In this document: in pieces, positions 1-64,000 of the stretch
Position numbering within the stretch: position 1 is the first letter of the stretch
How the letters are laid out: the number at the start of each line of letters is the position of its first letter
Source: Natrinema versiforme
GTDB lineage: Archaea; Halobacteriota; Halobacteria; Halobacteriales; Natrialbaceae
Assembly (NCBI RefSeq): GCF_005576615.1
Contig: NZ_CP040331.1
Location: forward strand, 372,001 to 436,000
DNA: 64,000 nucleotides
Direction of reading: 5' to 3'
Position numbers and translations under genes: made by a program
Notes under the pieces: generated by a model
Databases searched by the model: none
The model's input: only the letters and a program-made list of their open reading frames with translations
Told to the model about the DNA's origin: nothing

Positions 1-16
1 GCGCAGTCGGGCGCGA

Positions 17-216
17 CGTGTGACGTTATCACACGCAGCGCTATCAATCTCGTGGCCCGCGGGTTCACTCGAAATCTGGTGTGTTGAAAACGCCACGAAC
101 GGCGCAGGGGAGTGCAAATGCCCGCTCGCGGCGTACTGGGGATGTCGCGCATGTGGAGACGCGACAGGCGAACGGATGCGTGCTGGCCTGTTGAATCTCG
201 TGCCAACAAGGATTGG
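17..216 (+). ncRNA. Candidate structured ncRNA, copy A
   Basis: This stretch has no convincing gene and is homologous to 20361-20538. The shared core runs from 41 to 216. Visible helices are a 7-bp stem at 143-149/160-166 (TGTCGCG/CGCGACA), a GAGTG/CGCTC stem starting near 109, a GGTG/CGCC stem around the conserved TGTTGAAAA loop near 85, and an AATCT/GGATT stem near 194-215. Compared with copy B, paired positions change together or to wobble pairs while the 143-166 loop differs completely, which is what a conserved RNA structure predicts. A further hairpin, CGTGTGA/TCACACG, lies at 17-35. Strand is assigned from the GNRA-like and A-rich loops and is not certain. Identity is unknown; a HEARO/omega-RNA-type element is one possibility. 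The copy ends about 30 nt before an inverted repeat upstream of parA. Confidence 0.6.
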
Positions 217-245
217 CCTACTCTGCCCAATTGGTTTTACTGACG

Positions 246-289
246 AGTAATACTGTCCAAGCATACTGGGTTGTTTGAACAGTATTACT
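246..289. promoter_or_regulatory. 11-bp inverted repeat upstream of parA
   Basis: AGTAATACTGT at 246-256 is perfectly mirrored by ACAGTATTACT at 279-289, with a 22-bp spacer. It ends 14 nt before the TATA-like box of the parA-like gene. The position and dyad symmetry fit an operator for the partition operon or a small centromere-like site. I saw no further copies in the window, so a multi-copy parS array is not supported. Confidence 0.5.
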
Positions 290-301
290 GGCTTGTCTGC
301 C

Positions 302-310
302 GAGTATTTA
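302..310 (+). promoter_or_regulatory. TATA-like box of the parA operon
   Basis: The AT-rich stretch GTATTTAT lies 29-37 nt upstream of the ATG at 339. This is the spacing of an archaeal TATA box for a leaderless or nearly leaderless transcript, and it supports ATG 339 over the upstream GTG at 312. Confidence 0.4.
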
Positions 311-338
311 TGTGGGGTTAGAACGACACTCTGCCTGT

Positions 339-1205
339 ATGATACCATACACGGTGTACTCGGAGGCCGGCGGCGTTGGCAAGACCACAATCTCCGGGGG
401 ATTACTCCGAGCGCACGTCGAACGAGGGCAGAAAACGTTGGGAATCGATATGGACCCACAAGACGGCGGGTTGACCCACCACTACGGCCTTGACGAGGAT
501 AAAGCGAACCCGGATGCAGACAACCTCGCGTTGCACATGATCGACCGCGGAAAAGGACCACTCGAGGACTTAATTCGCACAAGCGAGGGAATCGATATCA
601 TTCCGAGCCACAATATGCTCGGCAACCTCCGGGATCTACTCAAGAAGGCCGCTGACCTGCAGGATGAAATGGGTGCGGGAGACAACGAGTTTGTCAAAGA
701 GAAACGGTTGCGCGAAGTACTGGTTGAGGCGGGTATACCCGAGAAATACGATGTCATTGTGATTGACCCGCCAGCGTCGCAAGGGCAACATCTCTACAAT
801 TCCGTCTACGCGACGGGCAACCTCCTCATCCCGTTCGAACCATCCCCGAAGGGCGAGCAAAGCGTGAAAGGTCTCCGAGACGTTATCAACGGACTCGAGG
901 ACGAACTCGGAGATATTGACGTGGGCGTGATCGGCACCGTCCCGAACAATTTCAGTGGGACGAATATCAATCAGAAATATCTCGATATACTCGAGGATGA
1001 AGAACTCCCGATCGCGCCCGTGTCGATCGGCGAACGCGGGTCCATGCTCGGCGAAGCCTGGGACAATCAGGTATCGATCTACGAGTTGGCAGAGAACGAT
1101 GCGTACCGCGACCTCCGAGACTACGAGCAACCGACCCTCGAGAAATTCGATGAACTAGCGGAGTACATCACCGAACAGTTCGCAGCAACCGAGGCTACAG
1201 CATGA
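339..1205 (+). CDS. ParA/Soj-like partition ATPase
   Basis: This 288-aa protein belongs to the ParA/MinD-type P-loop ATPases that segregate plasmids or chromosomes by ATP-dependent dimerisation on DNA. A Walker A motif (EAGGVGKTT) lies at residues 9-17, the A' region (GIDMDPQDGG) near residue 35, and Walker B (DVIVIDPP) near residue 140. The usual signature lysine of the deviant Walker A (KGGVGKT) is replaced by alanine here, which is atypical. ATG 339 is preferred over GTG 312 because it places the P-loop at the usual distance from the N-terminus and fits the TATA box at 302-310. The gene overlaps the next one by 4 nt (ATGA), so the two are probably translated together. It suggests that this region maintains a plasmid-like replicon. 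Confidence 0.88.
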   Translation: MIPYTVYSEAGGVGKTTISGGLLRAHVERGQKTLGIDMDPQDGGLTHHYGLDEDKANPDADNLALHMIDRGKGPLEDLIRTSEGIDIIPSHNMLGNLRDLLKKAADLQDEMGAGDNEFVKEKRLREVLVEAGIPEKYDVIVIDPPASQGQHLYNSVYATGNLLIPFEPSPKGEQSVKGLRDVINGLEDELGDIDVGVIGTVPNNFSGTNINQKYLDILEDEELPIAPVSIGERGSMLGEAWDNQVSIYELAENDAYRDLRDYEQPTLEKFDELAEYITEQFAATEATA

Positions 1206-1618
1206 AAACAGGCACGACCGATCCGTTTGCGAACGACGACGAGGACGAACAGACAGAACAAACAGACAGTAGTGACAGTCAGACTGACGAGTCAGACTCG
1301 ACCGAACCGTCCGACAGTACGACGGACCAATCCGGCGAGAATCAGTCGCCGTCTGGCAGTAATACCAGACAGTTTGACCGGTCAGACTTACCAAGAATGG
1401 TCGGCCGAGAGAAAGTCAAAGATGATCGCGAGGACGTGCATCAACTGTTCGTCTACGATGACACCGACACGAAAGAGGAGGAGGCCCGGTATGATCTGAA
1501 ACAGCGGTTCGACGACAAGCTCTACAAGCTCGACGCCCGGGAAGCGATCTATCTGGCTGGGATGCAGAACTTAGACGATGCCGAAGAGATCCTCCGCGAG
1601 TGGGGACAGGATTTCTGA
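1202..1618 (+). CDS. Small acidic partner of the ParA-like protein
   Basis: The product has 138 aa. Residues 1-60 are a low-complexity acidic Asp/Ser/Thr/Gln tract, and residues 70-138 look helical and charged (for example REKVKDDREDVHQLFVYDD and the terminal EEILREWGQDF). The start codon overlaps the parA stop (ATGA at 1202-1205), so the pair is an operon. By position it takes the place of ParB, but no ParB N-terminal motif or helix-turn-helix is evident. Archaeal plasmids often pair ParA with an unrelated small protein; that this one binds DNA or ParA is inference. The acidic tract is extreme even for a haloarchaeal protein. Confidence 0.75.
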   Translation: MKTGTTDPFANDDEDEQTEQTDSSDSQTDESDSTEPSDSTTDQSGENQSPSGSNTRQFDRSDLPRMVGREKVKDDREDVHQLFVYDDTDTKEEEARYDLKQRFDDKLYKLDAREAIYLAGMQNLDDAEEILREWGQDF

Positions 1619-1677
1619 TAGGTTCGGGTCTTTTTCACCGACTCGAGCGGATAGCCGGGAAGAATTGGTACGTGCTT

Positions 1678-1788
1678 TTAACCGGACAATAGCTTACGCA
1701 CACCGAAGTATCCCAACACACCATAGGCGGGCATGGTGGTTAGGATTCCTGATATCAGTACGGCCATGACAATTAATTCTGTTGCCAT
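1678..1788 (-). CDS. Tiny membrane protein (36 aa)
   Basis: Reading the minus strand from the ATG at 1788 gives a 36-aa protein with one long hydrophobic segment (starting MATELIVMAVLISGILTT) followed by a short basic tail (VRKLLSG). It looks like a single-pass membrane peptide. It is convergent with the ParA partner gene and lies 92 nt downstream of another tiny membrane protein on the same strand. Function is unknown. Very small genes like this are common in haloarchaeal virus and plasmid modules, but the call rests only on the hydrophobic profile and the neighbouring gene. Confidence 0.4.
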   Translation of the reverse strand: MATELIVMAVLISGILTTMPAYGVLGYFGVRKLLSG

Positions 1789-1880
1789 ACCGATAGACAC
1801 GACGTTCCCCTATTTCAATTATCAAGGTGGGGGTGGGGTGTATCGAATCATCAAAAAGCTAATCCACTGGCCGGCTGGTT

Positions 1881-2039
1881 CTACCACTCGATAACCTCCA
1901 TGCCGCCCTCGGGACCGTCGTCACCCTTGTCACCGTCGTCCTCGAGCGCGTTGCCGAGACGCTTAGCTACGGAAATGATACCCGCACTAATCGCACCGCC
2001 GATCGCGGTCACAACAATCCCGAGTAGTATTTTTATCAT
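1881..2039 (-). CDS. Small membrane-anchored acidic protein (52 aa)
   Basis: The minus-strand ORF from ATG 2039 encodes a 52-aa protein. Residues 1-20 form a hydrophobic, glycine-rich membrane segment (MIKILLGIVVTAIGGAISAG), followed by a short amphipathic stretch and an acidic Gly/Asp-rich tail ending in VIEW. A TATA-like CTTAAG lies about 30 nt upstream (near 2066-2071), fitting a leaderless start. The composition (hydrophobic N-terminus, acidic soluble tail) is that of a real haloarchaeal protein. It may be co-transcribed with the 36-aa protein at 1678-1788. No family recognised. Confidence 0.5.
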   Translation of the reverse strand: MIKILLGIVVTAIGGAISAGIISVAKRLGNALEDDGDKGDDGPEGGMEVIEW

Positions 2040-2253
2040 ACAACTCGACTCGCGGACGAACCTCTCTTAAGGGTGGCGGGGGTCTGTACCCGGTCGCTTG
2101 AGACCTGCTTAGACGGTCTGCTACCACCGATAACCACCCAAACCAACTTAGTCGCGCTTAGTCTGTCGAACGAACAGTCGACCCGCTGGCCGACCGAGGA
2201 ATAACCCATCTGTCGGCGGATTCTTTATCTGACTGTTCTCCGAATTGTCTCTT

Positions 2254-2580
2254 ATGGCGACCCCGGTCGATTCAGTCCACTATACCGGCACCAACTACGA
2301 GGGCCGGTTCGGGCAGTTATGCAAGTATATCCCGTTTCTCGACGCAAGTGCGCCGGATGGATGGGTTGTGATGAAACGGTCGTTTGAGGGCACAATCTGG
2401 CTGCACCTCGAGACCGATATCACGATCCACTGCCAGAAGTCGGCCGATGGATGGAACGTGACGCTCGTCGATAATCACACCGGTACAAAATACCGCGCAC
2501 TCCCAACGAACGCGAACCGATGGAACGCCTACGGTGCGATCCGATCGTTCTTCGACGGCGAACCGCTACTGCCAGCGTAG
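2254..2580 (+). CDS. Hypothetical protein (108 aa)
   Basis: This is a compact 108-aa protein with aromatic and beta-rich composition (GWVVMKRSFEGTIWLHLETD, later WNVTLVDNHTGTKY) and no membrane segment or recognisable motif. ATG 2254 is chosen over the TTG at 2245 because no ribosome-binding site favours the latter, and an AT-rich box (CTTTATC, 2222-2228) lies about 26 nt upstream. It is followed after 52 nt by another small gene on the same strand. I do not recognise the family. Confidence 0.6.
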   Translation: MATPVDSVHYTGTNYEGRFGQLCKYIPFLDASAPDGWVVMKRSFEGTIWLHLETDITIHCQKSADGWNVTLVDNHTGTKYRALPTNANRWNAYGAIRSFFDGEPLLPA

Positions 2581-2632
2581 ACAGACGACGGCCCGCGACG
2601 GAACGGATTACTCACACTCGAGCGAATCCAAA

Positions 2633-2854
2633 ATGACCGAGACAACTGACGAAATCACCGAGTTCGACGCCGTCGAGGAGGACATACTCGAGGCAACTGT
2701 CTCGGACGGGACGACCTACGAATTTCCCGCATCCCACCTCCCGCAACTCAAAGGGATGTTCGACAGCCTCGAGATCGACGGCGCGGAGGTGCCGGAGTTC
2801 AACGGAACCAGTGAGAACTTTCGGGAACGGGTTTCGGCAGACGGCAGCGAGTAA
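2633..2854 (+). CDS. Small acidic hypothetical protein (73 aa)
   Basis: The 73-aa product is strongly acidic. Its middle (ILEATVSDGTTYEFPASHL) reads like a short beta-hairpin followed by a helix, and the C-terminus carries SENFRERVSADGSE. ATG 2633 is the first start at which the sequence takes on haloarchaeal protein character. It sits between the 108-aa gene and an exonuclease, all on the plus strand, so a short plasmid-encoded operon is plausible. No family recognised. Confidence 0.55.
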   Translation: MTETTDEITEFDAVEEDILEATVSDGTTYEFPASHLPQLKGMFDSLEIDGAEVPEFNGTSENFRERVSADGSE

Positions 2855-2932
2855 CCACTGCTCGAATATGTCAGTTTTATTATCTTGTGACCGGCGTGAT
2901 TTATAGTTGATAATCACGATAGAGAGAACGTC

Positions 2933-3655
2933 ATGTCTACTGGACGATTTGCGTTCGATATCGAGACGATCAATCCGCAACTCGAGACCGGTGAGGAACC
3001 CAGCGATTACCAAGACCCGGGACAATTCGAACTGTTCTCGCTGTGCTGTGCCTATCAGCCCGATCCCGACGCGGAGATCGAACACGAGGTATTCTTCCGG
3101 GAGGGCCGCGATCCCGAGTCGGAACTCGAGTTGGTCGATCGCACGCTTGAGTGGGTCCTCGAGCACCAGGGTGACACGGTCATCACGTACAACGGCGACT
3201 ATTTCGATTTCACGCAGTTTGTCGGGCGCACTCGCCGTGCAACCGAGGCTGCCGAGGCGAACAGATCAATCCTCGATCGAGCCGAGCAGTGGGTCCATAC
3301 GGCCGATAGTGTCGATCTGAAACACGATTCATGGGACCACTTCGGCGACTACACCTCTTTCGAGGAAACGTGTGAGTACTGTGACGTCCAGGTCCCACGA
3401 ACGATGCTTTCAGAGTACGATGTTGATACCGACGATTACCCCGAACATCGGGACACGGCCGATGCGATGAAACCGTATTTCCTCGGCGGCGATGTGCCGG
3501 TCGTCGGTGAGCGGTATCTCGATTTACTTGAGGCCGGTGCGACGGAAACAAAGACGTTCCGAGAGATGCACCGGATGCTCGAGCACTACGCGGTGACTGA
3601 CGTGGTGCCGCTGTTCGAACTCGCTGACTCGCGACCGTTTACGGAGTACGTCTAG
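2933..3655 (+). CDS. DEDDy-type 3'-5' exonuclease domain protein
   Basis: The 240-aa protein has the three exonuclease motifs of the DnaQ/PolB-proofreading fold: Exo I with D9 and E11 (FAFDIETINP), Exo II with N87 and D89/D92 (ITYNGDYFDF), and Exo III with Y219 and D223 (YAVTDVV). The acidic residues bind two metal ions that hydrolyse the 3' terminal phosphodiester. No polymerase domain follows, so it is a stand-alone RNase H-like exonuclease, perhaps serving plasmid replication or repair. The haloarchaeal composition is normal and the frame is intact. Whether the natural substrate is DNA or RNA cannot be read from the sequence. Confidence 0.75.
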   Translation: MSTGRFAFDIETINPQLETGEEPSDYQDPGQFELFSLCCAYQPDPDAEIEHEVFFREGRDPESELELVDRTLEWVLEHQGDTVITYNGDYFDFTQFVGRTRRATEAAEANRSILDRAEQWVHTADSVDLKHDSWDHFGDYTSFEETCEYCDVQVPRTMLSEYDVDTDDYPEHRDTADAMKPYFLGGDVPVVGERYLDLLEAGATETKTFREMHRMLEHYAVTDVVPLFELADSRPFTEYV

Positions 3656-3798
3656 GACTCTCATCTACTGCAACCGTCCCAAAGCCCTATCCTCGCGGCC
3701 GATGAGCCACCGTATGGGCCCGGCCGGACGACAAGCCGTCTCGCGTACCACCTCCTTTCGTGCGATGGATTCACGGCACTACAGTCCCGACTCTCTCC

Positions 3799-4033
3799 TA
3801 TGCCCGAATCCAGAACCCAACGCTTCACTGAAGACCAGTTAGTCTTCCCAATGCTTCGCCAGGCGTTCGGGTACTCACTCCGCCCACAACCGAAACAGTA
3901 CGCACTGGGAGGTTGCCCGCAATCTTGAAGCCAACAAACGACTGCTGAAGTACGTACTTGAACCATACGACAATGCCTGGTCAGTCCACTACGGTAAGAA
4001 AGGGACTCCATTTTCGGATAAAACCTCACCGTA
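3799..4033 (+). pseudogene. Unrecognised gene remnant
   Basis: Two short in-family-looking segments are visible on the plus strand: one from ATG 3799 (begins MPESRTQRFTEDQLVFPMLR) that stops after 42 codons, and one in another frame near 3920-4033 (contains NLEANKRLLKYVLEPYDNAW). They read like pieces of one protein broken by a frameshift or deletion. I cannot assign a family. The rest of 3656-4068 shows nothing. Confidence 0.3.
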
Positions 4034-4068
4034 ACCTACTCAGGACCCCTATTAGAAGGTTGAAATAT

Positions 4069-4646
4069 CTAAGTCGAACTCTTTTTCGATATTTCCAGAA
4101 CGGTCTCAAGGGTGAAGTTAGAGAATTCTTGAGTGTCGATGCTATTCCGAACTTGGTGTGGTTGATATGGAGCCGTCTTCATATTCCGTGTTCGGACGGT
4201 TTTCAGTGGGTCCTGCAGACTGGCTTTAGCGTGTGGGTTATCCAAGTCCTCGACTGACTCTCCTTTTGGTCTAATCCAGAGTTCCCATTCAAACCCGTCA
4301 GTAAGGATGGCAACGGCGTGCACATCGAGATCGCTGTCGAGGTAATCTACCATGTCATTCCGTGCATTTTCGATCTTCTTCGGGGGTTTCACCTCCCCAA
4401 AGAACCGAACGTCGTTCTGCATTGCGACATCGATTGGGAGAGACGTAATGGCGAAGTCAGGAACACCGCTACTCCTTGGCCACCGCGCACCACTGGATAG
4501 ACGACGTCGGCTGGGGAATCATTCGGACAACCCAAGCGAAGGTGACAGAGTTGGGGTGACAACGACAGTGGCAGTGCTCTGGTGAGTCTGGCGTCTACCA
4601 CAAGATGAGGATGGTCTCGTGAAGGTTTGACTGGCAGTTGGAACAC
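4069..4646 (-). pseudogene. Frameshifted PD-(D/E)XK nuclease, third gene of the defence operon
   Basis: On the minus strand the segment encodes VVYPVVRGGQG in one frame and then SSGVPDFAITSLPIDVAMQ... in the next. Inserting one A between GGA and GTAGCGG (near 4470-4475) joins them into a continuous RGGQG-SSGVPDFAI reading. The joined product carries the nuclease hallmarks PD (VPDF) and ExK (FFGEVKPP), followed by a typical domain continuation (AILTDGFEWELWIRP). It starts about 16 nt beyond the stop of the helicase gene, in the same direction. It was probably the nuclease partner of the helicase-methyltransferase pair and is now broken; a sequencing error is the alternative. N-terminal boundary uncertain. 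Confidence 0.55.
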
Positions 4647-4661
4647 TCAGCCTGCCGGTTC

Positions 4662-7600
4662 TTAGGAGTGATCTATGTCATTGTCTGGGTTATCCATACC
4701 CATCTTACCAGTCAAGGCGACATCTACGTCTGTAATCCGTTCAGGTTCAACGAGCTCAATTTCCGACGTGAGTTTATGGTGGAGTCGCTCAATTGTCCCT
4801 ACACGACCATACCTACGTCTCCGTCTGTGAATTGTCTCAATTTGCTGCTCTGCCCAGTCACTCATCTCGTGTTCGGAAATCATTTCGATGATCTCTGCTG
4901 CCTCATCTTCTACACCCAGCTCACGGTCCGTGTTCAACACCGACTGGCAGAGTTTCTTCACCCGTGTAATCGTCCGACTTTCGGCAGCCTCCCGTTGAAG
5001 GATATCATCCTCCCAAGTACTCGGTGAACTCAAATCTTCGGCGAATGACGTCAGCACGTCGTAGGCATCTTCAGACAGGTTGTATCGCGTCGGGTCGGCA
5101 GACGCGATCGTCGTGAAAATCTCAATTTCATCTGTCGTGCGACGCGGGAACTCTGCGAAGATCATTTGTCCGGCGACCTTATCGCGCTGTAGGTTGTCCT
5201 CATCGAAAATCGTGGTTTGCCACTCCTCACGCCCGGAATTGTACGCTATAAGGACCAACGTGACGATACCCGTCTCATTCGTCTCCGGCACCACGAAGAA
5301 TTGCGGCTCGTTACGGTGTTGGACCGCATCAAGTGTCTCCTGTAAATCAGTAATGTCGATGCCATGCTCGTTACAGAACGCTCGGGCGGTTTTCCGCAGA
5401 TCATCGTATTTTGATCCAATGCCTTCCAACCGATCGTCACCGAAGTTCGCTCCGGCCTCATCCAATCGTTCATACGTCATAATCGTCTTATGCACCTGTT
5501 CTTCCGCGGTATCCAGTATTGGCGCAGCGTGCCCGAAGGTGCGTGCAATCGCCTGAATCTTCTCCTGAATCCGCTCCATCAGACCCAACTGGTCTTTGAG
5601 ATTCCCTGTCGGAACAAAATTGTAGATGAGCAGTTCGTCGTGTTGGGTAGTGATGCGGTCGATCCGCCCGATGCGTTGCTCCATCTTCATCGGGTTCCAG
5701 TGTAAGTCGTAGTTCACCAGCACCCGAGAATCCTGCAGGTTCTGCCCGACGCCGAGCACGTCCGTTGAGATGAGGATATCCACTTCCTCATCAGGCGTCA
5801 CGTTAGCATCCTGTGCATGCGGTGCAAACCGTTCTACGAGGCGTTCATCGAAGTGCCCACCACCATGGACGTACGCAACTGTGCGACCGTCCACGGTCGC
5901 TATCTGCGTACTGTCAGGATTCTCGCCCGTCAATTCCTCAAAGATGTGGTGGACAGTCGGGACGTACTGGCTGAAGATGAGAACCTTCTCGGACTCTAAC
6001 TCGCGCTGCAGGATAGACTGCAAGCGGTCTACCTTTGCGTCACGAAGCCCACCGCTCCCAGTCTCCGTCTGCAGAACTGTTTGGGCTTTTTCCCGAAGTT
6101 CAGTGAGCGCGGTTAGGTCCTCGTCGATATCCTCGATGATTTGCTGACGCTTGGATTCGCTCACCCGATCGATAGCGTCCGTGATTTCATCGAAGTTGAT
6201 ATCCTTTGCGAAGTCATCCGAGAACGTCGCGCGGATCTGGTCAACCGCTTGCTCGCGGGTGTGAGCATCGGTCAATTCTCCGCGAGCAATTTGCTGCGTG
6301 ATGCGTTCTCTCTGGATGAGCCGGTCGATAGAATCCTCGAACGCGGCGAAGCTGCTTTCCAGCCTCTTCAGCAAGTTAATCAGCATTAGCACACTTGCGT
6401 TCTGATACTCCACGATGAGTTCCTCTTCTTCGTCGCCGTCGGCGTCGTATCGGTCGGCGCTCACGTACGGGATGTTGAGCCCACCGTCCCCGTCGTCTTC
6501 CGGCCCGAGAATCGTTTCAATGATTTCTGCGTAAAGCTCGTCCAGCCGTGGGTCATCTGGCGTAACCAACCGTGGAACGCGGTCGGGAACCTTGATTTGC
6601 TCACCGCCAATCGTGATGTTGTCGTACTGGTCAAGGATGTACCGACGGTCACGGGAAATCACGACCTCACGAAGGATGGATTCAATACTCTCCTCCAACT
6701 GGTCGAGTTGGGACCGCTCGTGTGCGGAAAGTTCTTCCTCACTGCTGAGCTTGTCATAATCCCGGAACACATCCGAGGGCGTGCGACCGTGAAGCTCCAA
6801 GTCGAAGTCGTCATCGTCGGCGAAGATCTTCACGACGTTCTCGACGTCGCGGACAGAGTTCTGAATCGGTGTCGCGGTTAGCATCACGAACTTCTTTCCC
6901 CGACGACCAATGGACTGCAGTTTCGCATACCGTTGTGTCCCGGTATTTCGCATGTTGTGTGCCTCGTCAATCAACACGAGGTCCACGTTCTGCAGGCGCT
7001 GTATCTCTTGCTCGTTCAAGCGTGACAGGCCCGTGAAGCTGAGGAACATCTTCTCCGCATTCGTTGGGAATTCGCCATCCTGCTCGTCTAACAGGTCGTC
7101 CATCCACATGGATCGAAGCCGATTCGGCGCGATAATCAGGACCTCATCAAGCGATGTGGTGTACTCTTGGACGAGTGGCGCGCCGATGTAGGATTTCCCG
7201 AGGCCGACGCTATCCGCGAGGATCACACCGTTGTACTTATCGAGCGGGCGGCGAGCAGCGTGGAACGCATCCTCTTGGAACGCTGTGAGTTGCTCTTCGT
7301 ACTCGCCACGAATCTCTTCTAGGAACGTGCCGTCGCTGACTTCGTACTCAAATTGCTCGACGATGAACCGCTTCGTAGCCTCGTACGGGGAGATAGTCTC
7401 AACATCGGCAACGGGCGGCCCCTCGACTTCTGGTGGCTCTGGACCGGTGTCATCGTCATCCCCAACGACGTCACCGAACTGCGATACTTCGATTTCCTCC
7501 GCCATGTGATCTGTGTCGAATGCTTCGGCTTGCTCCCATAACTCGTCGTACCAGGTGTCCAAGTACCGGATCGTAGCGTTATCTTTCTTTTCGACGTTTA

Positions 7601-8099
7601 ACTCTACGTTCCCGTGCAGACCGCTTGCAGAAAGGTTTGAGGACCCAATGACGGCGCGACCGAGATCGATAGCGTCGGGTGGATTCCTGAACAAGTACAG
7701 TTTAGGGTGGAAGCGGGATTCGTTGTAGACCTTCACGTCTACCTTCCCGAGTTGAATGAATTCGTACAGCCGCTTCACACCGGCCTCTGCTTCGTCCTTG
7801 TCGTACTCATCGAGGCTATCGCTGAATCCGCGTTGGAGTTCTTCGATCGTCCGGTCGGACGTGTGCGTCCCGATGATGAGTTGGATATGATCAGCGTCTT
7901 TGAGGTTCTCTTTCAATAGTTCGAATCCGCCGAGGTAGAAATACCCGACCGCGATTTTCACGGTATGAGCGCGCGGTGCAAGGGCGTTCACGCGATCACC
8001 GACGTCGAACTCCTTGTTGTCGAGAACGTCAGAGTAGTCTGACCAGTCCGGTTCCTCATCGCGGTCGTCAGGTGCGGCGGGTGGCGTGGAATCCGTCAT
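4662..8099 (-). CDS. PLD-domain / SNF2-family helicase fusion (defence-type)
   Basis: The 1145-aa protein begins with a phospholipase D-like nuclease domain (residues about 40-200) with one HKD-type motif: H131 and K133 in RFHPKLYLF, then GSSNLSASGL at 152-161. A SNF2/SWI2-type ATPase follows: Walker A-like DSVGLGKS at 296-303, DEAH at 378-381, TATP at 408-411. Its C-terminal helicase lobe (about residues 700-810) includes KVLIFSQY and QRIGRIDRI. One HKD motif per chain implies dimerisation for nuclease activity. The gene starts 27 nt downstream of the methyltransferase stop and is followed by a broken nuclease gene. PLD nucleases, SNF2 helicases and adenine methylases co-occur in systems such as DISARM; this fusion is related in parts but is not a complete known locus. 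Role in restricting foreign DNA is inferred. Confidence 0.85.
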   Translation of the reverse strand: MTDSTPPAAPDDRDEEPDWSDYSDVLDNKEFDVGDRVNALAPRAHTVKIAVGYFYLGGFELLKENLKDADHIQLIIGTHTSDRTIEELQRGFSDSLDEYDKDEAEAGVKRLYEFIQLGKVDVKVYNESRFHPKLYLFRNPPDAIDLGRAVIGSSNLSASGLHGNVELNVEKKDNATIRYLDTWYDELWEQAEAFDTDHMAEEIEVSQFGDVVGDDDDTGPEPPEVEGPPVADVETISPYEATKRFIVEQFEYEVSDGTFLEEIRGEYEEQLTAFQEDAFHAARRPLDKYNGVILADSVGLGKSYIGAPLVQEYTTSLDEVLIIAPNRLRSMWMDDLLDEQDGEFPTNAEKMFLSFTGLSRLNEQEIQRLQNVDLVLIDEAHNMRNTGTQRYAKLQSIGRRGKKFVMLTATPIQNSVRDVENVVKIFADDDDFDLELHGRTPSDVFRDYDKLSSEEELSAHERSQLDQLEESIESILREVVISRDRRYILDQYDNITIGGEQIKVPDRVPRLVTPDDPRLDELYAEIIETILGPEDDGDGGLNIPYVSADRYDADGDEEEELIVEYQNASVLMLINLLKRLESSFAAFEDSIDRLIQRERITQQIARGELTDAHTREQAVDQIRATFSDDFAKDINFDEITDAIDRVSESKRQQIIEDIDEDLTALTELREKAQTVLQTETGSGGLRDAKVDRLQSILQRELESEKVLIFSQYVPTVHHIFEELTGENPDSTQIATVDGRTVAYVHGGGHFDERLVERFAPHAQDANVTPDEEVDILISTDVLGVGQNLQDSRVLVNYDLHWNPMKMEQRIGRIDRITTQHDELLIYNFVPTGNLKDQLGLMERIQEKIQAIARTFGHAAPILDTAEEQVHKTIMTYERLDEAGANFGDDRLEGIGSKYDDLRKTARAFCNEHGIDITDLQETLDAVQHRNEPQFFVVPETNETGIVTLVLIAYNSGREEWQTTIFDEDNLQRDKVAGQMIFAEFPRRTTDEIEIFTTIASADPTRYNLSEDAYDVLTSFAEDLSSPSTWEDDILQREAAESRTITRVKKLCQSVLNTDRELGVEDEAAEIIEMISEHEMSDWAEQQIETIHRRRRRYGRVGTIERLHHKLTSEIELVEPERITDVDVALTGKMGMDNPDNDIDHS

Positions 8100-8126
8100 G
8101 AGTTACAGGGGGAGAGGTAGTGTCGG

Positions 8127-11100
8127 TCAGTACCAGCGCGGGATGTACTCAACGTCAAGGCCGTAGAGGTCAGCGATTTTCTCGTCGATTTCAGCCTGAA
8201 CCTCATCAAGTGACCGATCGGTCTCGCCTTTCTGCAGCGCGATGGCTTCATCGATGCTCTCGATGATGTCGTCCAATTGTTCCTCGGTTGGAACCGGTAC
8301 CGGGATGACGCGCATGTCCGCAGCCTGCACGTTCAGTGTCCCGTTGATGAAGTGGTACAGGACGTACTTGGTGACCTCCGAGTTGAGGATGCCGAGCAGG
8401 TACTTCGGTGGGAGTCGATCTGTCGTGGAGATGAGTACGACACCGCTGGAGTCCACAACGGCGTTGTTGATATAGCGAGCCTTAGTCTTGTACTTCCCTG
8501 CACCACCGCGTGATGCGAAGACAGCCGAGCGGAAGTAGTAACTCGGGTCACGAATGCGGCCACCGCGCCGGTTACTGATTTTCTCCAGGCTCTCCTTGCT
8601 CCAGTCGATGTACTGCTCGGTCGGCTTGTAGTACACGTCTGATGTGGACGCGCCCTTCTCTATCGGAACCCACGTCCGATTATCACGTTCGTCGGTATCG
8701 ATCCCGTTGAATCGTTCTTCTTCGGATAGTTCCAATGGGTCGATTGTGTGTTCATCCGTAATGACGCGGTTAATGAAGTTGTACGCGTTTTCGTTCTGCT
8801 CGACGTATTGGAAGTCCTCGTTCCGGTCTTTAACGCGTTCTGCGCTGTCAGTCCCGTCGATGTACGCGATGTGCTCCTTGTTGTTGTTTGTTTTCAGCCC
8901 TTCGCCGCCCCATGTAACCAAGCCGAGAAGTGTAACATCACCCGGTTCAAGTTGGTTGATGTGTTGCTCGCGGATCTCATCCAAGTTGTCACGCTGCCGA
9001 TCCACGTCGTACAGCTCCTCTTTCCACTCGCCGATAAGGTCGTTCGCTGGGTCGATATAGTCCCGGTAGACCTTCTGTTTGACCTCGTCCGGTTCGAAGA
9101 AGCTCCCTCGGATGCTGTTCCGGTACATATTGATGGGGACCTGATACGCGTGCAGGTCTTCGTTGTCCGTGAGCTTCCGGACTTCGTTGTCGCCGTTGTC
9201 CGGCAGGTTGGGGAAGTGGATGAGGTTTCGGTAACTCGTGATGGGGGATTCCAGCCCGTTGACGTACCGCATCTGGTAGTTTCGATCCCTCGCATCTTCG
9301 TGCTGGAGTGAGAAGATGGCAGCGTTGACCGCAGCGTCGAACGTATCGATGTTCGTGAGAAGGATTTCCTGTAGCCGGTTCGACTGGAGCAGGTTCCGTG
9401 TAGAGGTTTTCGTAGCGATCGTGCGGAATGTCGAATTAACGATGTACGAGAAGACACCGCCGTCACGGACGAGTTCCTCACCGCGGTAGATGAACTTCTG
9501 GTAGCGGTCGTACACCATCTTCCGCACCGGCTTCACGTACTCGTCGCGGTGTTCCTCGTAGAAGTCGCTGAGTGCGGTCACGTAGTCTGGATTCGTTCCG
9601 CCCTTGTATGGGGGGTTACCGATGACGATATCGAACCCGCCTTCCAGAAGGACTTCCGGAATGTTGATACTCCACTTGAATGCCTCCTCGTCCGTGTCGA
9701 GCTCACCAACGGCTTCCGACATCCAGTGATCGGATGAGTCCCAACTAATCTTCTTATCGAGCTCGTCCGTCAAGCGCTGTAATTCGTCATGTATCTCCTG
9801 TTTCTCATCGTTATGCGCACCGACGTACTCTTTCCGCAGCGTGGAGATACGGTCAATAAGGTCATCTTCGCCGTAGTCACCGGTCAGGCTACCCTGGTAG
9901 TCGCCTTCGCGGAGCGTATCGCGTAGCTCGGTCGGTTCGTAGTCACCGACGAGACTGTTCCCGACGAAGAACTTGAGACCAAGGTTCGGAAGCGCGTACC
10001 GGTCGTTCTGTTCGAGAAATTCGTCGATGGAGATGTGGAGGTCTTGAATGAGGTACAACCAGACGCGGAACTTGCAGAGTTCAATCCCACCACTGTCGAT
10101 ATCGACGCCGTATAGCGAGTCGCGGATGAAATCTTGCTTGAGTTCGAAGCGGTCGATGTCGTCGTCTAACGCGTCTGTCAGGGCTTCAACGATGGCGACC
10201 AGTTCCTCACTCATGGCGATGATGAACGCGCCACTCCCGACGGCCGGGTCAACCACTTGGACGTCCCTAACCTTCTCACGCATCCCATGAACAATGTCTT
10301 CGGACAGATCGGTTGGTGCACGGTGGTTCCCGACTAACTCGATCACCGCGTCTTCATGGTCGGCGTAGTCCTCCAGGAGGAACTGCTTGAGCGCGTTCTT
10401 CGCCATATACTCGGTGATTGGTTTCGGGGTGTAGAACGTCCCTTTTTCCTCGCGCTCAGCCTCCTGCATGAACATCTCGAAGATACGCCCGATGAACTCG
10501 GGGTCAACAATCAACTCCTGTTCGCTTGGATTGGACTCGCTGAGCGAGAACTTGTACTGTCGGAGGAATCCTTTCGGGTCACCGTCTTCCGTTTCCGTCG
10601 GGTTGAGCAGCGCGTCGAAGAACGCGGGTTCGACAGTAACGTCTTCCTCGATCGATTTCTCTTCAAAGAGCCCACCGTTGAAGTACGGAATACGACCAAG
10701 GAAGTCGTAGGACTGATGTGTAGCGTCACACAGCGCGTTGAAGAACAACGGCTCGAAGAAGTCATGGTAGACATGCATATCGGGGTCGTCCCGGGCGACT
10801 TCGTACTTGTTCTCGATGTAGTCTGTATCGCCGTTCAGCCAGCCTTTCTCCTCAACGAAAAGCAAGAACAGGACACGGTTGACTACTAAACGCGTGTACG
10901 CATTTAGGTTCTCGCCCGGATCCGGAAGCCCAGTGATAGACTTCTGCAGATCGTCGCGGAAAATCTCACCAAACTGCTCGTAGAAGGTGTTCGTGACCTC
11001 CCGGATGGAGAACGTGTCTTCAACGTTACTGAGTAGGGAGTCCCGGTCTTGCCTACTGGTGACGTAGAGAGTGTCGAGAAAGTCGAGGTAGATTGGTTCA

Positions 11101-11537
11101 ATGTCAGTGAGGTTAACAGTAAAGTACTTCAGGTCAAAGGTGAGTTCGACATCTTCGGAGGAAAACTGCTCGTCAATGTAGAGGAAGGTAAGTTCGTTAG
11201 AAACCGGGCTGGTAAGCGGCCCGTCATCTTCTTCTCGGTACGCTACAACGACGAACAACTCGTCAATCGGGGTTCCGTATCGCTTGAGATGTTTTTTGAC
11301 ATCGCTGAAAGAGGGAGAGTCACCGCCCTGACTAAGCTCAATGTACCGGATGACCCCCTCTCCATCCAAATCAACGAGGTGCGCTTCATACCAGTCATTC
11401 GTTCCTTGGTTCCGGCGGAGGCCATCCGGGATCGTCACGAACTCACCGTAGTTCAATCCGCTTTCGTCGAGAAGGTAATCCAAGACGTCGAATCCCGTCG
11501 TTATGTCAGAAAGTCGTTCCGGACGTACCGTGGACAT
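8127..11537 (-). CDS. Eco57I/PglX-type adenine-specific DNA methyltransferase
   Basis: The 1136-aa protein has the FYTPKP motif (368-373), the SAM-binding motif I DPAVGSGAF (430-438) and the catalytic NPPY (641-644). These define an N6-adenine methyltransferase of the type IIG/PglX group. Long N-terminal (1-350) and C-terminal (about 700-1136) regions flank the core. The C-terminus resembles a target-recognition domain, with a late PVPTEEQLDDIIESIDE segment. No PD-(D/E)XK motif is obvious at the N-terminus, so cleavage probably depends on partners. ATG 11537 is chosen over an upstream in-frame start at 11606, whose extra residues look non-coding. It leads an operon with the PLD-SNF2 helicase. 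The likely role is to mark self DNA. Confidence 0.85.
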   Translation of the reverse strand: MSTVRPERLSDITTGFDVLDYLLDESGLNYGEFVTIPDGLRRNQGTNDWYEAHLVDLDGEGVIRYIELSQGGDSPSFSDVKKHLKRYGTPIDELFVVVAYREEDDGPLTSPVSNELTFLYIDEQFSSEDVELTFDLKYFTVNLTDIEPIYLDFLDTLYVTSRQDRDSLLSNVEDTFSIREVTNTFYEQFGEIFRDDLQKSITGLPDPGENLNAYTRLVVNRVLFLLFVEEKGWLNGDTDYIENKYEVARDDPDMHVYHDFFEPLFFNALCDATHQSYDFLGRIPYFNGGLFEEKSIEEDVTVEPAFFDALLNPTETEDGDPKGFLRQYKFSLSESNPSEQELIVDPEFIGRIFEMFMQEAEREEKGTFYTPKPITEYMAKNALKQFLLEDYADHEDAVIELVGNHRAPTDLSEDIVHGMREKVRDVQVVDPAVGSGAFIIAMSEELVAIVEALTDALDDDIDRFELKQDFIRDSLYGVDIDSGGIELCKFRVWLYLIQDLHISIDEFLEQNDRYALPNLGLKFFVGNSLVGDYEPTELRDTLREGDYQGSLTGDYGEDDLIDRISTLRKEYVGAHNDEKQEIHDELQRLTDELDKKISWDSSDHWMSEAVGELDTDEEAFKWSINIPEVLLEGGFDIVIGNPPYKGGTNPDYVTALSDFYEEHRDEYVKPVRKMVYDRYQKFIYRGEELVRDGGVFSYIVNSTFRTIATKTSTRNLLQSNRLQEILLTNIDTFDAAVNAAIFSLQHEDARDRNYQMRYVNGLESPITSYRNLIHFPNLPDNGDNEVRKLTDNEDLHAYQVPINMYRNSIRGSFFEPDEVKQKVYRDYIDPANDLIGEWKEELYDVDRQRDNLDEIREQHINQLEPGDVTLLGLVTWGGEGLKTNNNKEHIAYIDGTDSAERVKDRNEDFQYVEQNENAYNFINRVITDEHTIDPLELSEEERFNGIDTDERDNRTWVPIEKGASTSDVYYKPTEQYIDWSKESLEKISNRRGGRIRDPSYYFRSAVFASRGGAGKYKTKARYINNAVVDSSGVVLISTTDRLPPKYLLGILNSEVTKYVLYHFINGTLNVQAADMRVIPVPVPTEEQLDDIIESIDEAIALQKGETDRSLDEVQAEIDEKIADLYGLDVEYIPRWY

Positions 11538-11667
11538 GTTACTTCCTGCCTTTCCCCTACACCCGCTTAAAAACTTGCTTAACTGATGAACGGCAATTCT
11601 CCCCAAATTTGGACGCTTATCGCTTCAAAACCGGAATATTGGGAAATAAGTAGTTACTTGGCCCAAG

Positions 11668-11834
11668 ATGACGCATCAACTGACAATGGGGTCACTGAGT
11701 ACGTTTGATATGAGCAGGCTGGATTCCAGCGAGATAGAGGTCGTCAATATCGTTGGTTCCGGTGAATTCGGCAGGGAAGTCGATATTGAAGTTCTTTCCG
11801 ATGATCTACCCTCAGCGAGATACGGTCGTGTTTA
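11668..11834 (+). pseudogene. TATA-binding protein (TBP) fragment cut by an IS
   Basis: From ATG 11668 about 55 codons read like the start of a haloarchaeal TBP. The segment EIEVVNIVGSGEFGREVDIE followed by LSDDLPSARYG matches the first beta-strands and helix of the TBP saddle (compare ENVVAS.GLGRELDL...L...A.Y). The frame then runs into the terminal repeat of the IS6-family element at 11828 and stops. I did not find the rest of TBP on the far side of the element, so a deletion accompanied or followed the insertion. TBP paralogues are common on haloarchaeal plasmids. Confidence 0.6.
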
Positions 11835-12515
11835 GTTTGTAGCATTCTGCCAGACAGCGAAGGCTTGGAGCCACGATTCTGCGGTTGATGGTTTAGCATG
11901 ACTGAAACAGTTTGAGAATGAAGAGATGCGTCGTTTTATCTCTCGAAAGATACGTTCGACAGCGTTCCGATTTCCCTGTTTTCGTATCGAAATCGGAGTC
12001 CGTGTCGGCGGAGTGCTGTCTGGAGATGCTGTGCGCCATCGACGAGAAACACAGTGTTTTCGACATCGTGTTTCTCGATTAGTTCTCGCAGAAAGCGTTC
12101 AGTCACTGCGGTCGTAGTCGTCGAAAATAGCCGTATGTGAAGAATTCTGTTCGTTTCAGGATCGACTGCAGCATACAGCCAATACTGGTGATCATCGATT
12201 CGAATCACGGTTTCGTCGAGCGCAACGTGATTCGGATTCGCATCAGTTGTTGGCTGTAGATCGGCTTTCTGCACCCAATCGTGAACAGCCTTTCGCGAAC
12301 GCTTGACATCGAACTTCTCGAGTTCCCGAACGGTATTCGAAAGCGATAATCCAGCAAGGTGGAGTCGAATACCAAGCTCCATCAGCCGGCGCGGTGTCCG
12401 TTCTCTCTCCACAAAACTCAAATCAATCCAGTCGCTACAACCATTGAGGCAGTCGATTTTTGCCATAGACCAGCACAAAATCGTGCCGCCTCACTTTTCA
12501 CGCTTAACTAAACAC
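11828..12515 (-). mobile_element. IS6-family insertion sequence (copy 1)
   Basis: The element is about 688 bp. Its ends carry the inverted repeat GTGTTTAGTT (left at 11828, mirrored by AACTAAACAC ending at 12515). No flanking target duplication is apparent, which fits rearrangement after insertion, and the left end interrupts a TBP gene. Related elements occur at 45472-46156 (intact ORF) and near 21110-21690 (decayed). Confidence 0.7.
11832..12478 (-). pseudogene. IS6-family transposase, frameshifted
   Basis: Translation from 12478 gives a DDE transposase very similar in layout to the intact copy at 45519-46154: VALDETVIRIDD (first Asp), FLVDGAQHLQTALRRHG (second Asp region), then a loss of frame at RYENR. 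The next frame resumes with GNRNAVERIFREIKRR, which carries the catalytic Glu, and ends at 11832. A single-base change near 11970-11980 therefore splits the ORF. IS6 elements move by forming cointegrates through this transposase. The copy is probably inactive. Confidence 0.7.
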
Positions 12516-12875
12516 AGCCCGGCAGTAACTCGTTTTTCGGCTAAATTTTTGTTCCTGTGTACGAGTTTCAGCTAACGGACAGTTTAATCGGTTGCTTTTC
12601 GGCGTAGATCGGCGTCCTAAAGCCTGAGAACTGGGTTTCTCGTGAACGTTTTGACCGGCATTCGCAACTCCAGGGCCGCAGTTTGATATGGCGATATGTG
12701 GTTTACGCCAATTTGGCCGACTGCCTCCGCTATGTTACTAAACTCGTGTGTCCTACGTGCGACACACGGACAAGCAGTAGTTTTACATGACTGTCAGTTG
12801 TATTCAGATACGTGAAAATGAGGGCCTTAGAATGCACCCAACCCGGAGGAACGGGGTTCTCGAGCGGGTGGGCGC
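12516..12875. other. Gene-free stretch before the recombinase gene
   Basis: No coding sequence is supported in these 360 bases. They contain the palindromic core-like site at 12745-12768, and a purine-rich GGAGG near 12845-12849 that is too far from the recombinase start to be a normal ribosome-binding site. Confidence 0.5.
12745..12768. promoter_or_regulatory. Candidate tyrosine-recombinase core (att-like) site
   Basis: CGTGTGTC at 12745-12752 and GACACACG at 12761-12768 are perfect 8-bp inverted arms around an 8-bp asymmetric spacer (CTACGTGC). This is the geometry of a core site at which two recombinase monomers bind the arms and exchange strands in the spacer. It sits 107 nt upstream of the recombinase start. 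A regulatory operator is the alternative reading. Confidence 0.4.
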
Positions 12876-14108
12876 ATGAATAGCCAGCAGGAAACGATCA
12901 ACTGGTCGCAGAAGAGCCTCGACGAACTCCGTGAGTTCTGGTACGCCGAAATCGAAACGGCGCTGCGACGTGCCGGCCACGATCTCGAATCCCGGCCGAC
13001 CTACCAGGACCTCGTCGACGCCGGCTTTTCGGGCATCGCCTACACGCTGCGCGAGCACCACGACATGACGCTGACCGACTTTCTCAGGTCGGTCGGCTAC
13101 GACGGCCCCGGTTCTGAGGACTCGTACCAGTGGGGTATCGGCGACGAAACGACCATCGACGCGCTCGAGGCGTTCTTGCGACGGGCCGAACGCAAGCGTG
13201 CCTCGTCGACGGCCGACTCGAAACGATATCGGCTCGCAACCTACGTGCGGCTGTACGAGGCGGTCCACGAGATGGCGGCGATCGTCGACCGAGTGATGGA
13301 CGTCGACAACGAGTACGATGAACTCCGACGTGTCGAGGCCGTTCTGAACGAACTCGACGATGACCTCAAAAGCAACGAGTCGAAGCTCCGATATCTAAGC
13401 GACATTCGGCAGTTCTACGACCACCTTGAGACACGCCACGGCGCACCGTTCAACCCAACAGACAACGTCGACCACACCGAGATCTGGACCCAGCGACTCG
13501 ACGGCGAGAAAGACAATCCCGCACTCTCGAGCGCGCAGGTGGGAACGCTATACACCACCGCCGACGGCCCCGAGGAACAACTCCTCGTGCTCGCGCTGTG
13601 CGCGTGGGGACTTCGCCGCAGCGAGGTCGCGGGGTTGCACGTCTCACAGCTCGTTCTTGACGGCGACGACCCGCATATCGCGTTTGACGACCGAAAGAAC
13701 GGGCCGGGGACGGTCGCGCTGATCTACGGCGTTCCCGAGCTCACCGACCGACTCGACGCGCTCGGCAGCGGCGATCGGGAGTGGAACGGCTATCTGTTTC
13801 CCTCAACCGAGTCCTCGAGCGGCCACGTAACCGGCGAGACGATACAGGCCCGGTTCAAGCGACTGGCACAGCGAGCAGAGGTTCGCGTTCGCGGCGAGTG
13901 GCCGACCTCCAAAACAGGCCGGCGGTTCTGGTATACGACCTACAATCAAGCCATGAGCGACCTGCTGGACAATCTCGACGTGATTGCCGGCGAACAGGGG
14001 AGTAGCGATCCGTCGGTGGTACTGAAAAACTACCTCTCGGAAGCGGAACGGCGGAAGTATCGGCGCGAGTTCATGCGGGAACGGCTTGCTGAGGCATTTG
14101 AGGGGTAA
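12876..14108 (+). CDS. Tyrosine recombinase / phage-type integrase
   Basis: The 410-aa protein has an N-terminal SAM-like core-binding region (about residues 130-190) and a C-terminal catalytic domain. The first catalytic arginine is in the motif GLRRSEVAGL (R247, E250). The second motif is degenerate: where HxxR is usual, it has KTGRRFWYTTY, a form seen in haloarchaeal integrases. The nucleophile is probably Y386 in VLKNYLSE or Y395 in RRKYRREFM. Such enzymes integrate or resolve plasmids and viruses. The start ATG 12876 lies after a short AT-poor leader, and a small zinc-finger-like gene follows only 2 nt after the stop, suggesting an operon. An att-like palindrome lies upstream. Confidence 0.82.
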   Translation: MNSQQETINWSQKSLDELREFWYAEIETALRRAGHDLESRPTYQDLVDAGFSGIAYTLREHHDMTLTDFLRSVGYDGPGSEDSYQWGIGDETTIDALEAFLRRAERKRASSTADSKRYRLATYVRLYEAVHEMAAIVDRVMDVDNEYDELRRVEAVLNELDDDLKSNESKLRYLSDIRQFYDHLETRHGAPFNPTDNVDHTEIWTQRLDGEKDNPALSSAQVGTLYTTADGPEEQLLVLALCAWGLRRSEVAGLHVSQLVLDGDDPHIAFDDRKNGPGTVALIYGVPELTDRLDALGSGDREWNGYLFPSTESSSGHVTGETIQARFKRLAQRAEVRVRGEWPTSKTGRRFWYTTYNQAMSDLLDNLDVIAGEQGSSDPSVVLKNYLSEAERRKYRREFMRERLAEAFEG

Positions 14109-14110
14109 TC

Positions 14111-14365
14111 ATGGGCTCGAGAGTCACCCACAGGTGTTCCTGTTCAACGTGCGGGTACCGCCGCGAGTTCCTCGAGAAATCCAAGGCCAAGCGGGCTCGG
14201 AACTATCACAAATACAAAGCAGGCGGGCACACTGTCAGTGTCGACACGGCCCCTCGGAATATGAACGGAGAACTCCTTAGCCGGTTAGAATACTGGACCT
14301 ACGAGCGGTCGTATGAGTTCGAACGGAACTACAAGTGGTGGATGTGGTTCTACCAGTTCCGCTAA
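14111..14365 (+). CDS. Small zinc-finger-like protein (84 aa)
   Basis: The 84-aa product is basic and aromatic-rich, unusual for a haloarchaeon. It has cysteines in CSCSTCGYRREF near residues 9-20 that could form half of a metal site, and a C-terminal WTYERSYEFERNYKWWMWF stretch. It starts 2 nt after the integrase stop, so it is probably translated with it. It could be a DNA-binding accessory (excisionase-like) protein, but this is inference from size, charge and position. No family recognised. Confidence 0.5.
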   Translation: MGSRVTHRCSCSTCGYRREFLEKSKAKRARNYHKYKAGGHTVSVDTAPRNMNGELLSRLEYWTYERSYEFERNYKWWMWFYQFR

Positions 14366-14629
14366 ATCTGGCCTACGAACTTATCGGAGAAGAAGACCAG
14401 TCGAGTGACCTCGAAGACCGTGGAGGATCGCTGATGTCTGATCAGGCACTCTCGACACCGCTCGGCGACAGCTTCGAGCGGTACCCCTGGACAAGGGAAA
14501 GGGCTGCGGTGGCGACGGCGGGAACTACCGACGCAACGCAGGGCGCGAACTCAAGCGGTTCGCCGAGTGGCCACCGGCAACCGCAGTGACGACGACTGGA
14601 CCGGGAGCATTCCAGACGATATCGACCGT

Positions 14630-15380
14630 GAATCCACCTTTTGAGGACCTCGACGAACGCGTGTTCCGCGAGTATCCGGAACCTCGCCGGTGACCGAGGG
14701 ATCAAACAGAACACTGTACAAACCTATTACCGCTATATCTTCGCGTGGTGTGGCTGGTGCATCAACGAGGCCTACCTCGAGGCCCCCTATTCCCAGCGGG
14801 CGAGCGCGATGGCACCGCTTCCCGAGGATGACGACCGTAAGCCCGGTAACCAGCAGGCTTGGACGTCCGAATAACGTCGCGCGTTCACCCGCTATGTCGA
14901 CGAGCGAGCCCGCGAGGCCATCGAGACGTACACGAACTTCCGGAAGATGCCGATCCCCTCGACAGGTAGCAAGCGCGCTATGAGGCGCTGAAGATGTCTC
15001 GTGACCGTGCCCTCGTGTTCGTTCTCGCGTATACAGGTATTCGGGTTGGAGAACTGCTCTGGGACCCGAACGATCCGCGCCGGCGCGGCGTCCGCTGGGA
15101 GGAAATCTCGCTCGAGGGCGGGAGTATGGACATCTATCGGAAGAAAGAGCAGTAGGATGCCGCGAGCCTCCCTGACCCGGTAATTTCGCCGTTGCGGAGC
15201 TACCAGAAGCTCATGGATCCACCACGGAGCGCTGGTCGGTGTTTCTGACATTCGATCAGCGGACGCTTGCGGAGATTGTGAAGGAGGAGCTAGCCGACCG
15301 AGGAGAACACTCGAATACAATCGACGAGCAACATGGAGTACGCTCGCGACCTCTTACTAGCGCTCGACGAGGACATCTAG
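14630..15380 (+). pseudogene. Decayed tyrosine recombinase
   Basis: Pieces of an integrase are readable in shifting frames on the plus strand. A core-binding segment appears near 14690-14790 (GIKQNTVQTYYRYIFAWCGW). A catalytic segment near 15000-15150 has ALVFVLAYTGIRVGELLW and then EEISLEGGSMDIYRKKEQ, followed by a stop. A later piece near 15175 reads PVISPLRSYQKLMDPP. At least two frameshifts and a nonsense codon separate them, so it cannot make a functional enzyme. It marks an older integration event next to the intact recombinase. Confidence 0.7.
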
Positions 15381-15577
15381 CCGTCGTCGATCACCACAGA
15401 CGGCGCACGGTCAATTCTCCGAGGAAATGATACGGGCGCGGTATTCGCATATTGAAACCGGCAAATTGGGCGATGTTGCTACGGAAGCGCTTAACGGGAT
15501 TGATTCTACTTAAATTAGATTACAATTCCGAATGTCGTCTTGGTGTGATCATTGCTACTTCGAGATAAGCGGTGCTA

Positions 15578-15624
15578 TGTTAGCTTTGAGCCTAACATTT
15601 ATTATGTTAGGACTCATACTAACA
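15578..15624. promoter_or_regulatory. Twin operators of the toxin-antitoxin operon
   Basis: Two identical dyads, TGTTAG-N8-CTAACA, lie at 15578-15597 and 15605-15624, exactly 27 bp apart. Their spacers differ (CTTTGAGC and GACTCATA), so the arms are conserved and the spacer is not. An AT-rich box (CATTTATTATG) lies between them and the second dyad ends 7 nt before the toxin start codon. Occupancy would block the promoter. The winged-helix antitoxin encoded downstream is the obvious candidate repressor (inference). Confidence 0.65.
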
Positions 15625-15631
15625 GACAGGG

Positions 15632-15928
15632 ATGAGCGAGGACGTTACTGTCGTTCGCGATGAGATCGAAGCTTATGCGGATGGCACCGTTGCTCGCGTC
15701 CGCATACTCGCGGTCCCTGAGTCGGAGAAGTTCCCGGACGGCATCAAATATGCCTTCCACTACGGCGACGCCGGTGCAGACGACCCGATTATCCGGTTCG
15801 ACAACCACCACGGTGTCCACGAACTGCACCTCGGCTCACGGGTAGTCGAAGCTGACTACCCGGGATTACAGACACTGTATCGTGCTTGGCGCGCGGCGCT
15901 TCCGTTCGACAAGCGAACCGATTGGTGA
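15632..15928 (+). CDS. TumE/DUF6516-like toxin
   Basis: The 98-aa protein resembles the DUF6516 (TumE) toxin family: the core reads FPDGIKYAFHYGD followed by PIIRFDNHHGVHELH, with a conserved D-N-x-H-x-x-H pattern near residues 57-66 and a C-terminal helix. It is the first gene of a two-gene operon; the second encodes a winged-helix protein of the type paired with this family. Twin operators sit immediately upstream and GACAGGG serves as the ribosome-binding site. Assignment rests on the family pattern plus gene pairing; the toxic activity is not visible in the sequence. Confidence 0.65.
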   Translation: MSEDVTVVRDEIEAYADGTVARVRILAVPESEKFPDGIKYAFHYGDAGADDPIIRFDNHHGVHELHLGSRVVEADYPGLQTLYRAWRAALPFDKRTDW

Positions 15929-15951
15929 CCGACCCAACCCTATCCCAAGCC

Positions 15952-16344
15952 ATGACCCAAACACTCCACGTCCGAATCAATTCGTCGTCCGACCGCAGCG
16001 ACCTCGAGGACACGCTTGCAGCTCTCGATGCCGATGAGAGTGTCGACCCGAAGCCGTCGACGCTCTCCGTTGCAGACCTCGAGACGTTCGGCCGGATCTT
16101 CCGGTCGACGAACCTTGAACTGCTCGAGGCGATCGCGGACCATGAACCTGAGAGCATTCGTGAACTCGCCCGGATCGTTGACCGTCACCCGCCGGAGGTG
16201 ACTGACAACGTCACTGAACTCGCCGATTACGGCCTTGTCGACCTCGAGGAGAACGGCCGAGCAAAGCGCCCGGTTGTCTGGTACAACGAGATCGACGTCG
16301 ACATTCCGATCGGCCAGCACTCGCCCGATGTCGCGCCGGCGTAA
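15952..16344 (+). CDS. Winged-helix antitoxin/regulator (TumA-like)
   Basis: The 130-aa protein has an N-terminal ligand or partner region (about residues 1-45) and a MarR/HVO_A0114-like winged helix from about residue 50: LELLEAIADHEPESIRELARIVDR, then NVTELADYGLVDLEENGRAKRP, ending in a beta-wing. ATG 15952, 23 nt after the toxin stop, is chosen because the sequence beginning MTQTLHVRI fits the family N-terminus. It is the likely antitoxin and autorepressor acting on the two dyads at 15578-15624. Confidence 0.7.
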   Translation: MTQTLHVRINSSSDRSDLEDTLAALDADESVDPKPSTLSVADLETFGRIFRSTNLELLEAIADHEPESIRELARIVDRHPPEVTDNVTELADYGLVDLEENGRAKRPVVWYNEIDVDIPIGQHSPDVAPA

Positions 16345-16405
16345 CTACCGAGCTGACAGCACATTATCACAAATATCTTATCAATTGTAGAACTTATAGA
16401 AAACC

Positions 16406-16891
16406 ATGAATCCGACGCGTCGAGAGACAATCGCAGCGATCGGACTCGCCGGTCTCGCCGGATGTACCAGTTCCGATTCGAACGGTAACGATGAGGCTTC
16501 GGCGGAAGAACCTATCGAGGTGGGTGACAGCGGCGGTGGGGTATCGATCGTCCGCCATCATTTTGAGTACACTCCCGATCTCGGACCAGAACTGTTCTTG
16601 ACGATCCGCAACACTCGTGATGCCGCTATCGAGGGTGGAGAGGTATTCTGTCGCGTGTACGACGGCGACGCACTGGCCGGGGAGACGTACGGAACCATTT
16701 CCATGTCGCCGAATGAGACCACGGAGTTAGACCTGCTGTTCACCGATGTCCAGACCGACGGGAGCGAACTGGGATCGACGACGCATTACGAAATCATCGT
16801 TGACGCACCGTACAAGAACGGGGTCACCGACGAGATACAGAAGGAATTCGACCAGCCGGTGAAGTTCGGTGAGTCCACTGATGAGGAGTGA
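16406..16891 (+). CDS. Tat-exported lipoprotein, hypothetical
   Basis: The 161-aa protein begins with a twin-arginine signal (PTRRETIAAIG) followed by a lipobox (LAGLAGC), so it is exported folded and lipid-anchored at Cys20. A Ser/Asn/Asp-rich linker leads to a beta-rich domain (about residues 45-155: ELFLTIRNTRDAAIEGGEVFCRVYDGD) that resembles FxLYD-type domains of haloarchaeal lipoproteins. A TATA-like AATATCTTATC lies near 16371-16381. Function unknown; it is a cell-surface protein. Confidence 0.72.
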   Translation: MNPTRRETIAAIGLAGLAGCTSSDSNGNDEASAEEPIEVGDSGGGVSIVRHHFEYTPDLGPELFLTIRNTRDAAIEGGEVFCRVYDGDALAGETYGTISMSPNETTELDLLFTDVQTDGSELGSTTHYEIIVDAPYKNGVTDEIQKEFDQPVKFGESTDEE

Positions 16892-16977
16892 GGGGCACCG
16901 GGATCTTTTCGCGCCAAACTGGTGTCCAGCTATAGGGCGATATTGAAGTGTTCCGAATAATAACGAATCCGTAACAG

Positions 16978-18618
16978 ATGGAGTTAGCCGATCTTATTGA
17001 CAAGAACTGGAACAGCTATGAACGTAAGCGGTTCATCAAAGACGACACCAAGACTAAGACTGACGACTTTGATCCTGAAGCATTCAAACACGACGGCTTC
17101 GATGACCGCGAGGCATACTTAGAGACGTATGCCCCAGCGCTCGCCGCTGAGGAACGCCTCGAGCAAGAGCTTAATAACTTCACACCGCCAAGGCTCAGCG
17201 AAATTAACAATTCTCCCTATCAGGCCCTTGTGATCCGGTATGGGATTCTTCGCCAGCTCATCCAGCAGGCTGACTATAATATGGAGAAGTCAGAGCTGAT
17301 TGATGCTGTTCAGGACTGGCAACGAGACCTCATTCAATCCTACGACGAAGACGACTTCCCCGAAACTGACGATCTTCTCCACCTCGCACAAGCCGCTGTC
17401 GATTATAAAGGTCAAGTGGATGATTCTGAACTCCATATGGTGTTCAGCTACTTCGAGCTTCACAACAGCGCCAACGACAGCAAACACGAGTTCTATACGT
17501 GGCTGGACTTCTTCCAACGACTTTCTGCCCTCGGTCGTTTCCCGAAGGTCTCGCGGTCGGATAGCCCCGAACACGCTCACGATACTATCGAGAAAGGGAT
17601 CTGGTCACTCCAGGAGCAGGCGCTCGTCTACGAAGTAGATGCGTCCGGTTACGATGAACTCGTTGGTATCCCCGAGGACTATATCGACAAGATCCGGGAC
17701 TGGCTATACTACGAGATGTCGGACGAGAACTATCGCCAGATGCTCGAAACGCTCGAGGTCTTTGACCGCCAGTCCGTTTTGATCGAGGCCCGCGAGCATT
17801 TCGGTGTTACTGGGAAGAATTACGGCAAAAACAAAAACCGCCGGGAAAATATCGTTCAGGCAGGTGTCTACCCAAGCGAGTTGTTGACAGAAGTCGTCCC
17901 GAAGGATGACCTCAAGGACATCGTCGACAAGTACGGACTCGATGCTCACAAGCTAAAGACAGCGGATATGGTTTCTACAATTATTGAGTACTTCGAGCTA
18001 TCCCAGAAGTCTGTCCAGGAGGATGAACCAAAGGTCGACCTGTATTTGGATGCCTACGGGGATATCGCAGATGGGGCAGTCACTGACGTGCCACCGCAGC
18101 TTCAAGATATCGTTGATGCTGACAACCCATCGGAGAAGTTGGACGTCCTGTTTGAGGATGCGACCGGGGAGATATTCCGGGAAGTGTTCAATCTCGAGGG
18201 AACGAACCAGCTTGGCCAACAGGCAACTGGTGTAGTCGCAGATGGCGAGATCGAGCAGAACAGCCAATGGCTTCTCTGGGATAATAAGCGCCGTCGTCAG
18301 GAGTTCCGTCTTGGGAGTGATGCCCGCAGTAAGATTAAAAATTATATTGACACAAAGAGTGAACAGCACGACGTAGAGTGGTTCCTCATCATCGCACCTG
18401 ATTTCACTGATCAAGCGGCATCGAACGCATTGCAGTTGGAGATGCAGGTCGGAACAGATGTTCGGTTAGTGCGAGCGGAAGATCTGAAACGGCTGGCTGA
18501 GTTGTGGCGAGAAAATTATGCAGCAGACGGGCGTGAATTACCGTTGTCGGTCTTTACCGGATCGGAGATTTTCGGTGTGGAGACTGCAGCTAGCTTGCTT
18601 GAGACACAGTTTTCGTAG
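16978..18618 (+). CDS. FokI-like PD-(D/E)XK nuclease protein
   Basis: The 546-aa protein has a long mostly helical N-terminal region (residues 1-400) and a C-terminal nuclease-like domain. Near residues 400-470 it shows D422 in VADGEI, then D435-x-K437 in WLLWDNK, followed by a helix (SDARSKIKNYID) and a hydrophobic strand (VEWFLIIAPDF). This order (D...DxK, helix, FLxVS-like strand) is like the cleavage domain of FokI. No methyltransferase is adjacent. The N-terminal region probably recognises DNA or a partner. A stand-alone defence or mobile-element nuclease is the most likely role; the family is not named with certainty. Confidence 0.6.
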   Translation: MELADLIDKNWNSYERKRFIKDDTKTKTDDFDPEAFKHDGFDDREAYLETYAPALAAEERLEQELNNFTPPRLSEINNSPYQALVIRYGILRQLIQQADYNMEKSELIDAVQDWQRDLIQSYDEDDFPETDDLLHLAQAAVDYKGQVDDSELHMVFSYFELHNSANDSKHEFYTWLDFFQRLSALGRFPKVSRSDSPEHAHDTIEKGIWSLQEQALVYEVDASGYDELVGIPEDYIDKIRDWLYYEMSDENYRQMLETLEVFDRQSVLIEAREHFGVTGKNYGKNKNRRENIVQAGVYPSELLTEVVPKDDLKDIVDKYGLDAHKLKTADMVSTIIEYFELSQKSVQEDEPKVDLYLDAYGDIADGAVTDVPPQLQDIVDADNPSEKLDVLFEDATGEIFREVFNLEGTNQLGQQATGVVADGEIEQNSQWLLWDNKRRRQEFRLGSDARSKIKNYIDTKSEQHDVEWFLIIAPDFTDQAASNALQLEMQVGTDVRLVRAEDLKRLAELWRENYAADGRELPLSVFTGSEIFGVETAASLLETQFS

Positions 18619-18663
18619 TCTTCACCGTGAATACTGGGTGGCTGGTAGGACGTATTGGTTATG

Positions 18664-18775
18664 ACTGAGTAGCCGCCGCTGGCAACTCGAGCTGTGGCTC
18701 GATGTCCACTGTGACCACGCGGTAGGTCCGGTCTCGAGTCGGCCCCTCGCACTCCACGAGATCGTACTCCGTGAG
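18664..18775 (-). pseudogene. C-terminal piece of a winged-helix regulator
   Basis: On the minus strand a segment reads WFTKLTEYDLVECEGPTRDR followed by TYRVVTVDIE and a stop. This is the wing and end of an ArsR/MarR-like haloarchaeal regulator. Nothing upstream continues it; it abuts the exonuclease fragment on the other strand. Low-confidence remnant. Confidence 0.35.
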
Positions 18776-18776
18776 T

Positions 18777-19080
18777 TTCGTGAACCATATGGACAATGCG
18801 ATCGCGAACCGTGCAAAGGAGAGTGGGGACAACACGTCGTTTTCGCCGCCGCAGGTTGAGTTCCCACAAACCGATGCCGATCGACTCTCGAGGACGCCGA
18901 CCCCGGGTCCGGTGGGAAGGTGCCGATCATCGTTGCCCCGTCGGGGATGCTGACAGGTGGGAATTCGCCGCGATATCTTGTCGAACTCACAGCGCGATTC
19001 CACTCGGCGACGGTTATGCTCACGGGCTATCAGGCTCTGCAGACGACTGGCCGGACGATCCAGAATCAGGTCGATAAGAG
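18777..19080 (+). pseudogene. Fragment of an MBL-fold (beta-CASP) nuclease
   Basis: On the plus strand, two frames joined near 18890 read FSPPQVEFPQTDADRL, then EDADPGSGGKVPIIVAPSGM followed by LTGGNSPRYL and MLTGYQALQTTGRTIQ. The APSGMLTGG and LTGYQ...TTGR motifs belong to the beta-CASP/RMMBL exonuclease family. The metal-binding N-terminal part is missing, so this is a relic. Confidence 0.6.
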
Positions 19081-19116
19081 CGATTCGAGTAGCAAAACGC
19101 GGATCCAACGCTGGGA

Positions 19117-19392
19117 CTACGAGTCGTCGGTATCCTCTTTTTCGTAGTCCTCGAGTACCTCGGACCCGGTCGCAGCGTTCTTCACGACATCAAGAGCACA
19201 GTCTCTGTAGTCGAGCAGAGAATCGTGATCGGTTGCTGGGTCTGTGGTCGCTTGACCGATCACCAGCGCCCAGAAGTTTGCTTCGGACTCGAGGCGATCG
19301 AACAGACTCCGGAGTCTCTGAACGCCAGAGTATCGATCGACGGCACGCTCTTGCCGCCGCTTGCCGAGATTACCGCTCGAGCCGTGGGCCAC
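19117..19392 (-). CDS. Hypothetical protein (91 aa)
   Basis: The 91-aa minus-strand product has typical haloarchaeal composition and a helical core (QRLRSLFDRLESEANFWALV, then YRDCALDVVKNAATGSEVL). Its N-terminus lies against the IS200/IS605 remnant, so it may be truncated there. I recognise no domain. The short acidic tail (DYEKEDTDDS) and intact frame favour a real gene or a recently shortened one. Confidence 0.5.
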   Translation of the reverse strand: MAHGSSGNLGKRRQERAVDRYSGVQRLRSLFDRLESEANFWALVIGQATTDPATDHDSLLDYRDCALDVVKNAATGSEVLEDYEKEDTDDS

Positions 19393-19407
19393 GATCTCGG
19401 CTACTAG

Positions 19408-19556
19408 GGCGACGGTGGCGCACCCTTGGGCATGCGCTTGAACAGCGGGACGCTGAACGTGAACGGAGGCTATTCTCCTGGCTCAACTGAGGCCAGAACG
19501 GGAGTCCACGCTGAATCCCACCGCTTTAGCGGTGGGTAGCTCAAGACCCCGCTGTG
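19408..19556 (+). mobile_element. 3' end of an IS200/IS605-type element (tnpB tail and right end)
   Basis: The last 43 codons of a haloarchaeal TnpB are readable at 19408-19539: [20 protein letters not shown], then [17 protein letters not shown] and a stop. This conserved tail overlaps the element's right end, which ends with the perfect hairpin CCCACCGC-TTTA-GCGGTGGG at 19517-19536. In TnpB systems this 3' region is also the scaffold of the guide (omega) RNA, and the guide lies just outside the right end. All of TnpB upstream of the tail is missing, so the element is dead as a transposon. Confidence 0.7.
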
Positions 19557-19600
19557 GCTACTCACGAGTCTACTGGAAGGCGACGACGGTCTGAAGAGCA

Positions 19601-19987
19601 TTGACACCTCCGGACCTTTCGGGAGGCAACGACCGAATTATCTCTTTCGAAGCCAGCGAAGAGGACTCGATCGAATACCAGCCGACCGAGGACACACTCG
19701 AGGACGCGGCCGCGTCCCCACACGAGTACAACGTCTACACCGAGCGCCGCGTCGAGGTCGGTCCCGACCGACTCGAGGAGTGGGCGCGAGCGAACTACGA
19801 CGACGAGACGCGCGTCAAAATCACGATGAAACACGGAACGGACGTGTTCACTCGCGGCGAGCACGTCACGACCGAGTGCCCTGTCTGTGGCGAGCAACCG
19901 ACGCTTGTGAAAGGTTTTGGTGACGACCGCGAATGGGTCTATATGGGAGACTATCGGAGTTGCACGCTCGAGGTGACCGACCGATGA
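19601..19987 (+). CDS. Small zinc-finger hypothetical protein
   Basis: The 128-aa product has a C-terminal CPVCG motif near residue 95 as half of a zinc site, and a mixed alpha/beta body (VEVGPDRLEEWARANYDDET). Only a TTG at 19601 is available as a start near the expected N-terminus. The gene begins 45 nt after the IS200/IS605 right end, which may have removed its own start and promoter. It overlaps the next gene by 4 nt (ATGA at 19984-19987), so the two form an operon. Function unknown. Confidence 0.55.
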   Translation: MTPPDLSGGNDRIISFEASEEDSIEYQPTEDTLEDAAASPHEYNVYTERRVEVGPDRLEEWARANYDDETRVKITMKHGTDVFTRGEHVTTECPVCGEQPTLVKGFGDDREWVYMGDYRSCTLEVTDR

Positions 19988-20211
19988 GTAGCCAGATCCC
20001 CGACGGCAAGTACGTCAATCTCTACTGTCCCGAATGTCAGGCGCACCCGGACGATATCGAGGTCGTATTCGACCGCGAGGACTGGTCGGTGCTTCGCCAT
20101 TCCTACTGTCTCACGTCGCTCAACGCGACGATCGACGCCGACCAACCAGTGACGGCGAGTCACCCGCCGAACGGGGAGTTCGATGACCGATTGTTTCGAA
20201 CCGACGACTAA
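19984..20211 (+). CDS. Small zinc-finger hypothetical protein (75 aa)
   Basis: The 75-aa product starts at the ATGA overlap with the previous gene. It contains CPEC near residue 15 and a further Cys in RHSYCLTSL near residue 42, so a single zinc site is possible. The adjacent pair of small CxxC proteins is of a kind often found on haloarchaeal plasmids. No function assigned. Confidence 0.55.
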   Translation: MSSQIPDGKYVNLYCPECQAHPDDIEVVFDREDWSVLRHSYCLTSLNATIDADQPVTASHPPNGEFDDRLFRTDD

Positions 20212-20315
20212 CTGCTTTTCATTCGGCACGAGGGATGTCCGCAAAACCACGAGGAAACGTACCCGGCGCAGCGTGGGCAACGACCGACGCCGGGCGGGTC
20301 TGAGACGATGATCGG

Positions 20316-20690
20316 ATGCCGCGCACGAGAACGCGGCATGCCACTCTATCACATCCGTCCCTATCAACTTCATGGCCCGCAGTTTCACTCGAAACTCGGT
20401 GTGTTGAAAACACCACGAGCGGCGCGGGGGAGTGAAAACGCCCACTCGCGGCGTACTGGGGAGAGTGTCGCGCGGTCGGAACGCGACAGGTGAATGAATG
20501 CGTGCTGGCCTGTTGAGTCCCGTGCCTACAAGGGTTGGTGGGTGGTCGGAAGGAACACTCAACCCACAAGGGGCCCGACGACGGGAGGGTAGCCCGCCGC
20601 CGGACAGGGCCGAGAAGGTGGGCCAAGCGGTAGATGTGGTGCCTATCAGTCTGCGTCGCGTGTGGGGTACGCGACATAGAACATGTTCGC
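20316..20690 (+). ncRNA. Candidate structured ncRNA, copy B
   Basis: The core at 20361-20538 is homologous to 41-216 at the left edge. Helices: TGTCGCG/CGCGACA at 20466-20472/20482-20488 with an unrelated loop; GAGTG/CACTC around an AAAACGCC loop; GGTG/CACC around TGTTGAAAA; AGTCC/GGGTT near 20514-20536. A strong 8-bp hairpin ATGCCGCG/CGCGGCAT precedes the core at 20316-20339. Unlike copy A, structured GC-rich sequence continues to about 20690, including complementary GTGGGT/ACCCAC segments and CGCGT/ACGCG at its end. No ORF of substance fits. No IsrB/IscB-like or reverse-transcriptase gene follows, so a stand-alone RNA is suggested. Family unknown; HEARO/omega-RNA-like is a hypothesis. Confidence 0.6.
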
Positions 20691-20820
20691 TCGGATCTAT
20701 ATCAACCCGGTCCCGATTCTAAGTTCCTTGGAATCGTCAGTAGTCACCACAACCCACAGATGCACTGTCCCATGTGTCTGCATGCTGACTATTGAGTAGT
20801 GACAGGCCGGACTGCTATGT

Positions 20821-20997
20821 GTGGACGAACTTGATCCGACTGGCTTTGAAGACCCGGAACAGTTCTGTGATGCGATCGCCGAATTAATCGATGCACTCGA
20901 GGACGCCGATCTCCTGACCGAGGACAAAGCAGCGGATCTACGATCTGAAATCTACCAGTCACTTGAGTTCCAAGACCCGTCTAACGGCACCGTCTAG
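20821..20997 (+). CDS. Short acidic hypothetical protein, end altered by a MITE
   Basis: A GTG-started frame of 58 codons has clear haloarchaeal character (FEDPEQFCDAIAELIDALED, then LLTEDKAADLRSEIYQSLEF). The last four codons (GTV-stop) come from the terminal repeat of the MITE at 20986, so the insertion fixed the present C-terminus. Function unknown; start uncertain. Confidence 0.4.
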   Translation: MDELDPTGFEDPEQFCDAIAELIDALEDADLLTEDKAADLRSEIYQSLEFQDPSNGTV

Positions 20998-21093
20998 TTA
21001 GCGCAGTTTGAGGAACGAGCAGGTCTGCGAGCATTGTTTCAAACCAACTCTACGACCTGCTTACTTCTCAAACCGCGCTAACTAGACGGTGCC
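20986..21093. mobile_element. 108-bp MITE derived from the IS6-family element at 29266
   Basis: Perfect 19-bp terminal inverted repeats begin GGCACCGTCTAGTTAGCGC and close at 21093. Its interior (AGCAGGTCTGCGAGCAT ... CGACCTGCTTACTTCTCAAA) matches the right end of the IS at 29266-30009. It carries no coding sequence and could have moved only by using that element's transposase. It ends the small gene at 20821. Confidence 0.75.
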
Positions 21094-21109
21094 GAGATAG
21101 CCATCTTAT

Positions 21110-21690
21110 CTTATGGATACACGTTAGCGGCGTTCTGATCCAACGTTTTTGTATCGGAATCCGGGACCGTATTTAAGAAGTTCAGTTTGGAGGGATTTTG
21201 CACTATCAACGAGAAACGTGGTGTCGTCTAGGGCAGTGATCTTCAGTACGTTCCTGCAGAAACCGTTCTGCCAATGCGGTCGTAATCGGCGGAAACAGCC
21301 TCGTATGGAGCGTTTTGTTTGTTTAGTAATCAACAGCAGTGTACAGCCAATAGCGATATTCGTCGAGTTGAATCACGGTCTCGTCGAGCGCGATATAATT
21401 CGGATTCGCGTCAACTGCCAGCTGTAGATTACGCTTTTCCCCTAGTTGTTTACAGTTTTTCGACTGGGAGTGATACCAAACTTCTCTAATTCACGTATAG
21501 TATTCTGACGGGTTAGGTCATCGGGTTGAATAGAATGTCAGTATTATCAGCTGATGCGGTGTCTGCTATCACTTCACAAAACGCAAATCGATTTAGTCGC
21601 TGCACCCGCTGAGGCGGTCTATTTCGGCATGAGCACCGCGAAACCGCGTCGGCTTACCTTTCACGCGTAACGGAACAGCACTGAGCGAAC
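21110..21690 (-). pseudogene. Heavily decayed IS6-family transposase
   Basis: Minus-strand pieces match the intact IS6 copy at 45519: FLVDSAKSLQTELLKYGPGF (second Asp region), a segment around HWQNGFCRNVLKI, and N-terminal traces near 21590-21640. Multiple frameshifts and stops interrupt it. It is the third and oldest copy of this element type in the window. The remaining 21691-21934 shows no gene and holds the upstream region of the next gene. Confidence 0.6.
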
Positions 21691-21934
21691 CATCGTGACC
21701 AGATGAGTTGATTCCGATACGAAGACTGAAACGCGCGTTTTTGGGCAGATCATTTCGAAAACGTCACGCCTCACTTCTTCAACCTGATCTGAACACCGTC
21801 TGAATTGCGAGCCTCTTCGTATCAATGTTGGGGACTCGGAGTAGTGCTCCCTGACTACTAAACTAAAACTAACCGTTGATTAGCACGACGGCTCCGTCAT
21901 CGGATCCTCGTCTGGTGGCTGAAGCCGAGTAACC

Positions 21935-22369
21935 ATGGATACACAACGAACAGTACAAACGATTCGTCTCGAGACGGCAACATCGATTATCGAAGCAGCC
22001 GAACAGCGCGCAGAAGAGATATCGAACCCGATGGTCATCACTGTCGCCAATCGCGAGGGCAATCTTGTCGCGCAGCATCGGATGGACGATGCGTGGCTCG
22101 CGTCGGTCGATATCTCGCGTAATAAGGCGTTCACTGCGGCCTCGTTGAAAATGCCGACACACGAACTGGCCGAACCGTCTCAACCCGGTGAATCGCTGTA
22201 TGGTCTTCAGAACACCAACGACGGTCGCATGGTTATCTTCGGGGGCGGCTACCCACTCGAGCGAGACGGGGAAGTCGTCGGGGCGATCGGCGTCAGCGGC
22301 GGCGCCGTCGAGCAAGACCGAGATGTCGCGGAAGCCGGCGTCAGTACGTTCGAAACGCTCACGTCGTAA
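21935..22369 (+). CDS. GlcG/HbpS family protein
   Basis: The 144-aa protein matches the GlcG/HbpS (DUF336) fold: an N-terminal helix (IEAAEQRAEEI), the strand segment PMVITVANREGNLVAQHRMD, the helix SRNKAFTAASLKMPT, and the glycine-rich end GGGYPLERDGEVVGAIGVSG. HbpS members bind haem or corrinoids and GlcG members accompany glycolate or diol catabolism; the ligand here is unknown. It precedes a convergent TrmB regulator. The frame and length are normal for the family. Confidence 0.8.
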   Translation: MDTQRTVQTIRLETATSIIEAAEQRAEEISNPMVITVANREGNLVAQHRMDDAWLASVDISRNKAFTAASLKMPTHELAEPSQPGESLYGLQNTNDGRMVIFGGGYPLERDGEVVGAIGVSGGAVEQDRDVAEAGVSTFETLTS

Positions 22370-22446
22370 CGTCTCACTCACAGCGCCGGAACAACGACTC
22401 CCTCGGACGCGTCACTCGCGTGATCGCCTCGCGGTGCTTGAGTCCG

Positions 22447-23265
22447 TTACGCAACGTCGTCTCCCCTTTGAACGGTCTCGACAGGTCGGGGGACCGTTTT
22501 ACGCCCGTTCTCCCAGAGGAGATCGAAGAGTTGCGATTGGGTCCGATAGAGCGTATCGCTCGTGGTCGAGACTCCGACGTAGCCGTTGGCGTTGGTGGCG
22601 GCGAACGCGACCAATACGTGCGCGTTATCGTAGAGGTAAATCCTTCCCTCGATGGTCTCGACACGGCGAATATCCATGATTTCCTCGGCGCGATCGTAGA
22701 CGGCGGGTTCGATCGTCTGGCCCTCCGAGACGACCGCCTGGATCGTCGTTCCCGTCTCGGCCTTCCGCGTCAGCTCCTCGACGTGGTGGTTGAGAATGCG
22801 CTCGAAGCTGACCGGCGTCGTGATCATCCGAATCTCCGCGGTCGCTGCGGTCGTGAGTTCGGAGAGCTTCTCGAGGATGCGGTGGCGATCGGAATATGTC
22901 CAGCAGATCTCCGATCGCTCGGTCGGCGCCGTTTCGTCGTCGACCGCATCCGCGAGCCGTTCCCCGAGGAGTTGCATTCGAGACAGTTCCTCGTCGTACT
23001 GGCGCTGTTTGAACTCGCAGAACCGCTCGATCGCAGTCTCAGGGTCGACGGGACCGAATTTCTTCGGTCGGCCCGGCTGGATGTCGACGAATCCCTTCTG
23101 CGAGAGATCGTCGAGCGCGTCATACACTCGCGGTTGCGGAACGTCAGCGCCGTCGGAGATTTCCTGGGCGGTCGAGATGCCGCGCTGTAAGAGACACGCG
23201 TAAGCGTGGGCCTCGTATTCAGATAACCCGAGTTCCTTGAGGTACATCGACGGATCAGTTTCCAT
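22447..23265 (-). CDS. TrmB-family transcriptional regulator
   Basis: The 272-aa protein has an N-terminal TrmB winged helix (residues 1-80: [20 protein letters not shown], then [20 protein letters not shown]), a short coiled linker (about 85-110) and a C-terminal effector domain (about 120-255, with [14 protein letters not shown]). TrmB proteins act as sugar- or metabolite-responsive repressors or activators. It lies convergent to the GlcG-like gene and divergent from amt, with an imperfect palindrome at 23308-23332 just upstream, probably its own operator. Regulation of the adjacent amt/glnK genes is possible but not shown. Confidence 0.85.
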
Positions 23266-23693
23266 ACGCTACTGAGCGTAGGCTGTAGTTGAAGTGTTTT
23301 CCCTATACCACACACAATGTGATTGTGAGTGGCTAAATGGGAATATATATACGTCATATGTTTGGATAAGATTGGGTTAAAAGCCCATATTTGTAATAGT
23401 GTATCTCCCCGCTTACTACTGACCAGTTGTGACTAGTGTATAACTCCCATCCGTCGATAGAGATAGGAGAAGATGTTGCAGAACCCCATCAAATACAGGG
23501 ATTAGAAAATTATGAGTGATAAAGTTCCGAGAAAACACAATATATGTCCGGGCACTAATCATCGATGTGTATCGTTCGCTGATCCGACTTCTCGGACGCC
23601 GCGCCATTGGACGGGGCACGACGTTGCGGTCCCGTCAGTCGGACAACAGTCCTCAAGTCAGCGGCTTCCGACCGGCTCGAACCGGGTGAGTCG
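23266..23693. other. Divergent intergenic region between trmB and amt
   Basis: No coding sequence is supported in these 428 bases. The region holds the palindrome at 23308-23332, an AT-rich TATA-like stretch near 23343-23352 (ATATATATAC) and further AT-rich sequence near 23500-23545. Confidence 0.5.
23308..23332. promoter_or_regulatory. Imperfect palindrome upstream of the TrmB gene
   Basis: The arms CCACaCACAA and TTGTGaGTGG mirror each other with one mismatch around a 5-bp centre. The site is 43 nt upstream of the TrmB start codon, close to where the promoter should lie. It is a candidate operator for TrmB autoregulation (inference). Confidence 0.4.
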
Positions 23694-25067
23694 ATGTTAG
23701 CGGTCCCTTTGCAGGCCGATCCGGAGATCGTCGCCGAAGGTGTCAACCTCGTCTGGGTCCTCGTGGCGACCTTCCTCGTGTTCTTCATGCACGCGGGCTT
23801 CGGCATGCTCGAGTCCGGACAGGTCCGCTCGAAGAACGTGGCCAACCAGCTCACGAAGAACGTGCTCACGTGGGGCGTCGGCGTCATCGCCTACTTCTTC
23901 GTCGGTGCCGGCGTCTCGGCGGCCGTCGCCGCACTCACCACCGGTGGGGGAATAGACGGTGCATTCAGCTACATCAACGGCGGGTCGACGGTCTGGGCGA
24001 ACTGGCTGTTCGGCGCGGCGTTCTCGATGGTGGCCGCGTCCATCGTCTCGGGCGCTGTCGCCGAGCGGGCACAACTCGGCGGCTACCTCGTGTTCACGGT
24101 GTTCGTCGGGGCGCTGATCTACCCCGTTGCGACGGGGCTAACCTGGGGCGGCGGCTTCCTAGCGGAACTCGGATTTCAGGACTTCGCCGGCGCGGCGATC
24201 GTCCACATGACCGGCGGCGTCTGCGGCCTCACCGCCGCGTACGTCATCGGACCGCGGGTCGATAAGTTCGACGAGAACGGGACCGCCAACGTCATTCCCG
24301 GCCACTCCCTCCCGTACGCGATCCTCGGGACGCTTATCCTCGCGTTCGGGTGGTACGGCTTCAACGTCGGGACCGCAGTCGAGGTCTTCCAGGTCTCCGA
24401 CGGCGGCGAACTGGCGCTCGGCGACTACGCCTACGCGGGCCGGGTCGCGCTCAACACGGCGCTGGTGATGGGTGCCGGTAGCATTGGTGCCGCGGCCGTC
24501 GGCTACGCCCGCCGGGGCAAGGTTGACACGCTCATGACCGCCAACGGGCTCCTCGCGGGCCTCGTCAGCGTCTGTTCCATCGCGGCGGTCTCGAGCTGGA
24601 CCGGGACGCTCGTAGTCGGTCTCGTCGCCGGTATCCAGGTCCCACTGGTGTTCGACCTGCTCGAGCGCGTCGGTATCGACGACGTCTGTGCGGTCTTCCC
24701 GGTTCACGGCTCCGCCGGCGTCCTCAGCGCCCTCGCCTACCCCTTCGTCGACACAACCTCGACGTTCTCGGTCTCGCAGCTCGTCTCCCAGATCGCCGGC
24801 GTCGTCGTCCTCGCGATCTGGGCGGCCGGGATCACTCTCCTCATCTACGGGATACTGAAGGCCATCGGCTGGGCTCGTGTGACCCGCGAGGAGGAAATCG
24901 AGGGGTTGGACGCATCGGAGCACGGGATCGAAACCTACCCCGAGTTCGGGTCGAACTTCGTCGATGATGTCACCGGTTCCGGTCGCGTTCCGGACGGTTC
25001 CGACGGGACACCTGCGGCAGACGGCGGTGAGCGAACCGACGGCGGCGAGGTGAGCGACGATGTCTGA
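23694..25067 (+). CDS. amt: Ammonium transporter Amt
   Basis: The 457-aa integral membrane protein of the Amt/MEP/Rh family forms trimeric channels for ammonium uptake. About 11 membrane segments are visible. Twin pore histidines appear in [13 protein letters not shown] and VFPVHGSAG, and the N-terminal region contains [19 protein letters not shown], all diagnostic. The C-terminal tail (after [10 protein letters not shown]) is the segment that PII proteins contact. ATG 23694 is chosen because upstream residues lack membrane or signal character. The gene overlaps the PII gene by 8 nt, the classical amt-glnK pairing. Confidence 0.95.
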
Positions 25068-25407
25068 TATCGAAATGGTCGTCGGCTATGTTCGGTCTGA
25101 CAAGCTAAGTGCGGTCAAACGGGCGCTTTCCGAGGTCGGTGCGCCCTCGCTGACGGTCACGAACGTCTCGGGTCGCGGCTCGCAACCCGTGAAAAAGAGC
25201 CAGTGGCGCGGCGAAGAGTACACGGTCGATCTCCACCAGAAGGTCAAAGTCGAGTGCGTCGTGGCGGATATTCCCACGTCCGACGTCATCGATGCCATCG
25301 CCGACGCGGCGAAGACCGGCAAACCGGGCGACGGCAAGATCTTCGTGATACCGGTCGAGAGCGCGTACCAGATCCGCACCGGTGCAACCGGAACGGACGC
25401 GGTCTGA
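25060..25407 (+). CDS. glnK: PII nitrogen regulatory protein
   Basis: The 115-aa protein matches GlnK/GlnB: the beta-strand start [19 protein letters not shown], the T-loop with [12 protein letters not shown] including the tyrosine at the usual modifiable position, the Walker-like [13 protein letters not shown] near residues 85-97, and the terminal [16 protein letters not shown] trimers sense ATP/ADP and 2-oxoglutarate and plug the Amt pore. The 8-nt overlap with amt indicates translational coupling and a shared nitrogen response. Confidence 0.95.
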
Positions 25408-25414
25408 GTCGGCC

Positions 25415-25855
25415 ATGGATCGATTCGACGATCGACTCGTCGACGCCTGCCGACGAAACGGCGACGTGACCGACCGCGACGGGACGACGAAGCTCATCCG
25501 AAGGCGCTTGCGGCTGCTCGAGGCCGACGATGCGCTCAAAGACGTGGCGGTCCGCGTCAATTACGACCGACTCGGTTATCGCACCGCGGTCATCTGGCTG
25601 ACGGTCGATATGGCCGTCGTCGATCACTGCATCGAGCGACTCCAAGCGCGTCCGGCCTTCGTTACCGTTTACGAAGTGTCGGGGACGCCGAACGTGTTCG
25701 CCGTCGGCAAGTTCCGGCACGAACTGGCGCTTGCGACCTGTCTCGAGGATCTACTGACGGCGACCGACGTTCGATCGGTGTCGGTCGATCGCGTAGAGGC
25801 GGTCGTTGAGGAAGGGCCGCCAGTCAATCCACCGGACGCAATCCGTTCTCGCTGA
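25415..25855 (+). CDS. Small Lrp/AsnC-like or ligand-binding protein
   Basis: The 146-aa protein begins 8 nt after glnK ends. Residues 1-45 look like a short helical DNA-binding segment (DGTTKLIRRRLRLLEADDAL). Residues 50-130 resemble an Lrp/AsnC RAM-type ligand domain (VRVNYDRLGYRTAVIWLTVD, then PAFVTVYEVSGTPNVFAVGK). The canonical Lrp helix-turn-helix is shortened. Its place in the amt-glnK operon suggests a nitrogen-related regulator. Class assignment is moderate. Confidence 0.6.
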   Translation: MDRFDDRLVDACRRNGDVTDRDGTTKLIRRRLRLLEADDALKDVAVRVNYDRLGYRTAVIWLTVDMAVVDHCIERLQARPAFVTVYEVSGTPNVFAVGKFRHELALATCLEDLLTATDVRSVSVDRVEAVVEEGPPVNPPDAIRSR

Positions 25856-26062
25856 CCGGCGAGTGACCGTCGATTTCGCCGCGAGACGTTCCGTTTTCGC
25901 CGCTTTCGATCTGAGTCGATAGCCGCCGGTCCCACGCGATCGGTCCCGTCTCGCCGCTTACTACGCCTGGGTTGTAAACAATCCCCAATACGAAACCGAC
26001 CACAGAGTAGACCGTCGGCTCGCTCACTCGACGAACGTCCGGTGATCGGGCCAGATCAAACC

Positions 26063-28048
26063 ATGAGTAAGCAACGAAAACCCGTATCTGTCGACCATCC
26101 ACTCGATCAACTCACTGCCGAGGAAATCGAAACCGCTGCCGACGTCTTCGAGGCGGAAACGGATCTCGGCAGCGAGATCCAGTACCACAACATCACGCTC
26201 GAGGAGCCGCCCAAGGCCGCCGTTAGGGAATTCGAACCCGGAGACACGTTCGATCGAAAGGCGGCGATCGTCGCGAGGGAAGATAGCGAGACGTACGAGG
26301 GGACCGTTTCGCTAACCGAAAACACCGTCCTTGAGTACGAGCATCTGCCCGAAGCCCAGCCCGCGGTGATGCCCGAAGAGATCGAAGAGGCCCGCGAGGT
26401 CGTCAAGAACGATCCCGAATGGCGGGAGGCGGCGGCGAAACGCGGCGTCGAGAACTTCGACCTCGTCATGGTAGACCCCTGGGCGGCCAGCGGGTTCGAA
26501 CCGGAGGAACACGAGGGGAAACGCCTTTGTCGAGCGATCTCGTGGATTCGAACGAGCGAGAAAGACAATGGGCGGGCGCGACCGATCGAGGGTCTGTTCG
26601 CATTTGTCGACCTCGACGAGATGGAAGTTGTCGAGATCGAGGACAACGGCGTTCCCGATCCGGACAGTCCGCTCCCGCCCGAGGACGCGGACTACCGGGC
26701 CGACAGAGTTGAAACAAGGGACGACTATGAGCACTTGGACGTCGTTCAGCCGGACGGCCCCAGCTGGGAGGTCGACGGAAACAAAGTCGAGTGGCTCGAC
26801 TGGGAAATGCACGTCGACTGGACTGCCCGTGAGGGGCTCGTCTTCCACGACGTCAAATTCGACGACGGCGACGAATCGCGCCGGGTTCTCCACCGCGCGT
26901 CTGCCTGCGAGATGGCCGTGCCGTACGGCGATCCGGACCCGAACCACTCCTGGAAGAACGCCTTCGACATCGGCGAGTACCACGTCGGTCGGATGGCCAA
27001 CCGGCTGACCGAAGGCTGTGACTGCCTCGGCGTTATGAAGTATTTCGACGTCGAAATGAACACCATCGAGGGTGAAGCTGAAACCCTTGAGAGCGCGATC
27101 TGTATGCACGAGGAGGACGACGGGATCCTCTGGAAACACACCGATGAGCGCAAACCCCACACCGAGGTTCGCCGCCGCCGCCGCCTCGTCATCTCGTTCA
27201 TTGCGACGGTGTACAACTACGACTACGGATTCTACTGGTACTTCTACCCCGACGGGAGCATCGAAGCGGAGGTGCGACTGACCGGCATTGACTCAAACGG
27301 GGTCGTCCCGGCCGACGAGACCGCCGAAGACACGTACGGTCAGTACGCGCTCGTCGCGCCGCAGGTGAAAGCCCCCATCCACCAGCACTTCTTCAACTTC
27401 CGGCTAGACTTCGACATCGACGACAGCCCGATGCGTGCCTACGAGGTGCACAACGAACCGACGGGCAGCGAACGCAACCGGAAGAACGCCTTCCGGGCGA
27501 AGGAGACGTTACTGGAGAGAGAGAACGAGGCGCGCCAAGACATCGATCCACTCCGCGGGCGCTACTGGCGGATCGCCAGCAGCGAGACCGAAAACTCCTA
27601 CGGGCGTAGCTGCGGCTACAAACTCGAGCCCCACACCAACGTCTCAGCGCCGATGAAACCGACCTCGAGTTACATGGAACGGTCGGGATTCATCCAGAAC
27701 AACTTCTGGGTGACGCCGTACGACGAGGACGAGCGATTCGCGGCGGGTGACTACCCGAACCTCAACGACGATACGGTAGGACTTCCGGAATGGACGGAAC
27801 AGGATCGATCTCTCGTCGACGAAGACCTCGTAGTCTGGTATACGCAGGGGGTTAATCACGTTCCGAGCGTGGAAGACTGGCCGATCCTGCCGGTCGAAAT
27901 CGCGAGCTTCCACCTCAAGCCCGAGGGATTCCTCGACAGCAACCCGTCGATCTCGCTCCCGCCCGAACCGTGTCACACCGAGTACGACATCACCAGCCCT
28001 GACGGCGATTGTTCGTCCGGTGACGGCTGCTCGTCCGCCGACGACTGA
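26063..28048 (+). CDS. Copper-containing primary amine oxidase
   Basis: The 661-aa protein belongs to the topaquinone copper amine oxidases, which convert primary amines to aldehyde, ammonium and hydrogen peroxide. The cofactor tyrosine is Y386 in VYNYDYGF (N385-Y386-D387). The catalytic base region NAFDIGEYHVG lies near residue 310, and copper-binding histidines are in PIHQHFFNF near residue 440, with a third expected near the C-terminus. No signal peptide is present, so it is cytoplasmic. The tail ends in a Cys/Gly/Ser-rich DCSSGDGCSS. ATG 26063 precedes the conserved N-terminal segment. It follows amt-glnK, and the ammonium produced would feed nitrogen assimilation (inference). Confidence 0.92.
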   Translation: MSKQRKPVSVDHPLDQLTAEEIETAADVFEAETDLGSEIQYHNITLEEPPKAAVREFEPGDTFDRKAAIVAREDSETYEGTVSLTENTVLEYEHLPEAQPAVMPEEIEEAREVVKNDPEWREAAAKRGVENFDLVMVDPWAASGFEPEEHEGKRLCRAISWIRTSEKDNGRARPIEGLFAFVDLDEMEVVEIEDNGVPDPDSPLPPEDADYRADRVETRDDYEHLDVVQPDGPSWEVDGNKVEWLDWEMHVDWTAREGLVFHDVKFDDGDESRRVLHRASACEMAVPYGDPDPNHSWKNAFDIGEYHVGRMANRLTEGCDCLGVMKYFDVEMNTIEGEAETLESAICMHEEDDGILWKHTDERKPHTEVRRRRRLVISFIATVYNYDYGFYWYFYPDGSIEAEVRLTGIDSNGVVPADETAEDTYGQYALVAPQVKAPIHQHFFNFRLDFDIDDSPMRAYEVHNEPTGSERNRKNAFRAKETLLERENEARQDIDPLRGRYWRIASSETENSYGRSCGYKLEPHTNVSAPMKPTSSYMERSGFIQNNFWVTPYDEDERFAAGDYPNLNDDTVGLPEWTEQDRSLVDEDLVVWYTQGVNHVPSVEDWPILPVEIASFHLKPEGFLDSNPSISLPPEPCHTEYDITSPDGDCSSGDGCSSADD

Positions 28049-28272
28049 GGGCACGGGATCGTCATCGCAATCGATCGCTCTTCGGATCCGAGGGCCATTT
28101 TTACTGTTCGTCGTTTCTTCTATCGATCGACCGCCATGTGGCGTTCTCGACGCACGCCCTCGGCGACAACTGTCGAGTGGTAACGAAGTTCCATGCCCTT
28201 CTCTCTCAGTTGCTCATACGACATGCTACTGCTTTCGTTCACATTTCGTCCGATCAGACGGGAGGTGTTGCG

Positions 28273-29070
28273 ATGATCGAACCGGCGATGCTGGCGCGCG
28301 TCGACCTCGCGCTGTTCTTCGGGATCGGCGTTCTCGGCGGCGCCCACTGTATCGGGATGTGTGGTCCAGTTGTCTCGATGTACGACGACGCGCGGACGCG
28401 CGATCCCTCAAGCGGCCGGCTCTCGACACGGGCGATATATCAACATAGTCTGTTCAACCTCGGTCGAACGACGGGCTACGCGGCACTCGGTGGGCTATTC
28501 GGAGCGCTAGGTAGCGTCCTCTATCTGACGATGGAGACACTGCTAGCAGTTACGAATGCGATCCGCGGATCGGTCGGCGTCGTCCTCGGTGTGCTCATCA
28601 TCTGCCATGGAATCGGTTCCGTGGTCGGCCGGCACGGAAGCGTCCTTCACAAGCTTCCGATTCCGGGACTTTCGATCGATCGGCTTGTGAACGATGCCTC
28701 GAATCGACTCGGTCGCATCGCCGACGGGCCGGGTATCGTCGGCCTGGGTCTGGTTCACGGCCTCGTTCCGTGCCCGATGCTGTACGCGGCGTTCGTCTAC
28801 GTCTTCGCCGTCGGTTCTCCCACGGTCGGCATCGCTGCGCTCGCCGCGTTCGGTCTCGGGACCGTCCCGGCGGTCTTTCTCTACGGAACCGCGCTCGGCT
28901 CACTCGATCCGATCCGAAGGGCCCAGCTGCACCGCGTCCTCGGCGTCGCGTTCGTTGTCCTCGGCTACGTGCTGTTCGCACACGGGGTAATGGCGCTCGG
29001 CGTCCATCTCCCTCACCCGCAATTGCCACATTATTTACCTACTGAGCTGCAGGGCGGAGGCCACCAGTAA
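28273..29070 (+). CDS. SafE/TauE-type membrane protein (UreH_2-like)
   Basis: The 265-aa protein has about six hydrophobic segments and the GGAHCIGMCGPVVS motif near residues 20-35, typical of the sulfite exporter/UreH-like (PF13386) family linked to metal or sulfur handling. The second half repeats the theme (GLVHGLVPCPMLYAAFVY). A strong GGAGGTG ribosome-binding site at 28261-28267 fixes the ATG at 28273. It follows the copper amine oxidase by 224 nt on the same strand; members of this family are often near copper enzymes, so a role in copper delivery is conceivable but unproven. Confidence 0.75.
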   Translation: MIEPAMLARVDLALFFGIGVLGGAHCIGMCGPVVSMYDDARTRDPSSGRLSTRAIYQHSLFNLGRTTGYAALGGLFGALGSVLYLTMETLLAVTNAIRGSVGVVLGVLIICHGIGSVVGRHGSVLHKLPIPGLSIDRLVNDASNRLGRIADGPGIVGLGLVHGLVPCPMLYAAFVYVFAVGSPTVGIAALAAFGLGTVPAVFLYGTALGSLDPIRRAQLHRVLGVAFVVLGYVLFAHGVMALGVHLPHPQLPHYLPTELQGGGHQ

Positions 29071-29265
29071 CGGTTGAAGCGTAAGGCGAGATAATTCATA
29101 GGTTGACTCACTATTGTCTTGCCGATTACCGAGTCGCAGGCCGACCTAAATAGATCTCCCTGCTATCATCTCTTATCCCGATACAACTGTCGAACGATGA
29201 AACTATCATCAGGTGATAGTGGGACTCAAAAATCTATTTGTAGTTGATTACAATTATCCTCAACT

Positions 29266-30009
29266 GGCACCGTCTAGTTCTTCACCTCATTAATCGGTAT
29301 CTTTCCACTGAGAGCTTGGTGCGGTCTCTGACGGTTGTAGTAATGCATAAACTGTTCAAGCCACTCGCGGATGCTCGACCGACTGCCCCACCCACGAGTT
29401 ATGAAAGCGGTCGATCCGCATTTTGAGGGTGTGAAACCACTTTTCGATGAGGTTTCGGTCGGTATAGTTGACCCGACCGCTCAGTCCGACTCGAGAGAGG
29501 GCGGTCCGATAGCCGAATTGATCGACGAGAAACTCAGCTTCGGAAAGATCGTGTTTCTCGCGGAGTTTCTGCAGAAACGCAGCCGCCGGATCAGTGCCAT
29601 GTCGACTAAACAATTCAACGTCAAGAATCAACTTTGACTCGATGTCTATTGCAGTATACAGCCAAGACCACTCCGTTGATCTTGACAGCGGTTTCGTCGA
29701 CAGCGACCCACGACGGCGATGCCGTCGGCGGGTCGCGTCCGCTGTCAGCCAGCCGATGAACCCAGTTCCAGACCGCTCCGTGAGAGCGTTCAACGCCTAA
29801 TTCAGCAAGAATCGTTGTTGTCTCCCGAAGCGAACAACCGGTTTGGTGGAGGCGGACGGCGAACGCCCTGACGGGCGTCGCCGTCCGCTCGTTCTCCCAA
29901 GATTCTTCTAAATCCGCCTCATAGCTCTCGCTGAGCAGGTCTGCGAGCATCAACCAACTCAACATCACGACCTGCTTACTTCTCAAACTGGCTCAACTAG
30001 ACAGTACCG
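29266..30009 (-). mobile_element. IS6-family insertion sequence (second type)
   Basis: The element is 744 bp. Its imperfect ends are GGCACCGTCTAGTT on the left and GGTACTGTCTAGTT read inward from 30009. It is the parent type of the MITE at 20986-21093. It differs in sequence from the IS6 copies at 11828 and 45472. Confidence 0.75.
29285..29986 (-). pseudogene. IS6-family transposase, two frameshifts
   Basis: The N-terminal part (from 29986) carries VRLHQTGCSLRETTTILAEL and VAVDETAVKING (first Asp). It shifts frame near 29690, where EWSWLYTAIDIESKLILDV begins. The second segment has AEFLVDQFGYRTALSRVGL (second Asp) and RNLIEKWFHTLKMR (Glu). A further shift near 29370 leaves only a trace of the C-terminus. 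The order of the DDE residues is intact but the gene is broken in at least two places, so it is inactive unless repaired. Confidence 0.75.
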
Positions 30010-30041
30010 CGGAGTTTAAGCCGGATATCTCAACGCCAGTT

Positions 30042-31556
30042 CTATTTCTCACCCGTTATCAAACCTTTACCCACTAATATGATTTTAGATATGAAAGGTG
30101 CCAGGAGAATTACCACTGATAATATAATGAGGATAATACTGGTAGGGGTGGACCAGAGTACAGTGAAATCTCCCCCAGAGGATCTTAATGCTCTCAGAAT
30201 TGCTCCTTCAGAGATGGGAGATAACACATAGCCGATCACAAATGTGACAACAGAGTAACCATTTTCCATCATCAAATATCCAATGAATCCGATGCTGATC
30301 GCCAACATGATATCCAAGAAATTATTTCGTACGGCAAAGGATCCTGCCAATGAGAACACTATAATACCAACAATCATAGCATCATTTGGTAGTTTAGCAA
30401 CTTTTGCAAAGTAGGGGCCACCAAATAACCCCAGGACCAAGAATAAAACAGCACCTAAGAATATACTCATGTAAATGATGTATGGGAGTGACCCTTCAAA
30501 TGCTTGGATTCCTGGGGTGATCCCATGAGCAATCATAGCTCCTATAAAAATAGCTGCTGTAGCACTTCCGGGTATGGCAAGTGAGATTGCTGGGACGAGT
30601 GTTCCCATTGCAGCTCCATTGTTAGCGGATTCGGATGCTATTAATCCCTCTGGAGCACCCTCTCCAAACTTATCTGAGTTTTTTGATGTCTTCATAGCGG
30701 TTAAATATGAAAGGAAATTAGCGGCGGTACCTCCTACGCCAGGAACGGCACCGACTAGAGTGCCAATTAGACCCCCTCGAAGTGTCTTTATAGGCTTCGA
30801 AAGAACTTCAGATATGCCTGTTCTGAGTTGTCCTGACATCTCACTTTCATCTGATATCGCTGACTGGTTTACCAGATCAATTGCTTGCGGGATGGAGAAT
30901 ATGCCTACAAATAGGACAATTAAATTTATGCCTCCTTGAAGATAATAAGTATCAAAAGTGAAACGTGGTACAGCGAGGATTGGGTCTGGTCCCACAGTTG
31001 CAAACACCACACCTAAACTAAGTCCTACAATTGATTTCATTATTGATCCCTGAACAATCGACGACACAGTGGCAAATCCTATCACGGTCAGCCAGAATAT
31101 TTCGTGAGAGGCAAGGGTGGCAGCAAATCTCGCCAATGACGGAGACACTAGCATCAAGACAATCAGGCCTACTATCGCACCGATAAACGAAGCTACTGTA
31201 GATATCCCAATAGCCCTTGCACTTTCCCCGTTTTGTGTCATAGGATACCCATCTAAAATCGATGCCATAGATGTTGATGAACCAGGTACTCGGATTAAAA
31301 TTGCAGATATCGCTCCTCCATACGTGGTTGCACCATACAATACTGCAAGCAGCATTAGCGCTCGTTCCGACCCCATAGTTAGGGTGAAAGGGAAAAAGAG
31401 TGCAAGTGCTAATGTTTGACCCACCCCAGGTATTGCTCCCAATATAATTCCGATTATTGTAATTAATAAAATTAGAGCTAGATTCTCAGGTCCAAATATG
31501 AATGTACCTGCCTCCTTTAATAGATCTACCGGAATTATGCTTAATAGGCCCATCAT
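30042..31556 (-). CDS. tctA: Tripartite tricarboxylate transporter large permease TctA
   Basis: The 504-aa protein is the large membrane subunit of the TctABC system, which imports carboxylates with a periplasm-type binding protein. About 11 membrane segments and the conserved GAIPGVGQTLALALFFPF, YGGAISAILIRVPG and VGAVPGVGGTAANF motifs are visible. ATG 31556 overlaps the tctB stop (TAATG) and AGGTGGT precedes it, favouring it over a slightly upstream GTG. Codon use is AT-rich (many ATA, TTA and AGA) compared with flanking genes, suggesting acquisition from a source of lower GC. Confidence 0.93.
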   Translation of the reverse strand: MMGLLSIIPVDLLKEAGTFIFGPENLALILLITIIGIILGAIPGVGQTLALALFFPFTLTMGSERALMLLAVLYGATTYGGAISAILIRVPGSSTSMASILDGYPMTQNGESARAIGISTVASFIGAIVGLIVLMLVSPSLARFAATLASHEIFWLTVIGFATVSSIVQGSIMKSIVGLSLGVVFATVGPDPILAVPRFTFDTYYLQGGINLIVLFVGIFSIPQAIDLVNQSAISDESEMSGQLRTGISEVLSKPIKTLRGGLIGTLVGAVPGVGGTAANFLSYLTAMKTSKNSDKFGEGAPEGLIASESANNGAAMGTLVPAISLAIPGSATAAIFIGAMIAHGITPGIQAFEGSLPYIIYMSIFLGAVLFLVLGLFGGPYFAKVAKLPNDAMIVGIIVFSLAGSFAVRNNFLDIMLAISIGFIGYLMMENGYSVVTFVIGYVLSPISEGAILRALRSSGGDFTVLWSTPTSIILIILSVVILLAPFISKIILVGKGLITGEK

Positions 31557-32128
31557 TAGAACCACCTCAACTGTGCTTCAAAGATTGGTACATTCATTAA
31601 TTCCCCGAAAAGAATGTAGATAAACACCATCAGTATAATAGTCATTAAAATTGCTCTTGTTAGACTTTTTGATCCAATCAAATAAATTGCAGAAAATGTG
31701 AATAGAGGTATCGTGGGTAAAAATCCAATTAGGTAGGTTGAAATACCGTACCCAATGATTAGAAGAGATATGAGCGCAATTCGGTAGGTATTATTCAATG
31801 TAATGCCTGGCAAGTCAGCTAATTCGTTCCTATTATCATTATTATCATCATATGATTCAGTAAAGGAACTTTCTACATTACCTGATAATCCTTGTGTATA
31901 TTGTTGGACAGAATCTCTATACGGTTTAGGCAGAAAAACATTCGTCACTAACTCAATTGTTAAAGCTAATACTCCTATGGCGATAAATATTAATGGGAAA
32001 ACTCTAGCTGTCTGAGGGTATCCCACTACAATAGTCCCCAGATAAATGAAAAAAAGTAAAACTATCAAGACATCAATATTATCTTTCAACCTGTGGAATA
32101 CTCCTGACGTATTATGTTCTATGGACAT
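31556..32128 (-). CDS. tctB: Tripartite tricarboxylate transporter small subunit TctB
   Basis: The 190-aa protein has four hydrophobic segments (near residues 20-40, 45-65, 115-140 and 145-185) in the TctB pattern, with an acidic Asn/Asp-rich loop between the second and third. It is coupled to tctA by a one-base stop/start overlap. Together they form the membrane part of a carboxylate importer whose binding protein TctC lies 2 kb upstream, beyond an inserted element. Codon use is AT-rich like tctA. Confidence 0.85.
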   Translation of the reverse strand: MSIEHNTSGVFHRLKDNIDVLIVLLFFIYLGTIVVGYPQTARVFPLIFIAIGVLALTIELVTNVFLPKPYRDSVQQYTQGLSGNVESSFTESYDDNNDNRNELADLPGITLNNTYRIALISLLIIGYGISTYLIGFLPTIPLFTFSAIYLIGSKSLTRAILMTIILMVFIYILFGELMNVPIFEAQLRWF

Positions 32129-32338
32129 CTTTCCTATAGGAGAATTATAATTCGAGGCTACTTAAACTTGGCGATCTTCGTTACCAGTACTATAATTATT
32201 CAAATTAATACATCCAAATATTGTTATAATCGATCAAATACTATCTATTTCATTGGCGATAGCAATATCCCGATACCAAAAAGTAGACATTCTGCGTCTG
32301 TACGTGGATTCTCGAAACGTGACCTAGGAAGCTACGCT

Positions 32339-33721
32339 CAGTACTTCACAAAGCCGCTTAGTTAGAACGTCTGCTTGCTGAGGATATACACTCCAAACAG
32401 CAAGCAGACAGTGAAATCCATGAGAACCAACTTCTTAACTTCCTTGTCAACACCCTTGACGAGGAAGTTGGCCTCAATCTAGGCAACAACGCTGAAATCG
32501 ATTCTGAGGATATCTACGAGGTCCTCGTCGGCGCGTGCGCCGACGGACCTCGGTCTCTAAGCTCTGTGAGGACAGCGAAGACTCCCTCACCAAAACACCG
32601 TTCTGTACCATCTCCACGAGAAATTTGACCTGAAACCGGTTGAACATATTGAGAACACGCTTCTCCAGAAGGATGTACTTGAGGTCCATCTTGAGCAGGT
32701 GGAGATAGTCGCAGACCTCCACCTGCGGCCCTACTACGGTGATGAAGACAACACGGACAGCCTTTATCACTCGGAAGCAAAACGTGGAACTACTGCGTTC
32801 CACGCCTACGCCACACTCTATGCGCGTGTGAAGAAGAAACGCTATACGCTGGCGATGCACCGTCTCGAAGACGGCGACACCGCCAGCAGTGTCCTTGCAG
32901 AGTTTCTCGGTATCCTCGACGGCCTTGACCTCCGCGTCAAGGCCGTCTACCTTGATCGAGAATTCTACGACAGCAAGTGTTTCACGTTGCTCCAGGCACA
33001 CAACCACGCCTACGTGATGCCGATTGTCCGCTGGGGAAAGACGATCAAGCAGGAACTCTCGGAAGGCTGGAGTCGCGTCATCCAACACGATCTAACGGCG
33101 AAACTCGATGATCACAGCTGGATCGTCGAGTTTCCTGTCTACATCGACTGTACCTACCAAAACGGACGATACGACGAACATGGGGTGGCGCGTCACGGCT
33201 ACGCCGCTGACGCGCCGTTCATCGACTCACCACGCGACGCTCGATACCACTACGCGAACGCTTCGGTATCGAGGCGACGTACCGGCTCTCCGAGCAAAGC
33301 ATTGCAACGACAACAACGCAAAATCCGGTGGGTCGGCTGTTGTACGTCGTGGTGAGTCTGCTGTTACAGAACGTTTGGCGGTATCTTCATTAGGAATACG
33401 TGGCGACACCCCGCCGTGGCGGGCGTCGCCTCTGGTCTTGGTCGTTCAAGGAGTTCATCAAGATACTGTGCCGGGCAGCATGGACGGCCCTCGCGGTGCG
33501 TCGGGCCGTCCCTGAAATCGGCCACCGAACGATCGGTTCCACCGCTAACGCCCAACCGAGCCAGCCTTCCTGCGAGTGGCAACGCTGTCGCGTCGGCGGC
33601 TGACCGCCGCCGACAGCGACGACTCTGCTCGATCTTCGGTCAGAACTATCGTCAATCACTACCGGTCAGGATGAAACTGCGGCTTCAGCCCGAGTGAGCA
33701 GAGACGCTTTGTGAGGTACTG
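32339..33721 (+). mobile_element. ISH3-family-like element splitting the tct operon
   Basis: Terminal repeats CAGTAC(T/C)TCACAAAG face inward at 32339 and 33721, and a 5-bp direct repeat ACGCT flanks the element (32334-32338 and 33722-33726), a clean target duplication. It lies in the gap between tctC and tctB, both minus-strand genes, and therefore separates the binding-protein gene from its permease genes. Confidence 0.75.
32400..33604 (+). pseudogene. ISH3-like transposase, frameshifted
   Basis: In successive plus-strand frames the segment gives EIHENQLLNFLVNTLDEEVG and IYEVLVGACADG, then VEIVADLHLRPYYGDEDNTD, HAYATLYARVKKKRYTLAMH, AVYLDREFYDSKCFTLLQ and HGYAADAPFIDSPRDARYHY, with a late VVSLLLQNVWRYLH. 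This is the order of an ISH3-type DDE transposase. Frameshifts occur near 32550, 33240 and 33370. The element carries an intact target duplication, so the damage probably followed insertion or the copy was moved in trans. Confidence 0.75.
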
Positions 33722-33726
33722 ACGCT

Positions 33727-34111
33727 GAGGACAAGCCACGGGTTCCTACTTGTGGATCTTGACAGCGGTCAATAATACGTCATCCAGCGAAATCTGCTGA
33801 CAATTGTCCGTGACACTCCTCGTGGTTATCGAGGAGAACCAGATCACCCTATATTGTTGGATTTCGCGTACGATCCATTAGAATTTTCATATAACTATCC
33901 CTGTGAAATAATTATTTATGTTTTAGATAGTGATGAAATATCTGTGAGAGATACTAAAGCGTCTCAAAGGACAACCTGATACCATACTTGAAAGCGAGGA
34001 AACTTCAACAACGAACCTACGCCAACTGGTTAAGAAATTCTCCGAGAAATCGTTCGAACCGTCCTTCCCGAGAACGCCACTATCGACTAACAGACATCGT
34101 ATTAATCTTTC
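33727..34111. other. Former tctC-tctB intergenic region
   Basis: These 385 bases are AT-rich, with no supported gene. They are probably the remainder of the spacer after tctC. Confidence 0.4.
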
Positions 34112-35104
34112 TTAAATTCCTTCATCAACTCTTCCCACATAATCATCCAAAGTGTTTAACATCTCGTCAGTTGACTCCGACAATTGTTCAGCATTGTTAT
34201 TTATGATAGAGAAACCTTGATCAGAAGCCCAATTTTGGAACTCTGATTTTTCTACAGTAGTCTGCATAGTTTCTGTAAGCGTTGTCTGGTTTTCTTCTTC
34301 TAAACCAGGTGGAGCCCAGACACCATATTCAGCCGTGAATTCAGGCACATCATGATCTATTGTCTGTATAGTTGGTGCTTCGGGTACTAGACTGCTTTCC
34401 TCAGTATCCTGGGCGTGCAGTAATATTTCAGCAAGACCATCTTCTAGATATCCAAGTAATGATGGCTGCATAATGACCACAGCAGCATCAGCATCAGGTG
34501 ATGCGGGAGCTTGGGCGGCCGCTGAACCAGAGTCTGTTGGCAAGACTCGATAGTTATCGGTCGGGATATCAAGGTTACTGAGAGTCATTTCAAGTGCAAT
34601 ATCATTGAAACTTCCTCTCCCAGTTGAAGCAATCACCGGCGTAGAGTCAGGGTTTCTCAACTCCTCAACGAATGAGCTGAAATCATCATATTTGTCGGGT
34701 TCAGCATACCAAGCTGGGAACAATCCAACGGTCGATCCAATTGAAGTGAATTCACGCATGTCATATCGCGTGTCATACATTTTCTGCCCCCCGACAGCGG
34801 CAGTAATAGCATTTCCAACAAGGGTAGATCCATCACTCTCTTGGGTGAAGGCATAATTCATACCTTGCCTACTACCTGCCCCTTCCCGGTTCTCATAATT
34901 AAAGTCGGATATTTCGAGTTCATCAGCCCAAAGAGGCCCAAATTCTCGGAAAAGAGTGTCAGTAGAGCCACCTGCCCCCCAAGGAATTACTATGGTATCT
35001 TCTTCCGATCCATTGTTTCCTAAGCAACCAGCTGTTGCACCTACAGCAGCACTACCAATTGTAAACAGGACTCGTCGTCGGGTAGCGGATCTCCTGTGTG
35101 TCAT
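34112..35104 (-). CDS. tctC: TctC/Bug-type substrate-binding lipoprotein
   Basis: The 330-aa protein begins with a twin-arginine signal (RRRVLFTIGSAAVG) followed by the lipobox TAGC, so it is a surface-anchored lipoprotein. The mature part matches the TctC/Bug solute-binding fold: IVIPWGAGGSTDTLFREF near residue 40, VIASTGRGSFNDIALEM near 165, and a C-terminal ETMQTTVEKSEFQNW. Such proteins capture carboxylates and deliver them to TctAB. ATG 35104 is chosen to place the Tat motif at the N-terminus. The TctAB genes follow after the ISH3-like insertion. Confidence 0.88.
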   Translation of the reverse strand: MTHRRSATRRRVLFTIGSAAVGATAGCLGNNGSEEDTIVIPWGAGGSTDTLFREFGPLWADELEISDFNYENREGAGSRQGMNYAFTQESDGSTLVGNAITAAVGGQKMYDTRYDMREFTSIGSTVGLFPAWYAEPDKYDDFSSFVEELRNPDSTPVIASTGRGSFNDIALEMTLSNLDIPTDNYRVLPTDSGSAAAQAPASPDADAAVVIMQPSLLGYLEDGLAEILLHAQDTEESSLVPEAPTIQTIDHDVPEFTAEYGVWAPPGLEEENQTTLTETMQTTVEKSEFQNWASDQGFSIINNNAEQLSESTDEMLNTLDDYVGRVDEGI

Positions 35105-35228
35105 ACACATACATATTACGATGATGCAGTAATAAACCTTCCCCATGATGTGATAAGTATGTCAAATATAACGTGAAGGAGGCAATTGCACACGAGTGAT
35201 AGTGATGCAGATGAACTTTTACCGCTCA

Positions 35229-36241
35229 TCAGGGACACAGGTTGTTCCAGATGTTTGGTTCGTTGATTTGTGAGAACCCTCTCGCTATATGTTGCCTCAG
35301 CATCGGGAGATCTGGGATCAGCCGGTGTTTAAACTACTCGTTCAGCTGATCCCAGTAGCCTTTGACAGGGTTCAGCTCCGGGAGTTTCGACGGAAAGTAC
35401 CACACTCAAGATCATCTCTACGCACGCAGGCGACCGAAACTGTCAGGGATAGTTTCGGTCGCCCGCTCACCACTAACGTGTTCCCAGAGATTCCATGCAT
35501 AGAAGTACCCTGCCCGATCAAGAAATACCACTAACTCCTCTCCAAATTCTTTTTCAACGCTTCTAACAGCCGAATCTCGTGAAACCTGTTCAGATTCTCT
35601 TCCGTCCAGAAATAGAAACTATCACCGTGTCTGTGACAGCGCCGAATGCTGTCACCTTTTTCCAGGAATTCGAGGTCTCTATCGCCGATTCGAGCCAATC
35701 GGATACCATCCACATCGTTGAACTGTTCCGACTTGCTTAGTGAACTGATCAACCACGACGACGGTCTTGTCGGTCAGTTCGGGTCGTTTTTTCGACTGTC
35801 TGCTTGAACTCGGCTTCTTCTTCAGGGTCGGCCTCGTGCAATAGAGACCGCGTGTAACACCCGGTGTACTCAACATCAAACTTTTCTTTCACGTAGTGAA
35901 GCAGCAGTTTTGGCGACCATGCTTGGCGATCGTAACCGAGGTCGGTTGGTGGATTCTGGAGATCCACCTCCAGTTGCTCGCGTTCCTCAGCAATGATTTT
36001 TGGGGGAACCTCCAGCTCTTGGAGCGTCATACGGAGCTTGCTCGATCGGTTCCTCTTCGAACCGATCGAGCCAGTTTCGGATGGTCTTCTCGGCGACTCC
36101 GTGGCACTCAGCTCGCGTCTCGATCTTGTCGCCTTGCTTGCGGCTGATCGCCGTAAGTACTCGTTTCCGTGGAATTTCTCCCTCTGTCTGCTCTCGTAGA
36201 TCGTGAAGTTCGTCCAAGGAAATATCGTCCAGACGTCCCAT
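35229..36241 (-). pseudogene. IS630-family transposase, decayed
   Basis: Minus-strand segments in different frames read EGEIPRKRVLTAISRKQGDK and EKTIRNWLDRFEEEPIEQAP (HTH region), then DLGYDRQAWSPKLLLHYVKE, VVVVDQFTKQVGTVQRCGWY (first Asp) and EENLNRFHEIRLLEALK, followed by FLDRAGYFYA and the tail EPNIW..LCP-stop at 35229. The order is that of an IS630-type DDE transposase. At least four frameshifts make it a pseudogene. Confidence 0.75.
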
Positions 36242-36560
36242 TACTCTTCTTACATTCAGAGCGATAAACCACTTTGGACATCTCTATGAATTGGTGGTTA
36301 AAATGCTTGATCGTATGAAGTCAAAGACACCGAGATCTACGTATGGACAAGAGTCGATGTGGAAATAATCGAAGTCATCTATATCGAGGTCTCTTCCATC
36401 GACTTGACGACAATATATTACTTTTCGTCAAATAAATGCTGAAGCGCTGCCGCGACGGATGTGACAAGAACAGACTTCATTGCTCGCGAATTTTATGTAC
36501 CCCTCCTGTGACAGGCATATGCTTGTGAAGAGATCCTGCGCTAATCTAAATTCTAGATAG
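36242..36560. other. Gene-free stretch
   Basis: No gene or clear signal is seen in these 319 bases between the IS630 and IS5 remnants. Confidence 0.4.
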
Positions 36561-36599
36561 ATGGGCTCTGGTGAATCGCAAGATGGCAGCGACTTCAAC

Positions 36600-36934
36600 C
36601 GCCAAATATTGGAGGATGAAGCAGGAAGCGGCATGCTCTCTGTCCAAAATCTCCCGCTTCACTGGAAAGTAGTGATGTCGGCTCAAAATGCTGTTGATGG
36701 CCGCGGCGGCGGATTCGCCGACTACGCGGTTGTTTCACTGCATTGTCTCCGGATTTACCTAGAGAAATCCTACCGCAACGCACTCGATCTCTTGAGCGAG
36801 ATGCCACAAATACTCGCCAAGATCGGCCTTGACGCGGCTTATCTCCCCGATCATTCAACGCTAGTGAAGGTGTTTGACAGGATCGAGATGGCAGTCTGGT
36901 GAGTGCTGCTGCGCCTGTCGGCGCAGATGACTCG
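36600..36934 (+). pseudogene. IS5-family transposase, N-terminal half
   Basis: The segment reads AVDGRGGGFADYAVVSLHCL, then KSYRNALDLLSEMPQILAKI, LPDHSTLVKVFDRIEMAVW and a TGA in place of an Arg codon, then VLLRLSAQ. The reading is cut by the IS110-type element at about 36930. The C-terminal half resumes at 38457. The nonsense codon and the insertion together inactivate it. Confidence 0.75.
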
Positions 36935-37152
36935 ATGGAAACGCTGCTACTCCATGAGAGCGTGAAACAAAGGATGGGGCGCAAGAAACCGACGGTCATG
37001 TCGTGCCACAGAGCACGTACAGCTGACTGGTCCATGTGCGAAGGAAGTCGAGTCATGGGCGTTACAGCCCGGCTGCCGCCGGATGCGGCAGACGGGAAAG
37101 CCCGAATAGGTGGTTCTCTGCTTCACGCACTGGCGTCCCGGGTGAACAAACC

Positions 37153-38151
37153 ATGTACCTCGGAATTGACATCCACAAACGGTACGCACAGGTGGCAGTA
37201 ATGAACGATGCTGGTGAGATTGCCGAAGAGGTTCGCGTCGAAAACGCGAACTTCGACGATCTCGCTCAGCGGTATGCTGGTACTCAAGCCGCGCTCGAAG
37301 CGACCAGCAATTACTACCACATCAACGATACGCTATCGGAGCATTTGGACGTGACTGTTACTCATCTGCAGAAATTGAAACAGATTGCTAACTCCGACAA
37401 GAAAACCGATCGCGTTGATGCGAGAGAACTAGCGCGGATGGTCCGGTTGAACTCAGTGCCGGAATGCTATGTTCCAACCGACGCGATCAGGGAAGCCCGC
37501 GCACTTGTGCGCGGGCGACAGACGTTGATCGAAAATCGCACTAAGTACGCCAACAAGATCCATGGACTCCTCTCCGATCATGGCATCACGAAGGATGTGA
37601 AGCCACTCAACGTGGTGGGGCGAGAGTTCCTGCAGGGACTCTCGCTCCCAGCACTGTGGGACACGTTGTTGGAGTCATCTCTCAAAATAATCGAGACGCT
37701 TAGCGAAGAAATTCGAGAGTTTGATGCGGAGATTGAAGAATACGCTGGGTCTCTGAAAGAAACCCAACTCCTGATGACCATTCCTGGTGTAAGCTACTAT
37801 ACAGCGCTTACAATCTATGCGGAGTTAGGAGAGATGGGCCGATTCGATGGTGACAAAGAGGTTGTCAATTATGTCGGATTGAATCCCGTGATCCGCGAGT
37901 CAGGGGACTCGCGGATCGACGGAAGTATCTCGAAATGGGGATCAAGTCGGGTTCGGTGGCTGCTCGTCCAAGCAGCTCATACTGCAGTGCATACATCCAA
38001 CGACAAGTATCTAATCCGCTTCTACAAGCGGCTAGCAAGCCGGAAGAACTCACAGAAAGCGATCGTGGCAACAACTCGGAAGATGTTGGTGTCGATCTAC
38101 CACATGCTTGACCGAGGTGAAGTATATGATCCACCTGGCGTGAGTGCATAG
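37153..38151 (+). CDS. IS110-family transposase (DEDD recombinase)
   Basis: The 332-aa protein has an N-terminal RuvC-like DEDD domain (MYLGIDIHKRYAQVAVMNDA with the first Asp; DKKTDRVDARELARM with later acidic residues near 100-110) and a C-terminal transposase domain with the conserved IPGVSYYTALTIYAELGE and serine-containing GSISKWGSSRVRWLL near residues 215-285. ATG 37153 fits the family N-terminus. The frame is intact. It catalyses site-specific insertion guided by a bridge RNA from the element's non-coding end. Confidence 0.9.
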   Translation: MYLGIDIHKRYAQVAVMNDAGEIAEEVRVENANFDDLAQRYAGTQAALEATSNYYHINDTLSEHLDVTVTHLQKLKQIANSDKKTDRVDARELARMVRLNSVPECYVPTDAIREARALVRGRQTLIENRTKYANKIHGLLSDHGITKDVKPLNVVGREFLQGLSLPALWDTLLESSLKIIETLSEEIREFDAEIEEYAGSLKETQLLMTIPGVSYYTALTIYAELGEMGRFDGDKEVVNYVGLNPVIRESGDSRIDGSISKWGSSRVRWLLVQAAHTAVHTSNDKYLIRFYKRLASRKNSQKAIVATTRKMLVSIYHMLDRGEVYDPPGVSA

Positions 38152-38171
38152 CTGAGAGATCTGAGGGCCGC

Positions 38172-38285
38172 CTATAGTAGAATCTGGAAGTCTTTGTAGT
38201 GGCACCCGCCGAAGATTGGCGTGTCTCGTTGTCTCTCGAAGATCTGATGAGAGGAGTGAGTAGACACTTCTGGAGATTACTATAG
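38172..38285. mobile_element. 114-bp MITE-like repeat, copy 1
   Basis: The ends CTATAGTA..ATCT and AGATTACTATAG are inverted. The whole 114 bp recurs in the opposite orientation at 53226-53339, with near-identical sequence. It has no coding capacity. This copy lies in the 3' non-coding part of the IS110-type element, and its flanks extend the inverted symmetry (CTGAGGGCCGCC / GGCGGCCCTCAG). Confidence 0.7.
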
Positions 38286-38456
38286 CAGGCGGCCCTCAGT
38301 GGCCGGCCAAGGCCCTCCATGAGTGACTGCTCTTGTCAGCCAGCGACCGCACCGCTACAAGATACCGACCGCCTGTCGGCTATGGAAGCAGAAGACACTG
38401 GGACGGCACAATTATTTTCTCGACACGGTGGTTTGTGCGGGTAGCAGCGTTTCCAT

Positions 38457-38973
38457 AGGTGCACGAGCCATCTGGTTATGCCGCGATGGACGCAACATTT
38501 TTTGACCGAGAAAGCGCCAGCAAACACTACTATCGTCGTACGAATTACCGCGTTCAGACGCTCAAAACGACCGCTCTCGTCGATACAGAGACGCAGGCTA
38601 TTCTTGATGTTCACTGTACGACCGAGAAACGTCACGACACCCAGCTCGGCTGGCAACTCGCCTGCCGCAACGCGGGCGAGTTGTACAGCCTCGCTGCCGA
38701 CAAAGGCTACGATTGGCAGCAATTACGCGATGAACTGAGGGAAGAAGGCGTATGGCCGCTGATCAAACATCGTGAATTCCGCCTCATCGATCACGCGCAT
38801 AATACGCGGATCAATGGGACTCTCTACGGCCAGAGAGCGCTGTCTGAAACCGTCTTCTCGGTGATCAAGCGCACGCTCGGCGACGCCGTGCGTGCGCGAT
38901 CCTGGATTGAGAGTTCCGTGATATCGTCCTAATGTGTGTCGTCTACAACATCAAGCGTGCCATTAAACAGTGA
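38457..38973 (+). pseudogene. IS5-family transposase, C-terminal half
   Basis: The frame resumes after the IS110-type element with HEPSGYAAMDATFFDRESAS, then YRVQTLKTTALVDTETQAIL (DDE Asp), SLAADKGYDWQQLR, ETVFSVIKRTLGDAVRARSW. It shifts frame near 38910, where FRDIVLMCVVYNIKRAIKQ and a stop at 38971-38973 complete it. It matches the N-terminal half at 36600-36934. Confidence 0.75.
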
Positions 38974-39427
38974 AATCAACCGCAGTATGGCGATTCACCA
39001 CAGCCGATAGATGGATAAAATGTATTAACCTCTGATACCCGCAGTCCTTCACCTGGTACGAATATTATTAGAAGTGTGGAAATCCATCGGTTACCAGCGG
39101 GGAGAGGTCCTCATCTAGTGTCTTCTTAGATCCGTATCGACGACTCACTGTTGACCACTGGCACGGACAATTCAAAATTGATATCAAATGCGTCAGGGGA
39201 ACCATTGGTGACCTTCGTGGCATCTGGCCTTCATCACGTGTCTAATCTCTCTATTAATTAATAGAATTAATACAATAATTATTATATGATGGTGCAAACA
39301 ATTGGGATGACAGCGTCTGCAGTGTCGACGGATATCACCGCGTTGACGACATCAATTGTCGGTTAGATCGTATGGTACTAGTTGATAATCGTGGTAGTAG
39401 ATGTTGAGAGTGAAGATAGGCGAACGG
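38974..39427. other. Gene-free stretch
   Basis: No coding sequence is supported in these 454 bases. There is an AT-rich tract near 39244-39290. Confidence 0.4.
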
Positions 39428-40195
39428 TCAATATTTCAGATTCAATTCGAGTTCGTTGGCAACGCCAAGTAGCAACTGTGGAATTTCCTGCTCCAGTTTC
39501 TCCCCTCGTAGCCGATTCATCGGTCCCGAGACGCTGAAAGCGCCCAGCACAAGGCCAGATGGTTCGATGACTGGCACTCCTGCCGCAGCCAAACCACTCT
39601 CCCTCTCACCACGGTTATAACTGTATCCTTGCTCACGTATTGATTCCAGTTCCGACGCCAGCTCATCCTGATCAGTAATCGTGTTCGGCGTCTTCTGCGG
39701 AAGCCCCTGCTGGTCAAGGATTTCCTCGCGCCGTGGTTCCGGAAGGTGAGCGAGGATTGACTTCCCAGCAGCACTCGCATGGAGGCTCTTACGCTTCCCG
39801 ATTCTCGCGTCCATTTGGACGGCGTTTGAACCCGTCTCGGTCCAGATGTAAATTCCATGACCGCGCTCTTCAACGATGAGCTGTGCCCGTTCATTCGTTT
39901 TTTCTGCAAGCTCCTTGACTTTATCTCTTGCCAACACATAGCCCTCTTTTCGATGGCTCACGTAGCCACCTTTCTCAAGAAACTTCAGCCCGAGGTGGTA
40001 TACGTCGCCCTCCTTGACAAGATAATCGTTCTGATTCAGGGTGCTCAGGTGACTCGAGACGGTGCTTTGAGCCATATCCAGTTGATTTGCTAACTCAGTA
40101 GTTCTTGCCCCGCCCATCTCTTCAATGAGGTCAAAGATTCGCAGTGAAGTCTCGACGGACTGCAAGCGACGGCCCGTTCGTTTTTCGTCGGACAT
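39428..40195 (-). CDS. IclR-family transcriptional regulator 1
   Basis: The 255-aa protein has the N-terminal IclR winged helix (SLRIFDLIEEMGGARTTELA, then MAQSTVSSHLSTLNQNDYL) and the C-terminal effector domain (LHASAAGKSILAHLPEPRR, and AAGVPVIEPSGLVLGAFSVS). IclR proteins regulate aromatic- or sugar-acid catabolism in response to the substrate. It is divergent from the first dapA-like gene, the probable target (inference). The second IclR protein at 52056 is a clear paralogue. Confidence 0.9.
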   Translation of the reverse strand: MSDEKRTGRRLQSVETSLRIFDLIEEMGGARTTELANQLDMAQSTVSSHLSTLNQNDYLVKEGDVYHLGLKFLEKGGYVSHRKEGYVLARDKVKELAEKTNERAQLIVEERGHGIYIWTETGSNAVQMDARIGKRKSLHASAAGKSILAHLPEPRREEILDQQGLPQKTPNTITDQDELASELESIREQGYSYNRGERESGLAAAGVPVIEPSGLVLGAFSVSGPMNRLRGEKLEQEIPQLLLGVANELELNLKY

Positions 40196-40979
40196 ACCTC
40201 GAGATACGGGCCTGAGTACTTAAAATACACTATGAGTAGATATTTAAATACGTCTGCTTTATTGAACCGCGTACATCATAGGAACACTGTTAGATGGCTT
40301 ATTTAAGGATGGAGATTGTGGCGGTCAGCATAAGTTGGCAGAACTCGCGCTGCCATGTGCGAGAGTAGGCAGTAGAGTTAAATCGGCACTAAATAGCCGA
40401 GAAGAAGAGTTCGACCATTAAGCACCGACCGTAAGCCTGCTGTCCAACCGGGCGTTGTGTACGTGATCGGCGTAGTTGAACAGTCGGTGATGAATTAGTG
40501 GCCGGACGCCCTCTGAACGGAGGGTGTCTCAAAGCGACTAGTCGTCAATACTCTTTGTCCCCGGCGAAACTCTCCAATTCTCTGGACCCCGCAGTGGGAT
40601 TCGACGGTCAGTGTACCGAACAGTTTAGATGGAGGGTGTTACACGAGTCTATATCGATCAACGCAACGCCATGGTTTTGAACGTGTGTATGTGGCGATCC
40701 GAGTAGAGTTGATAGTGCTTCGAGGTTACCTTAGAACATAACATTGATTGTGCCACGAGAGTCCGGATCGCAGATGCGTGCAGACACCCGCAACAGGCTG
40801 CGCCACATTGGCATAGGAACCAGCTCGAACTACCGATACAGTACCGAGGAGAGGGAAACGCCGTACAGTACAAACGAAGGAATCTCCTGCATTTCTCAAA
40901 TATACCCGAATCTCAGTCATACCCACATACTGGGTTATCCGGTAGTATTTTATAATTCTGGGTACAATGTCAAATTGGA
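40196..40979. other. Long intergenic region upstream of dapA-like gene 1
   Basis: No gene is supported in these 784 bases. The segment 40290-40700 looks like old mobile-element debris without an assignable family; it includes a CCCTC/GAGGG hairpin near 40508-40524. The 3' end contains the promoter of the next gene, a TATTTTATAA box at 40946-40955 about 30 nt before its ATG. Confidence 0.4.
40946..40955 (+). promoter_or_regulatory. TATA box of dapA-like gene 1
   Basis: TATTTTATAA lies 25-34 nt before ATG 40980, consistent with a leaderless mRNA. The same box and flanks (GTAGTATTTTAT ... CAAATTGGAATG) recur upstream of the paralogue at 54312 (box at 54339-54346), so the promoters were duplicated with the genes. 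Confidence 0.6.
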
Positions 40980-41864
40980 ATGGAGCAAGCATTTAGTGGT
41001 ATCTTCGCACCAGTATTAACGCCAATCAAAGACGGGTCCGTAGCGACCGAAATCATTTCTGAGTCAGTCAAATTCACACAAGCATGCGGTTGTCATGGAC
41101 TTATCGCTGCGGGAACTGGCGTTCAAGAGACGGTATCATTAACGGTCGACGAACGGAAAAAGATTATCTCAGGGGCGATCAAAGCAGCCGACGAGCGTCC
41201 CGTTTTGGCCGGGGTTTCTCACCCGTCCACACACATTACCCTCGAACTTGCTGCGTACGCGGAGACCGCCGGAGCGGACGGCATCCTCGCAATGCCTCCC
41301 TGGGGACTTTCGCCAGGTAACGATGCTGTGATATCCTACTATGAATCCCTCGTCGAAGCGACAGATCTCCCAATCCTCCTCTATAACAACCCGACAGTGA
41401 CCGTAGACCTTTCCACCGAAACGATGCGGCGCATTGCGCGCCTCGAGAACGTGGAGTACGTGAAAGAAACGTCTCGTAACTGGAAGAAACTCGCGTGGCT
41501 CATCGAACACGTTGACAACGCCGGACTGGCATCAGTGTTCGGTACGATGGATGTTCTCCTGCCCGTAATGGAAGCAGGCGGTCACGGTGCAGTGATTCCA
41601 GCACCCGCGAGTACGCCAGCGATGAGAGTCTATGAAGCATTCCAGAACGGAGACAGGGAAGCTGCTGGAGAAGCCCAGCGCGCGTTCGTTGATTTCCCTC
41701 CCGACGAGGTGAACACCAGCCTGATGCCCGCGGTCAAGGCCGCTGCGAACCTCTCTGGCGTCCCGCTCGGGCCACCTCGTCCGCCCTATCAGCCAGTTTC
41801 AGACGAGGGGCAGACAGCGATACAGCAATGGCTCGAACGTGAGGACGTCCCATCGCTAGAGTAA
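40980..41864 (+). CDS. DHDPS/DapA-family aldolase or dehydratase 1
   Basis: The 294-aa protein is a TIM-barrel lyase of the dihydrodipicolinate synthase superfamily. The Schiff-base lysine is in VEYVKETS (near residue 161), the conserved tyrosine in LLYNNP (near 135), and the GTGVQETVSL loop near residue 45 replaces the GTTGE of true DapA, so the substrate is not pyruvate/aspartate semialdehyde with certainty. Family members include 2-keto-3-deoxy sugar-acid dehydratases and aldolases. The neighbours (IclR, phosphotriesterase-like hydrolase, aldehyde dehydrogenase) favour a catabolic role. The 3' half is nearly identical to the paralogue at 53428-54312. Confidence 0.85.
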   Translation: MEQAFSGIFAPVLTPIKDGSVATEIISESVKFTQACGCHGLIAAGTGVQETVSLTVDERKKIISGAIKAADERPVLAGVSHPSTHITLELAAYAETAGADGILAMPPWGLSPGNDAVISYYESLVEATDLPILLYNNPTVTVDLSTETMRRIARLENVEYVKETSRNWKKLAWLIEHVDNAGLASVFGTMDVLLPVMEAGGHGAVIPAPASTPAMRVYEAFQNGDREAAGEAQRAFVDFPPDEVNTSLMPAVKAAANLSGVPLGPPRPPYQPVSDEGQTAIQQWLEREDVPSLE

Positions 41865-42117
41865 GGGTATCTTCGGCTGGCGGGGACGTCGCTCTTCTAA
41901 TCACCTTCTCATAGCAGACGTTCTTTCATCACGTAACCTATCATCGATGGCAGCTAGATCATTCCCGTCCCAGCGTGGCATTTCGATACCTCACGCTGTT
42001 TCCTCTCTCCAACAGACTCTCCTGGATAACCTCCTCGTCCCCGAGAAAGCTAGGACTTTGCATATCAATAGGTCCAACACCAGTAGATTAACGTATATCG
42101 TTGAATATCGATCAGTC

Positions 42118-43254
42118 ATGGGCTCAGACGCTGGCAGTATCGTCACTGTAGACGGTCGAATAGACCCCGATGCGCTCGGCGTGACAATAACGCACGAACA
42201 CCTGTTCTCCGACCTCTCGGTCACGTCGGACAAGATCCGTTTTGAATCTCCGGTAAACAGAAAACGGTCGAAGGAACAACTCTCCCTCGAGAACCGATGG
42301 TTCGCTCAGCAGGGCGGTGGATTCCACATGGCTCCTGATCAATTGTTTCTCGACTCGCTTGATGACGCCGTCGAGGAGGTGTCGAAGTATTATCGACGTG
42401 GCGGCGACGCCATCGTCGACGTCACGCCGAAGCACTTTGGACGTGATCCGGACGCAGTACGGGCCGTGATGCGAGAGACCGGTGTGAACGTCGTCCACGG
42501 GACCGCATACTACACGGAGGCCAGTCATCCACCAGAGATGGCGGAAAAAAATATCGATGAGGTACAGGCAGAATTCGTCGACGACATTCGAAATGGGATC
42601 GGCTCGTCAGACGTCAGAGCAGGGATTATCGGCGAACTCGGCGTGTCGGGGGAGATCAACGAGGACGAAGAGAAGGTATTGCGAGCTGGCGCGAGAGCCG
42701 CTCTCGAGACGGGTGCATCGGTCACTGTGCATCCGAACGGGAAGAGCCACCGACGCGACGGAACGTACCCCTCGTCGAGGTGGGGGCTAGAAATTCTGGA
42801 CATTCTTGAGGACGAGGGGCTACCGGCTGAACGCGTTGTGATCGATCACATGGATCGGGCCTTCTTCGAGGGGACCGGACTGAAGTACCAGAAGGAACTC
42901 GCTGAGCGCGGCGCGTTCATTGAGTACGACGAATGGGGCATGGAGGAGCACTTCACTGTCGACTGGATCGACCGCGACTATGCGCGCCCGTCGAATCTCC
43001 ACCGGGCCGAGTGGATCACGGAACTCGTGAACGACGGATATGCGTCCAATCTCCTCTTTTCCCACGACAGACATCGAAAAGCCCAGTTAGCCAAGTACGG
43101 TGGAAGAGGGTATTTCCACATCCTCAACGACGTGGTTCCGCTGCTACTGATCAACGAACCCGGTCGCGAATTTGGAATCACAGAGGCGGATGTCGAACAG
43201 ATACTGATAGAGAACCCAAAGCGAATGCTGACCTTCGCTGAACCAGAGTCCTAA
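42118..43254 (+). CDS. Phosphotriesterase-family metallohydrolase
   Basis: The 378-aa protein has the PTE barrel with metal ligands in the expected order: THEHLFSD near residue 25, the ELGVSGE strand where the bridging lysine or glutamate usually lies, SVTVHPNG and VVIDHMDRAFF (two His), and LFSHDRH (Asp) near residue 318. Members act as lactonases, phosphodiesterases or amidohydrolases on organic substrates. ATG 42118 starts a normal family N-terminus; an in-frame upstream ATG at 41947 would add a non-coding-like extension. It follows the dapA-like gene, and a lactonase role in sugar-acid breakdown would fit (inference). Confidence 0.82.
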   Translation: MGSDAGSIVTVDGRIDPDALGVTITHEHLFSDLSVTSDKIRFESPVNRKRSKEQLSLENRWFAQQGGGFHMAPDQLFLDSLDDAVEEVSKYYRRGGDAIVDVTPKHFGRDPDAVRAVMRETGVNVVHGTAYYTEASHPPEMAEKNIDEVQAEFVDDIRNGIGSSDVRAGIIGELGVSGEINEDEEKVLRAGARAALETGASVTVHPNGKSHRRDGTYPSSRWGLEILDILEDEGLPAERVVIDHMDRAFFEGTGLKYQKELAERGAFIEYDEWGMEEHFTVDWIDRDYARPSNLHRAEWITELVNDGYASNLLFSHDRHRKAQLAKYGGRGYFHILNDVVPLLLINEPGREFGITEADVEQILIENPKRMLTFAEPES

Positions 43255-43508
43255 CGAGCGGCGAAGGTCCAGTCGGAATTATTGGTGGTAGCAGCTGTTC
43301 CAGACACTCCGACCACCTATCGATCAAACGCTCCAAAACGACATCGATAGCAGGAGCAGTCTGCGCTGATCTTACCAAAGACGGCAGGATATGACATGGA
43401 CAATTTACCAGAATGAGGCGAGCATGTCCTTCCTTCAAGGAGCGAGCGAAGTGCGTGAGTAGGGTAGGTGATTCACCCAATCAATATAGATTCTCTTCTA
43501 TATGGCCA

Positions 43509-44870
43509 TTATTCTATCCAGACAGTCTTACTGTTTACAAACTCCTTGATGCCAGCTTCTGAGAGTTCGCGGCCGTACCCGGAGTCCTTTATGCCACCGA
43601 ACGGAACGCGCGGGTCTGATTTCGTAAGCTGGTTGATGTACGTGCAACCGGCGTCGATGTTCGCGGCGACTCGCTCGCCGCGGTCTCGGTCTTCGGTCCA
43701 GATTGAGGCCCCAAGACCGAAACGACTCTCGTTAGCTTTCTCGATGGCAGCCTGCTCGCTTTCGATTCTGAACACCGACGCAACGGGACCGAACAGTTCC
43801 TCGCTGTCAGCCGGGCACCCAGCGGGAACGTCGGTTAGGATTGTCGGAGGATAGAACGCGCCATCACGATCTAGCGGTGCGCCACCTGTGAGTAGTGTCG
43901 CGCCCGCGTCGACGCTCGCCTCAACTTGCTCATGGAGTTCTTCCATCAAACTCTGACTGGCCTGAGGTCCCACGTCGGTGTCTTCATCCATCGGATCATC
44001 GACAGTGAGCGACTCCACTTCAGACACGAATTTGTCGAGGAACGCTTCGTAGACCGCGTCATGGACGATGAATCGCTTTGCTGCGATACATGACTGGCCG
44101 CCGTTCATGTTTCGAGCCCAAGCACCGGTTTCAGCTGCAGCGTCGAGATCAGCGTCATCAAGGACGACGAAGGGATCGCTTCCGCCGAGCTCTAGGACTG
44201 TTTTCTTAAGATTCTCTCCGGCGGTGGACGCGACCGCTCGGCCTGCCGGACCACTGCCAGTGAGCGTCGCGGCTCGAACGCGGTTATCCTCTAGTACGTC
44301 GTCTACGAGATCCGACGAAATGAGGAGAGATTGGAAGACGTCTTCTGGGTAGCCCGCCTCGCGAAAGACTTCCTCGATTGCCAACGCGCATCCAGGGACG
44401 TTTGAGGCGTGTTTGAGCAACCCTACGTTGCCGGCAGTGAGGCTCGGCGCGGCGAATCGGAACACCTGCCAGAAGGGATAGTTCCAGGGCATGACCGCAA
44501 GAACAGGACCGAGTGGATCGTACCGAGTCTTCACCGTCGTTCCAGGTGGGCTTGGGTGACCGTCCTCAGAGAGATACGCGCTCGAGAACTCGGCATAGTG
44601 GTCACAGGTCCACGCACATTTCTCGATCTCTTTGACCGCCTGCGCAATCGGTTTCCCCATCTCGCGCGTCATCAGTTCCCCCAGTTCGCGCTTTCGATCC
44701 CGAAGTACATTGCCCGCGTTGGCGAGAAGTTCTTGACGTTTGCGCAGCGGCGTCTTTCGCCACTCCTCGAATGCGACAGTGGCCTGTGAGATAGCGGTCT
44801 CAGCATCGCTAGCGGTATCCTCCTCGTACGAATCTATCCACTCATTCGTCGCTGGATTAGTCGCTTCCAT
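43509..44870 (-). CDS. Aldehyde dehydrogenase (succinate-semialdehyde type)
   Basis: The 453-aa protein is an NAD(P)-dependent aldehyde dehydrogenase. The nucleophile is in GGQSCIAAKR, the general base in TVLELGGSDPF, and MPWNYPFWQ is the conserved N-terminal strand. GFGLG-like turns (SRFGLGASIWTED) and VPFGGIKDSGYGRELS are also present. The short length (about 450 aa) and lack of a long N-terminal arm are typical of Sad/GabD-type semialdehyde dehydrogenases. It is convergent with the phosphotriesterase-like gene and probably oxidises a semialdehyde released by the DapA-like lyase (inference). Confidence 0.88.
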   Translation of the reverse strand: MEATNPATNEWIDSYEEDTASDAETAISQATVAFEEWRKTPLRKRQELLANAGNVLRDRKRELGELMTREMGKPIAQAVKEIEKCAWTCDHYAEFSSAYLSEDGHPSPPGTTVKTRYDPLGPVLAVMPWNYPFWQVFRFAAPSLTAGNVGLLKHASNVPGCALAIEEVFREAGYPEDVFQSLLISSDLVDDVLEDNRVRAATLTGSGPAGRAVASTAGENLKKTVLELGGSDPFVVLDDADLDAAAETGAWARNMNGGQSCIAAKRFIVHDAVYEAFLDKFVSEVESLTVDDPMDEDTDVGPQASQSLMEELHEQVEASVDAGATLLTGGAPLDRDGAFYPPTILTDVPAGCPADSEELFGPVASVFRIESEQAAIEKANESRFGLGASIWTEDRDRGERVAANIDAGCTYINQLTKSDPRVPFGGIKDSGYGRELSEAGIKEFVNSKTVWIE

Positions 44871-45042
44871 AGGCTGAAGTCCTCGTCAGAGTTCTTGAGG
44901 GTTCATATACCGACCAATGTTGCTGTGAACTGGCGCTCACTTTTCACGCGCTACCTATCACGACGAGTCAGAAGGCGTTCGTCAGTACCACTCTCGTTCG
45001 GTTCGAAAAACTAAAGCCGCTCCGCGGTCGTCCGCTCGACGG

Positions 45043-45315
45043 TTACCGAAGCTCCATCTCTTCGGCGCACTCGACCGCGAGGTCGGTGATCTCGTCGACG
45101 GAACTGTGAGACCGGTCGGCGAGAACGCGGAGCATCATGCCGAGGTGGATGGCGGCCGTCTCCCGGAGTTCCGTCGCCTCTTCGGTGTCGTTTCCGAAGT
45201 AGTACTCGTGTCAGCCGTCGTCGTGGACGAGTCCGGTATACACCGAGACGAGGTCGTCCTCAGCGACCGCATCGGCGGCCTGTGCTCGAAGTTCCTCGAA
45301 TTGAGAGTCGGTCAT
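45043..45315 (-). pseudogene. Small haloarchaeal protein with an in-frame TGA
   Basis: The minus-strand frame from ATG 45315 has normal haloarchaeal sequence on both sides of one TGA near codon 35: VAEDDLVSVYTGLVHDDG, stop, HEYYFGNDTEEATELRETAA, then AIHLGMMLRVLADRSHSSVD to TAA at 45043. TGG to TGA is the simplest change. The product would be about 90 aa and helical. Family not recognised. Confidence 0.55.
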
Positions 45316-45471
45316 CGTTCCGGCAAAGCCGTCGACGCATACTCAACGCTTCGATACCGGTCGTCAGGATAGCGTCACGCGTACGGAACGTTCTCCCGCG
45401 AAGCGATTACGCGTTCGCCACTCGAACGTCGATCGATGGCGACGTAACCGTCCGATCGGACTCGGGGCGGT

Positions 45472-46156
45472 GTTCAGATAAAGATTGAAAGGTGAGGTGT
45501 AGCGTTTTCTGAGTGTCCATGTTGGAAAACACTAGCCTCAACGGTTGTATCGGCCAGATCGACTTAGACTTTGTTGAACGAGAAGCGACACCACGATTTC
45601 TGATGAAGCTCAGTATTCAGTTGCACCTTGCTGGACTATCGCTTTCAAATACTGTATCTGTTCTTTATATATTTGGCGTCAAACGCGCTCGATCAACTGT
45701 TCATAATTGGGTTTACAAAGCCGATCTACAGCCCGAAGATGGCTGCAGTCCGGATCACGTTGCGGTCGATGAGACGGTGATTCGACTCAATGATGAGCAA
45801 TATTGGCTGTACGCCGCTGTCGATACCGGGGCAAACAAATTGCTCCATACAAAGCTTGAACCGACGACAAATAAGGTTATTTCTCACGCGTTCTTTGCCG
45901 AACTACGCGAGAAACACGACGTCGACGACGCTGTGTTTCTCATCGATGGCTCACACTCGCTAAAAGACGCCGGCTCGCGGCATAGCCTCGATTTCAGATA
46001 CGAACGCCATGGAAATCGGAACAGTGTCGAACGTATCTTTCGTGAGGTAAAACATCGAACCTCTTCGTTTTCAAACTGCTTTCGCAACGCCAAAGCAGAG
46101 ACAGCCGATGACTGGCTTCGATCATTCGCCTTCGCATGGAATCAGCTTATCTGAAC
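45472..46156 (+). mobile_element. IS6-family insertion sequence (copy 2, intact ORF)
   Basis: The ends GTTCAGATAA (45472) and TTATCTGAAC (to 46156) are inverted repeats. The element is about 685 bp and contains one uninterrupted transposase gene. No target duplication is evident at its borders. Confidence 0.7.
45519..46154 (+). CDS. IS6-family transposase
   Basis: The 211-aa DDE transposase has an N-terminal HTH region (LHLAGLSLSNTVSVLYIFGV), the first Asp in VAVDETVIRLND, the second in AVFLIDGSHSLKDAG, and the Glu in RNSVERIFREVKHR. The frame is intact through the terminal AFAWNQLI, in contrast to the copy at 11832-12478. It can be considered potentially active and could mobilise or rearrange related copies in the window. 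It inserts through cointegrates, so it can join replicons. Confidence 0.85.
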   Translation: MLENTSLNGCIGQIDLDFVEREATPRFLMKLSIQLHLAGLSLSNTVSVLYIFGVKRARSTVHNWVYKADLQPEDGCSPDHVAVDETVIRLNDEQYWLYAAVDTGANKLLHTKLEPTTNKVISHAFFAELREKHDVDDAVFLIDGSHSLKDAGSRHSLDFRYERHGNRNSVERIFREVKHRTSSFSNCFRNAKAETADDWLRSFAFAWNQLI

Positions 46157-46339
46157 ATTGCCTTCTGTTAACATATATTCCTTCTACTAGTCTCTTTCTC
46201 CCGAAGCTCTAACAATAACCGCTTCTCGATGTCACGCTATTTTCACACCGTTGTCGGAAGAGGATAGGACAAAGCAGCAACCGACAAAAATCACATATAT
46301 GTGTTGAGAACCAACTTAAATATGCAGATCAAGCTAACG

Positions 46340-46480
46340 GAATCGATAAAGTTAGACTGGAGGCTGTCTAAGTATTCCTTTTGCTCCATCTTTTCGCGCT
46401 CCGTACTCCGTTCGTAGTACTGCTTAATCACCTGCTGGCTGACGTTGGCGCGATCAATAACGACTTTGTCCGGCGTGTCG
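46340..46480 (-). pseudogene. C-terminal remnant of a tyrosine recombinase
   Basis: A minus-strand segment reads TPDKVVIDRANVSQQVIKQY then YERSTEREKMEQKEYLD. This is the end of a haloarchaeal integrase, with the nucleophile-type tyrosine in KQYYERST. Nothing upstream continues it. It indicates another past integration. Confidence 0.5.
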
Positions 46481-46689
46481 CTGTTCAGGCTATGTATGAT
46501 GCTTCCGCGACCCGGTAAGTAGAGACGAAGGCGTGGCCTTAGTGCCTGACTATCCCTTTAATAACTGTCAATAGTGGCGTGCTGAATACAGAGCACATTC
46601 TTGCAAAACCGTCCCGATGAACGAGAGGAGTTTGGACGCGGCATCGCTTCGATACGAGTCGGAGCCGTAGACGTTGGGCTTCACCCACC

Positions 46690-46973
46690 GGTACTCATAT
46701 CATCTAAGACATCCAGCACGATCGCGTACTTCTCGGCCTCACTGACGACGTCGAAATCCGAAGTAATCCTGGCTTCGTACGCGTAGTCGGTCAGCAACCG
46801 TTACAGATCGAGTGGTACGTGTATGCATCGATGTCGTACCCGGCGGTACCGAGTTTCGCGTTGAGTCTCTCTCGCATGGAGCCGGCGGCGTTGTTCGTAA
46901 ACGTGAGTGCGGGAATCCGGTCCGGTGACACACCTTCCTCATCCGATACCGCCGCGACACGTGTTACCATAGA
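46690..46973 (-). pseudogene. UvrD/Rep-type helicase fragment
   Basis: From ATG 46970 the minus strand reads IPALTFTNNAAGSMRERLNA and AYTYHSICNG, then a stop. In another frame it continues DYAYEA.ITSDFDVVSEAEK followed by YAIVLDVL. LTFTNNAA and the HSI-C motif are motif Ia/Ic signatures of superfamily 1 helicases. Only a small internal part survives. Confidence 0.6.
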
Positions 46974-46998
46974 ATTTCAGACACTTTTTAGGGGTAGT

Positions 46999-48141
46999 TC
47001 ACCACTCGATAGCACTCCGTATCTCGAAGTCGGACTTCGGTGAGGAGAATCGGTCAGGGTCGAACGTTTTGACGTTGAATTCCGATTTCGTCTCGGTAAC
47101 GAGGTCAGTAATCAGCTGTCCGGCAACAGCGCTATACATGATTCCTTCGCCATTAAAACCACAGCATGCGTAAATTCCATCAGAATGGATCTTTCCGATT
47201 AGAGGATGTCGATCGGGAGTTGCTGAACAGAGCCCGGCCCATTTTCCAGTCACGTCAGCCTCTCTGAGCTTTTCGGAAATCTGTGGGGCTTTTTCAGCTA
47301 CCTCATGCAAGAACTCTTCACGAACCGACGAATCAAACGTTGACGGAGCAATCTCTGTCTTCCCTGTTCCACCGCCGATTAGCACTTCTCCATTCGCTTC
47401 CCTCCGATAATAGAGGAGTAGATCGGGATCGTTAATCAGTGGAAGGTCAACTTCGGATTTGGGATCCAGCGTGATGATCTGACTGATCCGTGGTTTCAAT
47501 GGTAGTGAAATATCAATATCCCGTGTCAGAGATTTACTCCATGCGCCCGCGGCCACTATCACCACCGATGCAGTGTATGTTCGTTCAGGCGTCGTAATAC
47601 GAGTCTCGTCTTGTGATAGCGGAGTGATCGATGTGACCGGTTCAGTTCGAACCTCCGTTCCGAGAGCGGTCGCCTTCTCCATTACAGTGACTGTTGCAGT
47701 GTACGGATCGATCGAAAATCCGTTTTCGAACGTGAATCCCAGCTCGATGTTATCAGTAATGAGATCTGGAATTTGCTCGCTGATTTCGTCGCTATTGAGG
47801 AGTCGTGAGTCTATCTCTGTTCGCTCGTGCAACTCCTCGAGATACGATACCGATTCATTATTGCGAGCGAACGTGTACGCATCACCGTAGTGAGGGTCGA
47901 TTTTTGAATCCCGAGCCATGTCCTTCCAGAACTCGAGTATGTATCGATGCTCCTCGGGGTGCGTACCGGTACTCAGGAATTGATCAGGGGTAATAAACCC
48001 AGCCGCTCGTCCGCTCGCTTTGCTCGCTGGTTGATCCTTTTCGAGTACCATGACGTCCTCAACTCCAGCAGCAGCGAGGTGATAGGCGCAGCTCATGCCA
48101 GCAACACCACCGCCGATCACGATCACATCACGCTCTGGCAT
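46999..48141 (-). CDS. FAD-dependent oxidoreductase (DAO family)
   Basis: The 380-aa protein begins with the Rossmann FAD motif VIVIGGGVAGMSCAYHLA and follows the D-amino-acid oxidase/sarcosine-glycine oxidase pattern (KASGRAAGFITP near residue 45; a late CGFNGEGIMYSAVAG near residue 335). Such enzymes oxidise secondary or tertiary N-methyl amines or D-amino acids. It starts 2 nt after hyuB, so it is the third gene of the hyuA-hyuB operon. A role in oxidising sarcosine or a similar product of hydantoin hydrolysis is inferred. Confidence 0.85.
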   Translation of the reverse strand: MPERDVIVIGGGVAGMSCAYHLAAAGVEDVMVLEKDQPASKASGRAAGFITPDQFLSTGTHPEEHRYILEFWKDMARDSKIDPHYGDAYTFARNNESVSYLEELHERTEIDSRLLNSDEISEQIPDLITDNIELGFTFENGFSIDPYTATVTVMEKATALGTEVRTEPVTSITPLSQDETRITTPERTYTASVVIVAAGAWSKSLTRDIDISLPLKPRISQIITLDPKSEVDLPLINDPDLLLYYRREANGEVLIGGGTGKTEIAPSTFDSSVREEFLHEVAEKAPQISEKLREADVTGKWAGLCSATPDRHPLIGKIHSDGIYACCGFNGEGIMYSAVAGQLITDLVTETKSEFNVKTFDPDRFSSPKSDFEIRSAIEW

Positions 48142-48143
48142 GA

Positions 48144-49877
48144 TTACTCGCCGTCAATATCGACATCGTATATTTCAGCGGCGGTTTCGCGGCTGACCTT
48201 CCCGTCACGCACATCCTCTCGAACCGCTTCAGGATCGCGTTTGGCCGGATCACCCCACCCACCGCCGCCCTGTGTTTCGATAGTGAACGATTCACCAGGC
48301 TGGAACGGTTCGCTCCCGATCAGACACATCTCCCACTCATCAGAGTCCGTCTTCCAGCCGCCGATTACTTCTTCGTCATCGCTTCCGTAGTTTTTGATCA
48401 GCCGACCTAATCCACCTGATTGACCGCCGTTGACTCCGGGAGTTCCCTCTTTCGTCCTGCTCGTTTCGACACTGAGTTCCGCGTATCCGTGGAAGGTAAA
48501 CGTCTCTCGGAGTCCCAGTCCGCCTCGATACTCACCATCACCTCCAGAATCGGAAATGAATTCCCGGCGGTCCACAGTGACCGGGAAGAGTAATTCGGAC
48601 CGTTCGACAGGAAGATCCATACAGTTGCCGAGCGGATCCGCCGTCGTCTCCATTCCATCTCCAGACGGTGTTCCGCCCCATCCGCCAGGCGGGAGATCAG
48701 ACCACACGTACGCGTCGTCAGTCTCCGGATCTTCCTGCTGGACGGTAAACCAGTTACACTCGGAATACGTCGGGGCAACGATTTCTTCCGGGATCGCATC
48801 CGCGAGAGCTTGCCAGATGACTGCACAGATTTTCGACGCCGCGAACGTCGTACAGCCGATCACGGGTCGCGGCCAGTCCGGATTCACCCAAGACCCTTCG
48901 GGAAGTTCGATTTCGATCGGTCTGTACATTCCAGCATTAGCCGGTGCATCGGGATCGGTGAAGAACTTTAATGCGTAGTAGACCGCCGAGTACGTATTTG
49001 CCTTTGGAGAATTAACTGACCCGGCAACGGCATCGTCAGTACCTTCGAAATCAACAGTAATCTCATCATCGTCAACGATGAGGGTTACGTCGAGATAGAT
49101 CGAGTCTTCGGTTATCCCATCGCAATCCCCGTAATCGCGAGCATTGTACCGACCATCAGGTATTTCGCGGATCGCTTCTCGCGTTCGTTCCTCGGTGTAG
49201 TCCAGGACATCGCTCATTCCCTGTCTCACCGTATCGGCGCCGTACTTCCGCTCAAGCCGATGGAGTTCGTCTTTGGCGGCCGTCAGCGCCGCTCGATGTG
49301 CTTGGACGTCCCCCTCAATGTACTGAGGGGATCGAGTATTGCTTTTCAGAATTTCGAGGAGGGTCTTGTTCAGTTCGCCGTTTTCGACGATTTTCGATGG
49401 CGGAATTCGAAGTCCCTCTTCAGCGATATGGGTGCCCCATGACTGTCCGCCCGGTCCACCGCCTCCAAGATCCGTCCAGTGGCCGCGGCTGACGCCGAAT
49501 CCGAGGAGTTCATCCGAACTATCGTATATCGGCTGTGTCCAAGTAACATCGTTGATATGGGTACCGCCATTGTACGGATCGTTGAGAAGGACGATGTCGT
49601 CTTCCCCTAGTTCATCGACTCCAAATTCTTCGAGTGACGCTTCCGCGCTGAAGTGCATGGCCGCGAGATGGATCGGACAGTTCGCTGTTTGCCCGACGAG
49701 ATCAACGTTGGGGGTGAAAATCGCGTTGGAGAAATCTACCATGTCGTAGATGATCGGCGAGAACGCCGTCCGCTGGAGCACCGTACTCATCCGGTCTGCA
49801 GTATGCTCGTATCCGCTTCGGAGTACTTCGAAGGTCACTGCGTCGATCTCGTTTTCGCTTTGGGTTTGTTGGGACAT
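48144..49877 (-). CDS. hyuB: Hydantoinase B/oxoprolinase-type subunit
   Basis: The 577-aa protein is the B subunit of the ATP-dependent hydantoinase/oxoprolinase family. Visible motifs are AVTFEVLRSGYEHTADRMST at the N-terminus, VLLNDPYNGGTHINDVTWTQ near residue 105, SRGHWTDLGGGGPGG near 140, and GGGGWGDPAKRDPEAVR near the C-terminus. It forms a complex with HyuA and hydrolyses a cyclic imide or amide such as N-methylhydantoin or 5-oxoproline. The start lies 14 nt after the hyuA stop. Confidence 0.93.
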   Translation of the reverse strand: MSQQTQSENEIDAVTFEVLRSGYEHTADRMSTVLQRTAFSPIIYDMVDFSNAIFTPNVDLVGQTANCPIHLAAMHFSAEASLEEFGVDELGEDDIVLLNDPYNGGTHINDVTWTQPIYDSSDELLGFGVSRGHWTDLGGGGPGGQSWGTHIAEEGLRIPPSKIVENGELNKTLLEILKSNTRSPQYIEGDVQAHRAALTAAKDELHRLERKYGADTVRQGMSDVLDYTEERTREAIREIPDGRYNARDYGDCDGITEDSIYLDVTLIVDDDEITVDFEGTDDAVAGSVNSPKANTYSAVYYALKFFTDPDAPANAGMYRPIEIELPEGSWVNPDWPRPVIGCTTFAASKICAVIWQALADAIPEEIVAPTYSECNWFTVQQEDPETDDAYVWSDLPPGGWGGTPSGDGMETTADPLGNCMDLPVERSELLFPVTVDRREFISDSGGDGEYRGGLGLRETFTFHGYAELSVETSRTKEGTPGVNGGQSGGLGRLIKNYGSDDEEVIGGWKTDSDEWEMCLIGSEPFQPGESFTIETQGGGGWGDPAKRDPEAVREDVRDGKVSRETAAEIYDVDIDGE

Positions 49878-49891
49878 TATTAAGTACCTCT

Positions 49892-51922
49892 TTAATTTTG
49901 AGTGTCAATAATCACGTTCTCGTGTTCGTCGATCGAGGCGCTCATCGTCGGATTAATGGTTATCGTCGAATGGTCGCCTTCCACTATAGCCGGACCCTCA
50001 AACTCCGTTCCTGGATCAAGGCCCTCCCGGAGATAAATCGATGTCTCTTGCCACTCACCATCGAAATACACCTCGCGCGTTCCGCCATCTGCCGAATCGG
50101 TTTCCGTACTACTCGGACCCTGAAACTCCTGGGTAGCCGTTGACTGGCTCCCGACGACGCGTAAATTTGCGAACGTAACTGGGAACTGATCCGACGCGAT
50201 TCCGTACTCCTGTTCGTGTCTCCTGTGGAACTCTGATGACAATCGGTCGATAGTTCCCTCGTCAAGACTCTCGTCAGATACGGGAACATCAACCTCGTAC
50301 GTTTGACCGACATATCGCATTTCAGCAATCCGTTCCAGCTCTACGTCCGCAGAGGCGATCCCCTCCTCTTCGAATATCGCGTGGATATCCCGTTCCAGTT
50401 CCTGGAACTCGGTCTCTAATTCGGATGGAGTGGTTGCTTTGACGGGTTTGTAGAAAGTCTTGTCATTGTTGTGCTGGATATTCATCATTGTTCCCCCTAC
50501 TGCTGAGAGGACCCCTGACGCGCTCGGAACGACAACGGAAGACACGTCTAGGCTCTCCGCGACCTCGGCAGCGTGCATCGGACCGGCGCCACCGAATCCG
50601 ATGAGGTAGTACTCGCGCGGATCCTGTCCCCGCTCTATCGTCGTTTCACGAACTGCAGCGGCTGTGTTCTCGTTTGCGATCTTCAGAATCCCCTCGGCAG
50701 CCTCGAGAGCGTTCATATCGAGGCGATCGGCGAGACGCTTGATTGCGTTATGGGCCGCGTCTCTGTCCAGAGACCGTTTCCCTCCGAGAACCGTCTCAGG
50801 ATCGAGTCGTCCGAGCACAAGATGGGCATCGGTAATCGTTGGTTCGGTACCGCCCATGCCGTAACAGACCGGTCCAGGCTCGGCCCCGGCACTCTGTGGG
50901 CCAACTCGAAGCGAGCCGCCCTCGTCGATCCATGCGATACTACCGCCGCCGGACCCGATGGTGGTCACATCGAGCATCGGCTTCACTAACGGAATATCGA
51001 ATTTGACCTCGTACTCTGTCGTGACGAGTGGCTCACCGTCCTCGATTAATGAGACGTCCGTCGAAGTACCGCCCATATCCATTCCGATGACGTTTGATTC
51101 CCCAACTGCTTCGCCGATGGCCTGACTCCCCTTAACGCCTGCAGCGGGTCCTGAAAGAATGGTCGTCTCTGCTTGCCGTTTCGCTTTCTCGGTACCGGCC
51201 ACGCCGCCGTCCGAACGAATGACGTAAAACGATCCACTAAACCCTTCATCCTTAATTTTTCGGTTAAGTTTGTCTAGGTACCCCGACATCACCGGCTCAA
51301 GGGCTGCATTCATGATCGTGCTGTTAAACCGCGGAACCGAGCCGAGTTTTCCGCTTATTTCCGAGGAAATAGCAACATAGGTGTCATCGACGGTCTCCTC
51401 TATGATCTCCTGTACTCGCTGTTCGTGTTCTGGGTTCGAATACGAGTTGATGAACCCGACGGCAACGCTCTGAACTTCATTTTGCCGGAATCGTTCGGCG
51501 AGCTCATACACAGCTTGCTCATCAAGCGATTCCGTGACTTCGCCTTCTTCGTTAACGCGTTCAGTTACCGTGAACCGGTGTCGACGAGGCGTAAGTGGTT
51601 CCGGCTTTGATTGATATGGGTTGTATAGTTCTTCGCGATGATACCGGCCGATCTCGATAAGGTCTCGGAATCCTTCCGTTGTAATGAACGGTGTCGCTGA
51701 ATATTCGCCTTCGATTACTGCGTTTGTTGCGATTGTACTCCCGTGCATGAACGTGTCTACTGACGTGAGATCTACACCAGCAACTTGAAGCGCATTCATC
51801 ACCCCAGCTGTGGGATCATCGGTTGTCGTTGGTACCTTTTCTTGCACGACTCTCTTTTCGTCACTGAGCCATCCGTATAGGTCGGTATGTGTGCCACCGA
51901 CATCCACTGCAATTGTGGACAT
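49892..51922 (-). CDS. hyuA: Hydantoinase A/oxoprolinase-type subunit
   Basis: The 676-aa protein is the ATP-binding A subunit. It starts with the actin-like phosphate loop IAVDVGGTHTDLYGWL, then FMHGSTIATNAVIEG near residue 60, the second phosphate motif NVIGMDMGGTSTDVSL near 285, and LIGFGGAGPMHAAEVAE near 445. Together with HyuB it couples ATP hydrolysis to ring opening. ATG 51922 is chosen because the 29 residues upstream do not resemble the family. It follows an IclR regulator by 133 nt on the same strand, its likely controller. Confidence 0.93.
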   Translation of the reverse strand: MSTIAVDVGGTHTDLYGWLSDEKRVVQEKVPTTTDDPTAGVMNALQVAGVDLTSVDTFMHGSTIATNAVIEGEYSATPFITTEGFRDLIEIGRYHREELYNPYQSKPEPLTPRRHRFTVTERVNEEGEVTESLDEQAVYELAERFRQNEVQSVAVGFINSYSNPEHEQRVQEIIEETVDDTYVAISSEISGKLGSVPRFNSTIMNAALEPVMSGYLDKLNRKIKDEGFSGSFYVIRSDGGVAGTEKAKRQAETTILSGPAAGVKGSQAIGEAVGESNVIGMDMGGTSTDVSLIEDGEPLVTTEYEVKFDIPLVKPMLDVTTIGSGGGSIAWIDEGGSLRVGPQSAGAEPGPVCYGMGGTEPTITDAHLVLGRLDPETVLGGKRSLDRDAAHNAIKRLADRLDMNALEAAEGILKIANENTAAAVRETTIERGQDPREYYLIGFGGAGPMHAAEVAESLDVSSVVVPSASGVLSAVGGTMMNIQHNNDKTFYKPVKATTPSELETEFQELERDIHAIFEEEGIASADVELERIAEMRYVGQTYEVDVPVSDESLDEGTIDRLSSEFHRRHEQEYGIASDQFPVTFANLRVVGSQSTATQEFQGPSSTETDSADGGTREVYFDGEWQETSIYLREGLDPGTEFEGPAIVEGDHSTITINPTMSASIDEHENVIIDTQN

Positions 51923-52055
51923 ACCACATTTGACTTTGGGGTTGGACTTATACTGGGAGGATGACCGAACACTCGTAATGAGTTGCCAGCTACAAATTTC
52001 CGCTTTCAATATGGGCGAAGTAATGGGCGGGAGAGAGGAATAAATCAGATAACTA

Positions 52056-52817
52056 TCAATACTGTAAATCGAGTTCGATAGTGTTCGTTACTTCTTCAAC
52101 TGCTTTTCGCATCTTTCGGTCATATTCGTCGTCCTGAAATCTTGCTATTGGACCGGCAATACTCACCCCACCGTATACCGTTCCGTTCTGAATGATCGGT
52201 GCCCCGATCGCACGGACGCCGTTGACTTCTTCTGCGTTATTGTACGCGTATCCTCGTTCGCGAGCCCTCTCAAGTTCCCTGAACAATGTCTCTCGATTAG
52301 TTATCGTATTTTCAGTTTGTGCAGGGAGTCCATGTCGATCGATAACCTCTCTCATCTCCTTGTCATCCATATGTGCCAAAATAGCCTTTCCTGCTGCGAG
52401 AACGTGGAGGTACGTCCGCAGTCCCCGTCGACCGTTCGTTTGGACCGCTTTATCCCCCTTCGCTCGGTCTAAATATACGGCTCGACCATGTTCTTCGACG
52501 ATAAGCCAGACGAGTTCTCCTGTCTCTTCCGCCGTTTGTTTGAGCGATGGGCGAGATGCCGACGCTACTTTATGATTCGTCAGTGTATGCATTCCGTGGT
52601 CGAGAAACTTGAGACTCAGGTTATACGTGTTCCCGTCTTTCGTAATGTACTCCTTTTGTTCTAGGGTCGACAAGTACGTGTGAGCTGTACTTTTCGCAAT
52701 ATCGAGGTTATTCGCCAGCTCAGTAACGGTACATCCGTCTAATTTCTGCACTTTTTCAATGATGTCAAAGAGCGTATCGGCCGTTTTCACGGTCCTTCGT
52801 GTGTTATTACCTGACAC
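52056..52817 (-). CDS. IclR-family transcriptional regulator 2
   Basis: The 253-aa protein has the IclR DNA-binding region (ADTLFDIIEKVQKLDGCTVT, then LDIAKSTAHTYLSTLEQKEY) and effector domain (LHVLAAGKAILAHMDDKEM, and RAIGAPIIQNGTVYGGVSI). It resembles IclR 1 at 39428. It lies directly upstream of hyuA, codirectional, and may be co-transcribed or regulate the hyu operon. A 14-bp palindrome lies upstream at 52872-52885. Confidence 0.9.
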   Translation of the reverse strand: MSGNNTRRTVKTADTLFDIIEKVQKLDGCTVTELANNLDIAKSTAHTYLSTLEQKEYITKDGNTYNLSLKFLDHGMHTLTNHKVASASRPSLKQTAEETGELVWLIVEEHGRAVYLDRAKGDKAVQTNGRRGLRTYLHVLAAGKAILAHMDDKEMREVIDRHGLPAQTENTITNRETLFRELERARERGYAYNNAEEVNGVRAIGAPIIQNGTVYGGVSIAGPIARFQDDEYDRKMRKAVEEVTNTIELDLQY

Positions 52818-53225
52818 GCCTTCATAATCAACATTGGCCTACTAAAGCCTAACTCATTTCCACATATCACTACATAATATTATGTGAAGTTGTTCGGTAT
52901 CTACGAACGATAATATCTCCCATCGAAATAGAGCCGTGGCCATTGTCTCCCAAAGAAACTACGGCTAATGACTCTTTTGTAGCAATTTTTTAACTAAATT
53001 TACAATGCACAGTTAGGTATTTCCGAACAGGTTCAAGAAGACCTTGATCCCCACTGATTCTCAGAGTCTACGAAGGTGACGAAGGATAACCACAATTGAT
53101 ATTTAGTACCTAAATTATATAATAAAAATCAAACAGGCCCTCAGTGGATGAAGGTTAATTTAGTCACTCATGAAGTAATTTAATAAGATAGTCTCAACCG
53201 TCAAAACTGATTCAGAGATTCAAAA
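52818..53225. other. Intergenic region with operator-like palindromes
   Basis: No gene is supported in these 408 bases; they are AT-rich. They contain the 14-bp palindrome at 52872-52885 and a second dyad, GTTCG-N7-CGAAC, near 52890-52906. Confidence 0.4.
52872..52885. promoter_or_regulatory. 14-bp palindrome upstream of IclR 2
   Basis: ACATAATATTATGT is a perfect palindrome 55 nt upstream of the IclR 2 start codon. A second dyad, GTTCG-N7-CGAAC, follows within 20 nt. Either could bind IclR 2; the palindrome's AT content also makes it part of the promoter region. Confidence 0.4.
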
Positions 53226-53339
53226 CTATAGTAATCTCCAGAAGTGTCTACTCACTCCTCTCATCAGATCTTCGAGAGACAACGAGACACGCCAATCTTC
53301 GGCGGGTGCCACTACAAAGACTTCCAGATTCTACTATAG
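53226..53339. mobile_element. 114-bp MITE-like repeat, copy 2
   Basis: This is the reverse complement of the repeat at 38172-38285, with near-identical sequence and the same CTATAGTA-type ends. It has no ORF. Its right flank (CCGCCATC) continues directly into the 3' flank of the second dapA-like gene. Confidence 0.7.
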
Positions 53340-53427
53340 CCGCCATCGACGATAGGTTACGTGATAAAAGAACGTCCGTTAGGAAAAGATAATTAGGAGA
53401 GCGATGTCCCGCCGGCCGGAGATACCC

Positions 53428-54312
53428 TTACTCTAGCAATGGGACGTCCTCACGTTCGAGCCATTGCTGTATCGCTGTCCGTCCCTCGTCTGAAACTGGC
53501 TGGTAGGGCGACCGAGGTGGCCCGAGCGGGACGCCAGAGAGGTTCGCAGCGGCCTTGACCGCGGGCATCAGGCTGGTGTTCACTTCGTCGGGAGGGAAAT
53601 CAACGAACGCGCGCTGGGCTTCTCCAGCAGCTTCCCTGTCTCCGTTCTGGAATGCTTCATAGACTCTCATCGCTGGCGTACTCGCGGGTGCTGGAATCAC
53701 TGCACCGTGACCGCCTGCTTCCATTACGGGCAGGAGAACATCCATCGTACCGAACACTGATGCCAGTCCGGCGTTGTCAACGTGTTCGATGAGCCACGCG
53801 AGTTTCTTCCAGTTACGAGACGTTTCTTTCACGTACTCCACGTTCTCGAGGCGCGCAATGCGCCGCATCGTTTCGGTGGAAAGGTCTACGGTCACTGTCG
53901 GGTTGTTATAGAGGAGGATTGGGAGGTCCGTCGACTCGGTGATAGACTCATAGTACGACACCACAGCATCGTCGTCTGGGGTGAGCCCCCACGGGGGCAT
54001 CGCGAGGATACCATCCGCATTAGCAGCCTCCGCATGCGTTGCGAGTTCGGTGGCAACATGCTGTGACGGATGGGAAATGCCGACCAGAACAGGCCTGTCG
54101 TCGGTCGCTTCGATCGTTGCCGAGACGAGTTCTTTCCGTTCGTCGACCGTTAGCGATACCGTCTCTTGAACGCCGGTTCCCGCAGCGATAAGTCCATGAC
54201 AACCACACGCTTGCGTGAATTCGACTGAATCGGAGACACGTTCGATCGCCACGGAACCATCTTCAATCGGTGTTAACACTGGCGAAAGAATACCACTGAG
54301 TGCTTGATTCAT
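53428..54312 (-). CDS. DHDPS/DapA-family aldolase or dehydratase 2
   Basis: The 294-aa paralogue of the protein at 40980-41864 keeps the same motifs: GTGVQETVSL, LLYNNP, and the Schiff-base lysine in VEYVKETS. The N-terminal third differs at many residues (ERVSDSVEF versus EIISESVKF), but from LLYNNP to near the end the two are almost identical, also at the DNA level. The start ATG 54312 and TATA box at 54339-54346 match those of copy 1. It is divergent from an aldehyde dehydrogenase gene, an arrangement repeated in the island. Confidence 0.85.
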   Translation of the reverse strand: MNQALSGILSPVLTPIEDGSVAIERVSDSVEFTQACGCHGLIAAGTGVQETVSLTVDERKELVSATIEATDDRPVLVGISHPSQHVATELATHAEAANADGILAMPPWGLTPDDDAVVSYYESITESTDLPILLYNNPTVTVDLSTETMRRIARLENVEYVKETSRNWKKLAWLIEHVDNAGLASVFGTMDVLLPVMEAGGHGAVIPAPASTPAMRVYEAFQNGDREAAGEAQRAFVDFPPDEVNTSLMPAVKAAANLSGVPLGPPRSPYQPVSDEGRTAIQQWLEREDVPLLE

Positions 54313-54338
54313 TCCAATTTGAAATTGTGTACAGATAC

Positions 54339-54346
54339 ATAAAATA
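54339..54346 (-). promoter_or_regulatory. TATA box of dapA-like gene 2
   Basis: TATTTTAT read on the minus strand lies 27-34 nt before ATG 54312, with the same surroundings as the box of gene 1. Confidence 0.6.
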
Positions 54347-54560
54347 CTATCGGATGTGTAGATGCATTGGCATACGTGGCGGCCAGAACATGATTCACTC
54401 GCGCCCCGTATCCCATACGCGAGTGAACTACGGGCCCTGCTCGCAGTCTTGGCTGTATGGCCCCGAAAATCACCGACACATTCGGATTGAGCGAGACAGT
54501 GAGTATGCTGAAACGTGGTTCACCGGTATCGTTAAACGTGTGGAGGTGAGACTCAACCAC

Positions 54561-56069
54561 ATGGTCGACGCGCAAACAGTGCTGGATAGCGAGACGCATT
54601 ACGACGTGATAATCGATGGCGACTACCGAGAACCCGCCACTGACGATCGAATAGCAGTGTCCTTTCCATACACCGGCGAACAGTGGGCTACCGTTCCCCA
54701 GGCCGGAGAAGACGACATAGACGATGCTGTCGGGGCGGCGCGCCGAGCGTACGAAAACGGATGGAAGGATACCCTCCCGAGCAAGCGGCGGGAAATCCTT
54801 TACCAAATAGCCGATGTTCTCGACGAACACTACGAGGAATTAGGGCAACTGGAAACTCTCCAGAACGGGAAGCTGATCCGCGAGATGGAGGGACAGATCG
54901 AGAATCTGAGCGAGTGGTACCGGTACCACGGGAGCCTCTGTGACACGCTCGAGGGGACCGTTATTCCGGTCGAGAACAAAGGCGGTGAGATGTTCAACTA
55001 CACTCAGAAGGAACCCTACGGTGTCGTGGGGGCGATCACGCCCTGGAACTCCCCCCTCCTGTTGCTGACGCTGAAGCTCGCACCCGCGCTCGCCGCGGGG
55101 AACACGTTCGTTCACAAACCCAGCGAGCACACGCCCGTCAGCGCCCTTCGGTTTGCCGAACTCATCTACGAGGAGACGGATCTTCCGGAGGGCGTATACA
55201 ACGTCGTTCCGGGCGCCGCGGCCGCGGGACAGGCGTTGACCGACCACGACGACGTCGACAAGCTCTCGTTCACGGGAAGCACAGCGGTCGGTCGACAGAT
55301 CGGGAAAGCCACCGGCGAAAAGCTCATTCCCGTCTCACTCGAGCTCGGAGGGAAGAGCCCGAACGTCGTCTTTCCGGACGCCAATCTGGATAACGCCGTC
55401 AACGGCGTCATTAAGGGAATCTTCGCTGCAACTGGGCAGACGTGCGTGGCGGGCTCGCGCGTCCTGGTGGCCGACGAGATCTACGACGAATTCGTCGATC
55501 GATTCGTCACCCGTGCGAACGATATCGAGCTGGGCGATCCGCTCGACCGCGAAACCGAGATGGGGCCGGTCGCGTTCCCGGAGCAGTGGGACAAGATCCG
55601 AAAATACATCGATATCGGAACGTCGGAGGGGGCCGAGATCGCGTTCGGCGGTGAACAGCCGGACGATCTCCCCGGTGACCTCTTCATTCAGCCGACGATC
55701 CTCACCGAGGTCGATAACGGAATGCAGGTTGCCCAGGAGGAGATTTTTGGCCCCGTCGCGTCCGTCATCAGGTTCTCCGACGAGGAGGAGGCAATCCAGC
55801 TGGCGAACGACACCGACTACGGTCTCGCCGCCGGCGTCTGGACGGAGAACATGCGTCGTGCACACAGGTTGGCCGACGGGATCGAAGCGGGGACGGTCGT
55901 TATAAACGAATATCGCGTGATGTCCTATCGCGCTCCCCTCGGCGGGTACAAGGCCAGCGGTCTCGGGAGGGAACAGGGCAAAGAGGGCCTCGACGAATAC
56001 CTCCAGACGAAGAGCGTCTGGATGGATCTCGACGGGGAAGTGTCCGACCCCTTCAACATGGATACGTAA
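54561..56069 (+). CDS. Aldehyde dehydrogenase 2
   Basis: The 502-aa protein is a full-length NAD(P)-dependent aldehyde dehydrogenase of the betaine-aldehyde or 2,5-dioxovalerate type. The nucleophile is in FAATGQTCVAGSR, the base in PVSLELGGKSPNVV, and the N-terminal conserved strand is AITPWNSPLLLLTLKLAPAL. The motif EEIFGPVASVIRF and the end GGYKASGLGREQGKEGL fit too. ATG 54561 is fixed by the strong GGAGGTGA ribosome-binding site at 54542-54549, although a longer ORF exists upstream. It is divergent from dapA-like gene 2, and probably acts on its product (inference). Confidence 0.9.
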   Translation: MVDAQTVLDSETHYDVIIDGDYREPATDDRIAVSFPYTGEQWATVPQAGEDDIDDAVGAARRAYENGWKDTLPSKRREILYQIADVLDEHYEELGQLETLQNGKLIREMEGQIENLSEWYRYHGSLCDTLEGTVIPVENKGGEMFNYTQKEPYGVVGAITPWNSPLLLLTLKLAPALAAGNTFVHKPSEHTPVSALRFAELIYEETDLPEGVYNVVPGAAAAGQALTDHDDVDKLSFTGSTAVGRQIGKATGEKLIPVSLELGGKSPNVVFPDANLDNAVNGVIKGIFAATGQTCVAGSRVLVADEIYDEFVDRFVTRANDIELGDPLDRETEMGPVAFPEQWDKIRKYIDIGTSEGAEIAFGGEQPDDLPGDLFIQPTILTEVDNGMQVAQEEIFGPVASVIRFSDEEEAIQLANDTDYGLAAGVWTENMRRAHRLADGIEAGTVVINEYRVMSYRAPLGGYKASGLGREQGKEGLDEYLQTKSVWMDLDGEVSDPFNMDT

Positions 56070-57490
56070 GCTGGTTCTGGCAATCCGAAGCGAACTCTGG
56101 AACTGACCGAAAGGGTACTACGCTCGGCGTATTTTCCGACATCACGACACAGAGATCGTTCGTGGTACGATTTCGTGACAGATGTTCTGGGGCGCGGTGA
56201 CGCCTGAGTCGCTCACGGTGTTCGAAACGACCTTCTCGATCAGTTTCCGTGCTACCAGCACGTCTATTCCCGTCGGCAGGATTCTCCGTCGCAAATCGTC
56301 TTCCGCCGTCGCACGGCGAACCACTGCGTGGCTGTCGATCCGATCGGTGACTGCATCACCGAGACGAGAGACGAGTCTCGCTCGAGAATCGTGAGCGGAT
56401 ATCCTGTTGCGATCGAATTCACCGGTTATCCGGCAGATGCGTAAGTATCATCGTTGCCCGAATTGGCCGATGTGTGTCCACAACGTCACCGATCGACGGA
56501 CCCCTGTGATTCGTCAGCTACGTCGTCGGTCCGTCCCCGCGGTGATTTCGCCGACTACTATCAACTCGCGGAACGCTTGAGACGTTTCGCACATCTGTAC
56601 TGACTAGTCGAAGAACGTGAAGCCGAGACGGTACTCGCCGTTTCGCTTCACGGAATCCGTGGAGGTATCGTCGTCAGGTGACTGCGGACTGCACATTTTG
56701 CCGGACTCTCTCTGTCAACCAGATCGTTCCGTGGATTCTATCCACTCCGTTATCGCTTCGGTGTCGGCGAACGCTTTCCCGTCTACTTTTACTGCACATC
56801 CTCCTGTCGAATTCGACACCGTGCGAGTAGCGCTGCTAGTTCAGCGTGTTAGTGGTCGTACTATCGCCGGTCGACAGCTCAGTACTTTCTCCCTACGGAG
56901 GTACTAAATTGATAGGAAAAATATTTTAATTTTGCTACTATCGAGTGCGGACGATCACTCAGTTCGCTGAGAGCGAACACAAATCGTGCCGGAACTGGAT
57001 TGCAGCGGTGTGCCCGTCTCAATCACTGTTCAGAAGGTGAAAATAGGGATTCTGAGGGAAAACGCGCACAATTAACACTGCCACGGGAGAATAATTCGGT
57101 CTCAGCGAACTTCGCACTCTGCGGAGAATTACAACCATACTGTCGTAAATTGGTATTACAAACATACTATTGTAATTCTATGCGAGAGGCCGTACTGAAC
57201 CGTCCGTTCGGATCCGGATCGGAGTTCGAACCCCTCGAGGAACAATGTGACCAATTCACATGGATGCGTTCGCCTTCGATGAACAGATCGGGACATAGCG
57301 TGGCGCAACTCTTCACGGAAACGTACGTTCGGTATCAGCGAATTCCATTCTGATGGCGGTCGACGTAGGGTACTTAAACGCGCGTCGTCGTGGGCAGCGC
57401 TTCGGCAGTTCGCGGTCCACGATGGTCGACTGAGCGGTCCAGTTATCCTAAGCAAAAACTATTAGGTACCCTGTCTCATACCCATATTCG
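56070..57490. other. Large intergenic region (1.4 kb)
   Basis: No convincing gene is present. A minus-strand stretch near 56150-56400 has some protein-like sequence (VVRRATAEDDLRRRILPTGI and DVLVARKLIEKVVSN) and could be the C-terminal remnant of an unknown gene. AT-rich sequence near 56900-56940 and the twin dyads at 57129-57175 indicate regulatory function. Confidence 0.4.
57129..57175. promoter_or_regulatory. Twin TTACAA-N8-TTGTAA operators
   Basis: TTACAA-N8-TCGTAA at 57129-57148 and TTACAA-N8-TTGTAA at 57156-57175 form two dyads exactly 27 bp apart; the second is perfect and extends to 7-bp arms (ATTACAA/TTGTAAT). The arrangement is the same as that at 15578-15624 with a different sequence. 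They lie 316 nt upstream of the 568-aa gene. Likely a cooperative repressor or activator site; the regulator is unknown (an IclR protein is one candidate). Confidence 0.5.
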
Positions 57491-59197
57491 ATGGCTCGAG
57501 ACAATCAATCGTACCAGATGGACTCGTTGCGGGATCCATCGGATCTGATGCAGCCCGAACGGCTGAGTGCTCTCCAACAGACGCCCCTCAGTTTTACGCG
57601 TATTTTGACGAGACGGATGGTGGACGAACAGTGGGAGATCGACCTCCGCGAGATATCTGTCGACGAAGAAGGAAACGGGAGGGCTCGATATAGCATTACG
57701 ACGCCATCGCATGAGTTTTCGTTCCCGATCTTTTCCCAGAAGATCAGTGAAGAGGAAAAAACGGATCGGATCACCGCGGACACCTGGGACATGTGGGGGT
57801 TCCTCTGCGAGGGAAACCCGACCGAAGAGTTCATCGACTGGCAGTTCGAGGAGCTACCGAGCGTACGGAAGGGGCGCGCCACCCCTGAGGACGTGCTGAT
57901 CTGGACGCGAGGGAATCGTAGCTCCCGGTTCTTCGATCACATCGTCGAGTCGTTGGTGGACGGCCGCCAACCCGATATCGATTTCCTGGCGAAGGGCGGA
58001 TATCTGATCCGGTCTTCCGGCTACTACGGGAACGGGCTGAACGGGACGAAGGTGTTCGAGGCCTTCGAGCAAGATCATCCGCTCAACGAGCCGTATCTCG
58101 CACAGATGTTCGCTGCGTACATGTGGCGTATTTTCGGCTACGATTTGGCGGACGCCATCGCGAAGGAGCACGACGACGACGCGGCTACACTGGATTACAG
58201 CATTCGGAAGTACCTCGGGACGGGGAACTCGTCGGGGATGGGTGTCGCACTTTTCGCGATGAACCACCCCAAGCTCATTCATACGTGGCTCCGTGCCAGA
58301 GAGGTCGCCGTTGCGCGAGTCAAGACGGTCGAACCGACGGACGACGACATCCGGAAACTCGTAGAGATTCTGCACAGAGCGGAAGTGTGGTTCACGGAAG
58401 GCGAGAGCGACTCCAAGGAGTTCTTTCTCTCGAAGGCCCGAATCGCCGACGGTCTGAACAGCGTCAGAAAGCGAATCGAACGGGCGAACGAAATCTCGAC
58501 GTGGACGGATATCACCAGTTGGACTGAAGACAACTTCGAGCCGGAGATCGAGGAGGTCCTGTACTCCCTGTTGATGGATATCCATCCGGACGTGTACGAG
58601 GGACTGAAGTCCGCACTTATAACCTCGCAGAAGACCGATATTCGGCCCGGAATGACCGTCTCTCGTCTGCGATCGATCGTCACCTCGGATTACCGGTGGA
58701 CGCTCGACATCGACATGTCAGCTCCGGGTGCGAACGAGAACTTCTGGTATCGGTCCGTCAACGGTGAGGAGCCGCGGTTGGGGAAGAAAGGTGAGAGCGA
58801 GGCCGAAGAATACGCGCTCCCCGTTGATATCGCATTCCAAGTGCAACAACTCGAAAATGAGCTTCGGTCGTTCGACGGAGCGGACACGGTTGCCGACGTA
58901 TTGTTCGAATACCCCGAGTATCGGTATATCGTCGAACGAATTCAGTCCGTGCATGGGCTCCCGTACGCAGAGATCCGAGGAAATCCCCTGGACACCGACT
59001 TCGTCCCACTCCACCTGGTCGCACTGGTCAAGTCCTTCTGGGGGATCCAGAAGACTCATCCGGCGAACAAGGGATGGGTGAAAGGGACCTTCTTCCAAGG
59101 TGCACCATTACCCGAGGACCTTCGAGACGGCAAGAGTTCGTACTGGCTGTATCCCCCGAGGCCGGAACTGATGAAAAAATCGGAGGTGACGCAATGA
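57491..59197 (+). CDS. Unrecognised conserved-looking protein (568 aa)
   Basis: The 568-aa protein lacks signal or membrane segments and has no motif I can assign. Notable segments are FFDHIVESLVDGRQPDIDFL near residue 150, a glycine-rich YLIRSSGYYGNGLNGTKVFE near 175, the histidine- and Trp-containing ALFAMNHPKLIHTWLRARE near 250, and a C-terminal PLHLVALVKSFWGIQKTHPA. The length and globular composition suggest a soluble enzyme. The stop overlaps the start of the AllD/Ldh2-like gene (ATGA), so the two are translationally coupled. The neighbours imply catabolism of an organic acid, but the reaction is unknown. Confidence 0.7.
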   Translation: MARDNQSYQMDSLRDPSDLMQPERLSALQQTPLSFTRILTRRMVDEQWEIDLREISVDEEGNGRARYSITTPSHEFSFPIFSQKISEEEKTDRITADTWDMWGFLCEGNPTEEFIDWQFEELPSVRKGRATPEDVLIWTRGNRSSRFFDHIVESLVDGRQPDIDFLAKGGYLIRSSGYYGNGLNGTKVFEAFEQDHPLNEPYLAQMFAAYMWRIFGYDLADAIAKEHDDDAATLDYSIRKYLGTGNSSGMGVALFAMNHPKLIHTWLRAREVAVARVKTVEPTDDDIRKLVEILHRAEVWFTEGESDSKEFFLSKARIADGLNSVRKRIERANEISTWTDITSWTEDNFEPEIEEVLYSLLMDIHPDVYEGLKSALITSQKTDIRPGMTVSRLRSIVTSDYRWTLDIDMSAPGANENFWYRSVNGEEPRLGKKGESEAEEYALPVDIAFQVQQLENELRSFDGADTVADVLFEYPEYRYIVERIQSVHGLPYAEIRGNPLDTDFVPLHLVALVKSFWGIQKTHPANKGWVKGTFFQGAPLPEDLRDGKSSYWLYPPRPELMKKSEVTQ

Positions 59198-60147
59198 AGT
59201 TGAGCTCTCGAGAGGTATTCCAGTTGGCGGATCGATGTCTCGCGTCCGCGGGACTGTCGAACGGGGCTTCGAAGGCGAACGCCAAATCGATCTGGTGGAC
59301 GGAGGTCTACAAGGACTGCGGTCTCACCACGCTTCACCGGATTATCGAGGAATCCCCGACGCTGGATCCGTCGAAGTTATCCCTCGAGGATCAAACGTCA
59401 GTCTTCTCGATTGTCGACAGCGGTGATCAGCCGAGTATCGTCTCGAGCACGGCGGCGCTGGACTTCAGTTGCTCGCAGGCCGAGCAGGAAGGAATCGGGA
59501 TCACGTACGCTTCCATTCCGGAGGCAGATCACAGCTTCCCAACGATCGGACACACAGCGTACCACGCAGCGAACCGCGGAATGGTAGCCATCGTTCTGGC
59601 TGCGTGTCCTGACGGGTCGAGGAGTTTCATCGGGGTGCCCAGGTGCTCACAGCCACTCCTCGCGGAGATGAATCTGAACGGGCGATCGTCGAGCTATGCG
59701 AAGCTTGTGGACGTCATCGATAGCGGTCTATATCGACAGCGACACTGCCCGCTGGTACAGGCCTTCTTCGAGCCGGGCGAGGGTAGCGGTCGGTCTGCCA
59801 CGGACGCGGCTACGCTGAAGCAACTGCTGGAGGACGCGATGGAACCGAACCCGGAGAGTGTCGATAGCAGTGAACGTGGGTTTTTCACGATTTGCATCGA
59901 TCCGAATCATCCCCAAAGCTCGACGGAAATCCAACGAGTCGCGGATCGGTTTGTAGACCAACAGGCGGATGCGCTTACGTCTGTGTACCGCTCATCGGAA
60001 ATAGGTGAAAAGGGACGGACGTTGATCAAGGAAGGCATCGAGATCGAGAAACAAGCATGGGAGGAACTGTTCGAGTTCAGCAATGGAATCTTCGCGCCGG
60101 ATTCGTTGGGCGCCGAGACGGGAGCAGGTCCCAGTTTGGAGCAGTAG
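59194..60147 (+). CDS. Ldh2/AllD-like oxidoreductase-fold protein
   Basis: The 317-aa protein resembles the malate/L-lactate/ureidoglycolate dehydrogenase (Ldh_2, AllD) family: an N-terminal helical segment ending GLTTLHRIIEE (compare G.S.GV.R), then SQAEQEGIGITYASIPEADH and AAYHAANRGMVAIVLAAC-like spacing (TAYHAANRGMVAIVLAACPD). The usual GNPxAIGxP segment is replaced by RSFIGVPRCSQPLL, so the enzymatic activity is uncertain. ATG 59194 overlaps the previous stop and GGAGGTGA precedes it by 4 nt. It forms a tight operon with the 568-aa protein; DUF3726-like proteins are an alternative assignment. Confidence 0.45.
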   Translation: MKLSSREVFQLADRCLASAGLSNGASKANAKSIWWTEVYKDCGLTTLHRIIEESPTLDPSKLSLEDQTSVFSIVDSGDQPSIVSSTAALDFSCSQAEQEGIGITYASIPEADHSFPTIGHTAYHAANRGMVAIVLAACPDGSRSFIGVPRCSQPLLAEMNLNGRSSSYAKLVDVIDSGLYRQRHCPLVQAFFEPGEGSGRSATDAATLKQLLEDAMEPNPESVDSSERGFFTICIDPNHPQSSTEIQRVADRFVDQQADALTSVYRSSEIGEKGRTLIKEGIEIEKQAWEELFEFSNGIFAPDSLGAETGAGPSLEQ

Positions 60148-60721
60148 GCATCAACGGAGACGAATTCAGAATCGATAGAACTCGTCTGATAGATCTGTAT
60201 CGTCTCGGCCGATACTACCGACGAGGACCGGAAATCACAGTGGGCGCGGACTATTCGACGTAAAATTAGCGTAGCGACGGTACTACTGTGCCATTGACTC
60301 GTCGGCACAAGGCGCAGACGATGGTTCACCAGATCCGGGATGCGACTCGTCACACGACATGTCGTCTATCCTGACTGGCTACTGACCTCTGCGAAAACAA
60401 CACTGAAACGATCCCTGGTCCGAACGCGAGTACACGTGGAGCGAGATTACCCACAAACTCGAGACCAACAGTTAGCTCTGACTTCCGCTGTTCTCGCAGT
60501 ATCGATACGGGAGAAAGGCAGCGCAGTAGCCTATATCGGTGGGTTCGACGCTATCTCGAATGCGGTAGAGGATGAGACTTACTAAAATTGTCCAATAGAT
60601 CGGTTCGAGTATATAACGCTGGAATCTTCGCTCTGTGATTACTGAGAGTCTTGTCTGTGCATCTCCCTGGGTATGGGGGGAACTTTTATGTCCAACCGTG
60701 TCTATGGGTAGCATGCGTTAG
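60148..60721. other. Intergenic region before the BCCT operon
   Basis: No convincing gene in these 574 bases. A TATA-like CTTTTATG near 60682-60689 lies about 35 nt before the first small ORF at 60722. Confidence 0.4.
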
Positions 60722-60853
60722 ATGGTCTATGACACAGATACTGCTCCGCCGGACGAATCGATAGTGACCAACCGCTACCTAGACGAACTTACCAAACCGC
60801 ACCACTACGGAAAACCCCGTCTTCCTAAGTCGCGTTCTGAGACGGTGCACTAG
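60722..60853 (+). CDS. Small ORF upstream of the BCCT gene (43 aa)
   Basis: The 43-codon frame (begins MVYDTDTAPPDESIVTNRYL, then DELTKPHHYGKPRLPKS) has acidic then basic composition and lies 10 nt before another small ORF that overlaps the BCCT start. A TATA-like box about 35 nt upstream would make it the first gene of the transcript. It may be coding or a leader; no family recognised. Confidence 0.35.
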   Translation: MVYDTDTAPPDESIVTNRYLDELTKPHHYGKPRLPKSRSETVH

Positions 60854-60863
60854 AAGAACAAGA

Positions 60864-60986
60864 ATGAACGAACAAATCAACTGGCCACGCAGTGTAGAAG
60901 TTGTGCCGATAACGATCCCACGAGACACACTGACTACGCCGATTACGAACGCGCAGATGCGCAGAATGGAGGACCATCATGACTGA
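60864..60986 (+). CDS. Small ORF overlapping the BCCT start (40 aa)
   Basis: The 40-aa frame (INWPRSVEVVPITIPRDTL, ending RRMEDHHD) stops at TGA 60984-60986, 8 nt into the BCCT gene whose ATG is at 60979. The overlap would couple their translation, and GGAGGACC at 60967-60974 serves as the ribosome-binding site for the transporter. Possibly a leader or accessory peptide. Confidence 0.4.
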   Translation: MNEQINWPRSVEVVPITIPRDTLTTPITNAQMRRMEDHHD

Positions 60987-62811
60987 AACCAATGATAACA
61001 AAACGGAAGAGAAACGGTCGGAGACGCTCCAAGAGGAACTATTTTATCCCGACTCCAAACGCGAACCTGGAGACGCGAACCGTGAATTGTTTGGCGGACG
61101 ATTAGATATTCACCCGGTGGTGCTTCCCGTCTCGCTCACTGTCATTGGTCTGTTCATCGTAGTCACGTTGCTATTTCAACAACTCGCTGCGCTGGTTGGA
61201 CTGCGGTCCGACAGCGGAGAGACAATGACAGCTGTTGAAGCGTTCGGCACACTTCAGGCCTTAGGGACGGACACGTTCGATTGGCTTCTCATTCTGGCCA
61301 TGAATGCGGCTATTATCGCTGTGGTATACTTCGCACTCAGCAAGTACGGTAGGATACGGATCGGCGGTGTCAACGCTGAGAAGGAGTTCAGCAACTTCGC
61401 ATGGATAGCAATGCTCTTCAGCGCCGGCATGGGGATCGGCCTCATCGTCTTCAGTGTCTCCGAGACGATGTACGGTCTCCAGACCGTTCCGCCCTATTTC
61501 GCCGGTGTTGAACCCGAAACGTCCGCCGCAGGTCACGCTGCAGTAGTGCAGAACTTCTTCCATTGGGGACTTGCCCCATGGGGAATTTACGCGCTTGTTG
61601 GCCTCGGTCTGGGTTTCTTCGCGTATAACCGTGGACTCCCGCTTACCTTTCGATCGATCTTCTGGCCGGTGCTCGGGAAACGGATATACGGCTGGCCGGG
61701 CCACGTAATCGACATACTTGCAGTATTCGCTACACTGTTCGGTCTGGCGACATCGCTCGGTCTCGGGGCCCAACAGGCCACCACTGGGGTCGTGTACGTT
61801 TCGGACCAACTCTTCGGGATCACAATTCCGGAGACGACATCGACGCAAGTAGTCTTGATCGCGGTTATTACCCTTATTGCGGCTGGATCAGTTGCTGCAG
61901 GACTAGAAAAGGGGGTTAAACGTCTGAGTAATATCAACGCAGTCTTTATGGTCGTTATGCTCGCTTTCTTGCTGATTGCGGGACCGACACTCTACTTACT
62001 AGGGGGCTTCAGTTCGGCTCTAGGTACATACACAAACTCATTGATAGAACTCAGTTTCTTCACCGGCACGTTCGGTGGAGAGGGCGCTACCGAGTGGCTC
62101 GGCAACTGGACGTTCTTTTACTGGGCATGGTGGATCGCGTGGTCCCCGTTCGTTGGCATGTTCATCGCCCGCATCTCGAAGGGGCGGACTATCCGAGAAT
62201 TCGTCGGTGGCGTGCTACTGGTACCGACATTCTTCGGAATTTTCTGGTTTTCGACGCTCGGCGGATCGGCGGTGTACGCCCAGTTGAACGGTGGAGGTCT
62301 TCTCACCGTACTCAATGAACAGGGACAAGAGGCCGTGATGTACGCGATGCTCTCGGAGTATCCTCTCGGCCTCGTAATGTCGATCCTTGCGACGATATTG
62401 GTTATGACCATCTTCGTGACCTCCTCGGACTCGGGTTCACTCGTCATTGATCAACTGACCGCTGGCGGGAAACACGACGCACCGAAGGTCCAACGGATCC
62501 TCTGGGCACTCATCGAGGGTGGAATCGCAGCAGTGCTGTTGATTGGCGGTGGGCTAACGGCGCTGCAGGCAGCGTCAATCGCGACAGGTATCCCCTTCGC
62601 CCTTGTCCTCTTATTCATGTGTTATGCCATCTATCGGGGACTCAATCACGAACACGAAATCTTAGAATCCAGTGAATATCAGAGACGGCGGAAGGAGATG
62701 ATTGAGCAGGGTGAAATCGAGGTTGATACCTCTGATGATGGCATCGTGACTTCCGGTGGGGACTCAATCAGTGACATCAAGAAAGATGAATCAACCATGA
62801 GCGACGATTGA
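60979..62811 (+). CDS. BCCT-family transporter (betaine/carnitine/choline type)
   Basis: The 610-aa protein has twelve membrane segments and the BCCT signature WAWWIAWSPFVGMFIARISKG followed by RTIREF (segment 8 region, near residue 375). The N-terminus (about 1-50) and C-terminus (about 560-610) are hydrophilic and charged. BCCT proteins import quaternary or N-methylated amines or related compounds with Na+ or H+. Adjacent catabolic genes (HyuAB, DAO-type oxidase, aldehyde dehydrogenase) would suit import of an N-methylated substrate rather than osmoprotection alone (inference). ATG 60979 is supported by GGAGG 5 nt upstream. Confidence 0.95.
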   Translation: MTETNDNKTEEKRSETLQEELFYPDSKREPGDANRELFGGRLDIHPVVLPVSLTVIGLFIVVTLLFQQLAALVGLRSDSGETMTAVEAFGTLQALGTDTFDWLLILAMNAAIIAVVYFALSKYGRIRIGGVNAEKEFSNFAWIAMLFSAGMGIGLIVFSVSETMYGLQTVPPYFAGVEPETSAAGHAAVVQNFFHWGLAPWGIYALVGLGLGFFAYNRGLPLTFRSIFWPVLGKRIYGWPGHVIDILAVFATLFGLATSLGLGAQQATTGVVYVSDQLFGITIPETTSTQVVLIAVITLIAAGSVAAGLEKGVKRLSNINAVFMVVMLAFLLIAGPTLYLLGGFSSALGTYTNSLIELSFFTGTFGGEGATEWLGNWTFFYWAWWIAWSPFVGMFIARISKGRTIREFVGGVLLVPTFFGIFWFSTLGGSAVYAQLNGGGLLTVLNEQGQEAVMYAMLSEYPLGLVMSILATILVMTIFVTSSDSGSLVIDQLTAGGKHDAPKVQRILWALIEGGIAAVLLIGGGLTALQAASIATGIPFALVLLFMCYAIYRGLNHEHEILESSEYQRRRKEMIEQGEIEVDTSDDGIVTSGGDSISDIKKDESTMSDD

Positions 62812-62962
62812 TGTCCTGACTAGAGTTAGATGAGGTCAAGCAGAGGATAGGGCGCTCACAGACGATCTGTAGATCTAATCCAATGCGCTCTCCAGAATTA
62901 TAATTCTGAGTCATGAATGTAGAACCAGGTATTTTATATATGTGCCGAGAATGTATTACACT

Positions 62963-63316
62963 ATGTCCAAGGTTGATCGAAATACGCTTATTGATGCATA
63001 CTTTGATGCGATGGATTCAGACGATCTCGAGATCGTACGGCCTGTAGTCACTGACGAATTCATATATGAATCGCTCTCGGGTGATCTCAGTGGTTTCAGT
63101 GGTTTACAGACATATATGACGGAGTTACGAGGACTCTCGAACACGAACCACGAAATGACGACCGTAATCCATGGAGAGACGGCGTCTGTTGTGGAGGGTA
63201 CCGTAACGGGAGATAACGGAGAAACTCGAGTGGAATTGGACTTCTGCAACGTCTTCGAATTCGATGCTGACAACGAGGGAATTACTCGGATCAGTGTCTA
63301 CCTCAACGATTCGTAA
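62963..63316 (+). CDS. NTF2/SnoaL-like protein
   Basis: The 117-aa protein matches the SnoaL-like NTF2 fold: an N-terminal helix (NTLIDAYFDAMDSDDLEIVR), a strand and loop (VTDEFIYESL), a central helix and sheet (LQTYMTELRGLSNTNHEMTT), and the terminal EGITRISVYLNDS. Such small domains act as hydrolases, isomerases or ligand binders. ATG 62963 is preferred over the upstream 62942 start because it gives the typical N-terminus. It follows the BCCT gene by 151 nt. Confidence 0.75.
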   Translation: MSKVDRNTLIDAYFDAMDSDDLEIVRPVVTDEFIYESLSGDLSGFSGLQTYMTELRGLSNTNHEMTTVIHGETASVVEGTVTGDNGETRVELDFCNVFEFDADNEGITRISVYLNDS

Positions 63317-63410
63317 CGAGTCCGAAGCGAACAAGCGATTGTCGAATGATGTGACCACTGATGCTTGTTAGAAAAGGATAGTAACCACAATAGTAACGGC
63401 AGAGGCGACC

Positions 63411-64000
63411 ATGTTGTCCGGTATGAAGGAAACGTTCGACATCATCCCAATTGACGCGATCAAAACGGCGACGCGACAGATGCTAACTTCGACCAGACAG
63501 AACAGACATTACGACACGCGCAGAAGAGCCCCGATGTCGTCGCTGAGGTAACAGCTGATCAGTTTCCGACGGATAATTTCGAAGTACTGGCCGGCGTCAA
63601 AGATGCGGCGCATCTCCTTGAGGGTCAAAACCTCAACGTCGACGCACTGCGAGAAGGCCACCTCTTCGACGGCGGTCCCGTGCTCCGGATTGAGGGACCG
63701 TATCTCGAGTTCGCTAAGTTCGAAACGTCGCTTTTAGGTTTCCTCGGTCACCAGAGCGGAATCGCAACGAGGGCGCTCGAAACGCGACGTGCTGCGCCTG
63801 AGTCACAAATTCTGAGCTTCGGGGCCAGACACGTCCACCCCTCAATCGCGGCAATCGTCGAGCGAGGAGCGCTCATTGGTGGGCTCGACGGCTTCTCGAA
63901 CACGACGGCTGGCGAGATCATTGGTCGCGAGGCCAGCGGAACGATGCCACACGCGCTCGTACTTTGCTATGGACGCGGCGAGCAGCAGGCAGCATGGGAA
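63411..64000 (+). pseudogene. Nicotinate phosphoribosyltransferase, frameshifted and truncated by the window edge
   Basis: From ATG 63411 the protein starts KETFDIIPIDAIK, then frame is lost near 63465. One missing base there would restore D.I..GDATDANFDQTEQTL. The following frame reads DQFPTDNFEVLAGVKDAAHL, LFDGGPVLRIEGPYLEF, LGHQSGIATRALETRRAAP and SFGARHVHPSIAAIVERGAL, the core of NAPRTase, which makes nicotinate mononucleotide from nicotinate and PRPP. The gene continues past 64000. It is a pseudogene unless the missing base is a sequencing error. It may reflect nicotinate salvage. Confidence 0.7.

What the first reader, a model, noticed from the sequence alone, without database searches (positions are those of the whole stretch)
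41..216. Duplicated structured RNA with compensatory base changes (copy A at 41-216, copy B at 20361-20538)
The two copies share a core of about 175 nt that is not protein coding. Several helices keep pairing although their sequences differ: GGTG/CGCC versus GGTG/CACC, GAGTG/CGCTC versus GAGTG/CACTC, and AATCT/GGATT versus AGTCC/GGGTT, while the 7-bp TGTCGCG/CGCGACA stem carries totally different loops. Both are preceded by a strong hairpin of unrelated sequence (17-35 and 20316-20339). The pattern is that of an RNA under structural selection on a mobile replicon. HEARO/IsrB-type omega RNA without its protein is a hypothesis; copy B continues with structured sequence to about 20690.
Basis: partly seen in the sequence, partly recalled or inferred. 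Interest (0 to 1): 0.82.

Follow-up and report, generated by a model that had tools for sequence, protein, structure and literature searches.

The report
Structured element beside archaeal plasmid genes
Two related non-coding stretches on this salt-loving archaeon's large plasmid-like replicon belong to an apparently undescribed family of conserved fold-back modules that carry a replication-initiator-like binding box and often sit just upstream of the plasmid-segregation gene parA, so they are probably part of the machinery that keeps such plasmids in the cell.

Summary
The duplication is real: A (42-216) and B (20362-20538) are 84.5% identical and non-coding. But A and B alone show no compensatory change (0 of 27 pairs changed on both sides, 7 on one). 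About 27 copies with this core, plus 11 loci with only the 3' module M4, turn up in Natrialbaceae, nearly all Natrinema. Across ten copies secondary structure is conserved (column-shuffle z about -5.5 on + and -7 on -; flanking Zn-ribbon coding control about -0.5), with 6 doubly changed pairs. Rfam has no match; HEARO is not supported. The element is modular: hairpin E0, GTCGCG hairpins H1/H2, stem P2, M2, and M4. It holds a box resembling the ORBs around the orc1/cdc6 gene 4 kb upstream of A; scanning those ORBs over the window, the best three hits are A's box, B's box and one just before B. It often lies directly upstream of parA on the same strand (14 of 38 loci, 16 counting two across a circular junction; chance about 1%). 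M4's helix varies by G-U rather than A-C (57 to 11), pointing to RNA; the A/B core shows no such preference. Best reading: a composite plasmid replication/partition control element, transcribed at least at M4. Function untested.

The parts
1..17 (+). copy A, H1 hairpin (GTCGCGC..GCGCGAC), its first three bases cut off by the window edge
42..58 (+). copy A, conserved TATCAATCTCGTGGCCC block
64..83 (+). copy A, ORB-like box TTCACTCGAAATCTGGTGTG; best hit in the window to a matrix from ORBs around an orc1/cdc6 gene
90..134 (.). copy A, stem P2 (arms 90-102 and 122-134)
143..166 (.). copy A, H2 hairpin TGTCGCG..CGCGACA
187..216 (+). copy A, M2 motif CCTGTTGAATCTCGTGCCAACAAGGATTGG
246..289 (.). inverted repeat AGTAATACTGT..ACAGTATTACT before parA; this ParA type's likely operator or centromere, not part of the shared element
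   Evidence: function inferred
305..312 (+). TATA-like TATTTATG about 30 nt before parA ATG 339, so parA is probably leaderless
   Evidence: sequence; inference
339..1205 (+). parA (open frame from 312; probable start 339)
1202..1618 (+). small gene after parA, probable partition partner
   Evidence: c92, conserved in L193; function inferred
19984..20211 (+). small Cys-rich (Zn-ribbon-like) gene; relatives precede the element at about eleven loci
20218..20237 (+). second ORB-like box, 6 nt after that gene's stop codon
20262..20309 (.). copy B, E0 hairpin module
20317..20338 (.). copy B, H1 hairpin
20362..20538 (.). copy B, core as matched by covariance model R1 (178 bits)
20384..20403 (+). copy B, ORB-like box
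20539..20736 (+). copy B, M3 module: third GTCGCG hairpin 20653-20675, TATATCAACCC 20698-20708, hairpin 20713-20736; shared with L004 and L005 (loci of L210 and L206)
20821..20997 (+). small ORF after B; a relative sits between M3 and M4 in locus L206
   Evidence: coding status inferred

Best explanation
A and B are members of a modular plasmid-maintenance control element of Natrialbaceae. Shown: the modules recur in a fixed order (ORB-like box, E0, H1, TATCAAC block, often a second ORB-like box, P2, H2, M2, M4), their secondary structure is conserved, and the element often stands directly upstream of parA genes of several types, each with its own repeats next to parA. Inferred: an Orc1/Cdc6-type initiator binds the box; at least M4 is transcribed on the parA strand and folds, ending just before the parA operator; the element thereby regulates replication or partition (copy number, initiator titration, or keeping the partition site free of readthrough). 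A sits in such a locus, about 4 kb from an orc1/cdc6 gene; B is a copy no longer linked to parA.
For: Homologues. Structure beyond shuffles: 64, 75, 91, with a coding control near zero at similar identity for the Zn-ribbon gene. ORB-like boxes are the top three window hits (17.9, 14.7, 14.4; next 6.5) of a matrix built outside the window. ParA within 1.3 kb downstream on the same strand at 14 of 38 loci against 1.06% of random positions in the same loci; 7 of the 27 core loci, P about 1e-8; two more across the junction of circular plasmids. parA-type-specific repeats with shared M4: 67. Wobble in M4: G-U 57, A-C 11. orc1/cdc6 and ParA identity: 87.
Against: Most parA genes of A's own type lack the element, and more than half of the element loci lack a parA within 1.3 kb. 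For core and E0 the wobble counts are neutral or lean to the minus strand and the minus strand folds at least as well (90, 91), so one + strand RNA covering everything is doubtful. No transcript data. The matrix comes from nine ORBs of one locus, and the element boxes in A and B score well below real ORBs there (17.9 or less against 23-35).
Confidence: 0.45

Rival explanations
1. A purely DNA-level site: inverted repeats plus ORB-like boxes act as an initiator-titrating, origin-accessory or centromere-accessory region, and the fold-back symmetry is for proteins or cruciforms, not RNA.
For: GTCGCG stems are almost invariant in sequence; core wobble G-U 17 against A-C 19; ORB-like boxes; an ORB-rich region downstream of cdc6E is proposed to titrate Cdc6E in Haloarcula hispanica (PMC3936714).
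Against: M4 prefers G-U on one strand (57 to 11), which DNA symmetry does not predict; P2 leans to A-C.
Confidence: 0.25
2. M4, and perhaps the whole element, is a 3' UTR or terminator-like insulator that ends upstream transcripts before the parA operator and centromere.
For: M4 follows the stop codon of small ORFs in L203 and L206, ends in a long stem followed by short T-rich sequence, and precedes the parA repeats.
Against: T runs are short; conserved unpaired motifs (GAAAG, TCTGCCGG) and the ORB-like boxes are more than a terminator needs.
Confidence: 0.15
3. Degenerate repeats spread by recombination among megaplasmids without present function.
For: Mosaic module order, truncated and tandem copies, insertions, B without parA.
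Against: Structure kept beyond shuffles while sequence diverges to about 67% identity, and recurrent placement before different parA types.
Confidence: 0.1
4. HEARO/IsrB-type omega RNA, or another known ncRNA class, without its protein.
For: Only general resemblance: a structured non-coding repeat on a mobile replicon.
Against: No Rfam match; recurrent neighbours are maintenance genes.
Confidence: 0.02

Closest known systems
Haloarchaeal origin recognition boxes and the oriC2D titration region of Haloarcula hispanica (PMC3936714)
   Same: ORB-like boxes beside plasmid or chromosome maintenance genes; a non-origin ORB-rich region that controls replication
   Different: Here one or two degenerate boxes are embedded in conserved stem-loop modules and tied to parA rather than directly to cdc6
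Plasmid par loci with parA and upstream iterons (centromere/operator)
   Same: Position directly upstream of parA; A's parA follows an inverted repeat
   Different: The iterons differ by ParA type and lie next to parA; the structured element is shared across types and lies further upstream
Candidate structured RNAs found by comparative genomics, and large ornate RNAs such as HEARO
   Same: Multi-stem non-coding element with conserved structure on mobile replicons
   Different: No Rfam match, no partner protein of that kind, strand and transcription unproven

Membership tests
HEARO (RF02033) / omega RNA | Match to the Rfam covariance model | tested here: not met
   no match in window or homologues
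HEARO (RF02033) / omega RNA | Adjacent IscB/IsrB-type protein gene | tested here: inconclusive
   No such product among annotated neighbours of the Natrinema copies, and neighbours recurring at the loci are ParA, Cys-rich protein and Orc1/Cdc6; no dedicated IscB/IsrB search was run
Haloarchaeal ORB | Similarity to ORBs of an orc1/cdc6 locus (palindromic core plus G-string) | tested here: inconclusive
   Boxes are the top window hits but weaker than real ORBs, and the G-string is partly degenerate in A and B cores
Haloarchaeal ORB | Binding by Orc1/Cdc6 | not testable with these tools
   needs a binding assay
Plasmid par locus component | Recurrent position directly upstream of parA | tested here: met
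   14 of 38 loci against about 1% expected, but not obligatory
Structured non-coding RNA | Secondary structure conserved beyond chance, with pair-preserving changes | tested here: met
   but related sequences can inflate shuffle tests
Structured non-coding RNA | Transcribed | not testable with these tools
   no RNA-seq held

The most novel reading that the evidence does not exclude
A new haloarchaeal family of plasmid-maintenance RNAs whose gene carries initiator (Orc1/Cdc6) binding boxes and is shared as an interchangeable module by par systems of different types, coupling replication control to partition.
Probability: 0.22. Interest if true: 0.78.

Novelty: new variant of a known kind. Interest (0 to 1): 0.55.

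Why it matters
How archaeal megaplasmids coordinate replication and partition is poorly known, and I know of no structured RNA described as part of a par locus. A conserved module placed before different types of parA gene, with an ORB-like box inside, gives a concrete, deletable candidate for such coordination.

Tried and rejected
HEARO and all other Rfam families: no match. P1 (GGTGT/ACACC) as a general stem: absent from the short-type copies, where the same letters are better read as the G-string of an ORB-like box. A parA 5' leader or riboswitch: unlikely, since a TATA-like box lies about 30 nt before the parA ATG and type-specific repeats lie between. Protein coding: stops and frame-breaking indels across copies. 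Phages and viral contigs: no blastn match and no pattern match. One genome-contig scan was wasted on a loose pattern whose hits are bacterial chance matches. Deciding the strand by folding energy: inconclusive. Weak model hits outside Natrialbaceae were not accepted.

Full report
Observation. Copies A and B are real, 84.5% identical over 174 aligned positions, and the only two hits in the genome. They are not coding. The claim of compensatory changes between them fails: 0 of 27 pairs changed on both sides, 7 on one side.

Family. blastn found related DNA in 12 of 125 family genomes, several with up to five copies. A covariance model from ten copies (R1) gave about 27 real loci, all in Natrialbaceae, mostly Natrinema and mostly on plasmids or secondary contigs. 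Reading them shows a longer modular element: ORB-like box, E0 hairpin, H1 GTCGCG hairpin, TATCAAC/CTTCGTGGCCC block, often a second ORB-like box, stem P2, H2 hairpin, M2, then M3 and/or M4. P2-H2-M2 is optional: some loci have the box directly before M4 (L232, L223). Small ORFs are found between M2/M3 and M4 in L203 and L206. A model of M4 (R2) adds eleven loci without the core. No phage or viral hit was found.

Structure. On ten core sequences, 88.9% of cells pair, 6 pairs have changes on both sides (1 of 500 shuffles reaches this) and sliding the partners destroys pairing. RNAalifold energies against column shuffles: core z -5.4 (+) and -8.8 (-), E0/H1 -4.8 and -7.9, trimmed M4 -6.9 and -6.6; rerun, the core gave -5.5 and -7.0 while the neighbouring Cys-rich gene, at 72% identity, gave -0.4 and -0.7 (the other two coding controls align poorly and are less telling). 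M4 with twenty sequences: 91% paired, ten cells with changes on both sides (1 of 500 shuffles), and own inner-hairpin arms pair better than swapped arms (P 0.0002). These tests do not fully remove relatedness.

Strand. G-U on + against A-C on + (G-U on -): M4 57 to 11, hence RNA on the parA strand; core 17 to 19; E0/H1 6 to 13; P2 over sixteen sequences 8 to 21, or 1 to 15 in its inner eight pairs. Single-sequence folding energies do not separate the strands. So M4 looks like + strand RNA; the A/B core may be DNA-level, minus strand, or both.

Context. ParA lies within 1.3 kb downstream on the same strand at 14 of 38 loci, against 1.06% of random positions in the same 20-kb loci (7 of 27 core loci, P about 1e-8; the eleven M4-only loci are not in that P-value). 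L205 and L206 reach a ParA across the junction of circular plasmids. The ParAs fall into at least five types, each with its own repeats next to the gene, whereas M4 is shared. For A, a TATA-like TATTTATG at 305-312 lies about 30 nt before the parA ATG at 339, so parA is probably leaderless. Most parA genes closest to A's lack the element. A small Cys-rich gene precedes the element at about eleven loci, including B. An orc1/cdc6 gene lies about 4 kb upstream of A.

ORB-like box. A matrix from nine ORBs around that orc1/cdc6 gene, all outside the window, scores 64-83 (17.9), 20384-20403 (14.7) and 20218-20237 (14.4) as the best three sites in the window; the next is 6.5. The ORBs at that locus score 23-35, so the boxes in A and B are degenerate or of another specificity; some other copies have stronger boxes (L189 29.8, L198 25.0). 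An ORB-rich region downstream of cdc6E, proposed to titrate the initiator, is described in Haloarcula hispanica (PMC3936714).

Known families. No Rfam family matches. The literature searches made here found no description; that is a limited library.

Conclusion. A and B are copies of a modular, structured maintenance element. That it is conserved, structured and linked to parA is shown; initiator binding, transcription and the effect on replication or partition are inferred.

Noticed in passing
19513-19545: Hairpin CCCACCGCTTTAGCGGTGGG resembling the right end of an IS200/IS605 TnpB element, with no tnpB recognised next to it.
   Followed up: no
20985-21094: 41-nt inverted repeat (88%) just after the small ORF behind copy B; part of it recurs at 29955-30009, so probably a MITE or IS remnant that may have separated B from its downstream part.
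   Followed up: no
40937-41884 and 53408-54355: 948-nt inverted repeat (88%) containing 294-aa ORFs, probably two transposase copies.
   Followed up: no
L226 (G000:C3:233279-233417, minus): A solo M4 in the same replicon, also directly upstream of a parA of another type.
   Followed up: partly
upstream of parA in L221-L237: Distinct iteron arrays per ParA type, with a shared palindrome TTACTCGTGAGTAA between M4 and the iterons in several loci.
   Followed up: partly

Follow-up and report, generated by a model that had tools for sequence, protein, structure and literature searches.

A methyltransferase paired with a PLD-SNF2 motor protein as a predicted two-subunit restriction-modification system in Natrinema versiforme

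Which genes of a defence-like locus in Natrinema versiforme act together, and by what mechanism, is the question raised by a 64,000-nucleotide stretch of DNA, referred to here as the window, in which an initial annotation described an operon of three genes. Two intact genes are present, an Eco57I/PglX-type methyltransferase (MTase) followed 27 nt on by a PLD-SNF2 motor protein, both encoded on the minus strand. The open reading frames and Pfam matches thus bear out the described order of an MTase and, after 27 nt, a helicase-PLD fusion, and the three-gene operon holds for these first two genes, the third being an unrelated broken remnant. The MTase and PLD-SNF2 pair is very probably a defence telling self from foreign DNA. 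Table 1 lists the features, including the strand of both genes, on which the initial annotation was silent.

Table 1. Coordinates of the features in the window
Feature	Position	Strand	Basis
Eco57I/PglX-type N6-adenine methyltransferase, 1136 aa from ATG	8127..11537	-	Pfam Eco57I 2.5e-24
MTase motif I DPAVGSG, residues 430-436	10230..10250	-	invariant in six close MTases
MTase catalytic motif NPPY, residues 641-644	9606..9617	-	NPPY-type motif in 53/53 partner MTases ≥1000 aa long
MTase C-terminal target-recognition region, about residues 720-1136	8130..9380	-	weak TaqI_C match; exchanged between close cassettes
PLD nuclease-SNF2/RapA-like motor protein, 1145 aa	4662..8099	-	Pfam and PADLOC matches
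PLD active-site residues H131, K133, G152-S153, N155, E166	7602..7709	-	invariant in 59/59 aligned proteins
Walker A ADSVGLGKS, residues 295-303	7191..7217	-	G301, K302 invariant in 59/59
DEAH box, residues 378-381	6957..6968	-	D378, E379 invariant in 59/59
Motor motif VI QRIGRIDR, residues 808-815	5655..5678	-	Q808, R809, R812 invariant in 59/59
Remnant piece, codons ~87-218, inverted; not part of the system	4094..4485	-	72-76% DNA identity to intact homologues
Remnant piece, codons ~54-86; not part of the system	3808..3903	+	~80% DNA identity to intact homologues

The motor protein unites PLD and SNF2/Helicase_C domains in a single chain, with Pfam matches to PLDc_2 (6e-11), SNF2-rel_dom (1e-9), Helicase_C (3.5e-16) and RE_NgoFVII (7.9e-8), and it matches the PADLOC profile C3a139 HKD+Snf2 (3.9e-80). 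The open frame of the adjoining MTase extends beyond its ATG start to a TTG start at 11606, and full-length homologues are present in five other close cassettes. It has no recognisable nuclease domain by Pfam, and no (D/E)xK motif is conserved within residues 1-235 of six close MTase sequences. The PLD domain is thus the only nuclease recognised in the pair, although an unrecognised one, as a Type IIG enzyme would have in its MTase chain, may lie within MTase residues 1-200. Cleavage by the PLD domain, one part of what the initial annotation had proposed, is supported as the most likely arrangement. Its active-site residues are invariant, while the classic HKD aspartate, which is not conserved in the aligned motor proteins, counts against the restriction-modification reading. 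AlphaFold models of the two proteins from three-row alignments had low pLDDT (33 and 37) and showed neither a PLD dimer nor a contact between the subunits, and a search with an MTase profile found a relative in none of 65 candidate stretches of viral contigs.

Comparison of close cassettes shows that the modification subunit has a target-recognition region that can be exchanged. Between G113 and G425, identity is 93% over MTase residues 1-540 and 94% over the motor, falling to 46% from MTase residue 720 to the end; the corresponding values between G110 and H. californiense are 93%, 90% and 38%. The C-terminal recognition region is thus 38-46% identical in cassettes whose motor and remaining MTase are 90-94% identical, and third-position identity drops there too in the same cassette pairs. 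The recognition regions of G110 and G425 are similar (71%). Such an exchange beside a constant motor is the usual sign of specificity residing in the MTase, and the sequences suggest that it does so here.

The pairing is near-obligate in haloarchaea. An Eco57I-type MTase lies within 6 kb of the PLD-SNF2 gene in 55 of the 58 haloarchaeal loci examined, some of the counted partners being only ~700-775 aa long. These loci comprise 54 of 62 motor places read in context and four from other searches, the eight left out being G000 C2 (read separately), the second places of G181, G102 and G200, then G190, G205, G270 and the G060 fragment. An MTase of at least 700 aa is missing at three loci: G112 retains only an MTase end of ~107 aa beside an ORF that looks, on visual inspection, like a transposase, and at L139 and L152 the contig or retrieved stretch ends early. 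An independent count, taking MTase places with an E value of 1e-50 or lower and scoring two candidates per genome, placed the MTase within 10 kb of the motor at 29 of 30 places, among the matches listed, in genomes with a listed motor. All six close cassettes have the two genes adjacent and share no other gene; in the wider family, 30 of 58 pairs are convergent rather than operons, some with other genes between. Next to broken MTases, open motor genes persist; this would be expected of a nuclease that cannot act without its MTase.

Taken as a whole, the sequence evidence favours, with a probability of roughly 0.7, a complete two-subunit ATP-dependent restriction-modification system comparable to a Type ISP enzyme split in two and equipped with a PLD nuclease, its activity being predicted. 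The C-terminal target-recognition region would direct the MTase to a DNA site, and the MTase would methylate adenine in host copies, while the PLD-SNF2 protein would dock on the MTase and take its specificity from it. At an unmethylated site on foreign DNA, the motor would hydrolyse ATP and translocate along the DNA or remodel it, after which the PLD domain would cut, probably as a dimer. The pair may in this way restrict viruses or plasmids.

The third stretch requires separate consideration, as the initial annotation saw in it a lost nuclease component of a three-gene restriction architecture. The VPDF...GEVK motifs noted there are genuine: E62, P96-D97 and E118-x-K120 are invariant in the intact relatives, a PD-(D/E)XK-like pattern, and neither the stretch nor these relatives matched a Pfam family. 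Alignment to intact homologues identifies the remnant of a stand-alone 231-aa gene, of which the first ~53 codons (1-53) were not found in the window. In the intact gene the two remaining pieces are contiguous to within a few nucleotides, whereas here they lie on opposite strands, indicating an inversion of ~582 bp at about 3904-4485. The proposed one-base frameshift is therefore replaced by 5' truncation and a split through this inversion, before which the nuclease gene lay on the other strand, facing the operon. That a PD-(D/E)XK gene was recently lost from a three-gene system is highly improbable. The remnant does adjoin the motor gene, its relatives retain the PD...ExK residues, and four of eight homologue contexts have a more distant PLD-SNF2 pair within ~10 kb; however, all five other close cassettes have the pair without the third gene, intact copies are located elsewhere, the original strand is opposite to that of the operon, and some homologues (L079, L085, L086) have no such pair in their vicinity. 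In one further context of the eight an MTase gene starts 63 nt away, so that the nuclease is a frequent defence-island neighbour, though no operon member. The broken gene has no role in the system.

Two further readings retain both intact genes and assign them other functions. The pair could belong to an incomplete DISARM, ARMADA or BREX-related locus, with the remaining components supplied by genes at other sites in the genome, which appears quite unlikely. The motor does show likeness to DrmD and HmaA, as does the MTase to DrmMI and PglX; the contig itself has a DUF499 gene ~112 kb outside the window (C3:259-261 kb), and on C2 there are a single MZB-domain gene and a PglZ match that is weak and partial. 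Both proteins nevertheless fall far short of the NCBIfam cut-offs for DrmD and PglX, the 58 loci as a rule have the pair on its own, and no partner of these types is found among the 10 neighbouring ORFs or common to the six close cassettes. This covers DrmA and DrmB for DISARM, which also needs DrmB and a separate PLD protein, BrxC and PglZ for BREX, and, for ARMADA, a long helicase gene beside the pair. A restriction architecture other than DISARM or BREX, as the initial annotation suggested, and also other than BREX-related systems, is supported by this absence of defining partners from the locus. Alternatively, in a BREX-like or epigenetic module, the MTase may mark DNA while the motor blocks replication or remodels DNA, and cleavage linked to the site would be slight or absent. 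The PglX-like MTase and the likeness of the motor to RapA, a remodeller family, are consistent with such a module, but it is an unlikely one, as the invariance of the PLD H, K, N and E in 59/59 proteins would be difficult to account for if the domain did not act as a nuclease.

If the two-subunit restriction-modification reading is correct, the locus may, as a tentative proposal, represent a widespread unnamed class in which a PLD-SNF2 motor works with an MTase lacking a nuclease, which alone sets specificity and can be re-targeted by C-terminal exchange, with haloarchaeal cassettes repeatedly carrying their own TATA-binding-protein paralogue, perhaps as a dedicated switch; where present, its gene may sit between the two genes of the pair or beside them. 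Profile libraries assign the two halves to different systems ('Type IIG enzyme' for one; DrmD or HKD+Snf2 for the other), hiding that both most likely act as one. Given its presence in 55 of 58 loci, the pair may be a common archaeal defence barrier, and the exchanged recognition region offers a direct test of the specificity subunit and a route from methylomes to target sites.

Comparison with known systems, following the cited descriptions, places the pair among ATP-dependent enzymes built from similar parts. DISARM class 1 and ARMADA likewise combine a RapA/BrxHII-like motor with a PglX-like MTase, but are described as needing a YprA-family helicase (DrmA, ArmC), unlike the pair here (PMC12458937). 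In BREX-related Type-2 systems an N6-MTase likewise accompanies a Swi2/Snf2 motor that is fused to an HKD (PLD) nuclease, but by their description these need a DUF499 ATPase, DUF3780 and a DUF1156-type MTase (PMC12839542). At this locus the DUF499 matches lie outside the window, the MTase matches Eco57I rather than DUF1156, and two partly overlapping Pfam and PADLOC sets gave no DUF3780 among 10 window ORFs. CglI and NgoAVII also restrict DNA in an ATP-dependent manner, combining an MTase with a PLD nuclease and an SF2 ATPase, but are presented as three-gene systems whose nuclease has a B3 recognition domain and is separate from the ATPase (PMC5737866, PMC4267653, PMC7913695). SauUSI, which translocates and cleaves, similarly fuses a PLD nuclease to an SF2 ATP motor, but is characterised as a Type IV enzyme whose own recognition domain reads methylated DNA, with no MTase partner (PMC7913695). 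Type ISP enzymes (LlaGI, LlaBIII) share a nuclease, an ATP motor, a gamma-MTase and a C-terminal recognition domain, but are reported as one chain with an Mrr-type PD-QxK nuclease (PMC3874165). The locus was not assigned to Type ISP, having two genes and chains, a RapA-like motor and a PLD nuclease in place of the Mrr-type PD-(D/E/Q)xK. No class name for such PLD-SNF2/MTase pairs was found in the literature searched. In a related Lactiplantibacillus pair (L053) the motor gene precedes that of the MTase. The same kind of pair was previously noted once, on a lactococcal plasmid: orf33/orf34 of pLd8 from Lactococcus lactis FM03P, likened here by description, set a PLD-SNF2 motor next to a Type IIG-like N6-adenine MTase that lacks a nuclease domain, on a bacterial plasmid unlike the window pair, and the cited account places restriction, as a prediction only, in the PLD protein (PMC6098607).

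As the initial annotation had described, the window carries an Eco57I/PglX-type adenine methyltransferase (MTase) gene followed, after a gap of 27 nt, by the gene of a PLD nuclease-SNF2 protein (the motor); both genes are intact. Pfam assigns Eco57I to the MTase (2.5e-24), with weaker hits to the MmeI spacer and the TaqI C-terminal recognition domain; in the motor it recognises PLDc_2, RE_NgoFVII, SNF2-rel_dom and Helicase_C. The top PADLOC models are C3a139, described as HKD+Snf2, for the motor (3.9e-80) and Type IIG for the MTase (6.2e-37), with DrmMI and PglX ranking lower; the pair falls far short of the NCBIfam curated cut-offs for DISARM DrmD and BREX PglX. The pair is real and intact, and is most likely a restriction-modification system. 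The MTase would most likely find and mark the site, and the PLD-SNF2 protein would be recruited to unmarked sites, its ATP motor firing before the DNA is cut; we infer that translocation and cleavage are both performed by this protein. Immediately upstream of the MTase gene lies an insertion sequence remnant with a broken DDE (IS240-type) transposase frame, its inverted ends judged by eye.

Of the 391 genomes in the class sample, 6 have a full-length MTase match above 1700 bits; the window copy is a member of a rare haloarchaeal branch. The close set comprises six cassettes (MTase plus motor gene): the host's own, those of genomes G110, G113 and G425, and those of Halorubrum californiense and H. 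halophilum, as which G315 and G409 were counted (loci L049 and L050). All six have the MTase gene ahead of the motor gene, and beyond these two no gene is common to the set. Other neighbour genes are shared only by the G110 and H. californiense cassettes, which are themselves 82-92% identical in their flanking DNA. In G425, a 264-aa gene with a weak AbiJ_NTD5 match (2.7e-4, short of the Pfam cut-off) lies 11 nt past the motor gene.

A third, broken gene had been read as part of the operon and as carrying a one-base frameshift. Its intact homologues (~231 aa) occur in Natronorubrum aibiense, Halarchaeum and several other genomes; Pfam gives them no family name, and their invariant E62, P96-D97 and E118-x-K120 fit a PD-(D/E)XK nuclease. 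The damage is an inversion instead of a frameshift: the two remnant pieces lie on opposite strands and adjoin each other in the intact homologue, so an internal stretch of ~582 bp was inverted, and the gene also lacks its first ~53 codons. Membership in the system might be read from a more distant PLD-SNF2 pair within about 10 kb of a homologue in four of eight contexts, and from the Halarchaeum MTase gene starting 63 nt from one, but it is not supported, as the gene was found in none of the five other close cassettes and, prior to being inverted, faced the operon. The third gene is a resident of the same islands, not an operon member.

Coordinates of the features (window positions, or positions in loci, L, and the host contig C3; TBP rows are numbered by locus)
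Feature	Location	Coordinates	Strand	Remark
MTase	window	8127-11537	minus	intact long gene
Motor	window	4662-8099	minus	intact long gene
Third-gene remnant, codons ~87-218	window	4485-4094	minus	alignment to intact homologues
Third-gene remnant, codons ~54-86	window	3808-3903	plus	alignment to intact homologues
Insertion sequence remnant	window	11823-12520	minus	
Transposase frame	window	11939-12478		
264-aa gene	L110 (G425)	4052-4846		
MTase-motor-MTase	L111 (G218)	4927-16186		
Second host locus	L087 (C2)	7671-13650		
DUF499 gene	G000:C3	259457-261181		
TBP-like gene	L046 (G060)	8939-9448		
TBP paralogue 1	L039	5103-6200		
TBP paralogue 2	L041	5172-5711		
TBP paralogue 3	L043	14289-14837		
TBP paralogue 4	L044	8795-9337		
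TBP paralogue 5	L045	15963-16562		
TBP paralogue 6	L112	4856-5410		
TBP paralogue 7	L123	7461-8018		
TBP paralogue 8	L127	8526-9140		
TBP paralogue 9	L131	8782-9345		
TBP paralogue 10	L138	4173-4718		

Across the order, 53 of 293 genomes hold a motor-protein match at 1e-30, and an Eco57I-type MTase lies within 6 kb of the motor gene at 55 of the 58 loci read. In 24 of these the motor gene follows the MTase gene on one strand, in 30 the two genes converge, and in 1 the motor gene comes first. A Lactiplantibacillus plasmid has the pair as well, and plasmids from Deinococcus, Nostoc and Thermococcus have near-pairs interrupted by other genes. In the alignment of 59 motor proteins, 58 and the Lactiplantibacillus one, every sequence keeps the PLD residues H, K, G-S, N and E as well as the residues checked in Walker A, the DEAH box and motif VI. 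BfiI catalysis uses H, K, N and E. Conservation does not extend to the classic PLD aspartate five residues past the lysine; the motif of SauUSI, too, is HxKx4E, according to a passage in PMC7913695. Every partner MTase of 1000 aa or more, 53 in all, has an NPPY-type motif, and motif I was detected in 43 of them using one pattern. One locus, in G218, places the motor gene between two different MTase genes, possibly one nuclease serving two specificities.

Comparison of close cassettes locates an exchangeable region. G113 and G425 share 94% identity in the motor and 93% in MTase residues 1-540, vs only 46% from 720 to the end; for G110 and H. californiense the values are 90%, 93% and 38%. G110 and G425, though less alike elsewhere (79 and 79), reach 71% in the 720-end segment. 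In the two close pairs, identity at the third position of codons for identical residues is 61-88% over MTase residues 1-540 and drops to 27-46% from residue 721 on, indicating that the segment was replaced, not rapidly mutated, as target-recognition domains of restriction systems usually are. A near-constant motor is paired with MTases of differing recognition regions, and since it tolerates them, its specificity most likely comes from the MTase.

Two loci retain a motor gene beside a damaged MTase. On host contig C2, a second, distantly related PLD-SNF2 gene is open over 1278 aa, convergent to an MTase without its first ~494 residues and with a frame break; in G112 the MTase is reduced to its last ~107 residues. 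An open motor gene outlasting its MTase fits a nuclease unable to act alone, weakly so because the motor there may itself be inactive.

TATA-binding-protein (TBP) paralogues stand beside haloarchaeal cassettes or between their two genes. Of 57 loci (1.10 Mb), 10 have such paralogues, 11 genes in total, where 2.2 TBP genes per genome (half of domain matches taken) and 3.7 Mb per genome would predict about 0.66. PF00352 was confirmed for four; none was found in the window. Such genes may be dedicated to switching the system, or may simply mark mobile islands. In G060, a TBP-like gene lies near a 159-aa frame matching only the motor's last ~110 residues, apparently a decayed cassette. Outside the window, the same contig has a DUF499 gene with a frame of 1125 aa, so a further, BREX-related/Hma-like system is probably encoded on the replicon.

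The single window locus is ordinary; the family-wide pairing and recognition-region exchange are useful and testable. The openly licensed literature searched yielded neither a name for the two-gene class nor any assay of it; the kind has been noted once before and is unnamed within that literature. ARMADA is defined in a section of PMC12458937. A passage of PMC6098607 describes orf33/orf34 of lactococcal plasmid pLd8, of the same composition and read the same way, and points out a likeness to DISARM class I. Type-2 BREX-related systems, as outlined in part of PMC12839542, have the HKD-Snf2 motor in common with the window pair and add DUF499, DUF3780 and a DUF1156 MTase. In Type ISP enzymes, nuclease, translocase, gamma-MTase and TRD occupy one chain (an excerpt of PMC3874165); by arrangement, the window pair resembles such an enzyme split over two chains, its Mrr domain exchanged for a PLD domain and its motor RapA-like.
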